From assembly GCA_012514535.1 (NCBI GenBank), contig JAAZAA010000021.1:1-60941 (forward strand): a DNA stretch of 60,941 nt. Direction: 5' to 3'. Position numbers and translations under genes: made by a program. Positions within the stretch are counted from its first letter, which is position 1. Each line of letters starts with the position of its first letter. Source of the stretch: Myxococcales bacterium (GTDB lineage: Bacteria; Myxococcota_A; Polyangia; Polyangiales; Polyangiaceae). The notes under the pieces are model-generated. The model saw only the letters and a list, made by a program, of their open reading frames with translations. It did not search any database and was not told the origin of the DNA. This document shows, piece after piece, positions 1-60,941 of the stretch.

Positions 1-546
1 GCCGCCGTCGCGGGCCGGATGGACTACTCGTACTACTACGAGGCGGCCCGGCACGCCCTCGACACCCACGCGCAGATGCTCTCCCCGGAGAACATGGAGT
101 GGCTGCGCGGCCTCCCCTACAAGGTCACCCTCGACGACATCGGCGTGCACCTGTGTCACGGCTCCCCCGTGCGCCTCGAGGAGTTCGAGTACATCTTCGC
201 GCCCGAGCAGGCGCGTGAGTGTTTGCAGATATTCGACGAGCTCGGTCACATCACCCTGATCGGGCACTCCCACCTCTGCAAGGTGTTCGCGCTCACGCCC
301 ACCACGGTGGAGGAGCTCCCGCCCATCGACTTCGTCCTGGAGTCGGACCGCAAGTACATCGTGAGCGTCGGCTCCGTCGGGCAGCCGCGCGACTACGACA
401 ACCGCGCCAGCTTCGTGATCTACGACTCGGAGACCCGCGCCTTCGAGTTCAAGCGGGTCGAGTACGACATCGAGACGGCCGCGGACAAGGTGCTGCGCGC
501 CCGCCTCGAGCGCAACTTCGCGCACCGGCTCTTCATCGGCGTCTGA
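1..546 (+). CDS. Metallophosphoesterase, C-terminal part (5' end outside window)
   Basis: The reading frame is already open at base 1, so the first ATG at 19 need not be the true start and the N-terminal metal-binding motifs lie outside the window. About 181 residues are visible. They carry the late motifs of calcineurin-like phosphoesterases: HGSP (LCHGSP) and GHSH (LIGHSHL), where the histidines normally bind the dinuclear metal centre. A conserved VGSVGQPRD segment follows. The closest well-known relatives are YfcE/diadenosine-tetraphosphatase-like proteins of about 240-260 residues; the substrate cannot be told from this fragment. The stop is followed at once by short direct repeats. Confidence 0.85.
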   Translation, partial: AAVAGRMDYSYYYEAARHALDTHAQMLSPENMEWLRGLPYKVTLDDIGVHLCHGSPVRLEEFEYIFAPEQARECLQIFDELGHITLIGHSHLCKVFALTPTTVEELPPIDFVLESDRKYIVSVGSVGQPRDYDNRASFVIYDSETRAFEFKRVEYDIETAADKVLRARLERNFAHRLFIGV

Positions 547-551
547 GCGAC

Positions 552-622
552 GCGCACGGCGTCGACGCCGCGGCGCAGGCGATGCCGGGCGCAGGCGATG
601 CCGGGCGCACGGCGTTGACGCC
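552..622. repeat. Nested direct repeats A-B-B-A'
   Basis: An 18-bp element (552-569) recurs with one mismatch at 605-622. Between them are two perfect tandem copies of a 16-bp unit (573-588 and 589-604, GCGCAGGCGATGCCGG). The array lies just after the stop codon of the phosphoesterase and before the convergent rhomboid gene. It has no coding role that I can see. Confidence 0.8.
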
Positions 623-657
623 GACTCACCGCGCGGCGCCGCTCCCTTTCAGAAGGG

Positions 658-1428
658 TCACTTCCAGAAGGGACGTCGTTGCTTCGGGTCCTCACGCCAG
701 AAGACCCCCTGACGCCGCGGCGGGCGCGTGGGCGCCTGCCAGCCGGACCAGCTGCCCTGGCTCTGTCGCGTGCGCCCGCTGGCGAAGGAGCGGATCGTGA
801 ACAGCCCCACGACGAAGCCTCCGATGTGCGCGAAGAACGCCACTCCGCCTTCGGCGCGCCCGATGGCTCCCAGCCCGCCGAGCAGGTTGACCAGGAACCA
901 CTCCCCCACCACGAACCAGGCGGGCAGCGCGATCAGCGGGCCCATGAGCAGCCAGAGCGGCAGGATCGGGTTCACCACGGCGATCGGCGCGCGCGGGTGG
1001 AGCACGACGTAGCCGCCCAGCACCGCGGCGATCGCGCCGGACGCGCCCACCATCGGGATGTTGCTCGAGGGGTTCACCAAGAACTGACACGTCGCGGCGC
1101 CGAACCCCCCGAGGAGATAGAACGCGAGGTAGCGCGCGTGCCCGAGGGCGTCCTCCACGTTGTCGCCGAAGATGTGCAGGAAGAGCATGTTCCACCCGAG
1201 GTGAGCCCAGCCACCGTGCATGAACATGCTCGTCACCACGGTGAACGCCTCCCCCAGCGGGTCCTGCGCCAGCCGCGTGGGGACGAGCCCATAGGCGGGG
1301 ATGACCCACGCCGCCCCACCCCCCTGGAGCACGACCTGAGCGAGGAAGACGGCGACGTTCGCGGCGATGAGGACCACCGTCACCACCGCGGGCCCTCGGG
1401 TCGGGTTGTTGTCGTAGAGCGGGATCAT
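658..1428 (-). CDS. Rhomboid family intramembrane serine protease
   Basis: A 256-residue multi-pass membrane protein with the rhomboid core. The HxxxHLxxN motif is at His71-Asn80 (HGGWAHLGWN), the catalytic Ser130 is in GASGA, and the catalytic His201 is in AHIGG. Together these form the Ser/His dyad plus the oxyanion-hole Asn/His. About six hydrophobic helices are visible. The C-terminal 45 residues are Arg/Pro/Trp-rich and presumably cytosolic. The protein should cleave transmembrane segments of membrane substrates; the substrate is unknown. It is transcribed towards the phosphoesterase and divergently from the lipoprotein gene at 1505, with 76 bases between starts, so the two promoters must overlap in this short gap. 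Confidence 0.93.
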   Translation of the reverse strand: MIPLYDNNPTRGPAVVTVVLIAANVAVFLAQVVLQGGGAAWVIPAYGLVPTRLAQDPLGEAFTVVTSMFMHGGWAHLGWNMLFLHIFGDNVEDALGHARYLAFYLLGGFGAATCQFLVNPSSNIPMVGASGAIAAVLGGYVVLHPRAPIAVVNPILPLWLLMGPLIALPAWFVVGEWFLVNLLGGLGAIGRAEGGVAFFAHIGGFVVGLFTIRSFASGRTRQSQGSWSGWQAPTRPPRRQGVFWREDPKQRRPFWK

Positions 1429-1504
1429 GTGAGGTCTTCGGGTTCCGTGGCCGCCGGACGGGTCCTAACACGGAGCCGGGCCCGTGCTAGGGTGCCGGAC
1501 GGCA

Positions 1505-2026
1505 ATGGTCGTGCCCCGCGCCGCATCGGCAATCAGAAAACTCCTGACCGGGGTGGGCGTCTTCTTTCTCGGCTGTGGAGGAGGGCCCCACTACGACGGC
1601 AACGCATTTCGGAGCGATGAGCTGGCGTTCCAGATCGGCCCGCCCCCGGCGAGCTGGCGCCCCCTGGACAGCGATGAGGCGCTGCTCGCCTTCCGTGACG
1701 ACACGAGCCGCGCGACCATCGCCGTGAACGGCCGCTGTCATCGCGACGGCGATGACGTCCCGCTGCAAGCCCTCACGCATCATCTGTTCTTGCAGTTCAC
1801 CGACCGGGAGCTCGTGGAGCGGGAGGAGCTCGAGCTCGACGATCGCGCCGCCCTGCGCACCGAGCTCGTCGCTCGGCTCGACGGCGTCCCCAAGCATTTC
1901 ACCGTGTACGTCCTCAAGAAAAACGGCTGCGTCTACGACTTCTTGCGCATCGCGGACGTGCGCTCGGAGACGGGGCAGCAGGAGTTCAGGAGCTTCGTGC
2001 AGACGTTCCGGACGGTGCGGCCATGA
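1505..2026 (+). CDS. Predicted lipoprotein, unknown function
   Basis: The ATG at 1505 is preferred over an in-frame GTG at 1484 because it gives a clean signal sequence: basic residues, a hydrophobic stretch, then a lipobox-like FLGC followed by three Gly-rich residues. The mature part, about 150 residues, is soluble and charged, with two further Cys residues. I do not recognise a family. The stop overlaps the start of the MlaE permease gene (ATGA), so the two are translationally coupled. That suggests an envelope function linked to the permease, which is an inference from position only. Confidence 0.75.
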   Translation: MVVPRAASAIRKLLTGVGVFFLGCGGGPHYDGNAFRSDELAFQIGPPPASWRPLDSDEALLAFRDDTSRATIAVNGRCHRDGDDVPLQALTHHLFLQFTDRELVEREELELDDRAALRTELVARLDGVPKHFTVYVLKKNGCVYDFLRIADVRSETGQQEFRSFVQTFRTVRP

Positions 2027-2982
2027 CGGGCGGCGGAGGTGGCCCCCAGGATCGCCCCCCGGAGCGCCCAGGGGGTCCCGGCGATCCCCTCGGATCGCGG
2101 TCCGGACCGTCGAACCCGCCCCCCGGAGAGAGCCGGCCGAGCGCGAGCGATCCGTACTCCGTCCAGCCCTCCACGATGCGCTTCGGTCCTCCGCCGCAGC
2201 CCACCTTCATCGAGCGGCAGGTGGACAGCTGGCTCGGTTTGCTCCGCCACCTGGGGCAGGTCGCCGAGATGACCCTCGGGACCCTGCGCGCCGGCTTTCG
2301 GCGGCCCTTCGAGGGCAAGGCGATCATCGCGCAGCTCGAGGCGGTGGGGGTCGCGTCCATGGGCATCGTGACCGTGACGAGCGTCTTCATCGGCATGGTG
2401 ATGGCGGTGCAGTTCGCGTTCGGTCTCCGGAAGTTCGGGGGCATGGAGTACACCCCGCGCGTGATCTCCTTGAGCTTCGCCCGGGAGCTCGCCCCGACCC
2501 TCACCGCCATCATCGTCGGCGGACGCATCGGCGCGGGCATGGCCGCGGAGGTGGGCGCGATGGCGGTCACGGAGCAGATCGATGCCGTGCGGGCCCTCGG
2601 CGCGGATCCCCTGAAGAAGCTCGTGTGGCCCCGGCTGGTGGCCTCCGTCATCGTGCTCCCGCTGCTCGGCGCGATCGCCCTGGTGCTCGGGGTGGGCGGC
2701 GCCATGGTGGTCACGGACCTGCAGTTCGACATCCCCGCGAGCTTCTTCCTGCGGAGCTCCCTGTCGACCATTACGATGATGGATTTCGCCGCGGGGCTCG
2801 TAAAGACGCCGGTGTTCGGGGCGATCATCGCGCTGACCGGGTGTCACTTCGGTATGACGACCCGGGGTGGCACCGCGGGCGTCGGCAACAGCACGACGCG
2901 CACCGTGGTGGCGATCTCCATCGCGATCTTCATCGCGGATTTCTTCCTGACGAAGGCCGTCATCGCCGTGTGGCCCGCGTGA
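2023..2982 (+). CDS. mlaE: MlaE-family ABC transporter permease
   Basis: A 319-residue protein with a roughly 60-residue Gly/Pro/Ser-rich N-terminal extension, then a complete MlaE (DUF140) permease domain. The signature GGRIGAGMAAEVGAM is at about residues 165-180, preceded by RELAPTLTAI, with about five membrane helices. MlaE permeases form the inner-membrane channel of MlaFEDB-type systems, which move phospholipids between membranes. The usual partners (MlaF ATPase, MlaD MCE protein) are not in this window, so they must be encoded elsewhere, or the adjacent lipoprotein may play an accessory role. The start is fixed by the ATGA overlap with the upstream gene. A standard Mla domain is about 255 residues, so the extension is unusual. 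Confidence 0.92.
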   Translation: MTGGGGGPQDRPPERPGGPGDPLGSRSGPSNPPPGESRPSASDPYSVQPSTMRFGPPPQPTFIERQVDSWLGLLRHLGQVAEMTLGTLRAGFRRPFEGKAIIAQLEAVGVASMGIVTVTSVFIGMVMAVQFAFGLRKFGGMEYTPRVISLSFARELAPTLTAIIVGGRIGAGMAAEVGAMAVTEQIDAVRALGADPLKKLVWPRLVASVIVLPLLGAIALVLGVGGAMVVTDLQFDIPASFFLRSSLSTITMMDFAAGLVKTPVFGAIIALTGCHFGMTTRGGTAGVGNSTTRTVVAISIAIFIADFFLTKAVIAVWPA

Positions 2983-3116
2983 GCTCCCGCGCCTCGTCGC
3001 CGGCCCCGCGGGGGCGTTCGGCGGCGGCGGGGGCGCATGTCGGTGCGCCTGAGCGAGGCCCGCGGGGGTCGGTCGCCTTGCGTGGCCCTGGCGACGGTCC
3101 CCATACTGCGGGGGCC

Positions 3117-3710
3117 ATGGGAGTGGATCGGGCAGCAGCCCGCGCAGCCATTCGGAGCTTCCTCCTCGCGCTCGGCCAGGATCCGGACGCGGCGGAGCTC
3201 GCGCAGACCGCCGAACGCGTCGCGGACGCCTTCGTCGACGAGCTGCTCGTCGGGTACTCCGTCGACGTCGAGGAGCTGATCCGCTCGGGCTCCGAACCCT
3301 GCACGGCGGAGGTGCGGGACCCCATCGTGCTCGACGAGCTCGCGGTGGTCACCGTGTGTCCGCACCACCTGCTCGTCGCCGAGGGCGTGGCCACGGTGGC
3401 CTACGTGCCCGGCGAGCGGATCGTCGGCTTCGGCACGGTGGCGCGCCTGGTGGACGCCTTGAGCCGCCGCTTGACCCTCCAGGAGCACATCGCGCCGGGG
3501 ATCGCGGACGCCCTCATGACCCACGGGGGTGCCCAGGGCGTCTGCGTGCGGCTGGTCATGAACCACGCGTGCCTGCGCGCCCGCGGCCCGGTGCAGTCGA
3601 GGGCGCGGGCCATCTCCGTCGCGGCCCGGGGGTGCCTCGAAGAGCCCCAACGCTGGGAGGGGTTGCTCCGGGTCTCCAGCGGCGTCGACGAGAGGGGCGA
3701 GACCCGATGA
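3117..3710 (+). CDS. folE: GTP cyclohydrolase I
   Basis: A 197-residue protein matching GTP cyclohydrolase I, which converts GTP to 7,8-dihydroneopterin triphosphate, the first step of folate and pterin synthesis. The zinc ligands appear as Cys81 and His84 (CPHH) and Cys152 (HACLRARG); the guanine-binding Glu123 is in LQEH. The usual CEHH motif reads CPHH here, a noticeable change next to the metal site. The protein is slightly shorter than the roughly 220-residue E. coli enzyme because of a short N-terminus. The start is the ATG at 3117; upstream, in-frame codons lie inside the mlaE region and look non-coding. The stop overlaps the SDR gene (ATGA). Confidence 0.88.
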   Translation: MGVDRAAARAAIRSFLLALGQDPDAAELAQTAERVADAFVDELLVGYSVDVEELIRSGSEPCTAEVRDPIVLDELAVVTVCPHHLLVAEGVATVAYVPGERIVGFGTVARLVDALSRRLTLQEHIAPGIADALMTHGGAQGVCVRLVMNHACLRARGPVQSRARAISVAARGCLEEPQRWEGLLRVSSGVDERGETR

Positions 3711-4390
3711 GCCTCGCCGTCGTCACGGGGGGGAGCCGAGGCATCGGGCGCGCGACCGCGTTCGCCCTGGCGGCCCGCGGGTTCTCCCTGGCGCTGCCCG
3801 CGCGGCCCTCGGCGGCTCGGACCGAGACGGAGGAGGAGCTGCGGCGCCGCGGCGTGAAGCATCGCTTCTTCGACTGCGACCTGACGGAGGGGGCGGAGCT
3901 GACGCGCACCGCCGAGCTCATCCTGGCGGAGTGCGGCGCGCCGGACGTGCTCGTCAACAACGCGGGGATCATCGAGCGGGCGTCCGTCGCCGAGTGCACG
4001 GACGCGAGCTGGGAGCGGCAGCTCGCCCTGAACCTCACGGCGCCCTTTCGCCTGACCCGCAGCTTCCTGCCGGCGATGTTGGAGCGTCGACGGGGACGGA
4101 TCCTGCACGTGGCGAGCATCTCCGCGGTGCTGGGGACGGCCCGCCAGGCCGCCTACCACGCGAGCAAGTGGGGGCTGCTCGGCTTCATGAAGTGCCTGGC
4201 CGAAGAGCTCAGCGACACGGGGCTGATGACCTGCGCGATCCTCCCTGGATCCGTGGAGACGGACATGCTCGCCGGCAGCGGCTTCCCCGCGCGCATGACC
4301 CCCGACGAGGTGGCCCGCACCCTGTGCTTCTACGCGACGGAGGCCCCCCTGGCGCACAACGGGGCGATCGTCGAGATGTTCGGCACGTGA
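3707..4390 (+). CDS. Short-chain dehydrogenase/reductase
   Basis: A 227-residue classical SDR: Rossmann motif TGGSRGIG (residues 7-14), NNAG at 84-87, Ser137/139, Tyr150 and Lys154 (YHASK). It should be an NAD(P)H-dependent reductase or dehydrogenase and looks most like FabG-type 3-oxoacyl-ACP reductases. Because it overlaps folE by 4 bp, a role as a dihydropteridine/dihydromonapterin reductase (FolM-like) is possible. However, the glycine motif is TGxxRGIG rather than the TGxxxRxG of pteridine reductases, so the substrate is left open. It is the last gene of the rightward lipoprotein-mlaE-folE-SDR run. Confidence 0.87.
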   Translation: MSLAVVTGGSRGIGRATAFALAARGFSLALPARPSAARTETEEELRRRGVKHRFFDCDLTEGAELTRTAELILAECGAPDVLVNNAGIIERASVAECTDASWERQLALNLTAPFRLTRSFLPAMLERRRGRILHVASISAVLGTARQAAYHASKWGLLGFMKCLAEELSDTGLMTCAILPGSVETDMLAGSGFPARMTPDEVARTLCFYATEAPLAHNGAIVEMFGT

Positions 4391-4932
4391 CGGCGCGCCC
4401 CCATCGTCGATTCCGCCTCGGTCCACGCAGGCCTCGGTCGACGCAAGCGGTCGCCCCGATAGTCGGTCTCGGGCCGGCGGCGGGCGCACAAAAGTGGAAA
4501 GGGCCCACCACACCCGCTTTCCTCTACCGTTGCTCCCTTCCGGGCCTGGCGGGGTTCGAGGCGCGCTGTTGGCGGACCCGTGAGTCGTGAACCACGATGA
4601 AGTAGCTCACGAACGCGTCCTCGACGGACGCCGTCGCTCGTGGCGACGCGGAGTGGTGCGAGCCAGCTCCTCCTAAATACATAGCGCGGGGGGAGGGGGC
4701 TGTCGACCTCTTTCCGGCTCGTTCGGCTCTTGGCGTCGAGGCCCCGACGCGAGGGCCCGCGAGAAGGCTTCTGCTCGACGCCGGGGTGGCTTCCTTGCGC
4801 GGTGGCGCTGACTGCGACGCGCACCGCGGGCCCCCCGCCAGCCGTCGTGGCGCTCGGCGCTCGCGGCGGCTCAGCGCTCGGAGAGCCCACGGCTCAGTGC
4901 TCGGCGCTCGCGGCGGCTCAGTGCTCGGAGAG
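4391..4932. other. Non-protein-coding interval containing the SRP RNA
   Basis: Apart from the SRP RNA (4499-4581, minus) and the repeat array at 4852-4947, I see no supportable gene here. A short A/T-rich stretch (CTCCTAAATACATAG, around 4669-4683) stands out against the GC-rich background. It lies upstream of the SRP RNA on its strand, but about 90 bases away, which is far for a core promoter. The segment 4590-4850 has no coding-like features on either strand. Confidence 0.6.
4499..4581 (-). ncRNA. ffs: Signal recognition particle RNA, small bacterial (4.5S) type
   Basis: Read on the minus strand, the segment contains the SRP domain IV hallmark: CCCCGCCAGGCCCGGAAGGG followed by AGCAACGGTAG. 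This is the GGAA-tetraloop hairpin with the symmetric and asymmetric internal loops that bind the Ffh M domain. The outer ends (GGGTCCGCC near 4580 and GGTGGGCCC near 4501) pair with G-U wobbles to close a single rod of about 80 nt, as expected for the small bacterial form without an Alu domain. A short T-rich run follows on the minus strand. The RNA partners Ffh and FtsY in co-translational targeting. Exact ends are approximate. Confidence 0.9.
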
Positions 4933-4947
4933 TCAGTGCTCGGAGAG
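4852..4947. repeat. Tandem repeats at the 3' end of the diguanylate cyclase gene
   Basis: A 35-bp unit (4852-4886) recurs almost perfectly at 4898-4932, and its last 15 bases (TCAGTGCTCGGAGAG) are repeated again directly at 4933-4947. On the minus strand each TCA reads TGA. The diguanylate cyclase stop codon at 4933-4935 is thus the first of a series of duplicated gene ends. Confidence 0.85.
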
Positions 4948-5973
4948 CCACACCATGTTCCGACCGCGCCGTTTGGCGACGTAGAGCGCCTCGTCCGCCC
5001 TGCGCACCAGCTCGTCGCTGCTGGTGAGCCGCCCCGACGAGAGGGCCACCCCGACGGACGCGGTCACGTGCAGGTGGTGCGCCCGCCCGGCGCGCGCAGA
5101 AGGCGTGGCGCCCGGACACCAGGGCCCCGTGGAGATCGCGAAGGGGGTCGCGGCCACGACGCTCCGCAGTTTCTCGCCGAGGGTGAGCGCCTTCTCCCGC
5201 CCCTCCACGGCGGCGAGCACCGCGAACTCCTCGCCGCCGACCCGGGCGAGGAGATCCGCGCGCCGGACGGTCTCTCGCAGGCGCGCCGCCAAGTCCTTCA
5301 AGACCAGGTCGCCGGCGGGGTGGCCGTAGGTGTCGTTGACGTCCTTGAAGAGGTCCACGTCGAGGAGCAGCAGGGCCAGAGGGGTGAAATTGCGCCGGTG
5401 CAGCTGAAACTCCCGCTCGAGGACCTCCTCGAAGAGCCGCCGGTTGGGCAGCCCGGTGAGCGGATCGTGCAAGGCCTCGCGCTCCCGCCGCTCGAGCTGA
5501 CGTTCGAGGGCTCGCAGCTGCTCCGCGCGGGCGCGCAGGGCGGACTCGCTCGTCAGCAGCCCGACCAACACCCCGCGAGAGACGACGGGCAAGCGATGGA
5601 TGCCGAGGGAGTCCATCCAGGCGATCGCCTCGTCGAGATCCTGATCCGCGGACACGGTCGACACCGGGTGGACCATGAAGCGAACCACGGGAGCGTGGCG
5701 CCAGTTCACGTCCTGAGCGGCGGCCTCCAGGGCGTCGCGGATCGTGAGGATGCCGATGGGGCGGAGCGGGGGGAACGTCTCCTGCCAGGAGCTCGGCATC
5801 ACGAGGGCCTCGTCGGCGACGCGATTGCGCATGCTCCCGTAGATCGCGCCCAGCGGCGTGTCCGCGGGGACGATCAGCGGTCGCGGCTCCATCGCGTGCT
5901 CGACGGTCAGGCCGTGCATTTCCCAAGTCTGAGCCCCGCGCGGGGGAGGCGCCGGGTTCTGCCGCGTCGTCAC
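4933..5973 (-). CDS. CBS-domain-regulated diguanylate cyclase (CBS-CBS-GGDEF)
   Basis: A 346-residue soluble protein. Two CBS repeats occupy about residues 20-150 (a Bateman module, usually an adenosyl-nucleotide sensor). A short coiled coil follows at 145-170, then a GGDEF domain at 172-340 with the intact active motif GGEEF (246-250). An inhibitory I-site RxxD (RRAD, 237-240) sits at the canonical spacing. It should therefore make cyclic-di-GMP from two GTP with product inhibition, under control of nucleotides bound by the CBS pair. The GTG start at 5973 is used; an ATG at 5919, just before the first CBS repeat, is an alternative. The final codons lie inside a tandem repeat array. Confidence 0.9.
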   Translation of the reverse strand: MTTRQNPAPPPRGAQTWEMHGLTVEHAMEPRPLIVPADTPLGAIYGSMRNRVADEALVMPSSWQETFPPLRPIGILTIRDALEAAAQDVNWRHAPVVRFMVHPVSTVSADQDLDEAIAWMDSLGIHRLPVVSRGVLVGLLTSESALRARAEQLRALERQLERREREALHDPLTGLPNRRLFEEVLEREFQLHRRNFTPLALLLLDVDLFKDVNDTYGHPAGDLVLKDLAARLRETVRRADLLARVGGEEFAVLAAVEGREKALTLGEKLRSVVAATPFAISTGPWCPGATPSARAGRAHHLHVTASVGVALSSGRLTSSDELVRRADEALYVAKRRGRNMVWLSEH

Positions 5974-6047
5974 CTCGGGCCAGCGGCTTCGGGGGGGGGG
6001 CGCCCAGCGTTGCCGACGTCGTCGGCGCCGGGTGTGAGGGGGCGGGC

Positions 6048-7559
6048 TCAGGGGCGCGCGCTGTCCGGCGCTCGCGGGGCGGGGGGAGCCGCGTGGAGCG
6101 GGGGCGGCTCATGGCCGCGTGCTTCGCGCTCCTCGTCTGCGTAGGAGCGCCACTCCTTGTCCACGATGAGCCGCGCGCCCCGGGCGAAGGTCACGTAGGA
6201 CCAGCTCCACTGGAGCAGCACCAAGAGGCGATTCCGGAAACCCGAGAGGTAGTAGATGTGCACGACCAGCCAGGCGAACCAGGCCAGCAGCCCGTGCAGC
6301 TTCAGCGCGCCGCTCTCGAGGATGGCCCGCCGCCGGCCGATGGTCGCCATTTGCCCCTTGTCCCGATACTCGAAGTCGCGTCGCGGCTTGCCCGCGAGCT
6401 CGTCGAGGATGGTGCGAGCGACGTACCTGCCCTGCTGCAGGGCGACCGTCGCCACCCCGGGGAGGGGTTTGCCGTCGGGGCCGAGGGCGTGGGCCTGATC
6501 GCCCGCGACGAAGACCCGAGGGTGCCCGGGGATGGTCAGATCGGGGCCCACGAGCACCCGGCCCGCTCGATCCCGCGGCACGCCGAGCACCGCGCCCGTC
6601 TCGGAGGCACGCACGCCCGCGGCCCAGAGCACCGTGTTCGCGCGGATGCGCTCGCGCCCCACCTTCACGCCGTCGGGGGTCACGTCGCTGACGGGGCTGT
6701 CCGCCCACACCTGCACGCCGATGCGCTCCAGATCGCGGACGGCGGTGGCCGCCAGGTCGTCGGGGAAGCTCTGGAGGATGCGGGGCCCCGCCTCCAGCAG
6801 GATGATGCGGGTGAGCTTCGGGTCGATGCTGCGAAAGTCCTTCGAGAGCGTGTAGCGGCTCATCTCCCCGATGGCCCCGGCGAGCTCGACCCCCGTCGGG
6901 CCCCCGCCGACGATGACGAAGGTGAGCGCCGCGCGGCGCTCCTCCATGTCCTTGGCGAGCTCTGCCGTCTCGAAGGCGAGGAGGATCCGTCGGCGGATCT
7001 CCGTCGCTTGTTCCAGGGTCTTCAGGCCGGGCGCGTGGGGCTCCCAGCCCTCATGCCCGAAGTACGCGTGCTGTGCGCCGGCGGCGAGCAGGAGATAATC
7101 GAAAGGATACGCCTGCTCGTGGGTGTGCACGATGCCCTGGGTGTGCACGACGCCCGCGGCCTCCGGCTCCTCCGGCGCCGTACCCCGCGAGGAGAGGGGC
7201 TGCAGCGTGCCGCCGCCGCCGTCGCCGCCCCCAGCTTCGTGCGCCTCTCCGGTGACGGGGGGCGCGCCGTTCCCGTTGGCGCCGCTCGGCGACCGGCTCG
7301 GTGTGGAGCTCAGGGTGACGTTCGTCACCGCCGCCTGCACCACGCGGATGTTGCGGTAGCGGGACAAGAGCCCACGGATGGGCACGGCGATGTCCGCGGG
7401 GCTGAGGCCCGCCGTGGCGACCTGGTACAGCAAGGGCTGGAAGAGGTGGTGGTTGCGCCGATCGATCACGACGACGTCGAGATCGCGCTCGTTGCCGAGC
7501 CGCTTGGCGCAGTTCAGTCCTGCGAACCCCGCGCCCACGATCACCACGCGCTTCTTCAT
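6048..7559 (-). CDS. ndh: Type II NADH dehydrogenase (NDH-2 family)
   Basis: A 503-residue FAD-dependent NADH:quinone oxidoreductase. The FAD-binding GxGxxG is at residues 8-13 (GAGFAG), the NAD-binding VGGGPTGVELAG near the middle, then AAGVRAS and the late FAD motif VFVAGDQA. A hydrophobic C-terminal region (LLAWFAWLVVHIYYLSGF) fits the membrane-anchoring segment of NDH-2. It should pass electrons from NADH to quinone without proton pumping. The ATG at 7559 is chosen because AAAGGGGA precedes it at good distance; an upstream in-frame start at 7589 lacks a site. A Gly/Pro/Ser-rich insertion at about residues 85-145 has no counterpart in standard NDH-2. Confidence 0.92.
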   Translation of the reverse strand: MKKRVVIVGAGFAGLNCAKRLGNERDLDVVVIDRRNHHLFQPLLYQVATAGLSPADIAVPIRGLLSRYRNIRVVQAAVTNVTLSSTPSRSPSGANGNGAPPVTGEAHEAGGGDGGGGTLQPLSSRGTAPEEPEAAGVVHTQGIVHTHEQAYPFDYLLLAAGAQHAYFGHEGWEPHAPGLKTLEQATEIRRRILLAFETAELAKDMEERRAALTFVIVGGGPTGVELAGAIGEMSRYTLSKDFRSIDPKLTRIILLEAGPRILQSFPDDLAATAVRDLERIGVQVWADSPVSDVTPDGVKVGRERIRANTVLWAAGVRASETGAVLGVPRDRAGRVLVGPDLTIPGHPRVFVAGDQAHALGPDGKPLPGVATVALQQGRYVARTILDELAGKPRRDFEYRDKGQMATIGRRRAILESGALKLHGLLAWFAWLVVHIYYLSGFRNRLLVLLQWSWSYVTFARGARLIVDKEWRSYADEEREARGHEPPPLHAAPPAPRAPDSARP

Positions 7560-7770
7560 CGGCGTCCCCTTTCGGCGGGCGAGCTGCATGTCCCTGCTCT
7601 CGGCCGGCCTCGCAACGGGTTAACGAAGTCAAGTGTGGTCGGTCGGGGCGCCGAAATCCAGGAGGCCCGGAGGATCGGCAACCTGCGTCGCGGTCGGGTC
7701 GTTGTTTCCGGTCGCTTGACGTGCTCACCGGCCGCGCCGAAAACTCGTGCATTCAGCGAATGAGCCATCG

Positions 7771-9744
7771 ATGAAAGATTTTCTCGTCTTGCCCCGCCTC
7801 GTGATCGAAAACGTGACGCCCCTGGTGGACTCGGGCCGGTACCCGCTCAAGCGTCTCGTGGGGGACGCCGTGGAGGTGGGCGCCGACATCTTCAAGGACG
7901 GACACGACCTCATCACCGCGCGCGTCGTGGTGAAGGGCCCGGGGGACAGCAATTTCGCCGCGTACCCCATGGAGTACGATTACCCCAGCGATCGCTGGAC
8001 CGGGCGCTTCAACGTCGACCGCGTGGGCCGCTGGGAGATGGCGATCGAGGCGTGGCCGGATCCGTTCCGGACCTGGCGTGCGGCCCTGGAGAAGCGCATC
8101 GAGGCGGGTCAGGACATCACCCCCGAGCTCCTCGAAGGGGCGTCCCTCGTGCGGCGTCGCGTTCCCCTCGCGCCGGCCTCGGACCGCGAGCCCCTCGAGA
8201 AGGCGGCGCTCGTGCTGGAGGACGTGCAGGCGGACGAGGACGCGCGGCTCCGGGTCGCCTTTTCGAAGACCTTGCTCGAGCTGATGTACGGCACCGTCGA
8301 CGCGCGGGACGCCACGCGCACGGTCTTCTTTCCCATCGTCGTGGACCGCCCGGAGGCGGGTTTCGCGGCCTGGTACGAGCTCTTCCCCCGCTCGCAGAGC
8401 CCGGAGCCGGGTCGTCACGGCACCTTCCGCGACACGGAGCGCAGGATCCCCGAGATCGCCGCGCTCGGCTTCGACGTCATCTACCTGCCTCCGATCCATC
8501 CGATCGGCTTTTCGCACCGCAAGGGACGCAACAACACGCGGGTGTGTGAGCCGGGCGACGTGGGGTCGCCCTGGGCCATCGGCAGCCAGGCGGGGGGACA
8601 CGACGCCGTGCACCCGGAGCTCGGCACCCTCGAGGACTTCCGGCGTCTGGTGAAGACGTGCCGCGAGTTCGGCATCGAGGTGGCCCTCGACTTCGCGCTG
8701 CAGTGCTCCCCGGATCACCCGTGGATCAAGGAGCACCCCGAGTGGTTCTTCATCCGCCCCGACGGCAGCATCCGCTACGCGGAGAACCCCCCCAAGAAGT
8801 ACGAAGACATCTACCCCCTGAATTTCTGGAGCGAGAACGCGGAGGGCCTCTGGACGGCCTGTCGAGACCTGCTGCTGTTCTGGATCGAGCAGGGCGTGAC
8901 GACGTTCCGCGTCGACAACCCGCACACGAAGCCGTTCGCCTTCTGGGAGTGGTGCATCGCGGAGGTGAAGCAACGTCACCCGGAGGTCATCTTCCTGTCG
9001 GAGTCCTTCACGCGCCCCAAGCGCATGTACGGGCTCGCCAAGCTCGGCTTCACCCAGAGCTACACGTACTTCACCTGGAAGAACACGAAGTGGGAGCTGA
9101 CGGAGTTCTTGGAAGAGGTGATGCGGCCGCCGGTGAGCGACTTCTACCGGCCGAACTTCTTCGCCAATACGCCCGACATCCTGCACGAGTACCTCCAGAA
9201 GGGCGGGCGGCCCGCGTTCCGCGTGCGGGCGGTCTTGGCGGCGACGTCGTCGCCGATCTACGGCATCTACTCGGGGTTCGAGCTCTGCGAGAACGAGCCC
9301 GTGCGCGAGGGCAGCGAGGAGTACCTGAACTCCGAGAAGTACGAGGTGCGGGTGCGCGACTGGAACGCCCCGGGCAACATCAAGCAGGATCTGGCCCGCC
9401 TGAACCGCATCCGCCGCGAGAACCGGGCGCTGCAGCTGCAGACGAACCTCGAGATCGTCCCCACGGAGAACGACGACATCCTCGCCTTCCTCAAGTCGGC
9501 TCGCGGCGAGGGGGGGCGCCCCGACAACCACGTGCTGGTGGTGGTGAACCTGAACCCCTTCGAGGCGCGGGAGACGATGGTGCACGTGCCCTTGGCGCGC
9601 ATCGGGCTGGGGAGCGACGAGAGCTACATCGCCCACGATCTGCTGACGGGCACGTCCTACACCTGGCGCGCGGGCCCGAACTACGTGCGCCTCGATCCGC
9701 AGCAGAAGGTCGCCCACGTGTTCCGCTTGGAGCGACGCCCCTGA
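7771..9744 (+). CDS. glgE: Alpha-1,4-glucan:maltose-1-phosphate maltosyltransferase (GlgE)
   Basis: A 657-residue GH13 subfamily 3 protein. GlgE transfers maltosyl units from alpha-maltose-1-phosphate to the non-reducing end of alpha-1,4-glucan. Visible features are the N-terminal beta domain starting LPRLVIENVTP, the GH13 barrel with DVIYLPPIHPIG, the nucleophile Asp382 in FRVDNPHTKP, and the acid Glu411 in FLSESFTRP. Length matches the family (about 660-700). The ATG at 7771 is preferred over GTG 7747, which adds eight residues. It starts an alpha-glucan cluster with glgX and glgB. TreS/Pep2 or GlgM, which supply maltose-1-phosphate, are not in the window. Confidence 0.93.
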   Translation: MKDFLVLPRLVIENVTPLVDSGRYPLKRLVGDAVEVGADIFKDGHDLITARVVVKGPGDSNFAAYPMEYDYPSDRWTGRFNVDRVGRWEMAIEAWPDPFRTWRAALEKRIEAGQDITPELLEGASLVRRRVPLAPASDREPLEKAALVLEDVQADEDARLRVAFSKTLLELMYGTVDARDATRTVFFPIVVDRPEAGFAAWYELFPRSQSPEPGRHGTFRDTERRIPEIAALGFDVIYLPPIHPIGFSHRKGRNNTRVCEPGDVGSPWAIGSQAGGHDAVHPELGTLEDFRRLVKTCREFGIEVALDFALQCSPDHPWIKEHPEWFFIRPDGSIRYAENPPKKYEDIYPLNFWSENAEGLWTACRDLLLFWIEQGVTTFRVDNPHTKPFAFWEWCIAEVKQRHPEVIFLSESFTRPKRMYGLAKLGFTQSYTYFTWKNTKWELTEFLEEVMRPPVSDFYRPNFFANTPDILHEYLQKGGRPAFRVRAVLAATSSPIYGIYSGFELCENEPVREGSEEYLNSEKYEVRVRDWNAPGNIKQDLARLNRIRRENRALQLQTNLEIVPTENDDILAFLKSARGEGGRPDNHVLVVVNLNPFEARETMVHVPLARIGLGSDESYIAHDLLTGTSYTWRAGPNYVRLDPQQKVAHVFRLERRP

Positions 9745-10109
9745 ATCCAGGAGCGACGAACGGTTCGTCGTCGGGAGCACTCGCCCATCGGACCCGTACG
9801 CCTCGCGGGGGGTCGGATGGGCTCGTCCAGCCGCGCGCCTGCTCACGAACCGGTGCCTCTCGGTGATTTTCTGGTCGCGCCGAAGAGCTCCCTTCGGCAA
9901 ACCGATCGTCGCTCGAGGGGCCCTTTGGATCGCTCGGTCCCCGCGGGTGCTCGAGGGCCGAGCGGCGGAGGCACGGAGCAGCAGCAGGGAACCGCTGTAG
10001 GGTGTCTGGGCTCGGGTGTGCCGCAGCGTGGGGGGCGGACTCCGTAGAAACCAGTGGGGGCCCAGGTGCTCTTTGCGCCGGGCTCACCTTTCACTAGCGT
10101 GCCGAGGGC
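9745..10109. other. Intergenic interval, glgE to glgX
   Basis: This 365-base interval holds no gene I can support. Just after the glgE stop is an inverted repeat (GACGAAC/GTTCGTC, around 9755-9769) that could form a hairpin, but no T-tract follows. The rest is GC-rich without recognisable RNA motifs. The length suggests glgX-glgB may have their own promoter, though no convincing -35/-10 pair is visible. Confidence 0.5.
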
Positions 10110-12224
10110 ATGCGCATCTGGCCTGGCAACGCGCTCCGTCTCGGTGCGACCTGGGACGGCGAAGGCGTCAATTTTGCTCTGTTTTCGCAGAACGCGACCG
10201 GGGTGGACCTGTGCCTGTTCGACGCCAACGACCCCACGCGTCAGACCCACCGCATCCCCCTCAAGGAGCGGACGAACCGGATTTGGCATTGCTACCTACC
10301 GGACGTCCGCCCGGGGCAGCTCTACGCCTATCGGGTGCATGGGCCCTACGCTCCCCACCAGGGCCACCGTTTCAACCCCGAGAAGCTCGTGCTCGATCCC
10401 TACGCGCGGGCGATCGCCGGGTACATCGAGTGGCACGACGCGGTGTTCGGGTATCAAATCGGACACCCGGATGCGGATTTGAGCTTCAACCCGACGGACA
10501 GCGCGCCGTATGTGCCCAAGTGCGTCGTGGTGGACGAAGCCTTCACCTGGGGAGGCGATCGCCCCCCCCAGGTGCCCTGGAGCGACACGCTCATCTACGA
10601 GGCGCACGTCAAGGGCATGACCATGCGACACCCGGACGTCCCTCCGCACCTGCGCGGGACGTACCTGGGGCTCGCGTCGGACGCCATCCTCGACCACCTG
10701 CTCTCGCTCGGGGTGACGGCCATCGAGCTGCTCCCCGTCCATCACTTCGCCGTGGACCGCAGACTGCGCGACATCGGGCTCACGAACTACTGGGGCTACC
10801 AGACCCTCGGCTACTTCGCGCCCGACCCCCGCTACGCCACGGGCAACCGCGGCCAGCAGGTGGACGAGTTCAAGACCATGGTGAAGGCGTTTCACCGGGT
10901 CGGCATCGAGGTGATCCTGGACGTGGTGTACAACCACACCGGCGAAGGCAATCACCTCGGGCCCACGCTGTGCTTCCGCGGGATCGACAACGCGTCGTAC
11001 TACCGCCTCGTGCCGCACAACGAGCGGTACTATCAGGACTTCACGGGGTGCGGGAACAGCCTCAACGTGCTGCATCCCCGGGCGCTGCAGCTCGTGCTCG
11101 ACAGCCTGCGCCACTGGGTGGTTGACATGCACGTCGACGGCTTCCGCTTCGACCTCGCGCCGACCCTGGCCCGCGATCCGTTCGAGTTCGACAGCTTCGC
11201 GCGCTTCTTCGGCACGGTGCAGCAGGATCCGGTCTTGAGCCAGGTGAAGCTCATCGCCGAACCCTGGGACATCGGGCCCGGGGGGTATCGCCTCGGCGGG
11301 TTCCCGCCTGGGTGGGCCGAGTGGAATGGCAAGTACCGCGACTCGGTGCGCCGCTTCTGGCGGGGCGACGAGGGCCAGGTGCCCGAGCTGGCGTCGCGCC
11401 TGAGCGGCTCGAGCGACATCTTCCAGGCGAGCGACCGCGGTCCTTACGCCAGCATCAACTTCGTCACCTGTCACGACGGCTACACCCTGCGCGATCTGGT
11501 CAGCTACGAGCAGAAGCACAACCACGCGAACGGCGAAGGCAACCGCGACGGCGACAACCACAACCTCAGCCGCAACTGGGGGCACGAGGGAGAGACCAAG
11601 GCCGCGTGGGTGAACCGCATGCGCGACCGCATGGTGAAGAACTTCCTGGCGACCCTCGCCTTCTCCCAGGGCGTGCCGATGATCAGCCACGGCGACGAGC
11701 TGGGGCGGACGCAGAAGGGCAACAACAACGCCTACTGCCAGGACAGCGAGCTCACGTGGATCGACTGGGATCTCGACGACAACCAGCGTGAGCTGCTCGA
11801 GTTCGCCAGGCGCGTGTTCCGGGTGCTGCGGTCGAACCCGGTGTTCCGTCGGCGTCGCTTCTTCGCAGGCAACCCGGTGACGGACCGGGGCGTGAAGGAC
11901 GTGCAGTGGATGCGCCCCGATGGCCGTGAGATGACGGATGACGACTGGCGCAGCCCGAAGAACCGCATGCTCGGGATGTTGATCCACGGCCGCGCGTCCG
12001 ACGACGTCGACGAGCGCGGTCGTCCGAACATGGGGCAGACGCTCCTCTTGCTGTTGAATTCCAGCAACCGCGCGCGCCAGTTTCGCCTGCCGGATTTGCC
12101 CGAGCGAGGCTACTGGCACGAGCTGGTCAACACCGCACAATCCACTCATCGCGTCCCCAAGGGCACGATGTTGAATGTGGCTCCTCACTCGCTCGTATTG
12201 CTCTGCTACGAAGGTACCGAATGA
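10110..12224 (+). CDS. glgX: Glycogen debranching enzyme (GlgX/isoamylase type)
   Basis: A 704-residue GH13 subfamily 11 enzyme that hydrolyses alpha-1,6 branches. The N-terminal CBM48-like domain (about residues 8-95, with GVNFALFSQNATGVDLCLF) precedes the catalytic barrel. Catalytic residues are Asp348 (GFRFDLA), Glu384 (LIAEPWD) and Asp456 (TCHDGYTL). Conserved VVYNHTGEGN and NHNLSRNWG are also present. Length fits GlgX/TreX (about 660-720). GAGGGC precedes the ATG. The stop overlaps the glgB start (ATGA), so debranching and branching enzymes are translationally coupled. Confidence 0.95.
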   Translation: MRIWPGNALRLGATWDGEGVNFALFSQNATGVDLCLFDANDPTRQTHRIPLKERTNRIWHCYLPDVRPGQLYAYRVHGPYAPHQGHRFNPEKLVLDPYARAIAGYIEWHDAVFGYQIGHPDADLSFNPTDSAPYVPKCVVVDEAFTWGGDRPPQVPWSDTLIYEAHVKGMTMRHPDVPPHLRGTYLGLASDAILDHLLSLGVTAIELLPVHHFAVDRRLRDIGLTNYWGYQTLGYFAPDPRYATGNRGQQVDEFKTMVKAFHRVGIEVILDVVYNHTGEGNHLGPTLCFRGIDNASYYRLVPHNERYYQDFTGCGNSLNVLHPRALQLVLDSLRHWVVDMHVDGFRFDLAPTLARDPFEFDSFARFFGTVQQDPVLSQVKLIAEPWDIGPGGYRLGGFPPGWAEWNGKYRDSVRRFWRGDEGQVPELASRLSGSSDIFQASDRGPYASINFVTCHDGYTLRDLVSYEQKHNHANGEGNRDGDNHNLSRNWGHEGETKAAWVNRMRDRMVKNFLATLAFSQGVPMISHGDELGRTQKGNNNAYCQDSELTWIDWDLDDNQRELLEFARRVFRVLRSNPVFRRRRFFAGNPVTDRGVKDVQWMRPDGREMTDDDWRSPKNRMLGMLIHGRASDDVDERGRPNMGQTLLLLLNSSNRARQFRLPDLPERGYWHELVNTAQSTHRVPKGTMLNVAPHSLVLLCYEGTE

Positions 12225-14446
12225 ACGCCCGCGCCCACGACAACGTATTGAACATCGAGCCCGAGGCACTCGCCGCCCTCCAACGGGTGGAGCACTACAA
12301 TCCACACGGGCTGCTCGGCTCCCACCCGGTGGAGCCCGCCTTTGGGGGCGGTGTGCTGGTGCGTTCGTTCCACCCGGACGCCGAGGGCTGCGACGTGGTG
12401 CTCGAAGGAGGGGAGTCCCGCCCGATGCAGCCGCTCGGCGGCGGCGTCTTCGGACTGCACCTCCCGGACCGCGCGCTGCCGCTTTCCTATCGTCTCCGCT
12501 TCAGCTTTCCCGGGGGGACGACGTGGGAGCTCGTCGATCCCTACCGCTTCCTCCCGACCGTAGGGGAGCTGGATCTCTACCTGTTCGGCGAGGGCACGCA
12601 CCGCCGCCTCTGGCAGGCCTTGGGAGCGCGCCCCATGGAGCTCGACGGGGTGCGGGGGACCGCGTTCACGGTGTGGGCGCCCAACGCCAAGCGGGTGAGC
12701 GTCGTCGGCGCCTTCAACAACTGGGACGGCAGGCTGATGCCGATGCGCTCCCTCGGGAGCTCGGGCGTGTGGGAGCTCTTCGTGCCCGGCGTGGGCGCCG
12801 GTGAGCTCTACAAGTACGAGATCAAGACGCAGATGGGGGATCTGCGCGTCAAGACCGATCCCATGGCGCGGCGCATGGAGTGCCCGCCGCAGACCGCCTC
12901 GATCGTCTTCGAGACCCACTACGAGTGGGGCGATCGAGCCTGGATGGAGGATCGCGCGAAGCGGGACATCACGCGCGAACCCGTGCACATCTACGAGCTG
13001 CACCTGGGCTCCTGGGCGCGGGTCCCCGAGGACGGGTACCGCTCCATGAGCTACCGCGAGATCGCGCCGCGGCTCGTCGAGCACGTGAAGAAGCTCGGCT
13101 TCACCCACGTGGAGCTGATGCCCCTGGCGGAGCACGCCTTCTATCCCTCCTGGGGTTACCAGGTCACCGGGTACTTCTCGCCGACGGCCCGGTACGGGGA
13201 GCCCGACGACCTCAAGTTCTTCGTCGATTACTGCCATCGCCATGGCGTCGGCGTGATCGTCGACTGGGTGCCCGCGCACTTTCCCAAGGACGACTTCGCG
13301 CTGCGGCGCTTCGACGGCACCGCCCTGTACGAGCACGAAGACACGCGACGCGGCGAGCACCCGGATTGGGGCACGCTCATCTTCAACTACGGGCGCCGCG
13401 AGGTGCGGAGCTTCCTCATCGCCAACGCGATCTACTGGCTGAACGAGTTCCACATCGACGGCCTCCGCGTCGACGCCGTCGCCTCGATGCTCTACCTCGA
13501 CTACAGCCGCGAGGAGGGGCAGTGGGTGCCCAACGTGTACGGCGGTCGGGAGAACCTCGACGCCATCGACTTTCTGCGCGCCATGAACATCGCCGTGCGT
13601 GAAGAGGCGCCGGGGGCCTTCACGGTGGCGGAGGAGTCGACGGCCTGGGGCGGCATCACGCGACCCCCGGAGGCCGGCGGTCTTGGCTTCACGTTCAAGT
13701 GGAACATGGGCTGGATGCACGACACTCTGGGCTACTTCCAGAAGGAGCCGGTGCACCGCAAGTACCACCAGGATCAGCTCACCTTCGCGATGCTCTACGA
13801 GTACACGGAGCGCTTCATCAACTCGATCAGCCACGACGAGGTCGTGCACGGCAAGGGCTCGCTGATCGAGAAGATGCCGGGGGACTTCTGGCAGAAGCTC
13901 GCCAACCTCCGGCTTCTGCTCGCCTACCAGGTGACGCGACCGGGCAAGCAGCTCATCTTCATGGGCACGGAGATCGGGCAGCACGGCGAGTGGAACGTCG
14001 ATGGCTCGGTGGATTGGCACCTCGCCGACCACCCCCAGCGGCAGGCGCTGCTCACGTTCATGGCCGAGCTCGGCAAGATGTACGCGGAGCGCCAGGAGCT
14101 CTGGCTCGATGATCCCTCGCCGGAGAGCTTCGAGTGGATCGACTGCTCAGATCGGGACAACTCCGTGCTGGTTTACCTGCGCAAGGTGTGCAGCGCCGGT
14201 CCGGGCGGCGCCCACTGCGTGGTGGTGCTCAACCTCACCCCGGTGCCGCGGGAGGACTATCGCATCGGCGTGCCCCAGGCGGGGCGCTACGTCGAGCGGC
14301 TCTCGAGCGACGATCGGCGCTTCGGCGGGAGCGAGTTCGAGACGATCCGGGAGCTGCACACCGAGCCCATCGCCGCCCACGGCCGGGATCAGTCGCTGCT
14401 GCTGCGCTTGCCGCCCCTCGGGTGCCTGGTGCTCGTCCCGGGCTGA
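12221..14446 (+). CDS. glgB: 1,4-alpha-glucan branching enzyme
   Basis: A 741-residue GH13 subfamily 9 enzyme that forms alpha-1,6 branches in glycogen. The N1 domain comes first (about residues 10-110, VEHYNPHGLLGSHP), then a CBM48 domain (FTVWAPNAKRVSVVGAFNNWDG) and the catalytic barrel. The nucleophile Asp418 is in GLRVDAVASML, the acid Glu471 in VAEEST, and the transition-state Asp in ISHDEVVHGKG. Length equals the E. coli enzyme plus about 13 residues. It lies in an operon with glgX (4-bp overlap). Its last 58 bases may overlap the 3' end of the convergent metalloprotease gene. Confidence 0.96.
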   Translation: MNARAHDNVLNIEPEALAALQRVEHYNPHGLLGSHPVEPAFGGGVLVRSFHPDAEGCDVVLEGGESRPMQPLGGGVFGLHLPDRALPLSYRLRFSFPGGTTWELVDPYRFLPTVGELDLYLFGEGTHRRLWQALGARPMELDGVRGTAFTVWAPNAKRVSVVGAFNNWDGRLMPMRSLGSSGVWELFVPGVGAGELYKYEIKTQMGDLRVKTDPMARRMECPPQTASIVFETHYEWGDRAWMEDRAKRDITREPVHIYELHLGSWARVPEDGYRSMSYREIAPRLVEHVKKLGFTHVELMPLAEHAFYPSWGYQVTGYFSPTARYGEPDDLKFFVDYCHRHGVGVIVDWVPAHFPKDDFALRRFDGTALYEHEDTRRGEHPDWGTLIFNYGRREVRSFLIANAIYWLNEFHIDGLRVDAVASMLYLDYSREEGQWVPNVYGGRENLDAIDFLRAMNIAVREEAPGAFTVAEESTAWGGITRPPEAGGLGFTFKWNMGWMHDTLGYFQKEPVHRKYHQDQLTFAMLYEYTERFINSISHDEVVHGKGSLIEKMPGDFWQKLANLRLLLAYQVTRPGKQLIFMGTEIGQHGEWNVDGSVDWHLADHPQRQALLTFMAELGKMYAERQELWLDDPSPESFEWIDCSDRDNSVLVYLRKVCSAGPGGAHCVVVLNLTPVPREDYRIGVPQAGRYVERLSSDDRRFGGSEFETIRELHTEPIAAHGRDQSLLLRLPPLGCLVLVPG

Positions 14447-15516
14447 GCCGTTCTCGCGCGTCGACGGCGTCGTCCGCCCCACAGGAGGCCGACGACGCCC
14501 AAAGCCGTGGCGACCGCCGCGGTGCCGAGGCTGCTGCCGGTGGGAGCTCGGGAGAACCGCGCGCCGCCGCAGCCGCCCGGGGGCGCGGTGCCATAGAGCA
14601 CCTGGAGCGCCTGGATGTCCGCGTGGGCGAGCTGGCGCTTGTGCACCTCGCAGGCGCTGGTGCAGCTGTACATGGTCGAGCCCCGATCCTCGAAGTCTTC
14701 GGGGAGGCCCCAGAAGTGCCCCACCTCGTGGGTGAGCACGTTCTGCAGGTCGTAGGTCTGCCCGCAGGCGGCGCCGTTCGCGTCGCCGAGGCAGGAGAGC
14801 GGACGCAGAGCGGCGTTGGCTCGGGGCGGGACCAGGGCCGCCGCCTCGGTGGTCGTGACGCTCGTGGGCTGCTCGAGGATGGAGAAGACGTGGCGGGAGT
14901 TGATGACGATGTCCGCCTCGGTGATCTCCCCGGTCCGGGGATGCGAGAAGCCGATGGTGATGGCCAGATCGGTCTCGTGTCCGTCGAAGTCGATGGGTGC
15001 GACGAGGACGGAGTTTTCGCCGTCCGGCGTGAGGCTGGGGCGAGCGCCCTTGCCGCGGACGAAGCGCACGACGGGGAGCTGCGCGTCGGTGCCCTGCCAA
15101 GCCAGGAACGCGGCGCGCAAGGCGTCCTCCGCCTGAGGACCCAGGGCGTCGAGGGACTCGTCGAGGGTCACCACCACCTCCCCCGTGAACCAGCGCTGGC
15201 GCGGCGCCGGATCCTGCGACGCCGCCGCTTCCTCGCGCTCGTTCCAGACCTCCGCCGCGAAGCGCGCGACGCCAGCGCTGGTCACCGCGACGAGCGCCGC
15301 GAGGGCGAGCAGTGGGAGCGCCGTCCTCGCCAGGCTCCAGGCCTGCGGTGGGGCGTGCGGGGCGGGCGGTGCGTACGAGCGTGGGGTGTCCTGTGCAGCG
15401 CCTTGGGCTGGGCGGCGCAGGAGCTCCGTCGTCGGCTCGGCGCCTGCCAGCCCGGGGGGGAGGGCCCTCCGGCTGGATGGAATGTCGAGGAGCTCCGTCG
15501 AGCGAACGCTGTCCAC
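14389..15516 (-). CDS. Secreted/anchored matrixin-type zinc metalloprotease
   Basis: About 375 residues. After a Pro/Ala-rich N-terminus of about 65 residues there is one hydrophobic helix (ALPLLALAALVAVTSAG), so the protein is a signal-anchored or secreted type. The catalytic domain holds the zinc motif HEVGHFWGLPE (HExxHxxGxxE) near residue 262 and a Met-turn Met in STMYS soon after, as in M10/M12 metzincins. The C-terminus has Cys-Gly-Gly, a hydrophobic helix and an Arg-rich cluster, resembling the MYXO-CTERM sorting tail, then about 20 extra residues overlapping the glgB 3' end. No good ATG exists; the GTG at 15516 is my best guess, and upstream codons run into the divergent ROK gene. Confidence 0.8.
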   Translation of the reverse strand: MDSVRSTELLDIPSSRRALPPGLAGAEPTTELLRRPAQGAAQDTPRSYAPPAPHAPPQAWSLARTALPLLALAALVAVTSAGVARFAAEVWNEREEAAASQDPAPRQRWFTGEVVVTLDESLDALGPQAEDALRAAFLAWQGTDAQLPVVRFVRGKGARPSLTPDGENSVLVAPIDFDGHETDLAITIGFSHPRTGEITEADIVINSRHVFSILEQPTSVTTTEAAALVPPRANAALRPLSCLGDANGAACGQTYDLQNVLTHEVGHFWGLPEDFEDRGSTMYSCTSACEVHKRQLAHADIQALQVLYGTAPPGGCGGARFSRAPTGSSLGTAAVATALGVVGLLWGGRRRRRARTAQPGTSTRHPRGGKRSSSD

Positions 15517-15615
15517 GCTGCTCGCTGGGAACGGCGGAGGGGCCAGCGCGCTTAGGTGGCCGCTCAGGTCGGGACCCGTGGGAGCGCGGTGCTGGGGTAA
15601 GCTCGGAGCGCTCCG

Positions 15616-17031
15616 ATGACCGTTGTCTCCTTCGACGCGCCTCCGGCGATGACACCACCGCTCGATCCCGAGTTCCGCCCGACGGCGCTGGCGCGACGAG
15701 CCTTCGCGCGCGCCGTCAACGACTCCGGCGACGAGCAACCTCTGACGTTCGCCCTCGAGCGCGACGGCGGCGCGGTGGCGCGATTCGCCACCCACGTGCT
15801 CCCCACGCGGCATCCCCGCGCAGAGGAGAACCTCCGCCAGGCGGAGCGGACCTTGAAGTTTCTCCTGTGGCAGCGAGGAGCGCACACGGTGCACGTCGCC
15901 GGACCGCAGGACGTCGTGGCGCACCTCGAGCGTGCCCACGCGCCGGGGGGCGCGCGCGCCTTCGACGCCGAGTTCATGGCCCGGGTGTATGCTCGACCCC
16001 GCCTTCAGGTGGTGCGAGCGGCGTCAGCGGAGGAGCTGCCGCCGGAGCGCGAGGTGCGCCGCGCCATCGGGGGGCACTGGGACGGCTGCCGCATCGGCTT
16101 CGACGCGGGGGGCAGCGACAGGAAGGTCGCGGCGGTCATCGACGGGAAGGAGGTCTACTCCGCGGAGGTCGTCTGGCACCCGAAGGAGCAAGCGGATCCC
16201 GCCTATCACGTCGCGGGGGTGCTCGACTCCCTGCGCGCGGCGGCTCGTCACCTGCCGCGGGTCGACGCCCTCGGCGTCAGCTCCGCGGGCATCTACGTGG
16301 ACAACCGCACCCGGGTGGCGTCCCTGTTTCGCAAGGTGCCCCCGGCGGATTTCGAGGCGACGATCGAGAGCATCTACCTCGACGCGGCGCGGGCGCTGGG
16401 GGACGTGCCCGTCCAGGTCGCCAACGACGGCGACGTGGCGGCCCTCGCCGGCGCGATGACCCTCGGCGTGCGTCCCGTGCTCGGCATCGCCTTGGGGACG
16501 AGTGAGGCGGTGGGCTACGTGGATCGCGACGGTTTCGTCACGGGCTGGCTCAACGAGCTCGCCTTCGCGCCGGTGGACGAGTCGCCGAGCGCGCCCATCG
16601 ACACGGAGTGGTCCGGGGATCGGGGGATCGGGAGCCAGTACCTCTCTCAGGACGCGGTCCTGCGGCTCGCCCCGCGGGCGGGGCTCGACCTCGACCTGAG
16701 CGCTCCGCCCGGTGCGCGGCTGGAGCAGGTGCAGCGACGGCTCGCCGCCGGGGACGAGCGCGCCCGGCGGGTCTTCGAGAGCGTCGGGGTGTACCTCGGG
16801 TATGCGCTGGCGCACTACGCGACGTTCTACGAGCTGGAGCATGTCCTGCTGCTGGGGCGCGTCACGTCCGGGCTCGGGGGACGGATCCTCGTCGCAGCGG
16901 CCCGCGCGGTGTTGGATCGGGATGCCCCCGAGCTCGCGCGCGTCGTGACCTTGCACCTCCCTGACGAGGCGAGCCGCCGCGTCGGACAGGCCCTTGCCGC
17001 GGCGAGTCTGCCGCCCTCGAGGAGCTCATGA
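15616..17031 (+). CDS. ROK/ASKHA-fold sugar kinase-like protein
   Basis: A 471-residue protein. The C-terminal 310 residues form an actin-like ATPase fold of the ROK kind: phosphate-1 motif FDAGGSDRKVAAVIDG at about 170-185, VANDGDVAALAGAM and the adenosine/phosphate-2 region LGIALGTSEAVGY. About 150 N-terminal residues precede it and are not part of a standard ROK (about 300 residues). The canonical DxGxT loop reads DAGGS here. It probably phosphorylates a sugar or amino sugar. The PIG-L deacetylase gene that overlaps it by 4 bp (ATGA) supports an N-acetyl-hexosamine or glycan substrate. It could also be a non-kinase member of the fold. Confidence 0.78.
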   Translation: MTVVSFDAPPAMTPPLDPEFRPTALARRAFARAVNDSGDEQPLTFALERDGGAVARFATHVLPTRHPRAEENLRQAERTLKFLLWQRGAHTVHVAGPQDVVAHLERAHAPGGARAFDAEFMARVYARPRLQVVRAASAEELPPEREVRRAIGGHWDGCRIGFDAGGSDRKVAAVIDGKEVYSAEVVWHPKEQADPAYHVAGVLDSLRAAARHLPRVDALGVSSAGIYVDNRTRVASLFRKVPPADFEATIESIYLDAARALGDVPVQVANDGDVAALAGAMTLGVRPVLGIALGTSEAVGYVDRDGFVTGWLNELAFAPVDESPSAPIDTEWSGDRGIGSQYLSQDAVLRLAPRAGLDLDLSAPPGARLEQVQRRLAAGDERARRVFESVGVYLGYALAHYATFYELEHVLLLGRVTSGLGGRILVAAARAVLDRDAPELARVVTLHLPDEASRRVGQALAAASLPPSRSS

Positions 17032-17873
17032 AACTCCACCGATCCGGCGCAGAGATCTTCGTCCCCGACGGGCTCGCACCGGAGGCGGCCCTGGCGCGCA
17101 CCACGCATCTCGGCGTCGGCGCCCATCAGGACGACCTCGAGATCTTCGCCATCCACGGCATCCTCGAGTGCTTTCAGCGATCGGATCGCTGGTTCAGCGG
17201 GATCGTCGTCACCGACGGCGCGGGCAGCCCGCGGCAGGGTGAGTACGCCAGCTACGACGACGCGCAGATGAGGGCGGTCCGCCGTCGGGAGCAGAAGAAG
17301 GCCGCGTCCGTCGGCGAGTACGCGGCGCAGGTGCTCCTGGACCATCCCAGTCGCGCCGTGAAGGAGGGGGCCGCGGAGGTCGTGGAGGACCTCGCGGCGC
17401 TCGTGACGTCCTGCGCGCCGGAGGTGATCTACACTCACAACCTCGCGGACGCGCACGACACCCACGTGGCGGTGACGCTGCGCTTGTTGACGGCGCTCCA
17501 GCGCGTCGACCCGAGCGCGCGGCCACGGCGGCTCATCGGCTGCGAGGTGTGGCGGGATCTCGACTGGCTCCCCGACGAGCTCAAGGTGGCGCTGCCTCTC
17601 GACGGACACGAGAACCTGCAGGCGGCCCTGCTCGGCGTGTTCGACTCCCAGATCGCCGGCGGCAAGCGCTACGACCTCGGCGCCCTGGGGCGACGGCGCG
17701 CCCACGCCACCTTCGCCGAGAGCCACGAGGTGGATCGCCATACGGGTGTGGTGTGGGCCATGGATCTGACGGCGTTGATGCACGACGGCTCACGGGACCC
17801 GCTCGGGCTAGTCGACGAAGCGTTGAGCGCCTTTCGCCGCGACGTGATCGAGCGTTTGCGACGGCTGGCGTGA
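17028..17873 (+). CDS. PIG-L (LmbE) family deacetylase
   Basis: A 281-residue protein with the two zinc-binding motifs of PIG-L enzymes: AHQDD(L)E near residue 32 (canonical AHPDDxE) and DAHDTH near residue 141 (canonical HPDHxx). These metal-dependent enzymes remove N-acetyl groups from GlcNAc-linked substrates such as MshB's GlcNAc-inositol or GlcNAc-PI. The Pro-to-Gln change in the first motif is seen in a subset of the family and keeps the metal ligands. It is translationally coupled to the ROK-like gene, so the two probably act in turn on one amino-sugar compound. Confidence 0.87.
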   Translation: MKLHRSGAEIFVPDGLAPEAALARTTHLGVGAHQDDLEIFAIHGILECFQRSDRWFSGIVVTDGAGSPRQGEYASYDDAQMRAVRRREQKKAASVGEYAAQVLLDHPSRAVKEGAAEVVEDLAALVTSCAPEVIYTHNLADAHDTHVAVTLRLLTALQRVDPSARPRRLIGCEVWRDLDWLPDELKVALPLDGHENLQAALLGVFDSQIAGGKRYDLGALGRRRAHATFAESHEVDRHTGVVWAMDLTALMHDGSRDPLGLVDEALSAFRRDVIERLRRLA

Positions 17874-17921
17874 ACCGAAAGGCAGCTGACGTGCGCCGCG
17901 CCGTCGGCTAGCTTGCAGCCC

Positions 17922-18512
17922 ATGAAAGCTTCAGCCGGACTCCTCGGCGGCCTGCTCTTCGTCCTCGGCGCCTGCTCTGCGGCGCAGGAGAAGCGGCTGG
18001 CGGATGGTTCGTGGCAGATCCGTTGTGGTGAGTCGATGCAACGCTGCGCGAGCCGTGCGGACATGCTGTGCGGCGACGCAGGCTACGAGGTGACGGGCGG
18101 GGGCACCCGGGGCAAGGTGCTCGGCGGTCCGACCGGGTACCGGACTCGGGTGCAGGCCTCGGAGCTGATCGTGCGCTGCGGCGCCAACGACGCGAGCTCC
18201 GCGGAGGACGCGCCGAGCTCCCTGCCCACCCTGCCGAAGGCCCCGGCGCCCACCCAGTGCGTCCCCGGCGCGACCCAGGCTTGCGTGGGGCCGGGCGGGT
18301 GCAGCGGTGGCCAGGCGTGTCGAGAGGATGGAGCCGGCTTCGAGCCCTGTGACTGCGGCGAGCAGCTCCCTCGCACCACGGCTCCGGCGCCGGCTCCAGC
18401 ACCTTCCGAGCCCCCTGCGCCTCCCTCCGCGCCCCCCGCGTCGGAAGCGCCCGGCGGGGATGCCCCCGCCGGTGGGGGCTGGGAGGAGCCGAGGCCTCCG
18501 GGCGAGGGCTGA
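17922..18512 (+). CDS. Predicted lipoprotein, Cys-rich with Pro/Ala tail
   Basis: 196 residues. The ATG at 17922 gives a signal sequence ending in the lipobox LGAC (Cys18), so the protein should be lipid-anchored. The mature part starts with a Cys-containing globular segment (RCGESMQRCASRADMLCGDAGY). A second Cys cluster follows (CVPGATQACVGPGGCSGGQACREDG...CDCGE), of a kind common in myxobacterial exported proteins. The end is a Pro/Ala/Gly-rich tail of about 50 residues. The exact function is unknown. Degenerate repeats start at its stop codon. Confidence 0.8.
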   Translation: MKASAGLLGGLLFVLGACSAAQEKRLADGSWQIRCGESMQRCASRADMLCGDAGYEVTGGGTRGKVLGGPTGYRTRVQASELIVRCGANDASSAEDAPSSLPTLPKAPAPTQCVPGATQACVGPGGCSGGQACREDGAGFEPCDCGEQLPRTTAPAPAPAPSEPPAPPSAPPASEAPGGDAPAGGGWEEPRPPGEG

Positions 18513-18575
18513 CACGAGACGGCGCCGACAGGGGGACGGCGCCGCGGACATCGTCACCACGGCGCTCCGGGAACG

Positions 18576-18615
18576 GGCGCTGGCACGAAACGGCGCTGGC
18601 ACGAAACGGCGCTGA
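18576..18615. repeat. 16-bp tandem repeat after the lipoprotein gene
   Basis: Two perfect copies of GGCGCTGGCACGAAAC (18576-18591, 18592-18607) followed by a partial third. The region 18508-18540, starting at the lipoprotein stop codon (GGCTGACACGAGACGGCG), looks like an older, diverged copy. Confidence 0.75.
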
Positions 18616-18655
18616 CAAAAAGCCGAAGAGGCAGCGGGGGTGCCGCTGCCTCTTC
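18613..18655 (-). terminator. Intrinsic terminator of ugd
   Basis: A perfect 13-bp stem (GAAGAGGCAGCGG at 18625-18637 with CCGCTGCCTCTTC at 18643-18655) has a 5-nt loop. On the minus strand it is followed by GGCTTTTTG, so it is oriented to end the ugd transcript. The stem could also stop rightward transcripts from the lipoprotein gene, but there is no T-tract on that side. Confidence 0.85.
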
Positions 18656-18689
18656 GATCGCTGACAGGTTCGCTCGGGAGGGATCCAGA

Positions 18690-20018
18690 TCAGCCCTGCG
18701 CGAGCCGAACCGGACGCCCCATGCCGCGGTAGTTCAAGCCTGCAGCGGAGACGGCCTCCGGCACCAGAGCGTTGCGCCCGTCGAAGACCCAGTTCCCCCG
18801 CATCAGCGCCTTGATGCGGTCCAGCTGGGGCGCGCGGTACTCGTTCCACTCGGTGGCGACCACGAGGCAGTCCGCACCCTCGCACGCCTCGTAGGCGTTC
18901 TTTACCAGGGTGACGATGTCCGCGGTGCCGTTCGCCTGGAGGCGCTCCGCCGCGGTCTCGAGGGCCTGCGGATCGGAGGCGCGCACCTTGGCGCCACGCT
19001 GCTTGAGCTCGGTGATGAGGCGCAGCGCGGGCGCCTCGCGCACGTCGTCCGTGCGGGGCTTGAAGGCGAGGCCCCAGATGGCGACGACCTTTCCGTCCAG
19101 GCCGCCGAGGTCCCGCTCCATGTTGCTCACGAGCGACTTGACCGGGATCAGGTTCGCCTGGGTGGCGGCCTCCGCCACGCGCAGGGAGACGCCGAGCTCG
19201 TTGCCCGTGTTCACCAAGGCGCGGAGGTCCTTCGGGAAGCAGCTGCCGCCGAAGCCGAGGCCCGCGTAGAGGAACTGCATGCCGATGCGGGTGTCCGTAC
19301 CCAACGCGATGCGCACGTCTTCGACGTCCGCTCCGGTGACGTCGCAGAGCCGGGCGATCTCGTTCATGAACGAGATCTTCGTCGCGAGCATGGCGTTCGC
19401 CGCGTACTTCACGATCTCGGCGCTCTGGGGGCTCACCCGCTGCAGGCGGTTCTGCTGGCGGTTGAAGGGCGCGTAGAGGAGGTTCATCACGGCGAAGGCC
19501 TCGTCGTCGTCCGTGCCCACCACGACGCGATCGGGCTTCATGAAATCGTTGACCGCGTCGCCTTCCTTCAGGAACTCCGGGTTGGAGACGACGGAGATCT
19601 TGTGCTTCGCGTGCTTCGCGACGACCTGGCGCACACGCGCGTTCGTTCCGACCGGCACCGTGCTCTTCAGGACGAGCACGAGATCGTGCTCAGCGTGCTG
19701 GCTGACGTCGGTCGCGACCTTGAGCACATGACTCAGGTCGGCGGAGCCGTCCTCGTGGGGCGGCGTCCCGACTGCGATGAACACGGCTTTGGCGCCGCGG
19801 ATGGCTTCCTTCAGATCGGAGCTGAACGTGAGTCGTTCGGGCCAGTTGCGCTTGATGAGTTCGTCGAGTCGTGGCTCGAAGAAGGGGACCTCCCCCGCCT
19901 CGAGTCGCTTGAGCTTCGACTCATCGATGTCCACGCAGACCACGTGAGTTCCGGAGTCTGCAAAACAAGCGCCTGCCACGAGACCAACGTAGCCCGTACC
20001 AACTACAGCAATTTTCAC
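18690..20018 (-). CDS. ugd: UDP-glucose 6-dehydrogenase
   Basis: 442 residues, the usual length. It oxidises UDP-glucose to UDP-glucuronate with two NAD+. Visible are the Rossmann motif GTGYVGLVAG at residues 7-16, VGTPP near 88, the catalytic Lys in EFLKEGDAV, the catalytic Cys in GFGGSCFPKD (about residue 260) and the C-terminal WGLAFKPRTDDVREAP. UDP-glucuronate feeds exopolysaccharide or lipid A/O-antigen sugars. The start is GTG (20018); no strong ribosome-binding site precedes it. It ends at a strong terminator. Confidence 0.96.
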   Translation of the reverse strand: MKIAVVGTGYVGLVAGACFADSGTHVVCVDIDESKLKRLEAGEVPFFEPRLDELIKRNWPERLTFSSDLKEAIRGAKAVFIAVGTPPHEDGSADLSHVLKVATDVSQHAEHDLVLVLKSTVPVGTNARVRQVVAKHAKHKISVVSNPEFLKEGDAVNDFMKPDRVVVGTDDDEAFAVMNLLYAPFNRQQNRLQRVSPQSAEIVKYAANAMLATKISFMNEIARLCDVTGADVEDVRIALGTDTRIGMQFLYAGLGFGGSCFPKDLRALVNTGNELGVSLRVAEAATQANLIPVKSLVSNMERDLGGLDGKVVAIWGLAFKPRTDDVREAPALRLITELKQRGAKVRASDPQALETAAERLQANGTADIVTLVKNAYEACEGADCLVVATEWNEYRAPQLDRIKALMRGNWVFDGRNALVPEAVSAAGLNYRGMGRPVRLAQG

Positions 20019-20538
20019 GATGCCGAGTCTAGGCAGGTCGCGGCGGGCCTGTCGAGGGCTCCTGGGAGCGCAGATCGAATCGTCACCGAGGAGGTCTCAT
20101 CCCCTTCGGCCCGACCCTCGTGGGGGGGGCGGGTGCTGTCCGCTGGCTGGGGTGGGATGCTCCGCGCTCCGGAAACCCTCGCATTGTTCGGGGTTTGTTT
20201 GGAGCCTGGATCACATCGACTCCGGGGGCGCAGCGCGGGAGACGCCAGGCATCGGATGGCGAGACGTTCGACCGCGGGGTTCGGTCGCGGAGCGGCGATC
20301 GGCCCGACGTGTTTCCCTCGTCGTGTTGCCCCATTGTGCCGATTCGCCGATTGCGCCGATTGCGGTCCAGTGCCGGTCGCCGCATCGCCCGTTGCGCCGG
20401 CGGGGTGTCGCGCGGAGACGGGGAACGGTGGCCGGAGCGCCGGAGCTTGCCCGAGCCGAGCTGGCCTCAGTCCGGAGCTCGGCCTCAGTCCGGATCTCGG
20501 CCTCAGTCCGGATCTCGGCCTCAGTCCGGATCTCGGCC
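20019..20538. other. Long intergenic interval with an 18-bp tandem array
   Basis: No gene is supported in these 520 bases. Content: an ordinary GC-rich stretch, a short run of CGATT-containing near-repeats around 20340-20365 (CCGATTCGCCGATTGCGCCG), and the 18-bp array from 20465. The ugd promoter should be in the part nearest 20019, but no clear elements are visible. Confidence 0.6.
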
Positions 20539-20554
20539 TCAGTCCGGATCTCGG
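20465..20554. repeat. 18-bp tandem repeat, five units
   Basis: Five head-to-tail units of CCTCAGTCCGGATCTCGG (20465-20482 with one G-for-T change, then 20483, 20501, 20519 and 20537). The TerB-like gene's stop codon (TCA at 20539-20541) lies in the fifth unit. Each further unit repeats the same last codons and stop in frame, because 18 is a multiple of three. Confidence 0.93.
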
Positions 20555-21111
20555 GAGAGGCGCTCGAGGAGCGCGTTCGCTTCCGCCTCGGAGAAACCGA
20601 ACCAGCGGGCGAGCTCGTCGATCAGGTGGTTCTCTTCGTCCGCCACCTGATCGTCGGCGAGGGCGACCGCGGCGGCGAGAGCGAAGGCGCTCTCCGCTTC
20701 GCTCGGTTGGGACGACAGCTCCTGAGCGATCTCCCGGAGGCGCGTCTCCCTGCCTTGCACGGCCAAACGTCCGGCATAGGTCTGGAGCATGACGTCGATC
20801 GTCCCCGAGTGGAGCACGTCACCGGTCAAGCCGCGGATGGCACCGCGCACCGCGTCTCGTTCCGTGTCGGCCAGCGTGCCGTCCGCGGCCATCATGAGGA
20901 ACATCGTCTCGGCGACGGGATCGACACGTTGCAGCGCCGCCTTCTCTTCCTCCGTGAGGAGCCCCGCGCGAGCCAAGGTCTCGTAGGCAGAAGACAGTAC
21001 GGCGCTGCCGCGGCGCCCGCTCTCGAGGAGCGCGTCTCGCAGCCGCTCGATCGTGCCGGTCCGAATGCGCATGATGTCCCGAGCGTATCCGGGCTCGGGG
21101 CAGCGGTCCAT
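20539..21111 (-). CDS. TerB-like (tellurite-resistance TerB fold) protein
   Basis: A 190-residue helical protein with the pattern of TerB domains: a first half-repeat (AETMFLMMAADGTLADTERDAVRGAI) and a second (AFALAAAVALADDQVADEENHLIDELARWFG), each with the acidic metal-binding turns ADGTLADTE and ADDQVADEE. TerB-fold proteins bind divalent metals and are linked to membrane-associated stress responses. The sequence alone does not give a role. Start ATG at 21111 or 21072; longer forms would run into low-complexity repeats and the divergent regulator gene. Confidence 0.75.
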   Translation of the reverse strand: MDRCPEPGYARDIMRIRTGTIERLRDALLESGRRGSAVLSSAYETLARAGLLTEEEKAALQRVDPVAETMFLMMAADGTLADTERDAVRGAIRGLTGDVLHSGTIDVMLQTYAGRLAVQGRETRLREIAQELSSQPSEAESAFALAAAVALADDQVADEENHLIDELARWFGFSEAEANALLERLSRDPD

Positions 21112-21234
21112 CCCGGTGTCCGGCGGCCGCACCTCGGCGGGCAGCGCCCCCAGTCGCTCCCGGGGAGGGCGCGCCGCGGAGCCCCCCGAAGCTCCGTGCG
21201 GGGGAGCTCGGAGCGGAGACAGGGGAGGGCTCGG

Positions 21235-21293
21235 GGGGGACTGGGCCACCGGGGATTGGGCCACGGGGGACTGGGGCCACGGGGGACTGGCTC
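21235..21293. repeat. 15-16-bp tandem repeat upstream of the TerB-like gene
   Basis: Four degenerate copies of GGGGGACTGGGCCAC, lying between the TerB-like gene and the divergent sigma-54 regulator. They sit in the shared upstream region, so they could affect promoter spacing. No recognised operator matches. Confidence 0.75.
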
Positions 21294-21400
21294 CCCGCGG
21301 CGGGGAGCGCGGGTGACCTACGTCCCGTTCGCGCTGCGGAGGGGCACTGTGGTCGGCCCTGTAAAGATGGGTAGGGCACGGGCGTATTTCCTCTGTGACC

Positions 21401-22909
21401 ATGGGCGAGGAACTTGCAGCTGCACGAGATTCCGAGCTGGTGCCCGAGGAGGACGGCGGTGAGCCGCGCTCGACCGCTCCCCCTTCATCGAAGCCCCAGT
21501 CTGGTCTGCGTCCGGAGCTGGTGGCCATCGTCGATGACGACCCAACGGCCCGACGACTCATGAGGTTCTGGCTCGAACGGGCTGGCTACCGGACCGTGGA
21601 GTTCGTCTGCGGTCGAGACGCGGTCGAGCACCCCGGTGAGCCACCGGCGATCGCCTGTGTCGATCTCGGGCTCGGGGATGTGTCGGGGATCGAGGTGATC
21701 CGTCATTTGAGGGCCCTGGACGCGGAGATGCCCACCATCGTCGTGACCGCGCAGCGGGAGGTGGAGACGGCGGTGGCCGCGATGCGTGCCGGCGCCTACG
21801 ACTACGTCACGAAGCCCCTCGACTGTGATCGCCTCCTGCACGCCGTCGGCCGCGCCAAGGAGCGACGCTCCCTGGCGTTGAGCGTGAAGCGCCTGCGCTC
21901 GGCCCTCGGGGAGAAGACCGTGCTGGGATCCATCGTGGGCCAGTCGCGCCCGATGCGGGAGCTCGCACAGCAGGTCACGCGGGTCCTCGAGAGCGACGTG
22001 GCGGTGTGCATCTTCGGAGAGAGCGGGACGGGGAAGGAGCTGGTGGCGCGGGCGATCCACAACGGCGGGCCTCGCAAGCACGGACCGTTCGTCGCCATCA
22101 ACTGCGCCGGAATCCCCGAGTCGCTCCAGGAGTCGGAGCTCTTCGGCCACGAGCGGGGCGCGTTCACCGGGGCCACCCAGATGCGGCGTGGGCGCTTCGA
22201 GCAGGCGCACGGCGGGACCCTGTTCCTGGACGAGCTCGGCGAGATGAGCCTGGCGACCCAGGCGGCGCTCCTGCGCACGCTGCAGGAGCGCACGATCCGG
22301 CGCGTCGGTGGAGCCGTCGAGACGCCCGTGGACGTCCGCATCGTCTGCGCCACCCACCGGGACCTGCGCGACGAGGTGGAGGCGGGGCGGTTCCGCGAGG
22401 ATCTGTACTTCCGTCTGGTGGTGTATCCGATCCACTTGCCCCCCCTGCGTCAGCGCAAGGAGGACATCCCGGTCCTCGTGGGGCACTTCCTGCGCAAGTT
22501 GTCCTCGGACGTGGGGCGTCGCGTCGAGCGCATCGAGCCGGAGGCCCTCGATGCCCTGATGCGTCACTCGTGGCCGGGGAACGTGCGCGAGCTGGAGAAC
22601 GTCGTGCACCGGAGCCTCCTGGCTTGCTCCAGCGACGTGGTGAAGCTCTCCGATCTCCCCGCGGACATTCGCTGTGGGGTCCTGCCAGCGCTGCCGCCAG
22701 CGCCGGATCGACCGGGCGGAGGTCGCTGGGCGGAGGAGTTCCCGGAGGACGAGGTGGTGCCCTTGCGAGAGCTCGAGCGCAGGGCGATCCAACACGCGCT
22801 CAAGGTGACCCAAGGCAGCGTCAGCAAGGCCGCCAAGATGCTGGGCATCGGCCGCGCGACGCTGTACCGGCGCATCGCGAGCCTGGAGCTGTCGCAGGAC
22901 GTCGCGTGA
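21401..22909 (+). CDS. Sigma-54-dependent response regulator (NtrC family)
   Basis: 502 residues in three parts. The receiver domain is at about 40-155, with phospho-acceptor Asp88 (CVDLG) and Lys in VTKPL. The AAA+ domain is at about 180-415, with Walker A GESGTGKE, the sigma-54 contact loop GAFTGA, Walker B TLFLDELGEM and WPGNVREL. A Fis-type helix-turn-helix ends the protein (SVSKAAKMLGIGRATLYRRI). When phosphorylated it should open RpoN promoters. The stop overlaps the hybrid kinase start (GTGA), making that kinase its probable partner. A 40-residue acidic/Ser/Pro N-terminus precedes the receiver; GTG 21395 is an alternative start. Confidence 0.95.
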   Translation: MGEELAAARDSELVPEEDGGEPRSTAPPSSKPQSGLRPELVAIVDDDPTARRLMRFWLERAGYRTVEFVCGRDAVEHPGEPPAIACVDLGLGDVSGIEVIRHLRALDAEMPTIVVTAQREVETAVAAMRAGAYDYVTKPLDCDRLLHAVGRAKERRSLALSVKRLRSALGEKTVLGSIVGQSRPMRELAQQVTRVLESDVAVCIFGESGTGKELVARAIHNGGPRKHGPFVAINCAGIPESLQESELFGHERGAFTGATQMRRGRFEQAHGGTLFLDELGEMSLATQAALLRTLQERTIRRVGGAVETPVDVRIVCATHRDLRDEVEAGRFREDLYFRLVVYPIHLPPLRQRKEDIPVLVGHFLRKLSSDVGRRVERIEPEALDALMRHSWPGNVRELENVVHRSLLACSSDVVKLSDLPADIRCGVLPALPPAPDRPGGGRWAEEFPEDEVVPLRELERRAIQHALKVTQGSVSKAAKMLGIGRATLYRRIASLELSQDVA

Positions 22910-24933
22910 CCCCGCGAGCCGGGCACCTCGATCCGGAGCTCCTCGAGGCCCTGGCGGCTCTCGGGGTTGGCCCGGACGCAGCCCCCAGCGCCGCCAGCTG
23001 GGGCCCGTGCCTGGAGGCGATCTCGGAGGTGCTCCGGCTCCGCGAAGAGGAGGTGGAGGCGCGCTCGCACCGGGTGATCGGGCGCCTGAGCGACGAGGCG
23101 CGGAGCGCCGAGCGGGTGTTCGAGTCGTTCCTGGGAACGATGAGCCACGAGCTGCGCACTCCGATCGCGGTGATCGTCGGATGCCTGGAGCTGCTCGACG
23201 CCGGAGGTCTGGACGGAGAGCGTCGCGGCACCCTCACCACGGGCAAACAGGCGGCGCTCGATCTGATCCGCACCATCGACGACATCCTCGACTACTGTCG
23301 GGCAGAGGCGGGGGAGCTCGGCATCGTCCGACGTCCCTTCGATCTCGAGCCCCTGTTGGTCGACGTGCTCGCGCGCCATCAGCGCCAGGCGGACGCGAGC
23401 GCCGTGGCCCTCGAGCTCCGCGTCGATGGTCGCCTGCCGAAGCGCGTCGCTGGCGATGCCCACCGCATCGAGCAGGTCCTCGACGTGCTCGTCGACAATG
23501 CGTTGAAGTTCACCCGCGAGGGCTTCGTACGGGTCTCCTTGCGGCTCGAGGGCACGCCCGGCGAGGGGGAGCTGACGCTGCGCTGCGCCGTCCTCGACTC
23601 GGGGCCGGGGCTGCCGCGGGGCGCGCTCGAACGCATCTTCGCCCCGTTCCAGCAGCTCGACGACTCGCTGTCCCGTCGCCACGGCGGCATCGGGTTGGGG
23701 CTGTCTCTGGCCCAGAAGTTGGTGGGCGCCATGGGGGGCCAGCTCGAGGTATCGAGCGCGCCCGGGCGCGGTAGCGAGTTCTCGTTCACGGTCCCCCTCC
23801 AGCGCGTGGAGTCGTCTCCGGCCCCCGCCCGAGGCCCGCGACCTTGTCGGCGGAGCTCGCCGCGTCTCCTGGTGGCGGAGGACAACGACTTCAATCGCTC
23901 CTTCATCACCCGGAGCCTCGAGCTCCTGGGCTGCGTGGTGCGCGCGGTGCCCAACGGGCGGGCGGCCCTCGAGGCGATCGGCGGGTTCGAGCCGGATCTC
24001 GTCCTGCTGGACGTGCAGATGCCGGAGCTCGACGGCCTCGCGACGGCCCGCGAGATCCGCGCCCTGCGGGAGCCCTTCGCCAGCCTGCCCATTCTGGCGC
24101 TCAGCGCGAACGCGCAGCACGTGGACCGCGCCCGCTGCGAGGACGCGGGCATGGACGCGCTGCTCGCGAAGCCCGTGAGCATGGACACCCTGCGCCGCAC
24201 CCTCGAGCACTGGCTCGAGCTGTCGTTCCCCGGCTCGGCAGGGCAGCCCGCCCAGCCCGCCCAGCCCGATGCGCCGACCCTGCCGCGCGCCGCCTTCGCC
24301 CCGCCCCAGGACCTCGACCGCAGCGCTCTCGAGAAACTCGCAGCGCCCGCGGAGCTCGCCCCCGAGGAGCTCGTAGCGCCCGAGGAACCGGAGGAGCCCG
24401 CCCCCCTCACCGTCCCGGCATCGGATGGGGTGAGCTCCCCGAGCTCGGACTCGAGCCGTCGGACCGAGCCGAACGCCGACTCGGGCGGGCCGAACGGGCA
24501 GAGCGTCGCCGTCGCCCTGGGCTCGGGGACTGTCTCGGGGGCTAGTCTGGCGACGGTGCTCGCGAGCGCGTCCGGTATCCTGGATCTGGAACGGATCGAA
24601 GAGCTGGTGCAGCAAGCCGGATCCGTCGCGATCCTGCGGGAGCTGAGCGCCATCTTCCTGGCGGACATGGGGGTGCGCCTCGAAGGGCTGAGCGAGGCGG
24701 TCAGCGCCGGCGATCGGGAGCTGGTGCGGCGTCTCGCCCACGCCGTGAAGGGCTCCTCCGCCAACTTCGGTGCCCTCGAGATGGCGCAGTTCGCCGAGCG
24801 CATCGAGCAAGAGGTCGGGGACGGGCCGCGCACGAGCGACCTGCGTGACCTGCAGCGGGCGTTCGTCGAGGTGCGCCGTGTGCTCGAGGAGGTGGTGCTC
24901 GGCGAGGAGGCCTCGAACGCCTGCGCGCGCTGA
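22906..24933 (+). CDS. Soluble hybrid histidine kinase with receiver and Hpt domains
   Basis: 675 residues with no membrane segment. HisKA has His81 in FLGTMSHELRTP. The HATPase domain is at about 190-305 (DNALKFT, DSGPGLP, GGIGLGLSLAQ). The receiver is at about 320-440 with Asp369 in LLDVQMPELDG. A low-complexity Pro/Glu/Ser linker spans about 440-550, and the C-terminal Hpt domain has His612 in LAHAVKGSSANFGA. This is a full His-Asp-His phosphorelay in one chain, ready to pass phosphate to the receiver of the adjacent sigma-54 regulator. It starts with GTG overlapping that gene's stop. The input domain (first 60 residues) is short and unrecognised, so the signal probably comes from a partner protein. 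Confidence 0.93.
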   Translation: MTPRAGHLDPELLEALAALGVGPDAAPSAASWGPCLEAISEVLRLREEEVEARSHRVIGRLSDEARSAERVFESFLGTMSHELRTPIAVIVGCLELLDAGGLDGERRGTLTTGKQAALDLIRTIDDILDYCRAEAGELGIVRRPFDLEPLLVDVLARHQRQADASAVALELRVDGRLPKRVAGDAHRIEQVLDVLVDNALKFTREGFVRVSLRLEGTPGEGELTLRCAVLDSGPGLPRGALERIFAPFQQLDDSLSRRHGGIGLGLSLAQKLVGAMGGQLEVSSAPGRGSEFSFTVPLQRVESSPAPARGPRPCRRSSPRLLVAEDNDFNRSFITRSLELLGCVVRAVPNGRAALEAIGGFEPDLVLLDVQMPELDGLATAREIRALREPFASLPILALSANAQHVDRARCEDAGMDALLAKPVSMDTLRRTLEHWLELSFPGSAGQPAQPAQPDAPTLPRAAFAPPQDLDRSALEKLAAPAELAPEELVAPEEPEEPAPLTVPASDGVSSPSSDSSRRTEPNADSGGPNGQSVAVALGSGTVSGASLATVLASASGILDLERIEELVQQAGSVAILRELSAIFLADMGVRLEGLSEAVSAGDRELVRRLAHAVKGSSANFGALEMAQFAERIEQEVGDGPRTSDLRDLQRAFVEVRRVLEEVVLGEEASNACAR

Positions 24934-27276
24934 TCACTCCGGCGTGGGCACCGTGGCGAGCAACCCGCGGAGATCCTCGTACTGGGCCGGTTTGACGAGG
25001 TGCGCGTCGAACCCCGCCTCCACGGCGCGGCGACGATCTTCCTGTTGCCCGTAACCGCTCAGGGCCACGAGGAAGGTGGCGCCGAGCGTCGGATCCGCGC
25101 GTAGGGTCCGCGCTACGCCGTAGCCGTCCAAGGGACCCGGCAACCCGATGTCCGACAGCACGACGTCCGGACGCGTCCGCTTCGAGAGCTCGACGCCGCT
25201 CGTCCCATCGTGGCTGACGTGCACCTCGTGCCCCATCATCTCGAGGAGCAGCTGGAGCAGCTCGGCGGCGTCGACGTTGTCCTCGATGACCGCAATGCGG
25301 AGCTTTCGCCCCGGCTCGGTGGCGCTCGCCGGGGACGAGGCGAGATCCCGACTCTCGGACTCTGGCTGCTCCGACAGCGGGAAGCGCAGGGTGAAGGTCG
25401 CCCCTTCGCCGAGGCCAGGGCTCTCTGCCGTCACCGTGCCGCCGTGCATGGTGGCGAGGCTCTTCACCAGCGCGAGCCCGAGCCCGAGCCCGCCCTGACG
25501 GCGATCGAGGGTGGTGTCGGCCTGGCTGAAGGGGACGAACAGGCGCTCGAGCATCGACGGACCGATCCCGACGCCCGTGTCGGTGACGCTCACGTGCGCC
25601 TGCCCCGAGGTGGGGTTCGCCCCCACCTCGACGTCGACGCGCCCGCCCTTGCTCGTGAACTTGGCAGCGTTGCTCAGCAGGTTGCCGACCATCTGGCTCA
25701 AGCGCACCGGGTCGCCCTGGACACACACCGTGGCAGGGACCTGCAGGTGGAGCGCGACCCCCGCTTCCTCGTAGGTGCTCCGATAGTCCTCGGCGGTCAT
25801 GCGGACGATCTGCGCGAGATCACAGCGCTCGACCCGAAGCTGGATCTGACCCCGCGCCACCCGTGAGACGTCGAGGAGATCGTCGATGAGGCGGCTCATG
25901 TGCTTCACCTGACGCCCGATGATCTGGCTGGCCCGCTGCAGCTCCGGATCGCGCGGCCCCCGCATGCTCAGCAGGTCCGCCGCGCTGCGCACGGGCGCGA
26001 GCGGGTTGCGGAGCTCGTGGGCCAGGACCGCCAGGAACTCGTTCTTGCGCCGGTCGGCCTCCGTGAGGGCCTCTTGGGCGCGGCGGTGGTCGGTGATGTC
26101 CGTGTGCGTCCCGAACCAGCGCACGACCTCACCGGCGTCGTTGCGGATGGGCCCCGCGCGAGCCAAAAACCAGCGATACTGGCCGTCCATCCCCCGGAGC
26201 GGGAAGGTGTCCTCCCAGGGCTTGCCGCTCGCGACGCACTGCCGGAGCTTCTCGCGGACGCGCTCTGCGTGAGCCGGATGAACGCCTCGGACGACGTCCT
26301 CCTCGCCCCGGACGGCGCCGGTGTAGTCGTACCAACGTTGATTGTACCAGAAGGGCACGCCCTCGGCGTCCATCATCCAGGCGAGCTGGGCGATGTTGTC
26401 CGCCAGAGTTCGGAAGCGCTCTTCGCTCTCACGGAGCGCGAACTCTCGGCGCCGTTGCTCCGTCACGTCGGAGAACACGACCGCGAGCCTGCGCTCGTGC
26501 GCCGCGCCCACGCGCAGGGCGTAGACGCTGAACCAACGCCCCAAGGACGGGACGGACTTGTCGAAGCGGTGTGGTCGCCCCGTGAGCGCCACGTCCCCGT
26601 AGATGCTGAACCAGGAATCGTCCAACTCGGGAACCAGCTGGCGCACCGTCTTGCCGAGCACGCCGTGGAAGCCGGTGTGCCGCTCGAAGGACGAGTTCGT
26701 CTCGAGGAAGGCGAAGTCGCGGCAGCGCATCTCCTCGTCGAACAGGAGCTCGATGACGGCGAAGCCCTCGTCGATCGCCTCGAAGAGGGCGTGGTAGCGC
26801 TCATCGAACTCCCGGCGCGCCTGCTCCGCGCGCTTGATGTCGTTGATGTCCGTCAAGGTAGAACACCATTGCTTGATGTTCCCCTTCTCGTCGCGGACCG
26901 GGACCGTCCTCGCGAGGTGCCAGCGGGTCTCCCCGTCGCGGCGGAGCAGGCGACACTCCGCTTCGAAGGGACGGCCTCGGGGGATGCTGGCGCTCCAGGC
27001 GGCGACCACCCGATCGAGGTCGTCGGGGTGGACGAGGCCTTTCCATTTCACTGCATACGCCACCTCGGCGGTGGTCCCGTAGAACTCGCGCCAGCGGCGG
27101 TTCACGTAAATGGGCCTCAGCTCGGGATCGAGCACGATGACGAGGGCGGGCAATGCCTCGGCGAGCGCCCCGAAGCGGCCGTCACCTGCTCTGTGCGCGA
27201 GCGAATCGCTCCACGCCTCCTCGGGGGTCCTGCTTCGTTCCTCCGGAAGTGCCGACTCGTGCTTCTCCGACGTCAT
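24934..27276 (-). CDS. PAS-domain hybrid histidine kinase
   Basis: 780 residues, soluble. Three PAS/PAC domains lie at about 35-150, 155-275 and 285-400 (NRRWREFYG, YNQRWYDYTGA and PAC ends such as GTHTDITD). HisKA follows with His420 (LAVLAHELRNPLAPVRSA), then HATPase (NLLSNAAKF, DTGVGIG, GGLGLGLALVK) and a C-terminal receiver (VIEDNVDAAELLQLLL, VVLSDIGLPG, KPAQ). It should autophosphorylate in response to a ligand, redox state or light sensed by PAS domains and pass phosphate to its own receiver; no output domain is present. It is convergent with the upstream hybrid kinase, with no base between the stop codons. Confidence 0.94.
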   Translation of the reverse strand: MTSEKHESALPEERSRTPEEAWSDSLAHRAGDGRFGALAEALPALVIVLDPELRPIYVNRRWREFYGTTAEVAYAVKWKGLVHPDDLDRVVAAWSASIPRGRPFEAECRLLRRDGETRWHLARTVPVRDEKGNIKQWCSTLTDINDIKRAEQARREFDERYHALFEAIDEGFAVIELLFDEEMRCRDFAFLETNSSFERHTGFHGVLGKTVRQLVPELDDSWFSIYGDVALTGRPHRFDKSVPSLGRWFSVYALRVGAAHERRLAVVFSDVTEQRRREFALRESEERFRTLADNIAQLAWMMDAEGVPFWYNQRWYDYTGAVRGEEDVVRGVHPAHAERVREKLRQCVASGKPWEDTFPLRGMDGQYRWFLARAGPIRNDAGEVVRWFGTHTDITDHRRAQEALTEADRRKNEFLAVLAHELRNPLAPVRSAADLLSMRGPRDPELQRASQIIGRQVKHMSRLIDDLLDVSRVARGQIQLRVERCDLAQIVRMTAEDYRSTYEEAGVALHLQVPATVCVQGDPVRLSQMVGNLLSNAAKFTSKGGRVDVEVGANPTSGQAHVSVTDTGVGIGPSMLERLFVPFSQADTTLDRRQGGLGLGLALVKSLATMHGGTVTAESPGLGEGATFTLRFPLSEQPESESRDLASSPASATEPGRKLRIAVIEDNVDAAELLQLLLEMMGHEVHVSHDGTSGVELSKRTRPDVVLSDIGLPGPLDGYGVARTLRADPTLGATFLVALSGYGQQEDRRRAVEAGFDAHLVKPAQYEDLRGLLATVPTPE

Positions 27277-27470
27277 GGGAAGCTCACGCGATGCCTGCGT
27301 GGTTCGTGGTGTGGCCGGTTCGCGCCGGGGATCGCGTCAGATCCGTCCTCCCCTCCCGCATGATGAGTCAATAGCAAGGGAGGTCTTCGTGTCAAACGAG
27401 GGGTCACCCGCCTGCTCCACCCCGGGGGCGAGGGCACGAACGGGTTCCCCGACTGGGGCAACCGATGGGG

Positions 27471-28724
27471 CTAGTTCGCCGCGGCGCGCGCGGGCGTGGC
27501 GGGCGCGCTGGCGGCAGCCTCGGCGGCGGAGCGCTCCCGGGCACGGACGCGGCGCTCCACGGAGCGAGCGACCCAAGGCACGAGGAGCGCGACCCCGGCG
27601 GCGGCGAGCGCGAGCCGGTTCATGTCGATGAGTCGCCCGTCGGGCGCCGCCGTCAAGAACAGCGAAGAGAGCGACGCGCCCGCGGCCGAGGCCATGTGTT
27701 GAGTCGCCGACTGGGCCGACATGAAGCGGGCGCGCTGCTCCTGCCGGGGCACCCGGGAGGCGAGGGTCTGCAGGGGGACGTTCCGCACGCTGCCCGACAA
27801 CATGAACAGGACGAAGAACGGCAGGACGGGGACCGGCGCACCCGTCCACACGAACCCCCACAAGCAGGTCCCCGCGAAAATGGTGGTGCCGATGGAGACG
27901 AGGAGGGTGGCGCCGTAGCGGTCCACCAGCGTCCCGACGAGGCGCGTGGCGATGAAGCTGGCGACGCCACCGACCATGTACAGGATGCCCAGGTGCTCCC
28001 GGGGATAGCCCAGGTTGTGCTGCACGTAGGTCGAGAGGTTCGGCACGATGGCGAAGACGCCCAGAGCCGTGAGCGCCGTGCCCGCCAAGGAGCGCAGCGT
28101 CAGGGAGTCGAGGAGCGGGACGCTGCTCTGCTCCGCGGCCCGCGCGCGGTGACCCACCATCGGCGGCAAGCGCAGGAGCACACCGGAGGTCACGAGCAAG
28201 CTGAGGGCGGCCACGGCAAAGAAGGGGGCACGCCAGCTGACGAGACGCGCGAGCTCGAGCCCAGCCGGTACCCCGAGCACGGACGCCGCGGCGAAGGCGC
28301 CCATCACCGCCCCCATCGCCTTGCCGCGACGCTCGAGGGGGACGGTGTCGGCGATCATGGCCAGAGCGATGGACGTGGCCGGTCCGCCGAAGGCGCCGGC
28401 GAGGAGGCGCGCCCCGAGCAGGCTCCACAACCCCGTCGCCAGCCCCCCCGCCGCCGTGCCGAGCATCAAACCCAACATGGCCACGCCCAGGGCGGCGCGG
28501 CGATCGAAGCGATCCAGGAAGAGCGAGCCCACCACCCCGGCGACCGCTGCGGACGCGGTGTAGCTGCCACCGATGACGCCGATGTGGGACGTGGAGATCC
28601 CGAGGGCGGCGGCGAAATCCGGCCCGAGCGGCATCACGATGACGAAATCGAGGATGTTGACGAACTGAACGGCTCCCACGAGGAAGACGAGGGTTCGTTC
28701 GGAGAGCGCGGGAGGAGATGGCAC
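27471..28724 (-). CDS. Major facilitator superfamily transporter
   Basis: About 417 residues with about 12 hydrophobic helices in two halves. The inter-helix motif after helix 2 (DRFDRRAALG) fits the MFS loop motif, and GPATSIALAMIAD and ERRGKAMGAVMGAF are typical of DHA1-type drug/sugar exporters (AraJ/YdhP-like). It probably exports small organic molecules, substrate unknown. The GTG at 28724 is chosen because it starts just before the first helix; more distal starts would add about 78 residues of Arg/Ser-rich, non-coding-looking sequence. The C-terminus is Arg/Ala-rich. Confidence 0.85.
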   Translation of the reverse strand: MPSPPALSERTLVFLVGAVQFVNILDFVIVMPLGPDFAAALGISTSHIGVIGGSYTASAAVAGVVGSLFLDRFDRRAALGVAMLGLMLGTAAGGLATGLWSLLGARLLAGAFGGPATSIALAMIADTVPLERRGKAMGAVMGAFAAASVLGVPAGLELARLVSWRAPFFAVAALSLLVTSGVLLRLPPMVGHRARAAEQSSVPLLDSLTLRSLAGTALTALGVFAIVPNLSTYVQHNLGYPREHLGILYMVGGVASFIATRLVGTLVDRYGATLLVSIGTTIFAGTCLWGFVWTGAPVPVLPFFVLFMLSGSVRNVPLQTLASRVPRQEQRARFMSAQSATQHMASAAGASLSSLFLTAAPDGRLIDMNRLALAAAGVALLVPWVARSVERRVRARERSAAEAAASAPATPARAAAN

Positions 28725-29254
28725 GGGTTGGTGAGAGCAGGTGAGGAGACGCGGCCGGCCGCGACCAAGGAAAGCGACCAGGGCACCGCTCTGCGGTCGG
28801 AAATCTGGCTTGCCCGAGGAGGCTCCCGAGCGGGCGGCGATCCGAGCGGCACTCCTGGGAGAGCAGGGACGACGGCTTAACCTAGGGCTTCGCGCCGCGG
28901 GCGCCAGTCCGGCGACATCCGCCGACGACATCCGCCGACGACATCCGCCGACGACCAACGTCGACGACCAACGTCGACGTGCGCGAAGTCACCAACGAGG
29001 CGAGACCGCGGCAGGACCGACGCGGGCACACGGCGCGGCGCACGATGCGGCGCTCTCACGGCTCGCTGTCATTGGTGTGGCCCCCTCCCGCGTTATCGTG
29101 CGACTGGAACACCCCTCCCGCGCACCCGAAAAGGGGGCCCACCGCCCGTCGACGCGAAGGCGTCAGCCATTGTATGTGAGGAGGCTGGCGCCGCGCGCGA
29201 GCGTGGTCGGTCGCGATGGGGGGCCGCCGCGGCGTCTCAGAAGAAAGGGAACCT
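28725..29254. other. Divergent intergenic region, MFS gene to lipoprotein gene
   Basis: No protein-coding gene is supported. It must hold both promoters. A 13-bp tandem array (28914-28978) occupies the middle. The lipoprotein's ribosome-binding site AAAGGGA is at its right end. I see no riboswitch or RNA motif. Confidence 0.55.
28914..28978. repeat. 13-bp tandem repeat, five units in two variants
   Basis: Three units of GACATCCGCCGAC (28914, 28927, 28940) are followed by two of GACCAACGTCGAC (28953, 28966). The variant units share both ends and differ in the centre. This suggests one diverged unit was itself duplicated. Confidence 0.9.
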
Positions 29255-29986
29255 TTGAAAACACAGCTCAGCACAGCAGCCGCGGTCCTTCTCTGCGGAG
29301 CCTTCGCGGTCGGCTGCAACAGTAAGGTCAAGGAGTGCAACCAGGTCGCCGACATCGTCAACGAGAACGTCGACGCCTTGCACAAGATCGAGCGCGATCT
29401 GCGCGCGGCGAACGATCCCGGTGAGGAGGGCAAGCAAGCCCAGGCGATGGTGACCGCCGTGCAGGACGCGACCCAGAAGCTCGAGGCGCTGAACATCGGC
29501 ACCGACGGCCTGAAGCCCCTGGTGGCGGCCTATGTGAGCATGCTCAAGCAGGTCGAGGAGGGCGGGAAGGAGATCGTGAGCCAGGTAGAGGCCGCGGGTG
29601 AGCTGACCGACACCAAGATCGACGCGACGCTCGAGGCCCTGCAGAACGCGCAGAAGGCCGTCGTGGCCGCCTGTGAGAAGCCGTCGGACGACTGCCCGAA
29701 GGTCGCGGCTGTCTTCGACGCCTTCCCGAACAGCGTCACGGACGACGAGGTCGGTCCTGCTTTCTCCAAGATGGGCGCAGACCTCGAGAAGCTCGAACTC
29801 GCCGACGGGCCCGTGAAGACGGCCACGACGGAGCTCATCAAGGTCGTGAAGGAGAAGGTCGTCCTCCTCGAGAAGGCCGTCCGGCTCCAGAAGGCGCTGG
29901 AGGCCGCCGGGAAGAAGATCGACGACGCCGTCGCCCAGGAAGACAAGGTCGTCGACGACCTCAACGGGTTCTGCGGCGCGGGCTGA
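29255..29986 (+). CDS. Predicted coiled-coil lipoprotein
   Basis: 243 residues. The TTG at 29255 is chosen: AAAGGGA lies 5-6 bases upstream, and it gives a compact signal peptide ending in the lipobox AVGC. The mature protein is almost entirely helical heptad-like sequence rich in Glu, Lys, Ala and Val (for example KVVKEKVVLLEKAVRLQKALEAAGKKIDDAV), with six Cys residues. It resembles periplasmic coiled-coil lipoproteins of unknown function. The codon use and composition (many Lys codons) differ mildly from neighbours. It is followed by a strong hairpin. Confidence 0.85.
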   Translation: MKTQLSTAAAVLLCGAFAVGCNSKVKECNQVADIVNENVDALHKIERDLRAANDPGEEGKQAQAMVTAVQDATQKLEALNIGTDGLKPLVAAYVSMLKQVEEGGKEIVSQVEAAGELTDTKIDATLEALQNAQKAVVAACEKPSDDCPKVAAVFDAFPNSVTDDEVGPAFSKMGADLEKLELADGPVKTATTELIKVVKEKVVLLEKAVRLQKALEAAGKKIDDAVAQEDKVVDDLNGFCGAG

Positions 29987-30038
29987 AGGGACGCTCGGGA
30001 GCCACGAGCTCCCGCCCATTCGGCTTCCCGGAAACGCG

Positions 30039-30067
30039 GCGGGGGAGACCTGACTGGTCTCCCCCGC
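30039..30067 (+). terminator. Hairpin terminator between the lipoprotein and hppA genes
   Basis: A perfect 12-bp stem (GCGGGGGAGACC with GGTCTCCCCCGC) with loop TGACT, followed on the plus strand by TTCGTTCGT. It sits between two convergent genes and could serve both; the T-tract is weak in either direction. Confidence 0.7.
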
Positions 30068-30121
30068 TTCGTTCGTCTCGGGAACTTCGACGCCACCGTG
30101 GGCGTCGTCCGAGAGCTGGGC

Positions 30122-32215
30122 TCAGAGCGCGATGAGCGGCGCGATGACCAGGGCGACCACGCTCATGAGCTTCACGAGGATGTTCAAGGAGTGGCCCGCC
30201 GTGTCCTTGAAGGGGTCACCCACCGTGTCCCCGACCACCGCCGCCTTGTGAGCCTCGGAGCCCTTCTCGTGGAGGCTGCCGTCGCGCATCTTGAACCCGC
30301 CGGCCTCGAAGGACTTCTTCGCGTTGTCCCAGGCGCCGCCCGCGTTGCTCATGAAGAGCGCGAGCAGCACGCCCGACACGGTCACGCCCGCGAGCAGCCC
30401 GCCCAGGGCCTCGGGCCCCGCCGTGAAGCCCACCAGCACCGGGGTCACGACCGCGAGGGCTCCCGGCAGGACCATGCGCCGAATGGCCGCGCCCGTGGAG
30501 ATGTCCACGCAGCGCGCGGTGTCCGGCTTCGCGGTGCCCTCGAGCAAGCCGGGGATCTCACGGAACTGCCGGCGCACCTCTTCGATCATGTCCATCGCCG
30601 CCTCACCGACGGCGCTCATCGCCAGGGCGGAGAAGAGGAACGGGAGCATCCCGCCCACGAACACGCCGCCGATCACCAGGGGCTTGGAGACGTCGATGCC
30701 GCCGATGTTCGCCTGCTGGGAGAAGGCGGCGAACAGGGCGAGGGCCGTCATGGCAGCGGAGCCGATGGCGAAGCCCTTGCCGATGGCCGCGGTGGTGTTG
30801 CCGACGGCGTCCAGCTTGTCGGTGCGCTCCCGGACCTGAGGATCCTGGTGGCTCATCTCGGCGATGCCGCCCGCGTTGTCGGCGATGGGGCCGTAGGCGT
30901 CGACCGCCAGCTGGATCCCCGTCGTGGACAGCATGCCGAGGGCCGCGATCGCCACGCCGTAGAGGCCGGCCACCGCCGCCGAGCCGATCACGCCCGCGAC
31001 GATGCAGACGATGGGCGCCGCCGTGGACTGCATGCCCAGACCGAGGCCAGCGATGATGTTCGTGGCGTACCCTGTCTTGGACTGCTCGGCGATGCCGTTC
31101 ACCGGGCCCTTGCCGAGGGAGCAGTAGTAGCTGGTGATGAGGCCGACGGCGACGCCCGTCGCGAGGCCGATCACCGTGGCGATGCCGACGTCGAGCCAGG
31201 TCACGAGGGAGCCGCCCATCTGCGTCCCCGCCTCGGGCCACAGCAACTTCGCCAAGACGAAGGTCGTCCCTGCCATGAGGGCCGCTGCACCGAAGGCGCC
31301 CGTGTCGAGGGCGACCTGGGGGTTCCCGCCCTCCTTGGTGCGCACCACGAAGGTGCCCAGGATCGAGCAGATGGTGCCGCCTCCGGCGATCACGAGCGGG
31401 AGGATGACGGGCCCGACGCTGGTGCCGTCGCTGACCGCCGCGGCGCCGAGGCCGAGCACCATGGCGCCGATGGTGGCGCCGACGAAGGACTCGAACAGAT
31501 CCGCGCCCATGCCGGCGACGTCGCCGACGTTGTCACCGACGTTGTCCGCGATGACGGCGGGGTTCCGCGGGTCGTCCTCGGGCAGGCCGCTCTCGACCTT
31601 GCCGACGAGGTCTGCGCCCACGTCGGCGGCCTTCGTGTAGATACCGCCACCCACGCGGGCGAACAGGGCGATGGAGGACGCGCCCATCGAGAACCCGGTG
31701 AGCACGTTGACCGTGGTGCCGAGCTGCCCGGCTTCGGGGAAGAGCGCCAGGGTGAAGAGCAGATAGAGCCCGCCGAGCCCCAGCAGGGCCAGGCCGACGA
31801 CGCTCATCCCCATCACGGATCCGCCCGAGAAGGCGACCGCCAGGGCCGGAGCGAGCCCACGCCGGGCCGCCGCGGTCGTGCGGACGTTGGCGGCGGTGGC
31901 GACCCGCATCCCAAAGTACCCGGAGAGCGCGGAGGCGCCGGCGCCGGCGACGAAGGACAGGGCGATGAGGGGGCTGCGATCCGCGCCCTCGCCCATGTTG
32001 CCCCAGGCCAAAAGCGCGGCGACGAGCACCACGAACAGGGCGAGCACCTTGTACTCGCGCGCCAAGAAGGCCATCGCGCCCTCGCGGATGAGCTCGGCGA
32101 TCTCGACCATACGGGAGTCGCCAGCCTCTTGCCGATTGACCCAGCTCGTCTTGATGAACGCGAACGCCAGCGCAAGGAGGCCCGCGACGGGCGCGGCGTA
32201 GATCAACGATTCCAT
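30122..32215 (-). CDS. hppA: Membrane-bound ion-translocating pyrophosphatase
   Basis: 697 residues with about 16 membrane helices. It hydrolyses pyrophosphate to pump H+ (or Na+) across the membrane. The substrate/Mg motif [12 protein letters not shown] and the acidic motifs [19 protein letters not shown] are intact. In the cation-determining segment the sequence is [10 protein letters not shown]. Potassium-independent enzymes have Lys and Thr (GNTTKAxTKG) at these positions, so this one should be K+-dependent. H+ versus Na+ specificity was not decided. The ATG at 32215 has GAGGGA upstream; a start 48 bases further upstream lacks support. Confidence 0.95.
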
Positions 32216-32403
32216 GCAGTTCCCTCGGTTCCCTCGTCCATACAACGGACGGTCAGCCAACAACCTTCGACCCGTCCCGCGCGGCTTCCCCCGGAAAACC
32301 AGGCAGGCCCTGAAGCGGGCACCCTATAGTCCAACGGCAGGGGGAAGGGAAGGCGGGCGGCCTGGACGCCCTGGGCGCCCGGACCTGCTCCGGGAGCTGA
32401 TCG

Positions 32404-35400
32404 TTACCGGGTCGCACGGAGGCGCGCCAGGGTGTGCCGCACCCCGGGAGGCACGGGGAGGCGCAGGCTGGCGACGGCGTCACTCACATAAGCGACGCGT
32501 CGCATGCCCACGAGCACGCTGGTGACCCCCTCCACGCCGCGCACCAGGGCCAAGGCGCGCTGGGGCCACGGGGCGCTCCCGAGCTCGCCGCCCCAGGCCA
32601 GGGCGAGCTCTCCCCGGCCGGCGAGGTCTTCTTCGAGGTCCGCGAGCAGGCGTCGGTTGCCCTGGCCCGCGTGGGCGCGGGTGGCGGCGAGCCACTCTCC
32701 GATCGCGGCGATGTAGCGGTTCCGCCAGTCGACGAAAGCGTCCCGGTCCGACGGTGTCCGCGCGGAATCGGGTCCCCGGGGGGAGGAGCCTCGATCGGCG
32801 AAGAGGCGCTCGAGGCGGACGAAGAGGTCGCGGAGCCGCGGGGTCACGAACGTCCCTTCGATGTGGTCGAACTGCTGGACGCTCGCGGCGCGCTCCACGC
32901 CCCGCCCGAGGGGGCCCCCGAAAGAAAACAGAGCCTCGTCCGCGAGCACTCTCGCCGCCCGCAGCCCGGGAGCGAACCGTGATTCGAACTCCTGCTCGAG
33001 CTGGGCGACGCGTTCGCGCGCGCCGTCGAGGGCTGCGGAGGTGCCTTGGGCGGGCTCTGGTCTCGAGGGCGGTGCCTCTGCCGGCGGTGCTTTCGTCGAC
33101 GGTGCCTTCGTCGACGGTGCCTTCGCCGAGGGTGCGGGCCCCGCTTCCGCGGGTGGTGCCTTCAGGGGCTCGGGCTCGGCGAGGCGGACGACGGCGTCTC
33201 CGACGAGGGCGTTGAGGGGGCGACAGGTGAGCACCGCCCAGCCCTGAGCCACCGCGACGTCCAGCGGGGAGCGCTGCCCGGGGGCCGCCTGCAGGGCGGC
33301 GGGCTCGGCGAGGTTGAGGGGGAGCTCGAGCACGCGGAAGTGGTGGGAGGGGCCCCCGGCGCGGAGCGCCGCCGCGGCGAGCTCATCGAGGTCGATGCGC
33401 GCCGGATCCTCCGGGGGCCGCGCCGCGACGTTCGTGCTGACGCCGTAGTAGGTGATGCGGCCGGCGGCGACCTCTTCCTCCAGGTGGCGGAAGGCCGCCT
33501 CCAGGGACTCGAGGAGCTCACGGCGCGCGCGCGCCACGGCTTCGGGGTCGTCTTGGGGCGCCGCCAGCAGCAGGTGCTCCGGGTTCTGTACCAGGCACAC
33601 TTCGACGTGCTCGACGCCGAGGCGCTCCAGGGAGCCCGTCAGCTGATCCCGCAAGAAGTCCGGATCGAGACAAAACGCCGGGCCCGCGTCCGTCGCGCCA
33701 GCGAGGGGCCCCGTGGCGCGATAGGGGCGTCCCTCGCGCTCGCGCTGAGCGATGCGCTCTCGATCGGGGCCCTGGGCCACTCCCGCCTTCGTCACCAGGA
33801 CGATCTCGTCGCGCGCCACCTGCCCGGAGGCGATGGCCTCGGCGAGGGACTCACCGAGCACCCGCTCGCTGTCGCCGAGGGCGAAGCTGGGGGCGGTGTC
33901 GAACAGGTTGAGGCCCCGCTGCAGGGCCTCCCGCACGGCCGCGCGGTGGTCGGGGTGATCGAGGCCCACGCGGTAGCCACCGAACCCCACGCGGCTCACG
34001 GAGAGCGCGCCCTCGACCCCCGGCGGCAGCGCCGCGTAGGCGGCGGCACCGAGCCCGGAGCGCTCGGTGAGGCGCAGGGTCCCCGCGGAGGTGGCGCGCC
34101 CCTCGATCCGCTGGCGCCCCAGCTCTTGCCGCGCTCGCGCGCGGTTCGCTCGCTCGGTGTCGAGCAGGGCGGCGCGCACTTCCTCCGGCTCCGTGACGGG
34201 GGCGCGACAGGTGAACCCCTCGCACACGTAGACGGCAGCGCGGTCGCCCACCGGGGTCTTTCCCCGCACCAGCGGCGGCGCGGTGGGGTCCTGCGCCAGC
34301 TCCGTGGAGGCGCGGGCCTCGATCCGGTTCGGGAGGTAGGCGCTCGCGATCGCCGCGGCGAGGTCCTCGGCGCCGACGCTGTCCGGGTCGCTGGCGAGCA
34401 CGATCTCGAGGGGCGGCTCCAGAAGGAAGTCCACGGCGCAGAGGAGCGTCGCGAAGGCGCGGGGCTGCCGCTTCACCTGGCTGCCGTAGGCGAGGGCGGC
34501 GTCGAGGGCGACGCGACGGAGGTCGTCTCGGTCCAGGTGCGCCGCGAGGCGACCAAGGGCTCGGCACGCGACGGCGTTCGGGTTGGGGAGCGCTCCGTCG
34601 TGCCCTTCGCGGGGGCGCGTCAGCAGCGGCTCGTGGGAGTGAGCCGTGTGATAGAAGGCGCCGCCCTCTCCGGGCTCCGGACCGCCCTGGGTCGTCGATG
34701 ATGCTTCGGAGGATGGGGTCCGCGACGGCGCGAAGTCCGCCACCATGCGCTCGCCGAGCTCGCGGGCGGCGCTCAGGTACTCGGGCGCGGCGCTCACCTC
34801 GTACAGGCTGATGAGCCCGTCGACGAAGTACGCGTAGTCCTCGAGGTAGCCGTCCAGGTGGGCCTGGCCGCTCCGCGCGGTCCGGAACAGCCCGCCGTCG
34901 GGGCGACGCAGCTCGCGCAGCACGAAATCGGCCGCTCGGCGAGCGGAGGCGAGGTGGCGCGGATCGCCCAGCTGGCGGTAGCCGTGGGCCATCGCGCGGA
35001 TCATGAGCCCGTTCCAGGCCACGAGGACCTTGTCGTCCACGGCGGGGGCGAGGCGCTCCTGACGAGCTTCGAGCATGAGCGCGCGGGCCTCCCGCAGGGA
35101 CTCGGACAGCTCCGCGACGTCGACGCCGAGCTCCCGCGCCACGTGGGCCAGGGGATGGGGTGTGTGCAGGACGTTCGTGCCCTCCCAGTTCCCCGCCGCC
35201 GTCACGCCGAAGAAGAGACAGAACCGCTCGGCGAGCGGGTCCTCGAGCACGGCGCGCACTTCGTCCAGGCGCCACACGAAGTACTTGCCCTCTTCCCCTT
35301 CGCTGTCGGCGTCGCTCGACGAGAAATAGCCGCCGGACGGCCCCTGCATGTCCCGGGCGACGTAGTCCAGAGTCTCCCGGGCCACCCGCCGATACTCCGG

Positions 35401-36273
35401 ATCCCCCGTCGCGGCGTACGCCTCGAGGTACACGTCGGCGAGCTGCGCGTTGTCGTACAGCATCTTTTCGAAGTGCGGCACGAGCCAGCGCGCGTCGACG
35501 GAGTAGCGGGCGAAGCCCCCTCCCAGCTGGTCGTAGAGCCCGCCATTCTTCATGCCGTCCAGGGTGCGTCGCACCATGAGCAGGGCGTGCTCGTCCCCCG
35601 ACAGGCGGTGGTAGCGGAGCAGGAGGGACAACGCGGCGCTCGGAGGGAACTTGGGTGCCCCCCCGAACCCGCCGAAGACGGGATCGAAGTCGCGGGCGAG
35701 GGCCCGGTAGGCCTGGCGCAGGGTGTCTCGGGAGATCGGCCCGGGTGGCGTGGGGCGGGCGGCGCTCCGCACCTGCTCGGTGAGCTGCCTCGCCTGCTCG
35801 AGCAACGTGGGACGGTCCGAGCGCCACAGCTCGGCGACGCGTGTGAGCAGGGCAGGGAAGCCGGGGCGCCCGTAGCGATCCTCGGGGGGGAAGTAGGTCC
35901 CCGCGAAGAACGGCTCCTGAGTCGGGGTGAGGAACACCGTCATGGGCCAGCCGCCGCTCCCGGACAGGGCCACGGTGGCCGCCATGTAGATGTCGTCGAG
36001 ATCCGGGCGCTCCTCCCGGTCGACCTTCACGCACACGAAGTGCTCGTTCATGAGGCGCGCGATCGCCTCGTTCTCGAAGGACTCGCGCTCCATCACGTGA
36101 CACCAGTGGCACGCGGAGTAGCCGATGCTCAGCAGGATGGGGCGGTCCAGCTCCTGGGCGCGGCGCAGCGCCTCCGGGCCCCAGGGATACCAGTCCACCG
36201 GGTTGTTGGCGTGCTGGAGCAAGTAGGGGCTGGTCTCTTCGGCCAGGCGGTTTCGGCGGCGTCGCTCGCTCAT
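32404..36273 (-). CDS. DUF255 thioredoxin/glucosidase-fold protein fused to an aldo-keto reductase domain
   Basis: 1289 residues. The first part (about 1-690) is a complete SSP411/YyaL-type protein: a thioredoxin-like domain with SACHWCHVMERESF (CxxC), then an (alpha/alpha)6 barrel resembling N-acylglucosamine 2-epimerases (GGLYDQLGGGFARYSVD, HFEKMLYDNA). From about residue 755 an aldo-keto reductase domain follows (LSVSRVGFGGYRVG...VLVTKAG...GVSTN...GVTSVLVGMRR), carrying an insertion rich in Lys/Ala/Pro/Ser/Thr. Of the AKR tetrad, Asp792 and Lys829 remain. The Tyr of DTAxxY is Phe797 (DTAPSF), and the His of LLHxP is Gln896 (LVQNPEH). The ATG at 36273 follows AGGAAGGG. YyaL-type proteins are normally about 670-690 residues. 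Confidence 0.9.
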   Translation of the reverse strand: MSERRRRNRLAEETSPYLLQHANNPVDWYPWGPEALRRAQELDRPILLSIGYSACHWCHVMERESFENEAIARLMNEHFVCVKVDREERPDLDDIYMAATVALSGSGGWPMTVFLTPTQEPFFAGTYFPPEDRYGRPGFPALLTRVAELWRSDRPTLLEQARQLTEQVRSAARPTPPGPISRDTLRQAYRALARDFDPVFGGFGGAPKFPPSAALSLLLRYHRLSGDEHALLMVRRTLDGMKNGGLYDQLGGGFARYSVDARWLVPHFEKMLYDNAQLADVYLEAYAATGDPEYRRVARETLDYVARDMQGPSGGYFSSSDADSEGEEGKYFVWRLDEVRAVLEDPLAERFCLFFGVTAAGNWEGTNVLHTPHPLAHVARELGVDVAELSESLREARALMLEARQERLAPAVDDKVLVAWNGLMIRAMAHGYRQLGDPRHLASARRAADFVLRELRRPDGGLFRTARSGQAHLDGYLEDYAYFVDGLISLYEVSAAPEYLSAARELGERMVADFAPSRTPSSEASSTTQGGPEPGEGGAFYHTAHSHEPLLTRPREGHDGALPNPNAVACRALGRLAAHLDRDDLRRVALDAALAYGSQVKRQPRAFATLLCAVDFLLEPPLEIVLASDPDSVGAEDLAAAIASAYLPNRIEARASTELAQDPTAPPLVRGKTPVGDRAAVYVCEGFTCRAPVTEPEEVRAALLDTERANRARARQELGRQRIEGRATSAGTLRLTERSGLGAAAYAALPPGVEGALSVSRVGFGGYRVGLDHPDHRAAVREALQRGLNLFDTAPSFALGDSERVLGESLAEAIASGQVARDEIVLVTKAGVAQGPDRERIAQREREGRPYRATGPLAGATDAGPAFCLDPDFLRDQLTGSLERLGVEHVEVCLVQNPEHLLLAAPQDDPEAVARARRELLESLEAAFRHLEEEVAAGRITYYGVSTNVAARPPEDPARIDLDELAAAALRAGGPSHHFRVLELPLNLAEPAALQAAPGQRSPLDVAVAQGWAVLTCRPLNALVGDAVVRLAEPEPLKAPPAEAGPAPSAKAPSTKAPSTKAPPAEAPPSRPEPAQGTSAALDGARERVAQLEQEFESRFAPGLRAARVLADEALFSFGGPLGRGVERAASVQQFDHIEGTFVTPRLRDLFVRLERLFADRGSSPRGPDSARTPSDRDAFVDWRNRYIAAIGEWLAATRAHAGQGNRRLLADLEEDLAGRGELALAWGGELGSAPWPQRALALVRGVEGVTSVLVGMRRVAYVSDAVASLRLPVPPGVRHTLARLRATR

Positions 36274-36628
36274 CTCGGCCCTTCCTAGTGAGCGAGGGCC
36301 CAAAGACCAACCTCCGTGTCCTCCGAGCGCCCGCTCTGCCGTGCGCGCCCCTCGGCTGCGGCGCAACGGGGTGCGGTCCCCATCCATCCTGCGACGTCTC
36401 CGGCGCGCGGGCACCCCCGAAGCGAGCCCCCTCGGCCCGCTCCTTCTCCATCTTCGTCTCGATTGTCGCTGGCGGTCCCGGCGAGGCGGCCGTCCAGCAG
36501 CGAGCCCGTCCAGAGACAGGCCCACTCAGAACGGGAGCACGTCGCGCTCGCCCGTCTCGGCGCCGCTCCCGGAGGCCGCGCACGGGTCGCGGCCCAGCCC
36601 TGCGGGGCGGCCTCGGTTCAATCGAACG
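36274..36628. other. Intergenic interval between the DUF255 fusion and gdhA
   Basis: A 355-base interval with no supportable gene. Open frames across it on both strands have Arg/Pro-rich, alignment-free composition. The ribosome-binding site of the downstream (minus) gene is at 36279-36286. No terminator hairpin with a T-tract was found after gdhA. Confidence 0.5.
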
Positions 36629-37864
36629 TCAGCCCAGGCCGCGCAGGTCCGTGGCCCGCTTCACCCGCTGCACGGCGACGACGAAGGCGGCCGTGCGCAT
36701 GGAGCAACGGTACTCCTGCATCGCCTGCGCCGCGGCTCGGTGCGCCGCGACCATGTGCTCCTCGAGGCTCTGGTTCACCCGATGCTCCGGCCACTCCTGC
36801 GCCTGGCGGTTCTGGGTCCACTCGAGGTAACTCACCGCGACCCCGCCCGCGTTGGCCAGGATGTCGGGGATGCACTGGATCCCGCGACTGGTGAGGATGT
36901 CGTCGGCGTCCGCGGTCGTCGGCGCGTTGGCGGCTTCGAGGACGTACTTGGCGCGCACGTCGTTCGCGTTCCTGTCCGTGAGCACGTGGCCCAGGGCCGC
37001 GGGCACGAGCACGTCGCAGTCGACGGCGAGGAGCTCGGTGTTGCTGATGGGCTCGGAGCCGGGGAAATTGACCACGCTGCCCGTCTCCGCGACGTGCTTC
37101 ACGAGGGCGTCGACGTCGAGCCCGTCGCCGTTGAACGCGCCGCCGTTCACGTCGCTCACGGCGATCACCTTCGCGCCTTCTGCGTACAGCAGGCGAGCGA
37201 GCCAGCTCCCGACGTTGCCGAAGCCCTGGATGGCGAAGCGCTGGCCGGCGAGGGCCTTGCCGTCGCGGGCGAGCACCTCACGGATGGTGATCATGCAGCC
37301 CCGGCCCGTCGCCGCCGAGCGCCCCTGAGAGCCTCCGAGCTCGATGGGCTTGCCGGTCACCACCGCGGGGGCGTAGCCGCGCAGGCGGCTGTAGTGGTCG
37401 AAGATCCAGCCCATGACCTGCGGGTTGGTGTTCATGTCCGGCGCCGGGATATCGATGTCCGGGCCGATGGCGATCGCGATGCCTTCGACGAACCGCCGCG
37501 TCAGGCGCTCGAGCTCCCGGAGGCTCAGCAGGGAGGGGTCGCACTGGATGCCCCCTTTGGCGCCGCCGTAGGGCACGTTCACGAGGGCCGTCTTCCAGGT
37601 CATGAGGCTCGCCAGGGAGCGCACCTCGTCGAGGTCGACCTCCGGATGATAACGCAGTCCGCCTTTGTAGGGGCCACGGGAGTTGTCGTGCTGGATGCGA
37701 TAGCCGCTGAAGTTGCCGATGCTGCCGTCATCCATCTCGATGTTCAGCTCGACGCGCAGCTCCCGCTTCGGGGTGATCAACAAAGTGCGGTACGACTCTC
37801 CAAGCCCAAGCAGATCGAAGGCACGGTCTACGTAGAGGTTCGTCGTCTCATAAGCTCGATGCAT
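36629..37864 (-). CDS. gdhA: Glutamate dehydrogenase (Glu/Leu/Phe/Val dehydrogenase family)
   Basis: 411 residues, matching the hexameric NAD(P)-dependent family. It interconverts glutamate and 2-oxoglutarate plus ammonia. Visible are the substrate segment GPYKGGLRYHP (about residue 64), the catalytic-lysine motif VPYGGAKGGI (about 97-106), DIPAPDMNTNP, TGRG and the Rossmann motif QGFGNVGS. The combination GGSxGRxxATGRG is typical of glutamate rather than leucine or phenylalanine dehydrogenases. It stands alone between two intergenic gaps. Confidence 0.94.
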   Translation of the reverse strand: MHRAYETTNLYVDRAFDLLGLGESYRTLLITPKRELRVELNIEMDDGSIGNFSGYRIQHDNSRGPYKGGLRYHPEVDLDEVRSLASLMTWKTALVNVPYGGAKGGIQCDPSLLSLRELERLTRRFVEGIAIAIGPDIDIPAPDMNTNPQVMGWIFDHYSRLRGYAPAVVTGKPIELGGSQGRSAATGRGCMITIREVLARDGKALAGQRFAIQGFGNVGSWLARLLYAEGAKVIAVSDVNGGAFNGDGLDVDALVKHVAETGSVVNFPGSEPISNTELLAVDCDVLVPAALGHVLTDRNANDVRAKYVLEAANAPTTADADDILTSRGIQCIPDILANAGGVAVSYLEWTQNRQAQEWPEHRVNQSLEEHMVAAHRAAAQAMQEYRCSMRTAAFVVAVQRVKRATDLRGLG

Positions 37865-38059
37865 CCGGATTTTACCTCCTGCCGGGGGAAGCTACACCGA
37901 AGGTCGACCTTCCGCAGCGGAGGCGCACGGAGCCGACGTCGGCCGCCGGCCCCCTAGCAGGACGGCGCCAGGAAAGAAACCATGTCGTGTCGACGGGGTG
38001 ACGATTCGAATCCCCTTCGACGCGTCGAGCCATGTGCCGCCGAGCGCGGCCCTGAAGCC

Positions 38060-38719
38060 TCAAAAGCTCGGGACGACGTCCTCACACAGGCCAGCGAGCT
38101 CGCCCCGGGCCTGGCCTCGAGAGAACTCGATGTCGCACTGCGGCGAGCCCCGCAGACTCTGGACGAAGCTCACCACCAACGGATTCGACCAATCCCGGGC
38201 GCCGTCGACCCGCGCGCGGATCACACCATGTGGGTCGATGAACCACGTCTCCGGAAAGAGCTTCGTGCCGAAGCGATCCGTGACGACGCTCGCCTCCGGA
38301 TCGATCAGCACCTCGAAGGGGGGCGCGCCGCCGAAGAGGGACTCGAGGGTCTTGCGCGCGTCCTCGGCGGATTCGTCGGTGGTGATCGTCACCAAGCGCA
38401 CTCCCTGGCGCTCGCCCAGGGAGTGCCCGAGCTTGGCGAGGGACGGCATTTCTTCCAGACAGGGCGCGCAGGTCTTCGTCCAGAAGTTGAGCACGATCAC
38501 CTCCCCGCGGTGGTCGCTCAGCCTCCAGGTGCCGCCGGACATGGTCGGCAGCTCGAAGTCGGGGGCGCGCCGGTCCTGGGCCGCGTAGTTGGGGCGCATG
38601 GAACACAGGGCATTGCACGCCCGGCGGTTCTCGCTGTCCTTGGCCGTCGCGACGAAGGCGTAGACGAAAAAGGACGCGAGCACGATGAACGCGATCTGAA
38701 CGAGCTGGGCGGGCCTCAC
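38060..38719 (-). CDS. TlpA/ResA-like membrane-anchored thioredoxin
   Basis: 219 residues. One N-terminal membrane helix (about 7-24) is followed by a periplasmic AhpC/TSA-Redoxin fold (RRAPDFELPTMSGG...VIVLNFWTKTCAPCLEEMP). The active site is CAPC within WTKTCAPC, as in TlpA/ResA proteins that reduce apocytochrome c or other periplasmic thiols. Two extra Cys near the helix (RACNALCSM) and two near the C-terminus are unusual and could form a second disulfide pair. It is separated by 63 bases from the downstream glyoxalase gene on the opposite side and reads away from gdhA. Confidence 0.9.
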   Translation of the reverse strand: MRPAQLVQIAFIVLASFFVYAFVATAKDSENRRACNALCSMRPNYAAQDRRAPDFELPTMSGGTWRLSDHRGEVIVLNFWTKTCAPCLEEMPSLAKLGHSLGERQGVRLVTITTDESAEDARKTLESLFGGAPPFEVLIDPEASVVTDRFGTKLFPETWFIDPHGVIRARVDGARDWSNPLVVSFVQSLRGSPQCDIEFSRGQARGELAGLCEDVVPSF

Positions 38720-38782
38720 GGGCTGGGTTGTACCCCAGAGGCGCGGCGAGGTCAGGTCGCGCGGCTCGGGGACGTGCTTCCG

Positions 38783-39202
38783 TTACCAGGTGCCCGTGTT
38801 GCCCATGGAGCGCCAGGGCTCCGCGGGCGGGAGCGCCTCACCCTTTTGGAGCAGCTCGATGGAGATCCCGTCCGGCGAGCGAATGAACGCCATGCGCCCA
38901 TCCCGGGGCGGCCGGTGAATCACCACGCCCGCGTCGAGCAGCCGCTGGCACGTGGCGTAGATGTCGTCGACCTCGTAGGCGATGTGCCCGAAGTTGCGCC
39001 CGCCGCTCAGGGTCTCCGGATCCCAGTTGTAGGTGAGCTCGATTTGGGCGGATTCGTCGCCGGGCGCCGCCAAGAAGACCAGCGTAAAGCGCCCCTCGGG
39101 AGACTCCTTGCGCCGCAACTCACGCAGCCCGAGCCGGTCACGATAGAACTCGAGGGAAGCGTCCAGGTCGCTCACCCGGACCATGGTGTGAAGGTACTTC
39201 AT
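38783..39202 (-). CDS. gloA: Lactoylglutathione lyase (glyoxalase I)
   Basis: 139 residues, single-domain vicinal-oxygen-chelate fold. It isomerises the hemithioacetal of methylglyoxal and glutathione. The four metal ligands are visible at the expected places: His5 (YLHTMVRV), Glu55 (QIELTYNW), His73 (FGHIAYEVDD) and Glu116 (GISIELLQ). The short form (about 135 residues) corresponds to the Ni2+-type bacterial enzymes. It lies 46 bases downstream of queD on the same strand and is probably co-transcribed. Confidence 0.93.
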   Translation of the reverse strand: MKYLHTMVRVSDLDASLEFYRDRLGLRELRRKESPEGRFTLVFLAAPGDESAQIELTYNWDPETLSGGRNFGHIAYEVDDIYATCQRLLDAGVVIHRPPRDGRMAFIRSPDGISIELLQKGEALPPAEPWRSMGNTGTW

Positions 39203-39248
39203 TCGTCCGACTCCATTCGTCCAACGGGGCGCCTCTGCCTCCTCTGGC

Positions 39249-39611
39249 TCACTCGCCCCAGTACTCGCAGCGGGCGTCGCAGGTCTCGTGCACCGTGACC
39301 ATCGTCAGGGACTCGAGCTTCGGCTTGAGCCGCTCCCAGAGCCAGGCCGCGAGCACCTCGCTCGTCGGGTTCTCGAGGCCCTCGATTTCGTTCAAGTAGT
39401 TGTGATCCAACAGCTCGAAGAGGGGCTGCCAGGCCTCGTCGATCACCGCGTAATCGATGAACCAGCCCGTGCGGGGGTCCGTCTCGCCCTCGACGGTGAG
39501 GTCGATCTTGAAGCTGTGGCCGTGCAGGCGCGCACATTTGTGGCCCGGGGGCACCTGGGGCAGGCGGTGGGCGGCTTCGAAGTTCAGGTTGCGGACGAGT
39601 CGGACTTTCAC
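39249..39611 (-). CDS. queD: 6-carboxytetrahydropterin synthase (QueD/PTPS family)
   Basis: 120 residues. It converts dihydroneopterin triphosphate to 6-carboxy-tetrahydropterin in queuosine synthesis. The zinc ligands are His15, His30 and His32 (FEAAHRL, RLHGHSF). The catalytic Cys26 is in HKCARLHGH, with Asp69/His70 and Glu109 (VTVHETC) completing the site. The pattern CxxxHGH marks QueD rather than mammalian PTPS. The GTG at 39611 is the only start next to the domain; upstream frame is Arg-rich noise. Its substrate is the product of the GTP cyclohydrolase I encoded at 3117 in this window. Confidence 0.92.
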   Translation of the reverse strand: MKVRLVRNLNFEAAHRLPQVPPGHKCARLHGHSFKIDLTVEGETDPRTGWFIDYAVIDEAWQPLFELLDHNYLNEIEGLENPTSEVLAAWLWERLKPKLESLTMVTVHETCDARCEYWGE

Positions 39612-39721
39612 GGGATTTTTCTCGGGGTACGCGCCACGGAGGGGTGGCGCCTGGGCTCTACTCCAATCCCGTCGCCCTCGCCAGCCGGGGCCCGCCGGCC
39701 GTCCCTGGTGCTCCCCGCCCC

Positions 39722-42700
39722 TCACTCGAACTCGAGGCGCCAGCGCACGTCGCCGCCCACGTTGCCGAGGGAGTTGGCCCCGATGTCCTTTACGTTGTCG
39801 TAGGCGCCCTCGATGCTCACCCGCGGGGACATCCGCCACTCCAAGTTGGAGCGCACCTCGCTGGAGTCGCTGAGGCTGGTGGTCACGTTCGCGCGGATCC
39901 GCTCGCTCAGGCGTTTGCCGATGGTGACCGTGGGTTCCGTGCGCCCCGTCCGGGTGGAGTAGGCGCTGCCGAAGCGGAAGTCGTCGATCACCGGGACGAC
40001 CTCCGTGAGCGCCTGGTCTGCCCCCGACAGGGTGCCGAGCGCCTCCAGAGCCACGCTGCTCCCCAGCCCCGCGTTGCGCGTCTGGTCGAGCTCTGCGCGG
40101 GTCAGCCCGACCGTGAGCAGGAGGAAGATGTCGTCCTGGGCGAGGGCCGGATCGCTGGTGAGATCGACGCGCAGGTTCTCTGGCTCGCCGTAGGCGTGGA
40201 GATGGATCCGCCAGGAGCCGCCCAGGGACGACGAGCCCGCCGTACCGGAGGTGGCGACCTGGCTCTCGGAGCGACCGGGATCGTCGTAGCGGCGGTACTC
40301 CGTCGACGCGGTCAGATCCACCTGGGGAGCGATGCGCGTCGGATCGTTGAAGCGCACGATGCCTTGCCGGATCTCGAAGGCGTTGCGGCGGAGGCGCACG
40401 CGGCCCCCGGGCACGATCTGCACGGCGCCGACGGCCCCGTACCGCTGATCCGAGCCGGAGATGCGCAGCCCCGCCGAGTCGATGCGCAGCTCCCCTTCGA
40501 CCAGGTCGTTCTCCACGCGCATCGAATTCTTCGAGCGCACCAGGACGTCGAGCTCCACGCTGTCGCGGGTCGGATCGTAGGCGTCGACGTTCGTCTTCTT
40601 GCCTCGCGCGGTGAGGGCCGCCAGATCGGCGGTGACGGACATGGGGCGCCGGTACTCGGCGGAGACGACGTCGATCGTCCCGGTGACCCGAGGCAGCGCG
40701 CCGTGCCCGGAGTCGGCGCGTCCCGGGTCGTGCACCGCCTCCAGATCCGAGTCCACGGTGACACGGATCCCGTCGCCCAAGGGGAGCGCCACGTCTCGCG
40801 CGCGCAGCCCCAAGGACACCCGCCCGAGCCGTGTTCCCGCGAGGGGAGCCGTCCCCGAGAGCCGCAGGGTGCCGCCGCCGATGCGCGCCGAGCCCCTCTC
40901 GATGGAGAACCCGGAGTTGTCCAGGGCCACCGCGAGCTCCAGAGAGTCGATCGGGCTGTCGAAGCGCTCCAAGAAGACGCGACCGTCGTGGATCTCCAGG
41001 GAGCCCGTGTAGCTCGGAGCGTTCAGCGGGCCCTGGGCGGTGAGGCGGGCGCGCACGGTACCCTCGGCGCGCTCCACGCCCGGCAGCAGGGGCGCGAGGG
41101 TGCCGAGGCTCGTCTCGCGCAGCGCCAAGGTCGCGTCGAGCTGCTGTCCGCGGCCGATGCGCGCGTCGAGATCGAAGAGCCCGCGCTGGCCGAGGGGGGT
41201 CTCCACGGACCAGGCCAGGCCGTGGGAGGTCAGCTCACCTCCCGCGAGCGTGACCTTGGCGCTGGGGCTCGCCAGCTCCACCCGGAAGCCCTCGGCGGCC
41301 ACGTGCATGGCGCCGAGGGTCAGCTCCGCGCGGGCCTCCGAGGGACGATCGAGGGGGAAATGACCGAGCGTCAGCTTCCCGCTGAGGTGCCCGGTGGGGC
41401 CCAGGCCGTCGTCGGCCCAGCCGGGGATCGTGGCGGCGATGGCCCCCAGGTCCAGGGACGCCAGGGTCAGGCCTCCCGAGACGACCTTGCTGCGCTGTCG
41501 GGTGATGCGCAGATCGTCTACCTGGATTTGGCCGTCCCAGAGGTCTCCGGAGACGCGGATGAACCCGTCGCTCTCGTCCCGACGATGACGGGCGAGATCG
41601 AAGGGGGGCGAGATGCCGTGACCACAGCGGGTCCGGCCCACGGGGGCAGGGGGCGCGACGGGCTCGAAGTGAACGCGCAGGTGCGAGGCCGGCATCTGTG
41701 TTCGACCTTGCCGCAAGGGGCTCACGTCCACGTTGGCGGTCACCTCGAAGGCGCCGAGGGTGCCCCCGAGGCGGGCGACGCCGCCCACGACGCCGTCCCA
41801 CTGCCGGGAGTAGATCCCGAGGGCGTCGATGCTCGAGAGGGGGATCGCCGACGCGACGAGCTGCCCCTTCAGCTTCGCCCCGGGGCTCACGGTGAGGGAG
41901 CCCACGATCGCGCCGCTCCCCTTGCGGAGGGTCACGCTGGGTACCCGCAGATCGTAGCCATGGTCCCCCGCGTCCATGTCCCACCAGTGCAGGTGGAAGT
42001 CCGCCTCCGCGCTGGCGTAGCGCTCGTCGAAGAGCTCCACCTGATCGAGCGCCACGCGGCCGTCCACCGCGAGCACACCGCTCGCGCAGCGGTCCTCCGG
42101 ACCGCCGAGGACGTAGTGCACGTTCGCGTCCACGCGCCCGGCGCCCTCGATCCCGTCGTAGCGAGGATCGTCCGCCATGTTCCAGACCGCGAGGAAGTCC
42201 CGGATCGCCAGGCGATCGCTGCGCACGTGCGCGTCGAAGGCCACGCTGGCGGGCCCGTCGAAATCGAGGCGCGCCCGATCGAGCCGGATCTGGCTGCCTC
42301 CGGAGACGGCCACGAGGTCCTCGAAGTCGACGTGCAGCGGCTCGAAGCGCGCCTTGGAGCTCTTGACGTCGCCCACTCGGAACCCCGCCAAGGTGAGCTC
42401 GTCCACCGCCAGATCCGCCAAGAGCGGCGCCGTCGCTGCCGGTCCGCGCATCGTCACCGCCAACCGGGCCACCCCGCTGACCTCGAGCCCGCCGAGGGGG
42501 CCGATGTCCGCCAGGTCGATCACCGCCCCCTCGGGGATGTCCAGCACGAGGGAGTTGTCGAAGCCGATGGAGACGAGCTTCGCCAAGAGATCGCTCGACC
42601 CGAAGCGCACGCGGGTGTCGTAGAACTGCAGCGCGTCCGAGTCCGCTCGGAAGCGTCCGTTGATGCGCGCCGCCCCCGCGCGCACCATCGTCGCGCGCCC

Positions 42701-44098
42701 CGCTTCGTGCCAGGCGCCGTCGAACACGGCGAAGTGATCCGTCTTCGCCTCGAGGCTCCCGTCGATGAAGAAAGGCGACAGGGTGCCCCGCACGTCCGCC
42801 GCGCGCACGTCGTCGATGTCCCACTGCACGATCGTGTCCGGGGTGACGTCCAGGTCCCGCATCAGCCCGGGGAACTTGACCCCCGTGACGTGCAGCCGTG
42901 GCACCTGCAGGGTGCCTCCGTCCTCGAAGGGCGCGATGCGTGTGCCCTCGATGTGGACATCCCCGTCGGCGAAGCCGGCGCGCAGGGTGGGGAGCTCGAT
43001 GACGTCGTCGGCCAGGCGCAGCTCCGCTTCCAGGTAGCGCGCCAGCCGGAAGCCGTCGATGCCGAGGCCGGCCCCGCTCAGCTGGCCCGTGAGGGTCGGC
43101 AGCCGCGCGCTCCCGTCGAAGTGGACGTCCCCGGAGAACCCGATCCAGCCGGTCACGGGCGCCATGTCGACGTACCGATTCACCACCGGGCCCGGTCCCC
43201 GCACGAAGACCCGGCCTTCGATCGCGGGGAGCGCGTCCTCCTCGCCCTCCCGGGCCGTGACGCGGAGCTGCGACATGCGCAGGGCGACCCTGCCGAGATC
43301 CGCCTCCCCCATCCGCTGGCAGTCGCCGCGGGTGCCGGGGTTCGGATCGAGATCCGCCAGGGCGAGCAGGGACAGGCGGCGAATCAACAGCTGCTCGGGG
43401 GCGTAGCGCAGCCGCAGATCGAGCCCGCACAGCACGTCCTCGTCGACGGCGTCGTCCCGATGGGCGACCAGCTCGGCGCCCGCGACGCGCAGCGCGAGAT
43501 CGAAGGTGAGGCCGCGCTCGGCGAAGACGTCGGCGTCGATGGAACCCGTCCGCACCCGCGTGCCGTCGATGTCCAGATCCAGGCGGAGATCCCCGAGGGC
43601 CAGCGTCTGAAAGGGCGCGCGCTCCAGCGGGGCGGAGTCCGCGGAGGTGTCGGGCAGGGAGTAGCGGACGTTGACGATCTCTCCGTCGCGGACGACGAGG
43701 CGCGCGCGCAGCCGATCGAGCTCGATGTCGCCCACGTCGAGGCGCCCGGCGAGCAAGGAGAAGAAGCGGGGGCGCACCGCGACGCTCTCTGCCGTGAGGG
43801 CTGGCCCGGCGCCGTCCGTGGCGGGGACGACCAGCTCCGTCACGGCGACGCGGAAGGGCCAGAGGGACAGCTCGAGGGAATACGAAGCCTGGAGGCCGAG
43901 GTGCTCCTCGAGCAGGCGCGCCGTCTCTCGCGCGGCCCAGTCGTGGGCCGGGGCGGAGCGGAGCAGCAGCCCGCCACCGAGGGGGATGGCGCCGATCAGC
44001 GCGAAGACGAGGCAGAGCAGGCGCGCCACCAAGCGCCCCAGGTCGCGGCGGCGCCGAGGCGCGCGCTGCGGGTCGCTGGAGGGGGTGACAGACGCCAT
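39722..44098 (-). CDS. tamB: TamB-like translocation/assembly module protein
   Basis: 1458 residues. One N-terminal signal-anchor helix (about 22-46) is followed by a very long series of beta-rich repeats and the C-terminal DUF490/TamB domain (GAVQIVPGGRVRLRRNAFEIRQG..., LLTVGLTRAELD..., ending in VRWRLEFE). TamB/YhdP-type proteins bridge inner and outer membranes and are implicated in beta-barrel assembly and phospholipid transport. Length is in the normal range (about 1250-1500). No TamA/BamA partner is adjacent. Gene stop and queD start are 110 bases apart. An unexplained terminator lies about 50 bases upstream of its start. Confidence 0.92.
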   Translation of the reverse strand: MASVTPSSDPQRAPRRRRDLGRLVARLLCLVFALIGAIPLGGGLLLRSAPAHDWAARETARLLEEHLGLQASYSLELSLWPFRVAVTELVVPATDGAGPALTAESVAVRPRFFSLLAGRLDVGDIELDRLRARLVVRDGEIVNVRYSLPDTSADSAPLERAPFQTLALGDLRLDLDIDGTRVRTGSIDADVFAERGLTFDLALRVAGAELVAHRDDAVDEDVLCGLDLRLRYAPEQLLIRRLSLLALADLDPNPGTRGDCQRMGEADLGRVALRMSQLRVTAREGEEDALPAIEGRVFVRGPGPVVNRYVDMAPVTGWIGFSGDVHFDGSARLPTLTGQLSGAGLGIDGFRLARYLEAELRLADDVIELPTLRAGFADGDVHIEGTRIAPFEDGGTLQVPRLHVTGVKFPGLMRDLDVTPDTIVQWDIDDVRAADVRGTLSPFFIDGSLEAKTDHFAVFDGAWHEAGRATMVRAGAARINGRFRADSDALQFYDTRVRFGSSDLLAKLVSIGFDNSLVLDIPEGAVIDLADIGPLGGLEVSGVARLAVTMRGPAATAPLLADLAVDELTLAGFRVGDVKSSKARFEPLHVDFEDLVAVSGGSQIRLDRARLDFDGPASVAFDAHVRSDRLAIRDFLAVWNMADDPRYDGIEGAGRVDANVHYVLGGPEDRCASGVLAVDGRVALDQVELFDERYASAEADFHLHWWDMDAGDHGYDLRVPSVTLRKGSGAIVGSLTVSPGAKLKGQLVASAIPLSSIDALGIYSRQWDGVVGGVARLGGTLGAFEVTANVDVSPLRQGRTQMPASHLRVHFEPVAPPAPVGRTRCGHGISPPFDLARHRRDESDGFIRVSGDLWDGQIQVDDLRITRQRSKVVSGGLTLASLDLGAIAATIPGWADDGLGPTGHLSGKLTLGHFPLDRPSEARAELTLGAMHVAAEGFRVELASPSAKVTLAGGELTSHGLAWSVETPLGQRGLFDLDARIGRGQQLDATLALRETSLGTLAPLLPGVERAEGTVRARLTAQGPLNAPSYTGSLEIHDGRVFLERFDSPIDSLELAVALDNSGFSIERGSARIGGGTLRLSGTAPLAGTRLGRVSLGLRARDVALPLGDGIRVTVDSDLEAVHDPGRADSGHGALPRVTGTIDVVSAEYRRPMSVTADLAALTARGKKTNVDAYDPTRDSVELDVLVRSKNSMRVENDLVEGELRIDSAGLRISGSDQRYGAVGAVQIVPGGRVRLRRNAFEIRQGIVRFNDPTRIAPQVDLTASTEYRRYDDPGRSESQVATSGTAGSSSLGGSWRIHLHAYGEPENLRVDLTSDPALAQDDIFLLLTVGLTRAELDQTRNAGLGSSVALEALGTLSGADQALTEVVPVIDDFRFGSAYSTRTGRTEPTVTIGKRLSERIRANVTTSLSDSSEVRSNLEWRMSPRVSIEGAYDNVKDIGANSLGNVGGDVRWRLEFE

Positions 44099-44433
44099 GA
44101 TCGTGGCAAACCTAATCTCGGCAGGACCCGAAGGCCGGTTTCTATAGCAAAAAGCCCCGTCCTCGAGGGGGCTCGGCGCGCCAGACAGCGTCGACTTCGC
44201 TCGTCACCTCCCCGAAGTGGGGTGGCGGGTGGGGGCGATCATGGTGGAAAATCAGGGTTCCTCCAGGCAGCTTGTGCTAAGAGCGCCTGCCCCGCAGCCC
44301 GCCGGGACGCGGCTCCGTGGCCCTCTGGGCTGGATCGACCCGCGACCAGGCGCTCGCAACGCGGGCGCTCGTGACCTCGGGCGCTCGCGACCCCGCGCGA
44401 CGGCGCCAGCCGATTCGACACGAAACGAGCTTC
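44099..44433. other. Divergent intergenic region with a terminator but no known gene
   Basis: 335 bases between tamB (minus) and the HD-domain gene (plus). It contains a minus-strand terminator (44148-44173). On the minus strand upstream of it is a GGAGG (about 44258-44262) and a possible 12-codon frame starting ATGATCGCC (44242) that ends before the hairpin. This layout is compatible with a short leader peptide or a small RNA. No known RNA family was recognised by eye. Confidence 0.5.
44148..44173 (-). terminator. Rho-independent terminator upstream of tamB
   Basis: On the minus strand: AGCCCC (44173-44168), 9-nt loop, GGGGCT, then TTTTTGC. The stem is six pairs with a classic T-run, oriented towards tamB and about 50 bases before its start codon. 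No protein-coding gene ends here, so it ends a short RNA or attenuates tamB transcription. Confidence 0.7.
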
Positions 44434-45465
44434 ATGGCCCAGAAGGACGTCTACACTCCAGCCGACTCCACTCTTCCTCGGGCGCCGCGCCCGCGGGCTG
44501 AGCGCTGCCCGTCCGTTCAGCCGACGGCCGCCGCGCGGAAGCTCGTGGCGGTCCCGGAGGACGCGGGTCGGGTGATGGAGGCGCTCGAGCGAGCCGCCGT
44601 CACCGCGGAGCGCGGTGAGGCGCCGGGCCCCATCCTGCTCGTCCGGCGCGAGGATCTGACGGGGCTCTCCCCTGAAGATCTCCGCCCGTACCTCGATCGC
44701 GTGATGCTCGGGCCCCACGCGGACAGCGGGCTCGACGCCCTCCTCACCACCGGTCTGCTCGACGCTCTGCTCCCCGAGGTGAAGGCGCTCGTCGGCTTCG
44801 GTGACGGGGAGTGGCGGCACAAGGACGTCTGGAAGCACACCAAGCAGGTGGTGGTGCAGGCGGAGGCGCGCCTGGAGATCCGCTGGTCGGCCTTGTTCCA
44901 CGACATCGGCAAGGTGCGCACGCGGACCATTGCGCCCAACGGCGAGGTGCACTTCTTCGGGCACGCGGAGGTGGGCGCGCGGATGTTCGACAAGCTCGAG
45001 CGGCGCCAAGGTTTGTTCTCCGGGGACAACGCCCTGCGCAAGGAGATCCGCTTCCTCGTCCTGCACCACCTGCGGGCCAGCCAGTACGACGGCAAGTGGA
45101 CCGACAGCGCCGTGCGTCGGTTCGCTCGGGAGATGGGCCCGTACCTCGAGGATCTGCTCTGCCTCTCGCGCGCGGACATCACCACCAAGCGGCCCGAGAA
45201 GAAGCGCCGCGGGATCTCGATGATCAACCAGCTCGCCGAGCGCATCACCGTGTTGGCCAGCGAGGACGCGAAGGTGCCCCCGTTGCCGAAGGGCGTCGGC
45301 GACGAGCTCATGCGCGCGTTCCAGCTCCCGCCGAGCAGGATCGTCGGGGACATCAAGCGCGCGCTGGAGGCGGCGGTCGACGCGGGTGAGCTCGAGGGGG
45401 GACAGCCGAGCGGCTACTACGTGCAATACGTGGCCGATCACCGCGAGCGCTTCGGTCTCACTTGA
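44434..45465 (+). CDS. HD-domain protein related to the C-terminal half of CCA-adding enzymes
   Basis: 343 residues. The segment from about residue 85 (DRVMLGPHADSGLDALLTTGLLDALLPEV) onwards matches the helical and HD domains that follow the nucleotidyltransferase head in tRNA nucleotidyltransferases/poly(A) polymerases. HD ligands include His135 (WKHT), His156-Asp157 (FHDIGK) and His177 (FFGH). No nucleotidyltransferase head (GGxVRD...DxD) is present; the first 80 residues are unrelated. It should be a metal-dependent phosphohydrolase acting on nucleotides or RNA ends. The ATG at 44434 is used; its ribosome-binding site is poor. Confidence 0.82.
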   Translation: MAQKDVYTPADSTLPRAPRPRAERCPSVQPTAAARKLVAVPEDAGRVMEALERAAVTAERGEAPGPILLVRREDLTGLSPEDLRPYLDRVMLGPHADSGLDALLTTGLLDALLPEVKALVGFGDGEWRHKDVWKHTKQVVVQAEARLEIRWSALFHDIGKVRTRTIAPNGEVHFFGHAEVGARMFDKLERRQGLFSGDNALRKEIRFLVLHHLRASQYDGKWTDSAVRRFAREMGPYLEDLLCLSRADITTKRPEKKRRGISMINQLAERITVLASEDAKVPPLPKGVGDELMRAFQLPPSRIVGDIKRALEAAVDAGELEGGQPSGYYVQYVADHRERFGLT

Positions 45466-45783
45466 CCGGCCGGAGTTCGCCGAGCGGTCGCGGTCGGTTC
45501 GGAGTCGGGCGGCGCCGCCGCGACCCGGGCAACCGTGACCCAGGTGCTGACCCAGGTGCGCCGATACACCTGTGTTTCTGCGGTTTCAGCGCTCGCGCGC
45601 GCGTGCCCGTCGCTTGACCGGCATCGTCGCGCGCGTCATGTGTTGAAACAGCGATTCCACGGGAGCGGTGTACTTCCAGCGGGTACCGATCGCCGACGGG
45701 GTCGCCAAGCGATTGACGTGAGAGGGGCTCGAAGGTCCACGAACCATCCAGGGGAGTGGCGAGCCGGGCGAGGGAGACCCATC
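45466..45783. other. Intergenic interval before the REC-GGDEF gene
   Basis: 318 bases without a gene. It contains a small direct repeat (TGACCCAGGTGC twice, around 45536-45560). A possible but weak promoter is TTGACC at 45614-45619 and TCATGT at 45636-45641, 16 bases apart. A GAGGGA ribosome-binding site lies just before the GTG start at 45784. Confidence 0.45.
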
Positions 45784-46743
45784 GTGAGAATTCTGCTCGC
45801 GGACGATGATCCGGTGGATCGAGCGATCCTGACGCGCTGGCTCGAGCGCTGGGGATACCAGGTGACCGCGGCGAGCGATGGGGAGGAAGCGCTGGCGATG
45901 CTCGCGGCGGATCCGTCGATCCGGATCTGCGTCGTGGACTGGGTCATGCCGAAGATCGACGGCGTGGAGGTGTGCCGTCACATCCGGCGCCAGCACCAGG
46001 AGCCGTACGTGTACACGATCCTGCTGACGGGAAAGACCCAGAAAGAGGACGTGGTGCGCGGGATCGAAGCGGGCGCGGACGATTACATCATCAAACCGTG
46101 CAACCCCCTCGAGCTCGAGGTGCGGCTGCGCGCGGGCCGTCGCGTGATCGATCTGCAGCAGGATCTGATCCTGTCTCGGGAGGCGCTCCGCCAGAAGGCC
46201 ATGCGCGATCCCTTGACGGGGCTACTCAACCGCGCTGCCCTGTTCGAGCACTTGGAGAAGGAGCTGACGCGGGCGCAGCGGACGGGGGGCTCCCTGTGCG
46301 CGGTGATGATCGACGTCGACTTCTTCAAGCACATCAACGACGAGCACGGTCACCTGACGGGGGACTCGGTGTTGCGCGACCTGGCGGGGCGCCTCGAGAG
46401 CGTGCTCCGGACCTATGACGCGGTGGGCCGCTTCGGCGGCGAGGAGTTCTTGATGATCCTCGCCAACTGCGACAGCGCTTACGGGCAGGCGGTGGCGGAG
46501 CGGCTCCGTGGTCACCTGGCGGCGCAGCGCGTCCGGGTGGACGGGCGCGAGCTGGCGGTGACCGCGAGCTTCGGGGTGGCCGCCACGGAGAATCGTCGCC
46601 ATTTCGACGCGGAGACCCTCATCCGCGCGGCGGACGCGGCGCTCTACCGGGCCAAGGCCGCGGGCCGGGACCGCGTGTGCGTCGCGCGCTCCGCCGATTG
46701 GCTCGCCCCGCCCCCGAGCAGCCGCGTCGCCCCCCACGCGTGA
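45784..46743 (+). CDS. Response regulator with diguanylate cyclase output (PleD/WspR-like)
   Basis: 319 residues: a receiver domain (about 1-120) with the acidic pocket ADDDP, phospho-acceptor Asp in VVDWVMPKIDG and Lys in IIKPCNP. A linker helix leads to a GGDEF domain (about 145-310) with GGEEF intact. The inhibitory I-site RTYD sits five residues before GGEEF. Phosphorylation should promote dimerisation and cyclic-di-GMP synthesis. The GTG start at 45784 follows GAGGGA at proper spacing; longer upstream frame is non-coding in character. No kinase gene is adjacent, so its partner is encoded elsewhere. Confidence 0.95.
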   Translation: MRILLADDDPVDRAILTRWLERWGYQVTAASDGEEALAMLAADPSIRICVVDWVMPKIDGVEVCRHIRRQHQEPYVYTILLTGKTQKEDVVRGIEAGADDYIIKPCNPLELEVRLRAGRRVIDLQQDLILSREALRQKAMRDPLTGLLNRAALFEHLEKELTRAQRTGGSLCAVMIDVDFFKHINDEHGHLTGDSVLRDLAGRLESVLRTYDAVGRFGGEEFLMILANCDSAYGQAVAERLRGHLAAQRVRVDGRELAVTASFGVAATENRRHFDAETLIRAADAALYRAKAAGRDRVCVARSADWLAPPPSSRVAPHA

Positions 46744-46884
46744 TCGGGGTCATTCCCCGGCTCTTCCGCTGCGGCTTGAATAAAATGCGCCGCTGACGTC
46801 CGTTTCGTGGGCGTTGGTGGGGTAGATCCGCTCGGACACTTTGCTATGGGGGGAGCCCGCGCCCGGAGCAGTCCCGCTGGGCTC

Positions 46885-46904
46885 GACCCACGCCCCAGTG
46901 GGTC
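46885..46904 (+). promoter_or_regulatory. Hairpin in the pntA leader
   Basis: A 7-bp perfect stem (GACCCAC/GTGGGTC) with a 6-nt loop, about 40 bases before the pntA start. It could influence translation or stop transcription from upstream, but no T-tract follows. Confidence 0.35.
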
Positions 46905-46946
46905 CGACCAGCCGCCGGCTTGGTCCTCGCGCGGGGGAGGACCCCC

Positions 46947-48512
46947 ATGAAAATCGCCATCGTCAAAGAAGTACGCCCGGGTGAGCGCCGGGTGGCGTGC
47001 ACCCCCGAGACCGTCTCCCGCCTGATCGCGAAGCAGGGCTTCGAGGTGGTCGTCGAGAAGGGCGCCGGTGAGCTCGCCGCCTTCTCCGACGCCGACTACG
47101 AGAAGGTAGGGGCGAAGATCCTGCCCGACGCCCGGTCCACGTGGGCCGCGGGCGACGTGGTGCTCAAGGTGAATCCACCTCAGGCGCTCCCGAATGGTGA
47201 GCATGAGGCGAGCTTCATCAAGGACGGAGGGACGCTGATCAGCTTCCTCTGGCCGGCGAAGAACGGCGAGCTCCTCAATCAGCTGGCGGCGCGGAACGTC
47301 ACCACCTTCGCCATGGACCAGGTGCCTCGCGTCACCCGCGCCCAGAAGATGGACGCGCTGAGCTCCATGGCGAACATCGCCGGTTACCGCGCGGTGATCG
47401 AAGCGGCGAGCCTGTTCGGCCGGTTCTTCACGGGTCAAATGACCGCCGCGGGCAAGGTCCCGCCGGCGAAGGTGCTCGTCATCGGCGCGGGCGTCGCGGG
47501 CCTCGCCGCCATCGGCGCTGCGCGTGGGTTGGGCGCCATCGTGCGCGCCTTCGACACGCGTCCTGCCGTGAAGGACCAGGTGAAGAGCATGGGCGCGGAG
47601 TTCCTCGAGCTGGACTTCGAGGAGGACGGGGAGGGCGCCGGCGGCTACGCGAAGGAGATGAGCCCCGAGTTCATCAAGGCCGAGATGGAGCTCTTCGCCG
47701 CCCAGGCGAAGGACGTCGACATCATCATCACCACGGCCTTGATCCCTGGGAAGAGCGCGCCGGTCCTCATCACGGAGGACATGGTCAAGTCCATGAAGCC
47801 CGGCTCGGTGATCGTGGACCTGGCGGCGGAGGCCGGAGGCAACTGTGAGCTCACGGTGCCGAACGAGGTCGCCGAGCGCTACGGCGTGAAGATCGTCGGG
47901 TTCGCGGATCTGCCGAGCCGCCTCGCGCCCACCGCCAGCCAGCTCTACGGGAACAACCTCGCGCACCTGCTGTCGGACCTGGGCGGCGCCGCGAACTGGA
48001 AGGTCGACCTCGAGGACGAGGTCATCCGCGGCGCGCTGGTCACGCACGCGGGGGAGATCACCTGGCCCCCGCCGCCGGTGCCGCGTCCCCCGGAGGCTCC
48101 GAAGCCCGCCGCGGCGACGGTGGTGCCCCTGCCGACGGTCGCCACGGAGGCCGCCCTCGCCAAGAAGCGGGCCGTCCAGAGCGCCGTGGTGCTCGTCGCC
48201 CTCGGCGCGGCGCTGGGCCTGCTCGGCATGGTGGCCCCGACGGAGTTCGTCTCGCACCTCACGGTGTTCGTGCTCGCTTGCTTCGTGGGCTGGCAGGTCG
48301 TCTGGAACGTGACGCCGGCCCTGCACACGCCGCTCATGAGCGTCACGAACGCCATCAGCGGCATCATCATCGTGGGCGGCATGCTCCAGGTGTCGGGCCC
48401 CATCGACTCGCCGGTGACCATCCTGGGCGCGGCGGCGGTCCTGCTCGCGACGATCAACATCGCCGGGGGCTTTTTGGTGACGCAGCGCATGCTGCGCATG
48501 TTCGTCAGGTGA
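46947..48512 (+). CDS. pntA: NAD(P) transhydrogenase subunit alpha
   Basis: 521 residues: the NAD(H)-binding dI domain (about 1-385; [51 protein letters not shown]), a Pro/Ala-rich linker (about 390-420) and four C-terminal membrane helices of dII. This is the E. coli-like form with PntAA and PntAB in one chain. With PntB it couples hydride transfer between NADH and NADP+ to proton movement, making NADPH. The ATG at 46947 is preceded by GGAGGA; an earlier in-frame start at 46920 is less good. Confidence 0.96.
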
Positions 48513-48528
48513 GCCCGGAGAAAGCACA

Positions 48529-49944
48529 ATGCCTCAGAGTCTCGTTACCGTCGCCTACCTCTTCGCCGGGGTCCTGTTCATCCTCAGCCTCGGTGGCTTG
48601 AGCGCTCAGGAGACCGCGCGCCGCGGCAACACCTTCGGGATCATCGGGATGGTCCTGGCCATCGTCGTCACCGCGCTGGGCGCGCACGTTACCGGTTACC
48701 AGGTGCTCGTCCCGGTCGTCCTCGTCGGCACACTGATCGGTGCCACCCTCGCCGCGCGGGTCGCCATGACCAGCATGCCCCAGCTCGTGGCGATCCTGCA
48801 CAGCTTCGTGGGCGCCGCCGCGGTGCTCGTCGGCATCGCCAGTTACCTGGACCCGCAGAACGCCCTGACGGGCGTCGAGAACACGATCCACGAGGTGGAG
48901 GTGTTCGCCGGCGTGTTCATCGGCGCCGTCACGTTCACCGGCTCCGTGGTGGCCTTCGGGAAGCTCCAGGGGATCATCGGGAGCAAGCCGCTGCTCTTGC
49001 CTGGGCGCCACATGCTGAACCTCGGCATGCTGCTCGCCTCGGTCGCGCTGGGCGTGCACTTCGTCGGGCAGCCGGATCACGGCGGTCTCGAGCCGCTCTT
49101 GATCATGACGGCGATCGCCAGCGTGCTCGGCGTGCACCTCGTCATGGCCATTGGCGGCGCGGACATGCCCGTCGTGGTGTCGATGCTGAACAGCTACTCC
49201 GGGTGGGCCGCCGCGGCCGCCGGGTTCATGCTGAGCAACGACCTGCTCATCATCACCGGCGCGCTGGTGGGCTCGAGCGGCGCCATCCTGAGCTACATCA
49301 TGTGCGCGGCGATGAACCGCTCGTTCTTCTCCGTCATCTTCGGCGGCTTCGGGACGACCTCGGGGGCGAGCCCCGCGGCGGGCGCCCAGGAGCAGGGCGA
49401 GGTGAAGTCGCTGGTGGCCAGCGAGTGCGCGGAGCTGCTGCGCGAAGCGGAGAGCGTCATCATCGTGCCCGGCTACGGCATGGCCGTCGCCCAGGCGCAG
49501 TACCCGCTCTACGAGGTCGCTCAGATCCTGAGGGAGCGCGGCACCAAGGTGCGCTTCGCCATCCACCCGGTGGCGGGGCGTCTGCCGGGCCACATGAACG
49601 TGCTCCTGGCGGAGGCCAAGGTGCCCTACGACATCGTCCTCGAGATGGAGGAGATCAACGAGGAGTTCCCGGAGACGGACGCGGTGCTGGTGATCGGCGC
49701 CAACGACATCGTCAACCCGGGCGCCCTCGACGACGCCTCCAGCCCCATTTACGGCATGCCCGTGCTGGAGGTCTGGAAGGCGAAGAACACGGTCGTGATG
49801 AAGCGCAGCATGGCCAGCGGCTACGCCGGCGTGGACAACCCGCTGTTCTACAAGGACAACACGCTGATGTTGTTCGGCGACGCGAAGAAGAACGTCGACG
49901 CCATCCTGGCCGAGCTCCGGACCGGGAACGCCGCGGCGGCGTGA
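48529..49944 (+). CDS. pntB: NAD(P) transhydrogenase subunit beta
   Basis: 471 residues: about nine membrane helices in the first 270 residues (dII), then the NADP(H)-binding dIII domain ([63 protein letters not shown]). It forms the transhydrogenase with PntA, 16 bases upstream, and is clearly co-transcribed. Length fits the family. Confidence 0.97.
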
Positions 49945-50112
49945 CGCCCTGCGAGCGCGCGCGGTGCTCCCCGCCGCGCGCGCTGCCAGGTGCCGTGTGT
50001 CTGCGACGTGCGGTCGCGGCGTGGTGCGGCGCGAGGCGAAGGGTCGTCCGTCGAACGGCCGCTGAGGGGCGCTGAGCTCGATGGAAGCCACGGCTCCCGC
50101 GGGGCGGGCTCC

Positions 50113-50859
50113 CTACCAGTACTTCTCGAAGGTCACGTGCCCCGGCTGGCGAGCGCGATGCCGACGGAGCCCGCGCGCCTCGAGCAGCGGCATCATGTCC
50201 GTGATCATCTGGGGGTTGCCGCAGAGCAGCACGTGGTGATCCTCGGGGGTGAGCGTCGTCTCCGCGGCTCGCTCGAGGGCCCCGTCGCTCAGGAGCGTGG
50301 TGACACGACCCGCCAGGTGCGTGGGGCCGCGCGCCGGGGAGCGGCTCGTCACGGGGACGTAGCTCAGGGGGCGCACCTGGCTCAGCGCTTCGAGCTCCTC
50401 CCGGTAGGCGAGCTGGGCCTCCGTGCGCACGCCGTGGACGACCACGAAGCGCTCGGCGTGCTCCCAGGTGCTCGGCGTGCGCAGCATCGAGATGAAGGGG
50501 CCGAGCCCGGTCCCGGTGGCCACCAACCACAGGCAGCGCGCCCGAGGGACGAAGCGTAGGGTGAAGAAGCCGCGAGGCGTGCTCTCCAGCCAGAGGCGCT
50601 CACCAGGCTGCAGGCGGAAGAGGCTCGGCGTGAGCGCGCCCCCCGCGACGTTCGTCAGGTAGAACTCCAGGGGCTCTCCGGGGGCGGAGGACGCGGAGTA
50701 GCTGCGGCGGACACGCTCACCGTCGAGATCGAGGCCGAGCTGAAAGAACTGCCCCGCCTCGAAGGGGCGCACCTGCGCGTCGATCTGGAGGGTCGCCAAG
50801 CCCTCGTCCCAGTGATGCCAGCGCACCACGCGCCCTTCGACCCAGCCACCCGTCGTCAT
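50113..50859 (-). CDS. fpr: Ferredoxin/flavodoxin-NADP+ reductase
   Basis: 248 residues, the size of bacterial class I Fpr enzymes. The FAD-binding motif is RRSYSASSAP (about residue 51), the NADP-binding GTGLGPFISML (about 116) and CGNPQMI (about 215), with the typical subclass C-terminus VTFEKYW. It exchanges electrons between NADPH and ferredoxin or flavodoxin. It faces pntAB tail to tail. Both work on NADPH balance, but they have separate transcripts. Confidence 0.94.
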   Translation of the reverse strand: MTTGGWVEGRVVRWHHWDEGLATLQIDAQVRPFEAGQFFQLGLDLDGERVRRSYSASSAPGEPLEFYLTNVAGGALTPSLFRLQPGERLWLESTPRGFFTLRFVPRARCLWLVATGTGLGPFISMLRTPSTWEHAERFVVVHGVRTEAQLAYREELEALSQVRPLSYVPVTSRSPARGPTHLAGRVTTLLSDGALERAAETTLTPEDHHVLLCGNPQMITDMMPLLEARGLRRHRARQPGHVTFEKYW

Positions 50860-51021
50860 CGTTCACGTCCTGGCGCGCTCCAGGGCGCCGCCCGAGTCGG
50901 ACCATAGCGCGCCGCGCCCGTGAGCCCCACCGAGAGCCCATCGACGGCTCACGCACCGCCACGGCACCGCCGCTCCTTCGTTCTCGTCGAGTCGCTGCGA
51001 GCCCGCGGGAGCATGCGCGGC

Positions 51022-52161
51022 TCAGAAGTAAGAAAGCGACACCGCCAGCCCGCCTTGGAGGTAGAAGTCGAGGTCGGAGTTCTCGAGCTGTAGCTGGCCC
51101 ACTTCCGCGCGACCATCTCCGGTCGCGAACCCAAGGTTGAGGCGCGCGAGGAGCCCGAAGGCGGTGTCCGGGGTCAACCACCAGTCGTGCCCGCCGTACA
51201 GGGACGCGGCGACCCCGCTGCCGCCGACCTGAGGCGCGGCCCCGCGCACGAGCCGCGCTTGCCAACGCTCGAAGCCCGCGGCGAGACCCACGAGCCAGCC
51301 CCGCGCCGGATCCAGGTGGTACAGCAACCCGGCGCCGAGGAAGGCCGTCGTCAGGCCCCCTTTCAGATCGAGGGTGTCGGGGGTGGCGTGCAGCTTGCCC
51401 CCCGAGGCCTGGCCGCTGCGGATGACGAGGTTGAGGGCGAGGTCGCGGGTCAGGGCGCCGCCCGCCCAGAGCTCGAGATCGAGGGGGAGCGCGGCGACCG
51501 CGGCGTCCTCCGCCGAGAAGGCGTCGTCGCCCAGATGAGCGGATGAAGAGTTGAAGATGTGGAGATAGCCGAGCCCCAGGTTGGCCCGCAGGTGGAGGCC
51601 CGTGCGGGTGTAGCGGGTCGTTCCCATGGGGACGCCGCGCACTCCGGGCGGTCGTGGGTCGCCGTAGAGCTTGGCCTTGGGATGACGCGCCTCGGGATCG
51701 GGCAGCGCCGTGCTCGGTGAAGCGCCGTCGTCCGCGCGGTCCGCGCCGTCGACGTCGACGACGTCGTCGTCGGTGGCGTCGTCCTCGTGGTCGGGCGGGG
51801 GATCTTCGATGGAATCCTCGGCGTCGTCGGACCCTTCGTCGGGGAGCGAGTGCTCGAAAAGGGGATCTTCGATCGGGTCGTCGACGTCGTCGGGCTCGTC
51901 GGGCTCGTCGGCGGACGGGTGGTCGTGGGCGTCGTGGGGCGCGTCCGCCGAAACGGCGTGCGCCCGCGGATCTTTCGTGGGCGGCGCAGAATCCGCGCCG
52001 AGATCGGCCAGCATATCGGGGCCACTTCGCGGCCTACTCGATAGATCCGCGCCGGGCGGATCTGCGTGGACGGGCAGCGCCACGAGCCAGCAGGCGAGGA
52101 GCCATGCGCCGCTCGGATAGCGGGAACGGACCTCTTTACGCCCTCGGGAAACGGGCTTCAT
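51022..52161 (-). CDS. Outer-membrane beta-barrel-like protein with a long acidic linker
   Basis: 379 residues. A signal peptide (about 1-33, ending PVHA) is followed by a strikingly acidic stretch (about 65-155) dominated by Asp, Glu and Pro with few basic residues. After that come about 200 residues of alternating hydrophobic, Gly-rich strands (ANLGLGYLHIF, GGLTTAFLGAGLLYHL, LARLNLGFATG) ending in aromatic LSYF, which is the usual C-terminal signal for outer-membrane barrel insertion. I do not recognise a named family. The acidic part could bind divalent cations or span the cell wall. ATG 52161 is used; ATG 52173 is possible. Divergent from the zinc-ribbon gene, 63 bases apart. Confidence 0.75.
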   Translation of the reverse strand: MKPVSRGRKEVRSRYPSGAWLLACWLVALPVHADPPGADLSSRPRSGPDMLADLGADSAPPTKDPRAHAVSADAPHDAHDHPSADEPDEPDDVDDPIEDPLFEHSLPDEGSDDAEDSIEDPPPDHEDDATDDDVVDVDGADRADDGASPSTALPDPEARHPKAKLYGDPRPPGVRGVPMGTTRYTRTGLHLRANLGLGYLHIFNSSSAHLGDDAFSAEDAAVAALPLDLELWAGGALTRDLALNLVIRSGQASGGKLHATPDTLDLKGGLTTAFLGAGLLYHLDPARGWLVGLAAGFERWQARLVRGAAPQVGGSGVAASLYGGHDWWLTPDTAFGLLARLNLGFATGDGRAEVGQLQLENSDLDFYLQGGLAVSLSYF

Positions 52162-52224
52162 GGCCCCGTGCATCACCCAAAATTTCGAGGCCATGAGGGC
52201 CGCGGCCGTGTACGCTACTGGCCG

Positions 52225-53331
52225 ATGTCCCGGTCCGTCGTTTGCACCCAGTGTGGCCACAGCCTCTCGATGTCGGACGACATCTACAACCGGAGGGTGG
52301 CGGGCAAGGTAGTCACGATCAAGTGCCGTCAGTGCAGCACACCCATCCGCGTCGATGGGCGACACGATGCCCCCTCCGCGGCCCCGCCACCACCCTCCGT
52401 GACACCTCCCATCCCGGAAGCACCGGTGGTCAAGGAGGCGCCCCCGCCCGCGACCCTGAACGATCCCCTCGATCCGTTCTCGCTGCCCGCGCCCGACGAC
52501 GCTCCGCCTCCCGTGCGCGCGCCGCTCCCGAGCCTCGACGAGGTCGTGAGCTCGGCACCGCACATCCCGACGGCGCTCACCGACGGCACACCGGCGCCGA
52601 TGCCCGTCGCAGACATGGCTCCACAGGCTCCGCCCTCGCCACCGTCTCCGGTGGCGAACGCGCGGCCCGCACCACCCGCGCCACCACCTCGCGCCCCCGC
52701 GCCCACGGTCCCCGGCGTCGCTGGCCTGCCCGTAGCGCCCAGCGCACCCGAGGCGGCCGCCGCACCTCCCGCGCCCCCGCCGCGAGCGGCCGCGTCTGCT
52801 CCCGAGAGCGCGAACCCGTTCCTCCCCGTGGACGCAGCACCCGCCGCGCCCGTCCCTGCCGCGCCCGTCCCTGCCGCGCCCATGGCGGCAGCGGCGGCTC
52901 CCGTGGCCGCGCCCGTCGCTCCTCAGGTCGCGGTGGACCTGCCCGGTCCAGCGCCGCTGCCGGACGTGGGCCTCGATCCTGCGACCCTGCGGGATCCCCA
53001 CGCGGCGTTTCGTCGTCGGTCGCCGCGCACCCTGATCCTGGCGGCGGCCGCCGCGGTGGTGATGGGCGGCGTGATTTACGTGGCCAGCAGCGGGGAAGAG
53101 AAGAAGGCCGCGACGCGCGCGCCGAACGTCACGAGCGAGAGCGCCAAGCCCGCCATCGGCGTGTCCGTGGCTCCCTACCGCTCGGACGCCCACGAAACTC
53201 TTCCCGGGAAACCGGCGAGCGCAGGGGACGCACCGTCCCGCAACGAAGACACGACCGGCCAGCCGGCCGCTGAGGTGGGGTCGAGCAAGGATTTCGCAGA
53301 ACGCTTCAAAGCCGCATCGGGTCGGGAGTGA
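52225..53331 (+). CDS. Zinc-ribbon, proline-rich single-pass membrane protein
   Basis: 368 residues. An N-terminal zinc ribbon has Cys7, Cys10, Cys34 and Cys37 (CTQC, CRQC), ending in the STPIRVDG motif seen in myxobacterial zinc-ribbon proteins. About 220 residues very rich in Pro and Ala follow, then one membrane helix at about 268-288 (LILAAAAAVVMGGVIYVAS) and an 80-residue polar C-terminal part. The positive-inside pattern (RRRSPR before the helix) puts the zinc ribbon in the cytoplasm. Its stop overlaps the SiaB-like kinase start (GTGA), so it is likely the sensor or anchor of that pair. Function otherwise unknown. Confidence 0.8.
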   Translation: MSRSVVCTQCGHSLSMSDDIYNRRVAGKVVTIKCRQCSTPIRVDGRHDAPSAAPPPPSVTPPIPEAPVVKEAPPPATLNDPLDPFSLPAPDDAPPPVRAPLPSLDEVVSSAPHIPTALTDGTPAPMPVADMAPQAPPSPPSPVANARPAPPAPPPRAPAPTVPGVAGLPVAPSAPEAAAAPPAPPPRAAASAPESANPFLPVDAAPAAPVPAAPVPAAPMAAAAAPVAAPVAPQVAVDLPGPAPLPDVGLDPATLRDPHAAFRRRSPRTLILAAAAAVVMGGVIYVASSGEEKKAATRAPNVTSESAKPAIGVSVAPYRSDAHETLPGKPASAGDAPSRNEDTTGQPAAEVGSSKDFAERFKAASGRE

Positions 53332-53849
53332 AGAGAACAGAGCCGTCCCTCCGCCCTGGGTCGCTGCGGCCGAGCATCGAGCTCCGCTTCCCGCCGCGAC
53401 GTGGCTTCGTCACTCGTATCGCCAACATGGTGCGCCAGTTCTGCCGTGAGCTCATCGGCGATGGCGACGGGCTCAGCCGCGTGAACATGGCCACCCACGA
53501 GCTCGTGGAGAACGTCGTGAAGTACTCCGCGGGCGGCATGTGTGAGCTCCGGGTGGAGTTCAGGCTCGATGGTCCCACACCGATCGTGAGCATCGAGACG
53601 GCGAACGACGTCGGCGGGGAGGCCCTCGAGGCCCTCGAGCGGCACCTCGTGGCGCTCCAGCAAGCTCCCGATCCCGTGGCGTTCTATGATCGGACCATTC
53701 GCGCCAGCGCGAGCCGCAGACAGGGCTCGGGCTTGGGTCTGGCGCGGATTCGTGCCGAGGGAGAAATGGAGCTCTCACACCGTGTCGCCGGCGGGCGGAT
53801 CACCATTCGAGCCGAGTCGGCGATCAGGGAGGTGCGATGGGCGGGCTGA
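53328..53849 (+). CDS. SiaB/RsbW-type serine-threonine protein kinase (GHKL fold)
   Basis: 173 residues with a HATPase_c_2 fold: N-box Glu58-xxx-Asn62 (ATHELVENVVKYS) and G2 box QGSGLGLARI (132-141). The G1 box (DxGxG) is replaced by SIETANDVGG, and a long helix (about 97-115) separates the boxes, as in SiaB-type (DUF6272-like) kinases rather than classical RsbW. Such proteins phosphorylate a SiaC/STAS partner. The GTG start overlaps the upstream stop (GTGA), and the 3' end overlaps the SiaC/STAS-like gene by 13 bases. Assignment to SiaB rather than another anti-sigma-like kinase is by pattern only. Confidence 0.7.
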   Translation: MKRTEPSLRPGSLRPSIELRFPPRRGFVTRIANMVRQFCRELIGDGDGLSRVNMATHELVENVVKYSAGGMCELRVEFRLDGPTPIVSIETANDVGGEALEALERHLVALQQAPDPVAFYDRTIRASASRRQGSGLGLARIRAEGEMELSHRVAGGRITIRAESAIREVRWAG

Positions 53850-54208
53850 CCTTGGGCGTCTTGCGTCAGAGCTCCTTTGGCATCGAGCCGGCGCTCGACG
53901 GCGCGCGCCTCGTGCTTCAGTTCCGGGGCACGGGTGACCTCGAAGCCGTCGAGCCCCTCGCCGAGTACCTCGATCGCGCCTTCGACGAGGTGCAGCGGCT
54001 GTCCTCCGCGGAGGTCCGCTTCGATTTTCGGGAGCTCGAGTTCATGAACTCGAGCTGCTTCAAGGCGTTCGTCACCTTCATCGAGCGGACGCGCCAGGCG
54101 GGCGGCGTGCCGATCGTGTTCGTGACGGATCCGGCCCATCACTGGCAGCGGCGGAGCCTCGAGGCGCTGCGCAGGCTCGCCATGGGGCGGGTCACCATCG
54201 AGACCTGA
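53837..54208 (+). CDS. SiaC/STAS-like phosphoprotein (partner-switch antagonist)
   Basis: 123 residues. The pattern VRFDFRELEFMNSSCFKAFVTFIERT (central strand, then Ser72/Ser73, then a helix) is that of STAS-fold antagonists and of SiaC (DUF1987-like). In those families the Ser/Thr at this point is phosphorylated by the partner kinase. The start lies within the kinase gene's last codons, giving tight 1:1 coupling. In Pseudomonas the SiaC phospho-state controls a diguanylate cyclase (SiaD); no cyclase is adjacent here, although two are encoded elsewhere in this window. Confidence 0.7.
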   Translation: MGGLTLGVLRQSSFGIEPALDGARLVLQFRGTGDLEAVEPLAEYLDRAFDEVQRLSSAEVRFDFRELEFMNSSCFKAFVTFIERTRQAGGVPIVFVTDPAHHWQRRSLEALRRLAMGRVTIET

Positions 54209-54209
54209 G

Positions 54210-54370
54210 CGTTCGGCGTCGTCGGGCGGCCCTGCGCGGGGGAGCGGGCCGTTCGGCGTCGTCGGGCGGCCCTGCGCGCCGCGCCGCGTTCGAGGCGCCC
54301 CGACGTCACGGGCGCTGCGACGTCGGGGCGCCGACCTCACGGGCGCTGCGACGTCACAGGCGCACCAGGG
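54210..54370. repeat. Two sets of direct repeats between the SiaC-like and KAS III genes
   Basis: A 29-bp sequence (54210-54238) recurs perfectly at 54250-54278. Then a 19-bp sequence TCACGGGCGCTGCGACGTC occurs at 54306-54324 and 54337-54355. A diverged third copy begins with the KAS III stop codon (TCA at 54354-54356). The region contains no gene. Confidence 0.85.
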
Positions 54371-55409
54371 CGCTGCCCCAGTGGAGCCCGGCGCCCAGGG
54401 CGAGGAAGCAAGCGAGCTGGCCGTCCCGCAAGCGACCGTCGCGGCGCATCTCGTCGACGAGGATCGGGATGGTCGCGCCGGAGGTGTTGCCGTAGCGGTC
54501 GATGTTCGAGGGCACACGGCGGCCGTCCACCTTGAGCCGGTCGCAGATCGCGTCGTTGATGCGGGCGTTCGCCTGGTGGGCGATGAACCAGTCCACGTCG
54601 TCGAGCGCGACGTCGGCCTTGGCGCACACCGCGCGCACGGAGCGCGGCAGCTTGGTCACGGCGTGCTTGAAGATCTCTCGCCCGTCCATCGACGGGTAGA
54701 ACGCGCCGGCTTCGAGCTGCGCCGGGGACGCGTAGGGCTGATTCTTGAAGCCGGCGGGCACGTAGAGCTGCTCGGCGTAGCGCCCGTCCGTGTGGAGGTC
54801 GATGGCGACCAGGCCAGGGCCGGGATCCGCGCTGGCCTCGACGATGAGCGCCCCCGCGCCATCTCCGAAGAGGATCGACCAACCCCGGTGAGCGGTCGCG
54901 AAAGCGAAGGCGCCCTTGTCGGGGCTCCCGTCCCGCTCGCCGCGCAGGATGTCCCAATCGCGCCAGGGCATGAGCCCGGCGTGGGCCTCTGCCCCGACGA
55001 TGAGGATGCGGCGGGCCGCGCCCGACTTCAGCAGGCCGTCGGCGACCTGGAGGCTGAAGGGGAACGCCGCGCACTGGGTGCGGAGATCGAGCGCCGGGAT
55101 CGTGCCGCAGCCGAGCCGCGCCGTCAGGAGCGGGCCCGAGCCGGGGAAGATGTGGTCCGGCGTCATCGTGCTGAAGAGCACGTAGTCGATGTCCGCGGCT
55201 CCGATGCCGGCGGCGTCCAGGGCGCGCTGGGAGGCGTGGACCGCCAGGTCCGCCGGGCCCTCGCCGGGGTCGCAGAAATGGCGCTGCGTGATGCCGGTGC
55301 GCTGCCGGATCCACTCGTCGTTCGTGTCCATCACCCGCGCGAGGTCGGCGTTCGTGATGGGTTTGCCGGGCAGGTAGGCCCCTGTACCAATGATCTTCAT
55401 GCCCAGCAT
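54354..55409 (-). CDS. 3-oxoacyl-ACP synthase III family protein (FabH-like)
   Basis: 351 residues, thiolase fold. The catalytic triad is visible as Cys in RTQCAAF (about residue 111), His in FIAHQAN and Asn in YGNTSGATIP. FabH starts fatty acid synthesis by condensing an acyl-CoA with malonyl-ACP. An insertion in the middle (GERDGSPDKGAFAFATAHRG) and a length above E. coli FabH (317) suggest the FabH2/secondary-metabolite or OleC-like branch rather than the housekeeping copy. No other fatty-acid gene is adjacent. ATG 55409 or 55400. Confidence 0.88.
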   Translation of the reverse strand: MLGMKIIGTGAYLPGKPITNADLARVMDTNDEWIRQRTGITQRHFCDPGEGPADLAVHASQRALDAAGIGAADIDYVLFSTMTPDHIFPGSGPLLTARLGCGTIPALDLRTQCAAFPFSLQVADGLLKSGAARRILIVGAEAHAGLMPWRDWDILRGERDGSPDKGAFAFATAHRGWSILFGDGAGALIVEASADPGPGLVAIDLHTDGRYAEQLYVPAGFKNQPYASPAQLEAGAFYPSMDGREIFKHAVTKLPRSVRAVCAKADVALDDVDWFIAHQANARINDAICDRLKVDGRRVPSNIDRYGNTSGATIPILVDEMRRDGRLRDGQLACFLALGAGLHWGSALVRL

Positions 55410-55605
55410 CTCAGCGTCGCCCCCCGCCGAACGAGGACCCGGCTTTTAGCCCGACTTCCCCGACAGAGTCAGCCCCGAAGTAGCCCCAGCGGCCAAACGC
55501 GACCATGCCCCACGCCTCCGGACTACTCGATCGGCAGCCGCGACGAGAAGAATAGGCTTGCGAGGGGTCCGACGGGGCGGAGGCCGACGAGGCCCGGAAA
55601 TGGAC

Positions 55606-55631
55606 GACCGCCCGGGGAGGCCCGGGCGGTC
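55606..55631 (-). terminator. Terminator of the repeat-protein gene
   Basis: A perfect 11-bp stem (GACCGCCCGGG with CCCGGGCGGTC) and 4-nt loop, 32 bases after the stop codon of the repeat protein. On the minus strand it is followed by GTCCATTTCC, a weak T-run. Confidence 0.65.
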
Positions 55632-55662
55632 GACGTCGTTCGAGGAGCGCTCGCCGGCTCGT

Positions 55663-56028
55663 TCAGCCGAGCAGGGAGTCCTTGTCCTTCTTGTCGCCGT
55701 CGCAGCCGAGGTCTGCGAAGGAGCTGTCCTTGTCCTTCTTGTCGCCGTCGCAGCCGAGGTCTGCGAAGGAGCTGTCCTTGTCCTTCTTGTCGCCGTCGCA
55801 GCCGAGGTCTGCGAGGGAGCTGTCCTTGTCCTTCTTGTCGCCGTCGCAGCCGAGGTCTGCGAGGGAGCTGTCCTTGTCCTTCTTCTTGTGATCGTCACAG
55901 CCGACCTCCGAGAGGAGACCGTGGACGTCCGAGGTAGGGGCAGCCGCGGCGGAGCTCGCCAGGAGGCCCACGGCGCAGAGGGCGGCGGCGGTCGTGGCGA
56001 TGCGGTGGAATGCAAACTTCTGACTCAT
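55663..56028 (-). CDS. Secreted protein of five 16-residue Cys/Asp/Lys repeats
   Basis: 121 residues. A signal peptide (about 1-30, ending SSAAAA) is followed by a mature part made almost only of tandem repeats. The core is LGCDGDKKDKDSS(L/F)AD, four near-identical units plus a diverged first one (VGCDDHKKKDKD). Each unit has one Cys (44, 61, 77, 93, 109), an acidic GCDGD turn that resembles Ca2+-binding loops, and a Lys/Asp run. At DNA level the unit is exactly 48 bp. I know no named family. Possible roles are metal binding, disulfide-linked surface polymer, or a substrate processed between repeats; none is proven. It has its own terminator and upstream region, so it is probably monocistronic. 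Confidence 0.85.
   Translation of the reverse strand: MSQKFAFHRIATTAAALCAVGLLASSAAAAPTSDVHGLLSEVGCDDHKKKDKDSSLADLGCDGDKKDKDSSLADLGCDGDKKDKDSSFADLGCDGDKKDKDSSFADLGCDGDKKDKDSLLG
55678..55917 (-). repeat. 48-bp coding tandem repeat, five units
   Basis: Units at 55678-55725, 55726-55773, 55774-55821 and 55822-55869 are almost identical. The first two share GCGAAGGAG (Phe) and the next two GCGAGGGAG (Leu). The fifth, 55870-55917, is diverged but keeps the 48-bp length. The pairwise pattern suggests duplication of a two-unit block. Confidence 0.95.
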
Positions 56029-56097
56029 GGCTCGTCTCCGGTGTCGGTCGGGCAGGGGAACGCCCAGGATGCCGAGGGCTGGGCGGGGTACCGGCCC

Positions 56098-56193
56098 AGT
56101 GTAGCTCTACGCGGGGGCGGCGCCCTGGTTTCCCCGCGCTTTTTCCCAGGGCGCCTGACGGAGATCGCGCTGGGCGATGTTAACGGTGTTAAC
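56098..56193 (-). promoter_or_regulatory. Candidate promoter and GTTAAC dyad upstream of the repeat-protein gene
   Basis: A dyad GTTAACGGTGTTAAC (56179-56193) is unusually A/T-rich for this genome and fully symmetric at its ends, like an operator. Nearer the gene, the minus strand has GGAAAC (56133-56128) followed about 17 bases later by GTAG, reminiscent of ECF-sigma promoters, and TACACT (56103-56098), a possible sigma-70 -10 element. These are by-eye matches only. Confidence 0.35.
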
Positions 56194-56274
56194 CTTCCCG
56201 CTGCCCCGCCGAACGTTCCCGCTCGCGCGCCGGCCCCAAGGAGCGCCCCAAGGAGCAGGGCACGGAGGGACGGC

Positions 56275-57621
56275 TCAGTAGGGCGCGGCCTGCCCCACCG
56301 CCGCGTAGACCTCCCGCAGGGAGTCCCAGAACCCAGGGTAGGTCTTGGCCACACAAGCGGGATCCTCGATGGTGATGCCCGGCCTCACCAAGCCCAGGAC
56401 GCCGAAGCTCATCGCCATGCGGTGATCCGAGTAGCAGTGGATCGTCGCGGGCCGCACCGGGCGCGGCTCGATGCGCAGCCAGTCCTCGCCCGAGGTGACC
56501 TGCTGCCCGACGCGCTCGAGCTCCGCCACCGTCGCGGCGAGGCGATCCGTCTCCTTGAGGCGGATGTTCGCCACGTTACGGATGTGGGTCACGCCGTCAC
56601 ACAGGGGCGCGAGCGCGGCCAAGGTCATCACCGTGTCGGAGATGTGGTGCATGTCCACGTCGAGGCCGCGGAGCACCGGTCGGGGGGAGTCGCCGCGCGG
56701 CGGCCGAGGGCCGATGACGCGCGTGGAGTTCGCGCTCCGCTCGACCCGGGCGCCCATCTGCTCCACCAGATCGACGAAGCCGTAGTCCCCCTGCAGGGCG
56801 GAGGTCCCCAGCCCGGGCACCGTGATGGCGAGCCCCGTGGCCGTCGCCGTGGCGAAGGCGTAGCTCGCCGACGAGGCGTCCGGCTCGATGACGTACTCGC
56901 CGGGTGAGCGCGTCGCGCCGGGCCGCACCACGAACCGGTTCCCCTCGTCGATCACGTCGGCGCCGAAGCGACGCAGCATCTCCAGGGTGATGTCCACGTA
57001 GGGACGGCTCACGAGCTCTCCGTCCACCTGCAGGGTCACCTCTCCCTGGGCGTGGGGCGCGGCCATGAGCAGCGCGGAGAAGTACTGGCTCGAGCGATCG
57101 CCGCGCATCGTCGCGGTGCCGCTCGGGAGCTCGCCGCCCCAGATGCGCAGGGGCGGGCACCCCGTCTCGCACTCGACCCGCACGCCGAGCTGACGGAGCC
57201 CCTCCACCAGATCGGCGATGGGGCGCTTGGCCATGTGCTCGTCGCCCTGGAGGGTGACGGGTCCGGGGACGAGGGCAGCGAGACCGGAGAGGAAGCGCAC
57301 CGTGGTGCCGCTGTTGCCCACGAACAGCGGCTCACTGGGTGCGCGCAACCGGCGCAGCCCGCCCTCGACCACCCAGGTCGTGGGATCCCGCTCCGTGACG
57401 CTGATCCCGAGGTGCTCGAGGCCCTGCCGCATGTACCGGGTGTCGTCGCTCTGCAGCACGCCCCGCAGCACCGTCGTCCCCTCGGCGAGGGCCGCCAGGG
57501 CGAGGGCGCGGTTGGTGATGCTCTTCGAGCCCGGGATGGCCCAGGTGAACTCCAGACCGGCCTCGGGCAGGCGGGAGAGATCGAGCGGACTCAGAGGCAG
57601 CGGCGCAGGGGGAAAATTCAT
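56275..57621 (-). CDS. aroA: 3-phosphoshikimate 1-carboxyvinyltransferase (EPSP synthase)
   Basis: 448 residues. It joins shikimate-3-phosphate and PEP in the aromatic amino acid pathway. Family motifs are clear: GSKSITNRALALAALA near the N-terminus, GNSGTTVRFL at about 101-110, AKRPIADLVEGL, GDRSSQYFSALLMAAP, DMHHISDT, IRLKETDRL and the final SDHRMAMSFG. Length is usual. It stops 246 bases from the repeat-protein gene; 12 bases separate its start from the rnhA stop, so rnhA-aroA are probably one transcript. Confidence 0.97.
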   Translation of the reverse strand: MNFPPAPLPLSPLDLSRLPEAGLEFTWAIPGSKSITNRALALAALAEGTTVLRGVLQSDDTRYMRQGLEHLGISVTERDPTTWVVEGGLRRLRAPSEPLFVGNSGTTVRFLSGLAALVPGPVTLQGDEHMAKRPIADLVEGLRQLGVRVECETGCPPLRIWGGELPSGTATMRGDRSSQYFSALLMAAPHAQGEVTLQVDGELVSRPYVDITLEMLRRFGADVIDEGNRFVVRPGATRSPGEYVIEPDASSASYAFATATATGLAITVPGLGTSALQGDYGFVDLVEQMGARVERSANSTRVIGPRPPRGDSPRPVLRGLDVDMHHISDTVMTLAALAPLCDGVTHIRNVANIRLKETDRLAATVAELERVGQQVTSGEDWLRIEPRPVRPATIHCYSDHRMAMSFGVLGLVRPGITIEDPACVAKTYPGFWDSLREVYAAVGQAAPY

Positions 57622-57633
57622 GGCTCAGTGTGC

Positions 57634-58122
57634 TTATCGCGAATTCGACACGAATGGAGGAGCGGCGCCCGGGGACGGGGTGCGTCCGCGGCGCCCGACG
57701 CCATTTCGGCCCGCTTCCACGGCCAGAGCGTCCACGAAGTCGTTCATGGGATCGCCCCCGTGCCCCTTCACCCAGCGGAAGGTCACCTCGCCCACGGGGC
57801 GAGCCTGCACCAAGGCGATCAGCGGCTCCCACAGATCCCGGTTGGCGACGGGTTGGTTCTTCGAGTTCACCCAGCCGCGGCGCAGCCAACCCACCCACCA
57901 ACGGTCACGGAAGCAGTTCACCACGTAGGTCGAGTCGCTGACGATCTCCACGCGACCCTCGGGGTTGGCCCGGAGCGCCTCGAGCACGGCGGAGAGCTCC
58001 ATGCGTTGGTTGGTCGTGCGCTCGGCGGCGCCGCTCTCGAAGTCCCCGTCGACCGCGGCCCAGGCCCAGCCACCGGGACCCGGGTTCCCGCTGCAGGCGC
58101 CGTCCGTGTAGATGACGGTCAT
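57634..58122 (-). CDS. rnhA: Ribonuclease HI
   Basis: 162 residues. It cleaves RNA in RNA-DNA hybrids. The acidic active site is complete: Asp7 (IYTDGACSGNPGPGG), Glu42 (QRMELSAVLEAL), Asp63 (VSDSTYV) and Asp131 (MNDFVDALA), with His121 in VKGHGG. The C-terminal 25 residues are a Gly/Arg/Pro-rich tail beyond the E. coli length. It starts just inside the end of the HIT gene region (about 1 base gap) and runs on into aroA, forming a HIT-rnhA-aroA unit. Confidence 0.95.
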   Translation of the reverse strand: MTVIYTDGACSGNPGPGGWAWAAVDGDFESGAAERTTNQRMELSAVLEALRANPEGRVEIVSDSTYVVNCFRDRWWVGWLRRGWVNSKNQPVANRDLWEPLIALVQARPVGEVTFRWVKGHGGDPMNDFVDALAVEAGRNGVGRRGRTPSPGAAPPFVSNSR

Positions 58123-58123
58123 G

Positions 58124-58546
58124 TCAGCGCCCGCCCAGGGCTTGGCGCAGCTCTTCCGACAGCCGCTCGCCGACGTCGGTCTCCAGCTTGCCTGCGGGCC
58201 ATTCGATGGTGAGCCCGCGCGCGCTGTCCGGCTTCGGGATGATGTGGAAGTGGACGTGGCGGACGGCCTGGTGCGCCGCGGAGCCGTTGTTCTCGAGCAC
58301 GTTGTACGCCGCCGTGCCCGTGACCTGCTTCACCGCGCGGCAGATCCTCGGCAAGACGCGCCCCAGGGCCGCGGCCGACTCGTCCGAGAGCTCGTCGAGG
58401 GTCTCCGCCGGCTCCTTGGGGATCACCAGCGTGTGCCCGTAGCTCAGGGGATTGATGTCGAGGAAGGCGAGCACGTGGTCGTCTTCGTACACCCTGTGGC
58501 AGGGGAGCTCGCCGTTGAGGATTCTCGTGAAGATCGTGGTCGCCAT
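58124..58546 (-). CDS. HIT family nucleotide hydrolase/transferase
   Basis: 140 residues with the histidine-triad motif HVHFHIIPK near residue 98 and the usual preceding DINPLSYGHTLVIPK and NNGSAAHQAVRH. HIT (HINT-branch) proteins hydrolyse AMP-lysine or dinucleoside polyphosphate-like compounds. The ATG at 58546 is chosen because GGAAGGAGAG lies just upstream; an ATG five codons earlier overlaps that site. First gene of the HIT-rnhA-aroA run. Confidence 0.93.
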   Translation of the reverse strand: MATTIFTRILNGELPCHRVYEDDHVLAFLDINPLSYGHTLVIPKEPAETLDELSDESAAALGRVLPRICRAVKQVTGTAAYNVLENNGSAAHQAVRHVHFHIIPKPDSARGLTIEWPAGKLETDVGERLSEELRQALGGR

Positions 58547-58869
58547 GTCCTCTCCTTCCATCCTGTTTCCAGAGCACCCGCTCGGTTCGTCGGCTGGAGC
58601 GCTCGTCCGCCGGGGCGCCGCCCTCGTGGAGGTCCGACGGGTTCCTCCGCGCCGGCGCTCTGGCTACGGACCGCTGGCTACGGACCGCTGTCCACGGATC
58701 GGTGCTCACGGATCCGTGGTTACGGATCCGTGCTCTAGCCGATTTTCCGGTCGCGACAAACGGCCCGCCGTCGGCGAAGCCCCCGTCGCTCGGGGGCGCC
58801 CCCGGTTTGCCAGCTGGAGCGCCCCGCCCCGCGGAGCTCGTCGCGAAGAGCGCAGAAAAGGAGCCGCGC
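58547..58869. other. Intergenic interval with a 14-bp tandem array
   Basis: 323 bases between the aminotransferase stop and the HIT start. It should carry the HIT-rnhA-aroA promoter. Besides the array at 58661-58730 nothing recognisable is present; no gene is supported. Confidence 0.55.
58661..58730. repeat. 14-bp tandem repeat, five units
   Basis: Two identical units TGGCTACGGACCGC (58661, 58675) are followed by three diverged ones: TGTCCACGGATCGG (58689), TGCTCACGGATCCG (58703) and TGGTTACGGATCCG (58717). The core ACGGAYC is kept. It lies upstream of the HIT-rnhA-aroA genes. Confidence 0.9.
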
Positions 58870-60060
58870 TCACATCACCTGGACGATCGCGTCGCACAGC
58901 GGGCCCATGTTCGTCTCGGTCATGCCCGCCACGTTGATGCGCCCGGAGCCCACGATGTAGATCGCGTGCTCGTCCCGCAGCCGCTCCACCTGGGCCTTCG
59001 TGAGCCCGGAGAAGCTGAACATCCCCTTCTGGTCGACGATGAAGGAGAAGTCGCGGGTCGCGCCCCGAGCCGCGAGGGTCTCCACGAAGAGCTGGCGCAT
59101 GCCGTTGATGCGATCGCGCATCCCCGCCACCTCGTCGATCCAGCGCTGCCGCAGCTCCGCGTCCGTGAGGATGGTGGTCACGATGGCGCCGCCGTGGGCG
59201 GGCGGGTTCGAGTAGTTGGTCCGGGCGCAGGTCTTCAGCTGGCTGAAGACGGCGGCGACCTCCTCGGCGCGCTTGCCCTTCACGGTGAGGGCGCCCGTGC
59301 GCTCGTTGTAGAGGCCGAAATTCTTCGAGAAGCTCGAGCAGATCAGGAGCTCGTCGACCGCGTCCACCAGCGCGCGCACGCCGACGGCGTCCTCGTCGAC
59401 GCCGCGACCGAAGCCCTGGTAGGCGAAGTCCACCAGGGGCAGGGCGCCGCGCTCTCGGAGCAGCGCTCCGAGCTGCTGCCACTGCTCGGGAGTGGGATCG
59501 ACGCCCGTCGGGTTGTGACAGCAGGCGTGCAGCAGGACGGTGTCCCCGGCGCGCACGGCCGACAGACCTTCCACCATGGCCTCGAAGGCGAGGCCGTTCT
59601 TGGCGGCGTCGAAGTAGGGGTACGTCCCGCACTCGAGCCCGGCTGCCTTGAAGACCTTGCCGTGGTTGTCCCAGGTGGGATCGCTGAGCCAGATCTTCGT
59701 GCCGGAGTGCTGCTGGCGCAGGTAGTCCGCCGCCAGGCGCAGGGCGCCCGTACCGCCGGGGGTGTGGCAGGTGGCCGCCAGATCGCCGGAGGCGAGCTCG
59801 CTGCCGGCTCCGAAGAGGAGCTCGCGGACGCAGCGCCCGTAGGCGGGGTCACCGGAGATCGGCTTGTAGCCCTTGGACTTCTCCGTCGCGAGCAGGCGCC
59901 GCTCCGCCTCCTTGACGACCTCGAGGATGGGGGTCGCTCCCGAAGCGTCCTTGTAGACGCCGACGGACAAGTTGATCTTGTGCGGTCGCTCGTCGCGCAG
60001 GAAAGCCTCGGTCAGGCCGAGAATCGTGTCGGGGGGGGCGGTGGGGACGGACTCGAACAT
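58870..60060 (-). CDS. Aspartate/aromatic aminotransferase
   Basis: 396 residues, the length of the AspC/TyrB group of class I PLP aminotransferases. The PLP-binding Lys is in SSFSKNFGLYNERTG; LVDFAYQGFG provides the Asp that binds the pyridine nitrogen, HACCHNPTGVDP the Asn, and GRINVAGM the carboxylate Arg. It transfers amino groups between aspartate or aromatic amino acids and 2-oxoglutarate, and may serve the last step of Phe/Tyr synthesis, in keeping with aroA nearby. Confidence 0.94.
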   Translation of the reverse strand: MFESVPTAPPDTILGLTEAFLRDERPHKINLSVGVYKDASGATPILEVVKEAERRLLATEKSKGYKPISGDPAYGRCVRELLFGAGSELASGDLAATCHTPGGTGALRLAADYLRQQHSGTKIWLSDPTWDNHGKVFKAAGLECGTYPYFDAAKNGLAFEAMVEGLSAVRAGDTVLLHACCHNPTGVDPTPEQWQQLGALLRERGALPLVDFAYQGFGRGVDEDAVGVRALVDAVDELLICSSFSKNFGLYNERTGALTVKGKRAEEVAAVFSQLKTCARTNYSNPPAHGGAIVTTILTDAELRQRWIDEVAGMRDRINGMRQLFVETLAARGATRDFSFIVDQKGMFSFSGLTKAQVERLRDEHAIYIVGSGRINVAGMTETNMGPLCDAIVQVM

Positions 60061-60430
60061 GGTGGTTTGCCGCTATCGCAGGCGCCGCCGCCGCGCAAGC
60101 GCTCACCGTGGATATCGACTCCGCCCGCCGGTCCCGAGCCGATCCCCGAGGACCGACCGAACCGCCCGAACGCGCCGGGACGCGCCGGGACGGGGGAGGA
60201 GGCCGCGGCGACCCGGGTGAGGGCCGACCGTCAGCGCCTTGGCGCTCAGGGAGAGACGCCCCGTGCCGTAAGTCTCGCTCTGGCACCGACCAAAGCCGGA
60301 ACTCCTCGATAGCTCACAAAACTTCGGGCGCGGCGCGGAGGCGAAGGTTAGCTTGATGAGATCGAGGGGGCGCGCTTTGCGCCGTTGAGCGGGTGAGGTG
60401 ACGGCGTGCGCCTCGGCGCTCGGGGGAGCG
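60061..60430. other. Intergenic interval before the terminal lipoprotein gene
   Basis: 370 bases without a supported gene. It separates the divergent aminotransferase and lipoprotein genes and must hold both promoters. No clear promoter elements or RNA motif were found. GGGGGAG just before 60431 is the lipoprotein's ribosome-binding site. Confidence 0.5.
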
Positions 60431-60941
60431 ATGGATCAGGGACTGGGGACGAAGGGTGCGAGGGGACGTGGGGGGGGGCGCTCCACTGCGGTCCCCTGGT
60501 TGCCGCTGGTGTGTTGCTCGTTCTTCGCGGTGGCGTCCGCGAGCGGCTGCTTCGGAGCGGATCTCGACATCGAGCAGATCCCGCCCGGAGGGGAGGAGCC
60601 GGCGCAAAGACCGCCACCGCGACGCTCCCCGGAGGCCACGACGATGGCGCGCTGTGACGCGGGGGCGACTTGGGGCCTGATCCCTCCCCGTGATCTGGAG
60701 ATCCGCCGGGTCTCCGCGTTCCAGGCGGTGGAGGTCCCGCTGGTCATGTTCGGCGAGGTCGTCGAGCGGCCGCCCGTCGATCTCGTCCAGGGCCGGGACC
60801 TGTTGGTGCGCGTCTTCGTGAGCCCGCGGCGCGGGGCGTGGGTCGAGCGACGCGAGCGCAGGGCGCACCTGATCCTCGAGCGGAAGGACGCCGAGCCCCT
60901 GGTCTACGAGGACGTCCGCCCGATCGTCGGGGCGAGCCGCA
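60431..60941 (+). CDS. Predicted lipoprotein, N-terminal part (3' end outside window)
   Basis: The frame is open from ATG 60431, eight bases after GGGGGAG, to the end of the window (170 codons). A signal sequence (Arg-rich, then VPWLPLVCCSFFAVASASGC) ends in a plausible lipobox ASGC. The mature part has a Pro-rich linker, then a segment beginning MARCDAGATWGLIPPRDLEIRRVSAFQAVEVPL, followed by beta-strand-like sequence (LVRVFVSP, AHLILER). I do not recognise the family; the rest lies beyond the window. Confidence 0.7.
   Translation, partial: MDQGLGTKGARGRGGGRSTAVPWLPLVCCSFFAVASASGCFGADLDIEQIPPGGEEPAQRPPPRRSPEATTMARCDAGATWGLIPPRDLEIRRVSAFQAVEVPLVMFGEVVERPPVDLVQGRDLLVRVFVSPRRGAWVERRERRAHLILERKDAEPLVYEDVRPIVGASR

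Follow-up and report, generated by a model that had tools for sequence, protein, structure and literature searches.

The window analysed here, a 60,941-nucleotide stretch of DNA from a soil myxobacterium, carries a gene trio that, as judged from sequence, is a putative serine-phosphorylation on/off switch together with a membrane protein resembling a component of a gliding machine. The trio and a neighbouring landmark gene are as follows:

52225..53331, + strand: gene for a GltJ/AgmX-like protein (368 aa) with a zinc ribbon, a Pro/Ala linker and a single transmembrane (TM) helix
53328..53849, + strand: gene for a GHKL-fold serine kinase/switch protein (173 aa), slr1658-like, with a SiaB/SpoIIAB fold
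53837..54208, + strand: gene for a STAS phospho-protein (123 aa), slr1659-like, with predicted phospho-acceptor Ser72
50113..50859, − strand: gene for an FAD/NAD(P)-binding oxidoreductase, a syntenic landmark for which no functional part is claimed

The three overlapping genes described in an earlier, sequence-only reading of this DNA are all present as open reading frames, with both overlaps: the ribbon gene ends at 53331, the GTG start of the kinase gene lies at 53328 (overlap GTGA) and the ATG of the STAS gene, at 53837, lies 13 bases inside the kinase gene. Co-transcription of the three is likely from these overlaps. The start of the ribbon gene at 52225 is backed by orthologues with similar beginnings (MSFPITC, MAFPIKC). 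Just 3′ of the STAS gene are short GC-rich direct repeats (54211-54363) and then a convergent FabH-like gene. A small, probably secreted protein is encoded at 55663-56028 (−), where a 48-bp tandem repeat (4.3 copies, 99% match) encodes CDGDKKDKDSS(L/F)ADLG units; a short Lys/Asp-rich ORF also lies near the trio in locus L043 (7079-7273).

The kinase and STAS proteins

In profile searches, the best-ranked families are the NCBIfam slr1658 superfamily for the kinase (5e-10, 39.1 bits) and the slr1659 superfamily for the STAS protein (1.4e-11, 44.7 bits), both below the curated cut-off of 100. The kinase scores 16.4 bits against the SiaB profile (NF038262, cut-off 85) and 15 bits against DUF6272 (cut-off 26.6), and no DUF1987 or SiaC match is listed for the pair in the Pfam and NCBIfam searches. 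By profile, the pair thus appears to fall, below cut-off, with the slr1658/slr1659 superfamilies (NF047703, NF047705) rather than with SiaB/SiaC, and its scores below the cut-offs suggest a myxobacterial branch that has diverged from the family. The literature searched contained no experimental work on slr1658 and slr1659 together. A profile check on whether the 123-residue protein lies outside STAS folds gave a match to Pfam STAS over the cut-off (5.6e-5).

AlphaFold models built from alignments of 29-30 relatives (from the window and related loci) have pLDDT values of 91.6 for the kinase and 94.8 for the STAS protein. A sequence search of the PDB with either protein gave no real match, whereas a fold search did. 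The kinase model ranks SiaB (6kko) at the top by structural alignment (Z 16.0, 3.2 Å over 147 residues), followed by SpoIIAB (1th8, Z 14.8; SpoIIAB and Usfx 14.7-14.8), and its strong SpoIIAB/RsbW matches include the sigma-bound entries 1l0o and 8jzt. The STAS model matches RsfB (Z 13.1), RsbV (12.4), SpoIIAA (12.2) and SiaC (12.0). As modelled, both proteins would therefore match solved partner-switch kinases and targets, a likeness of fold that does not decide function.

The kinase has the GHKL fold, N-box (E58..N62) and G2 region (S134-G-L-G137) of a GHKL/STAS partner switch, all intact as the sequence-only reading had described, together with an altered G1 box. Residues E58, N62, Y66, N93, Y120, S134, G135, G137, R140 and E144 are invariant among 24-30 relatives. 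Asn93, which replaces the G1 Asp, is invariant across 24-29 relatives, implying that the altered G1 box is a family-wide trait and not decay.

The STAS protein combines its fold with a Ser at the N-terminus of helix 2, as in a partner switch: in the model, helix 2 (residues 72-87) begins at Ser72, with Ser72-Ser73 at the helix start. Among 24-30 relatives Ser72 is invariant in one alignment and reaches a conservation of 90% or more in the second, and G31, W103, Q104 and L108 are invariant. Mass spectrometry has shown that Thr68 in the SiaC peptide LLYLNTSSIK is phosphorylated by SiaB and dephosphorylated by SiaA (PMC7647112). The window protein reads LEFMNSSCFK, and Ser72 aligns with SiaC Thr68 (NSSCFK versus NTSSIK), identifying Ser72 as the predicted acceptor; the earlier placement of Ser72-Ser73 at the STAS/SiaC phosphorylation position is thus supported by both this alignment and a confident model.

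In the SiaABCD system of Pseudomonas aeruginosa, SiaB is the kinase, SiaC the phospho-protein, SiaA the phosphatase and SiaD the cyclase. The window pair shares with it the kinase fold and length, a STAS-like target with N-[S/T]-S starting helix 2 and, beside most relatives of the pair, an opposing PP2C/SpoIIE phosphatase. It differs in matching slr1658/slr1659 profiles, in an unlinked phosphatase of the PBP type, in having no linked cyclase and in its linkage to a GltJ-like membrane protein. The proposal of a SiaB/SiaC-like switch therefore holds for fold, motif and the GHKL/STAS pairing but not for family membership, where the slr1658/slr1659 profiles score better. With SpoIIAB/SpoIIAA and RsbW/RsbV, the pair shares the fold pair, a phospho-Ser position at the start of helix 2 and, beside most relatives, a SpoIIE phosphatase; in contrast to those systems it has the family-wide Asn at the kinase G1 box and a STAS family signature, W103-Q104-x-R106, and no sigma factor is known here.

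A GltJ/AgmX-like membrane protein

The ribbon protein has exactly four cysteines (7, 10, 34 and 37), a linker (residues 46-270) that is 55% Pro+Ala and a single hydrophobic helix at approximately 269-288, in agreement with the earlier description of a Cys4 zinc ribbon, long Pro/Ala linker and one membrane helix. The sequence RRRSPR just before the helix is consistent with a cytosolic N-terminus. Orthologues are encoded at L043:3313-5562, L143:2388-4196 and L175:7136-8887. The longest, in L143 and L175, consist of a ribbon, a GYF_2 domain (PF14237, over cut-off), a linker, a TM helix and an AgmX/PglI-type tail, the last matched below cut-off by the NCBIfam model; the L043 orthologue has the GYF domain. 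The window protein retains the ribbon and TM helix without GYF or tail. Comparison of these sequences suggests that GYF and tail were lost from the window protein, and the tail from that of G041 (the L043 genome).

The NCBIfam GltJ model (NF033761) gives 28 bits for the L143 orthologue, against a cut-off of 450, and no match for the window protein, so that GltJ membership is not reached. Against solved structures, the N-terminal part of the L143 orthologue has as its top matches the AgmX/GltJ GYF domain (7z3c, 9e-4) and ribbon (7zok, 9e-3). We interpret the window protein as a probable reduced relative of the gliding protein GltJ/AgmX. It shares with GltJ/AgmX of Myxococcus xanthus the N-terminal Cys4 ribbon, linker and one TM helix, whereas the GYF domain and AgmX/PglI-type tail are shared by the full-length orthologues only. 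It differs from GltJ/AgmX further in its longer ribbon loop, its sub-cutoff GltJ match and the apparent operon that its gene shares with the kinase-STAS pair.

The ribbon and GYF domains of GltJ/AgmX are thought to be protein-docking modules, and the GltJ ribbon binds MglA. A review counts GltJ among the effectors through which the GTPase MglA acts in gliding (PMC12288465); the comparable bacterial ribbon of ZitP binds PopZ, and the AgmX ribbon did not take up a polar position in Caulobacter (PMC5182065). Because the full-length orthologues have the GltJ/AgmX architecture, homology makes docking likelier than redox or zinc sensing as the role of the ribbon protein.

A GltJ-like ribbon-GYF-TM protein without a nearby kinase-STAS pair is encoded in another genome (G044, L139 2976-5240, −). 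Zinc-ribbon-like matches in L082, L047 and L050 were set aside, as their CxxCH motifs look like those of cytochrome c.

Distribution of the trio and a candidate phosphatase

The order ribbon, kinase, STAS occurs in the window and, as a neighbourhood survey revealed, in three other species: G041 (Polyangiaceae TY_HY_2_bin.55, L043/L081), G121 (L143) and G126 (L175). These four species represent three Polyangiaceae genera and form one clade in the kinase+STAS tree (bootstrap 100), nested among SpoIIE-linked pairs. The genes of the trio loci overlap or are closely spaced, and kinase identity to the window protein is ~36-43%. Upstream of the ribbon gene, the oxidoreductase lies on the other strand in every trio locus, as it does in the two congeners, G001 and G002. 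The congeners keep a ribbon-gene orthologue next to the same oxidoreductase without the pair, which was not found by search in either genome. In G002 the four Cys are kept, the ribbon is altered and an AraC-type gene follows; the G001 orthologue has no Cys. Local alignment of their C-terminal parts scores 74 for both, above all 500 shuffles (maxima 59 and 67). Conservation of the ribbon gene beside the pair, a point on which the sequence-only reading depended, therefore extends over four species but not to the two congeners. A genome can thus carry the ribbon gene with no pair beside it, and the two that do so have a changed ribbon or none. That the congeners keep the gene suggests that the ribbon protein has, or had, another use.

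Kinase matches occur in 48 of the 317 genomes of the class, with Polyangium, Sorangium, Nannocystis and other myxobacterial records among the named relatives. A single-protein scan of genome contigs found nothing, and an alignment-based scan found 31 loci. With a broader profile that includes the divergent L111 member (raising the count from 35 to 36), a SpoIIE domain lies within 3.5 kb of 36 of 54 distinct related pairs, and of 29 of the 43 pairs whose flanks both extend for 3.5 kb or more. An apparent kinase-STAS fusion in L111 was rejected, as the join contains N bases (an undetermined residue) and the STAS N-terminus is missing. The second pair of the window genome is followed directly by an 820-aa LacI-type PBP-SpoIIE phosphatase, and the examined phosphatases beside related pairs carry PBP, HAMP, 4HB_MCP, GAF, PAS or Cache domains, suggesting that the sensor of this pair family is normally on the phosphatase. 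Locus L051 (G020, Sorangium-type; 3439-13900) has three tandem copies of kinase, STAS and PBP-SpoIIE, a natural set for partner-pair specificity.

No SpoIIE gene lies near the pair in any of the four trio loci. Each trio genome nevertheless encodes a PBP-SpoIIE protein, its domains confirmed, and the 10-16 kb of surrounding sequence that was read contains no kinase-STAS gene (L194, L195, L196 and L198; that of the window genome at G000:C407). These orphans adjoin UvrA-, MutH- or TruD-like genes (named by eye), a conserved place. In a comparison covering the four trio genomes and two congeners, they form a clade (98) with the order ((G121,G126),(G041,window genome)), the same as in the pair tree. 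No SpoIIE match was found in G002, whose draft genome is 89% complete, and G001 has a single one, of the REC-SpoIIE type, with 48.6% identity over 535 residues to another window-genome protein. The window genome also encodes, at L190 (G000:C342), a phosphatase of a second type, with REC, SpoIIE and a C-terminal HATPase-like part, related to this G001 SpoIIE.

These sequence comparisons suggest that the trio phosphatase probably lies at another locus of each trio genome, although two conserved genes with no functional relation, each inherited vertically, could also give congruent phosphatase and pair trees. The phosphatase that the sequence-only reading took to be missing is thus unlinked, with an orphan candidate in all four trio genomes; its observation that no cyclase is linked is correct for the window locus, as neither a SiaA-type phosphatase nor a SiaD-type cyclase adjoins the trio. 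The PBP-SpoIIE phosphatases described in Sorangium cellulosum combine a LacI-type PBP with SpoIIE (PMC2887360). Such proteins are expanded in Polyangiaceae and in many loci lie beside the same kinase-STAS pair, whereas that of the trio genomes stands away from the pair, at a conserved place of its own.

Proposed mechanism and competing explanations

On balance we favour, with modest confidence, a switch of the SpoIIAB/SpoIIAA and SiaB/SiaC type with a GltJ/AgmX-like docking partner and a PBP-SpoIIE phosphatase acting in trans. From the observed architecture, predicted folds, conserved catalytic and phospho-site residues, trio conservation and orphan phosphatase, we infer the enzymatic direction, the match of phosphatase to substrate, binding by the ribbon protein and the output. 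The kinase would phosphorylate STAS Ser72 with ATP, as its fold, motifs and the SiaB/SiaC precedent suggest. The unlinked PBP-SpoIIE protein (G000:C407), with its LacI-type sugar-binding sensor domain, would remove the phosphate when its ligand state changes, and the STAS phospho-state would decide whether the kinase is held or the STAS protein is free for its target. The ribbon protein would most likely be a docking partner, anchored in the membrane, that brings the switch to the envelope or passes its state on to an envelope or polarity machine; this is the weakest step of the scheme. Candidates for the output are such a machine, a cyclase or a sigma factor.

The role of the ribbon protein separates this scheme from two others. 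The sequence-only reading made it the sensor of the system, one that responds to redox state or zinc and controls the kinase. Its four Cys in a cytosolic Cys4 ribbon, the likely co-transcription and the altered (G002) or Cys-less (G001) ribbon of the pair-less congeners would fit such a role. However, the match in architecture and sequence is to GltJ/AgmX, a gliding protein with its ribbon and GYF solved as two small domains distinct from each other, and the phosphatases near 36 of 54 pairs, where examined, bear sensor-type domains of their own (PBP, HAMP, 4HB, PAS, GAF or Cache); we regard a sensor ribbon as very unlikely. Somewhat more credible, though still a minority view, is that the ribbon gene is an old neighbour of the oxidoreductase gene, behind which the pair was inserted with no functional link: both congeners keep the orthologue at the same place without the pair, and one event may underlie all four trios. 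Against this, the trio has been kept in three genera, with genes overlapping or close, despite ~36-43% kinase identity, and neither pair-less congener has an unchanged ribbon.

Two further explanations concern the output. Activation of a diguanylate cyclase in trans by the STAS protein, as in a Sia-like switch, would accord with the SiaC-like site and fold. Four related loci have a GGDEF gene no more than 1.3 kb from the pair, among them L104 (3139-10232), where genes for a PAS-GGDEF protein, kinase, STAS and a 1747-aa protein-kinase-AAA-GAF-SpoIIE protein stand in a row, by sequence an apparent operon holding a Sia-like set. Some branches could therefore plausibly have c-di-GMP as their output. 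The window has a REC-GGDEF gene (45784-46743, +) ~6.7 kb upstream of the pair, but unrelated genes separate the two, and the four GGDEF-linked pairs among 54 include no trio; for the trio, a cyclase target is unlikely. The REC-GGDEF gene is conserved in congener G002 beside pntA/pntB-like genes. A classical anti-sigma/anti-anti-sigma switch, in which the kinase sequesters a sigma factor from another locus, draws on the strong SpoIIAB and RsbW matches, sigma-bound 1l0o and 8jzt included. It seems more doubtful still, as the examined neighbourhood gene lists, read by eye, contain no sigma factor partner and the profile searches rank slr1658/slr1659 above anti-sigma models. By structure the kinase is closest to SiaB, which is not known to act as an anti-sigma factor.

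The trio is real and conserved, and is a modestly surprising variation on a known partner switch. Polyangiaceae are rich in SpoIIE, kinase and STAS genes with no assigned role, and Sorangium cellulosum has 13 SpoIIE-like phosphatases (PMC2887360). Within this set, the analysis defines a recurrent module of kinase, STAS and PBP-SpoIIE and a branch in which the pair is joined by a gliding-protein-like membrane component and has its phosphatase, probably, elsewhere. A tentative extension, which we hold at low confidence, is that in Polyangiaceae a sugar-sensing phosphatase from another locus governs, via the ribbon-tied switch and perhaps an MglA-like GTPase, how an envelope or polarity machine is assembled or where it is placed. 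If true, a small phospho-switch would link ligand sensing by a PBP domain to the control of envelope or polarity.
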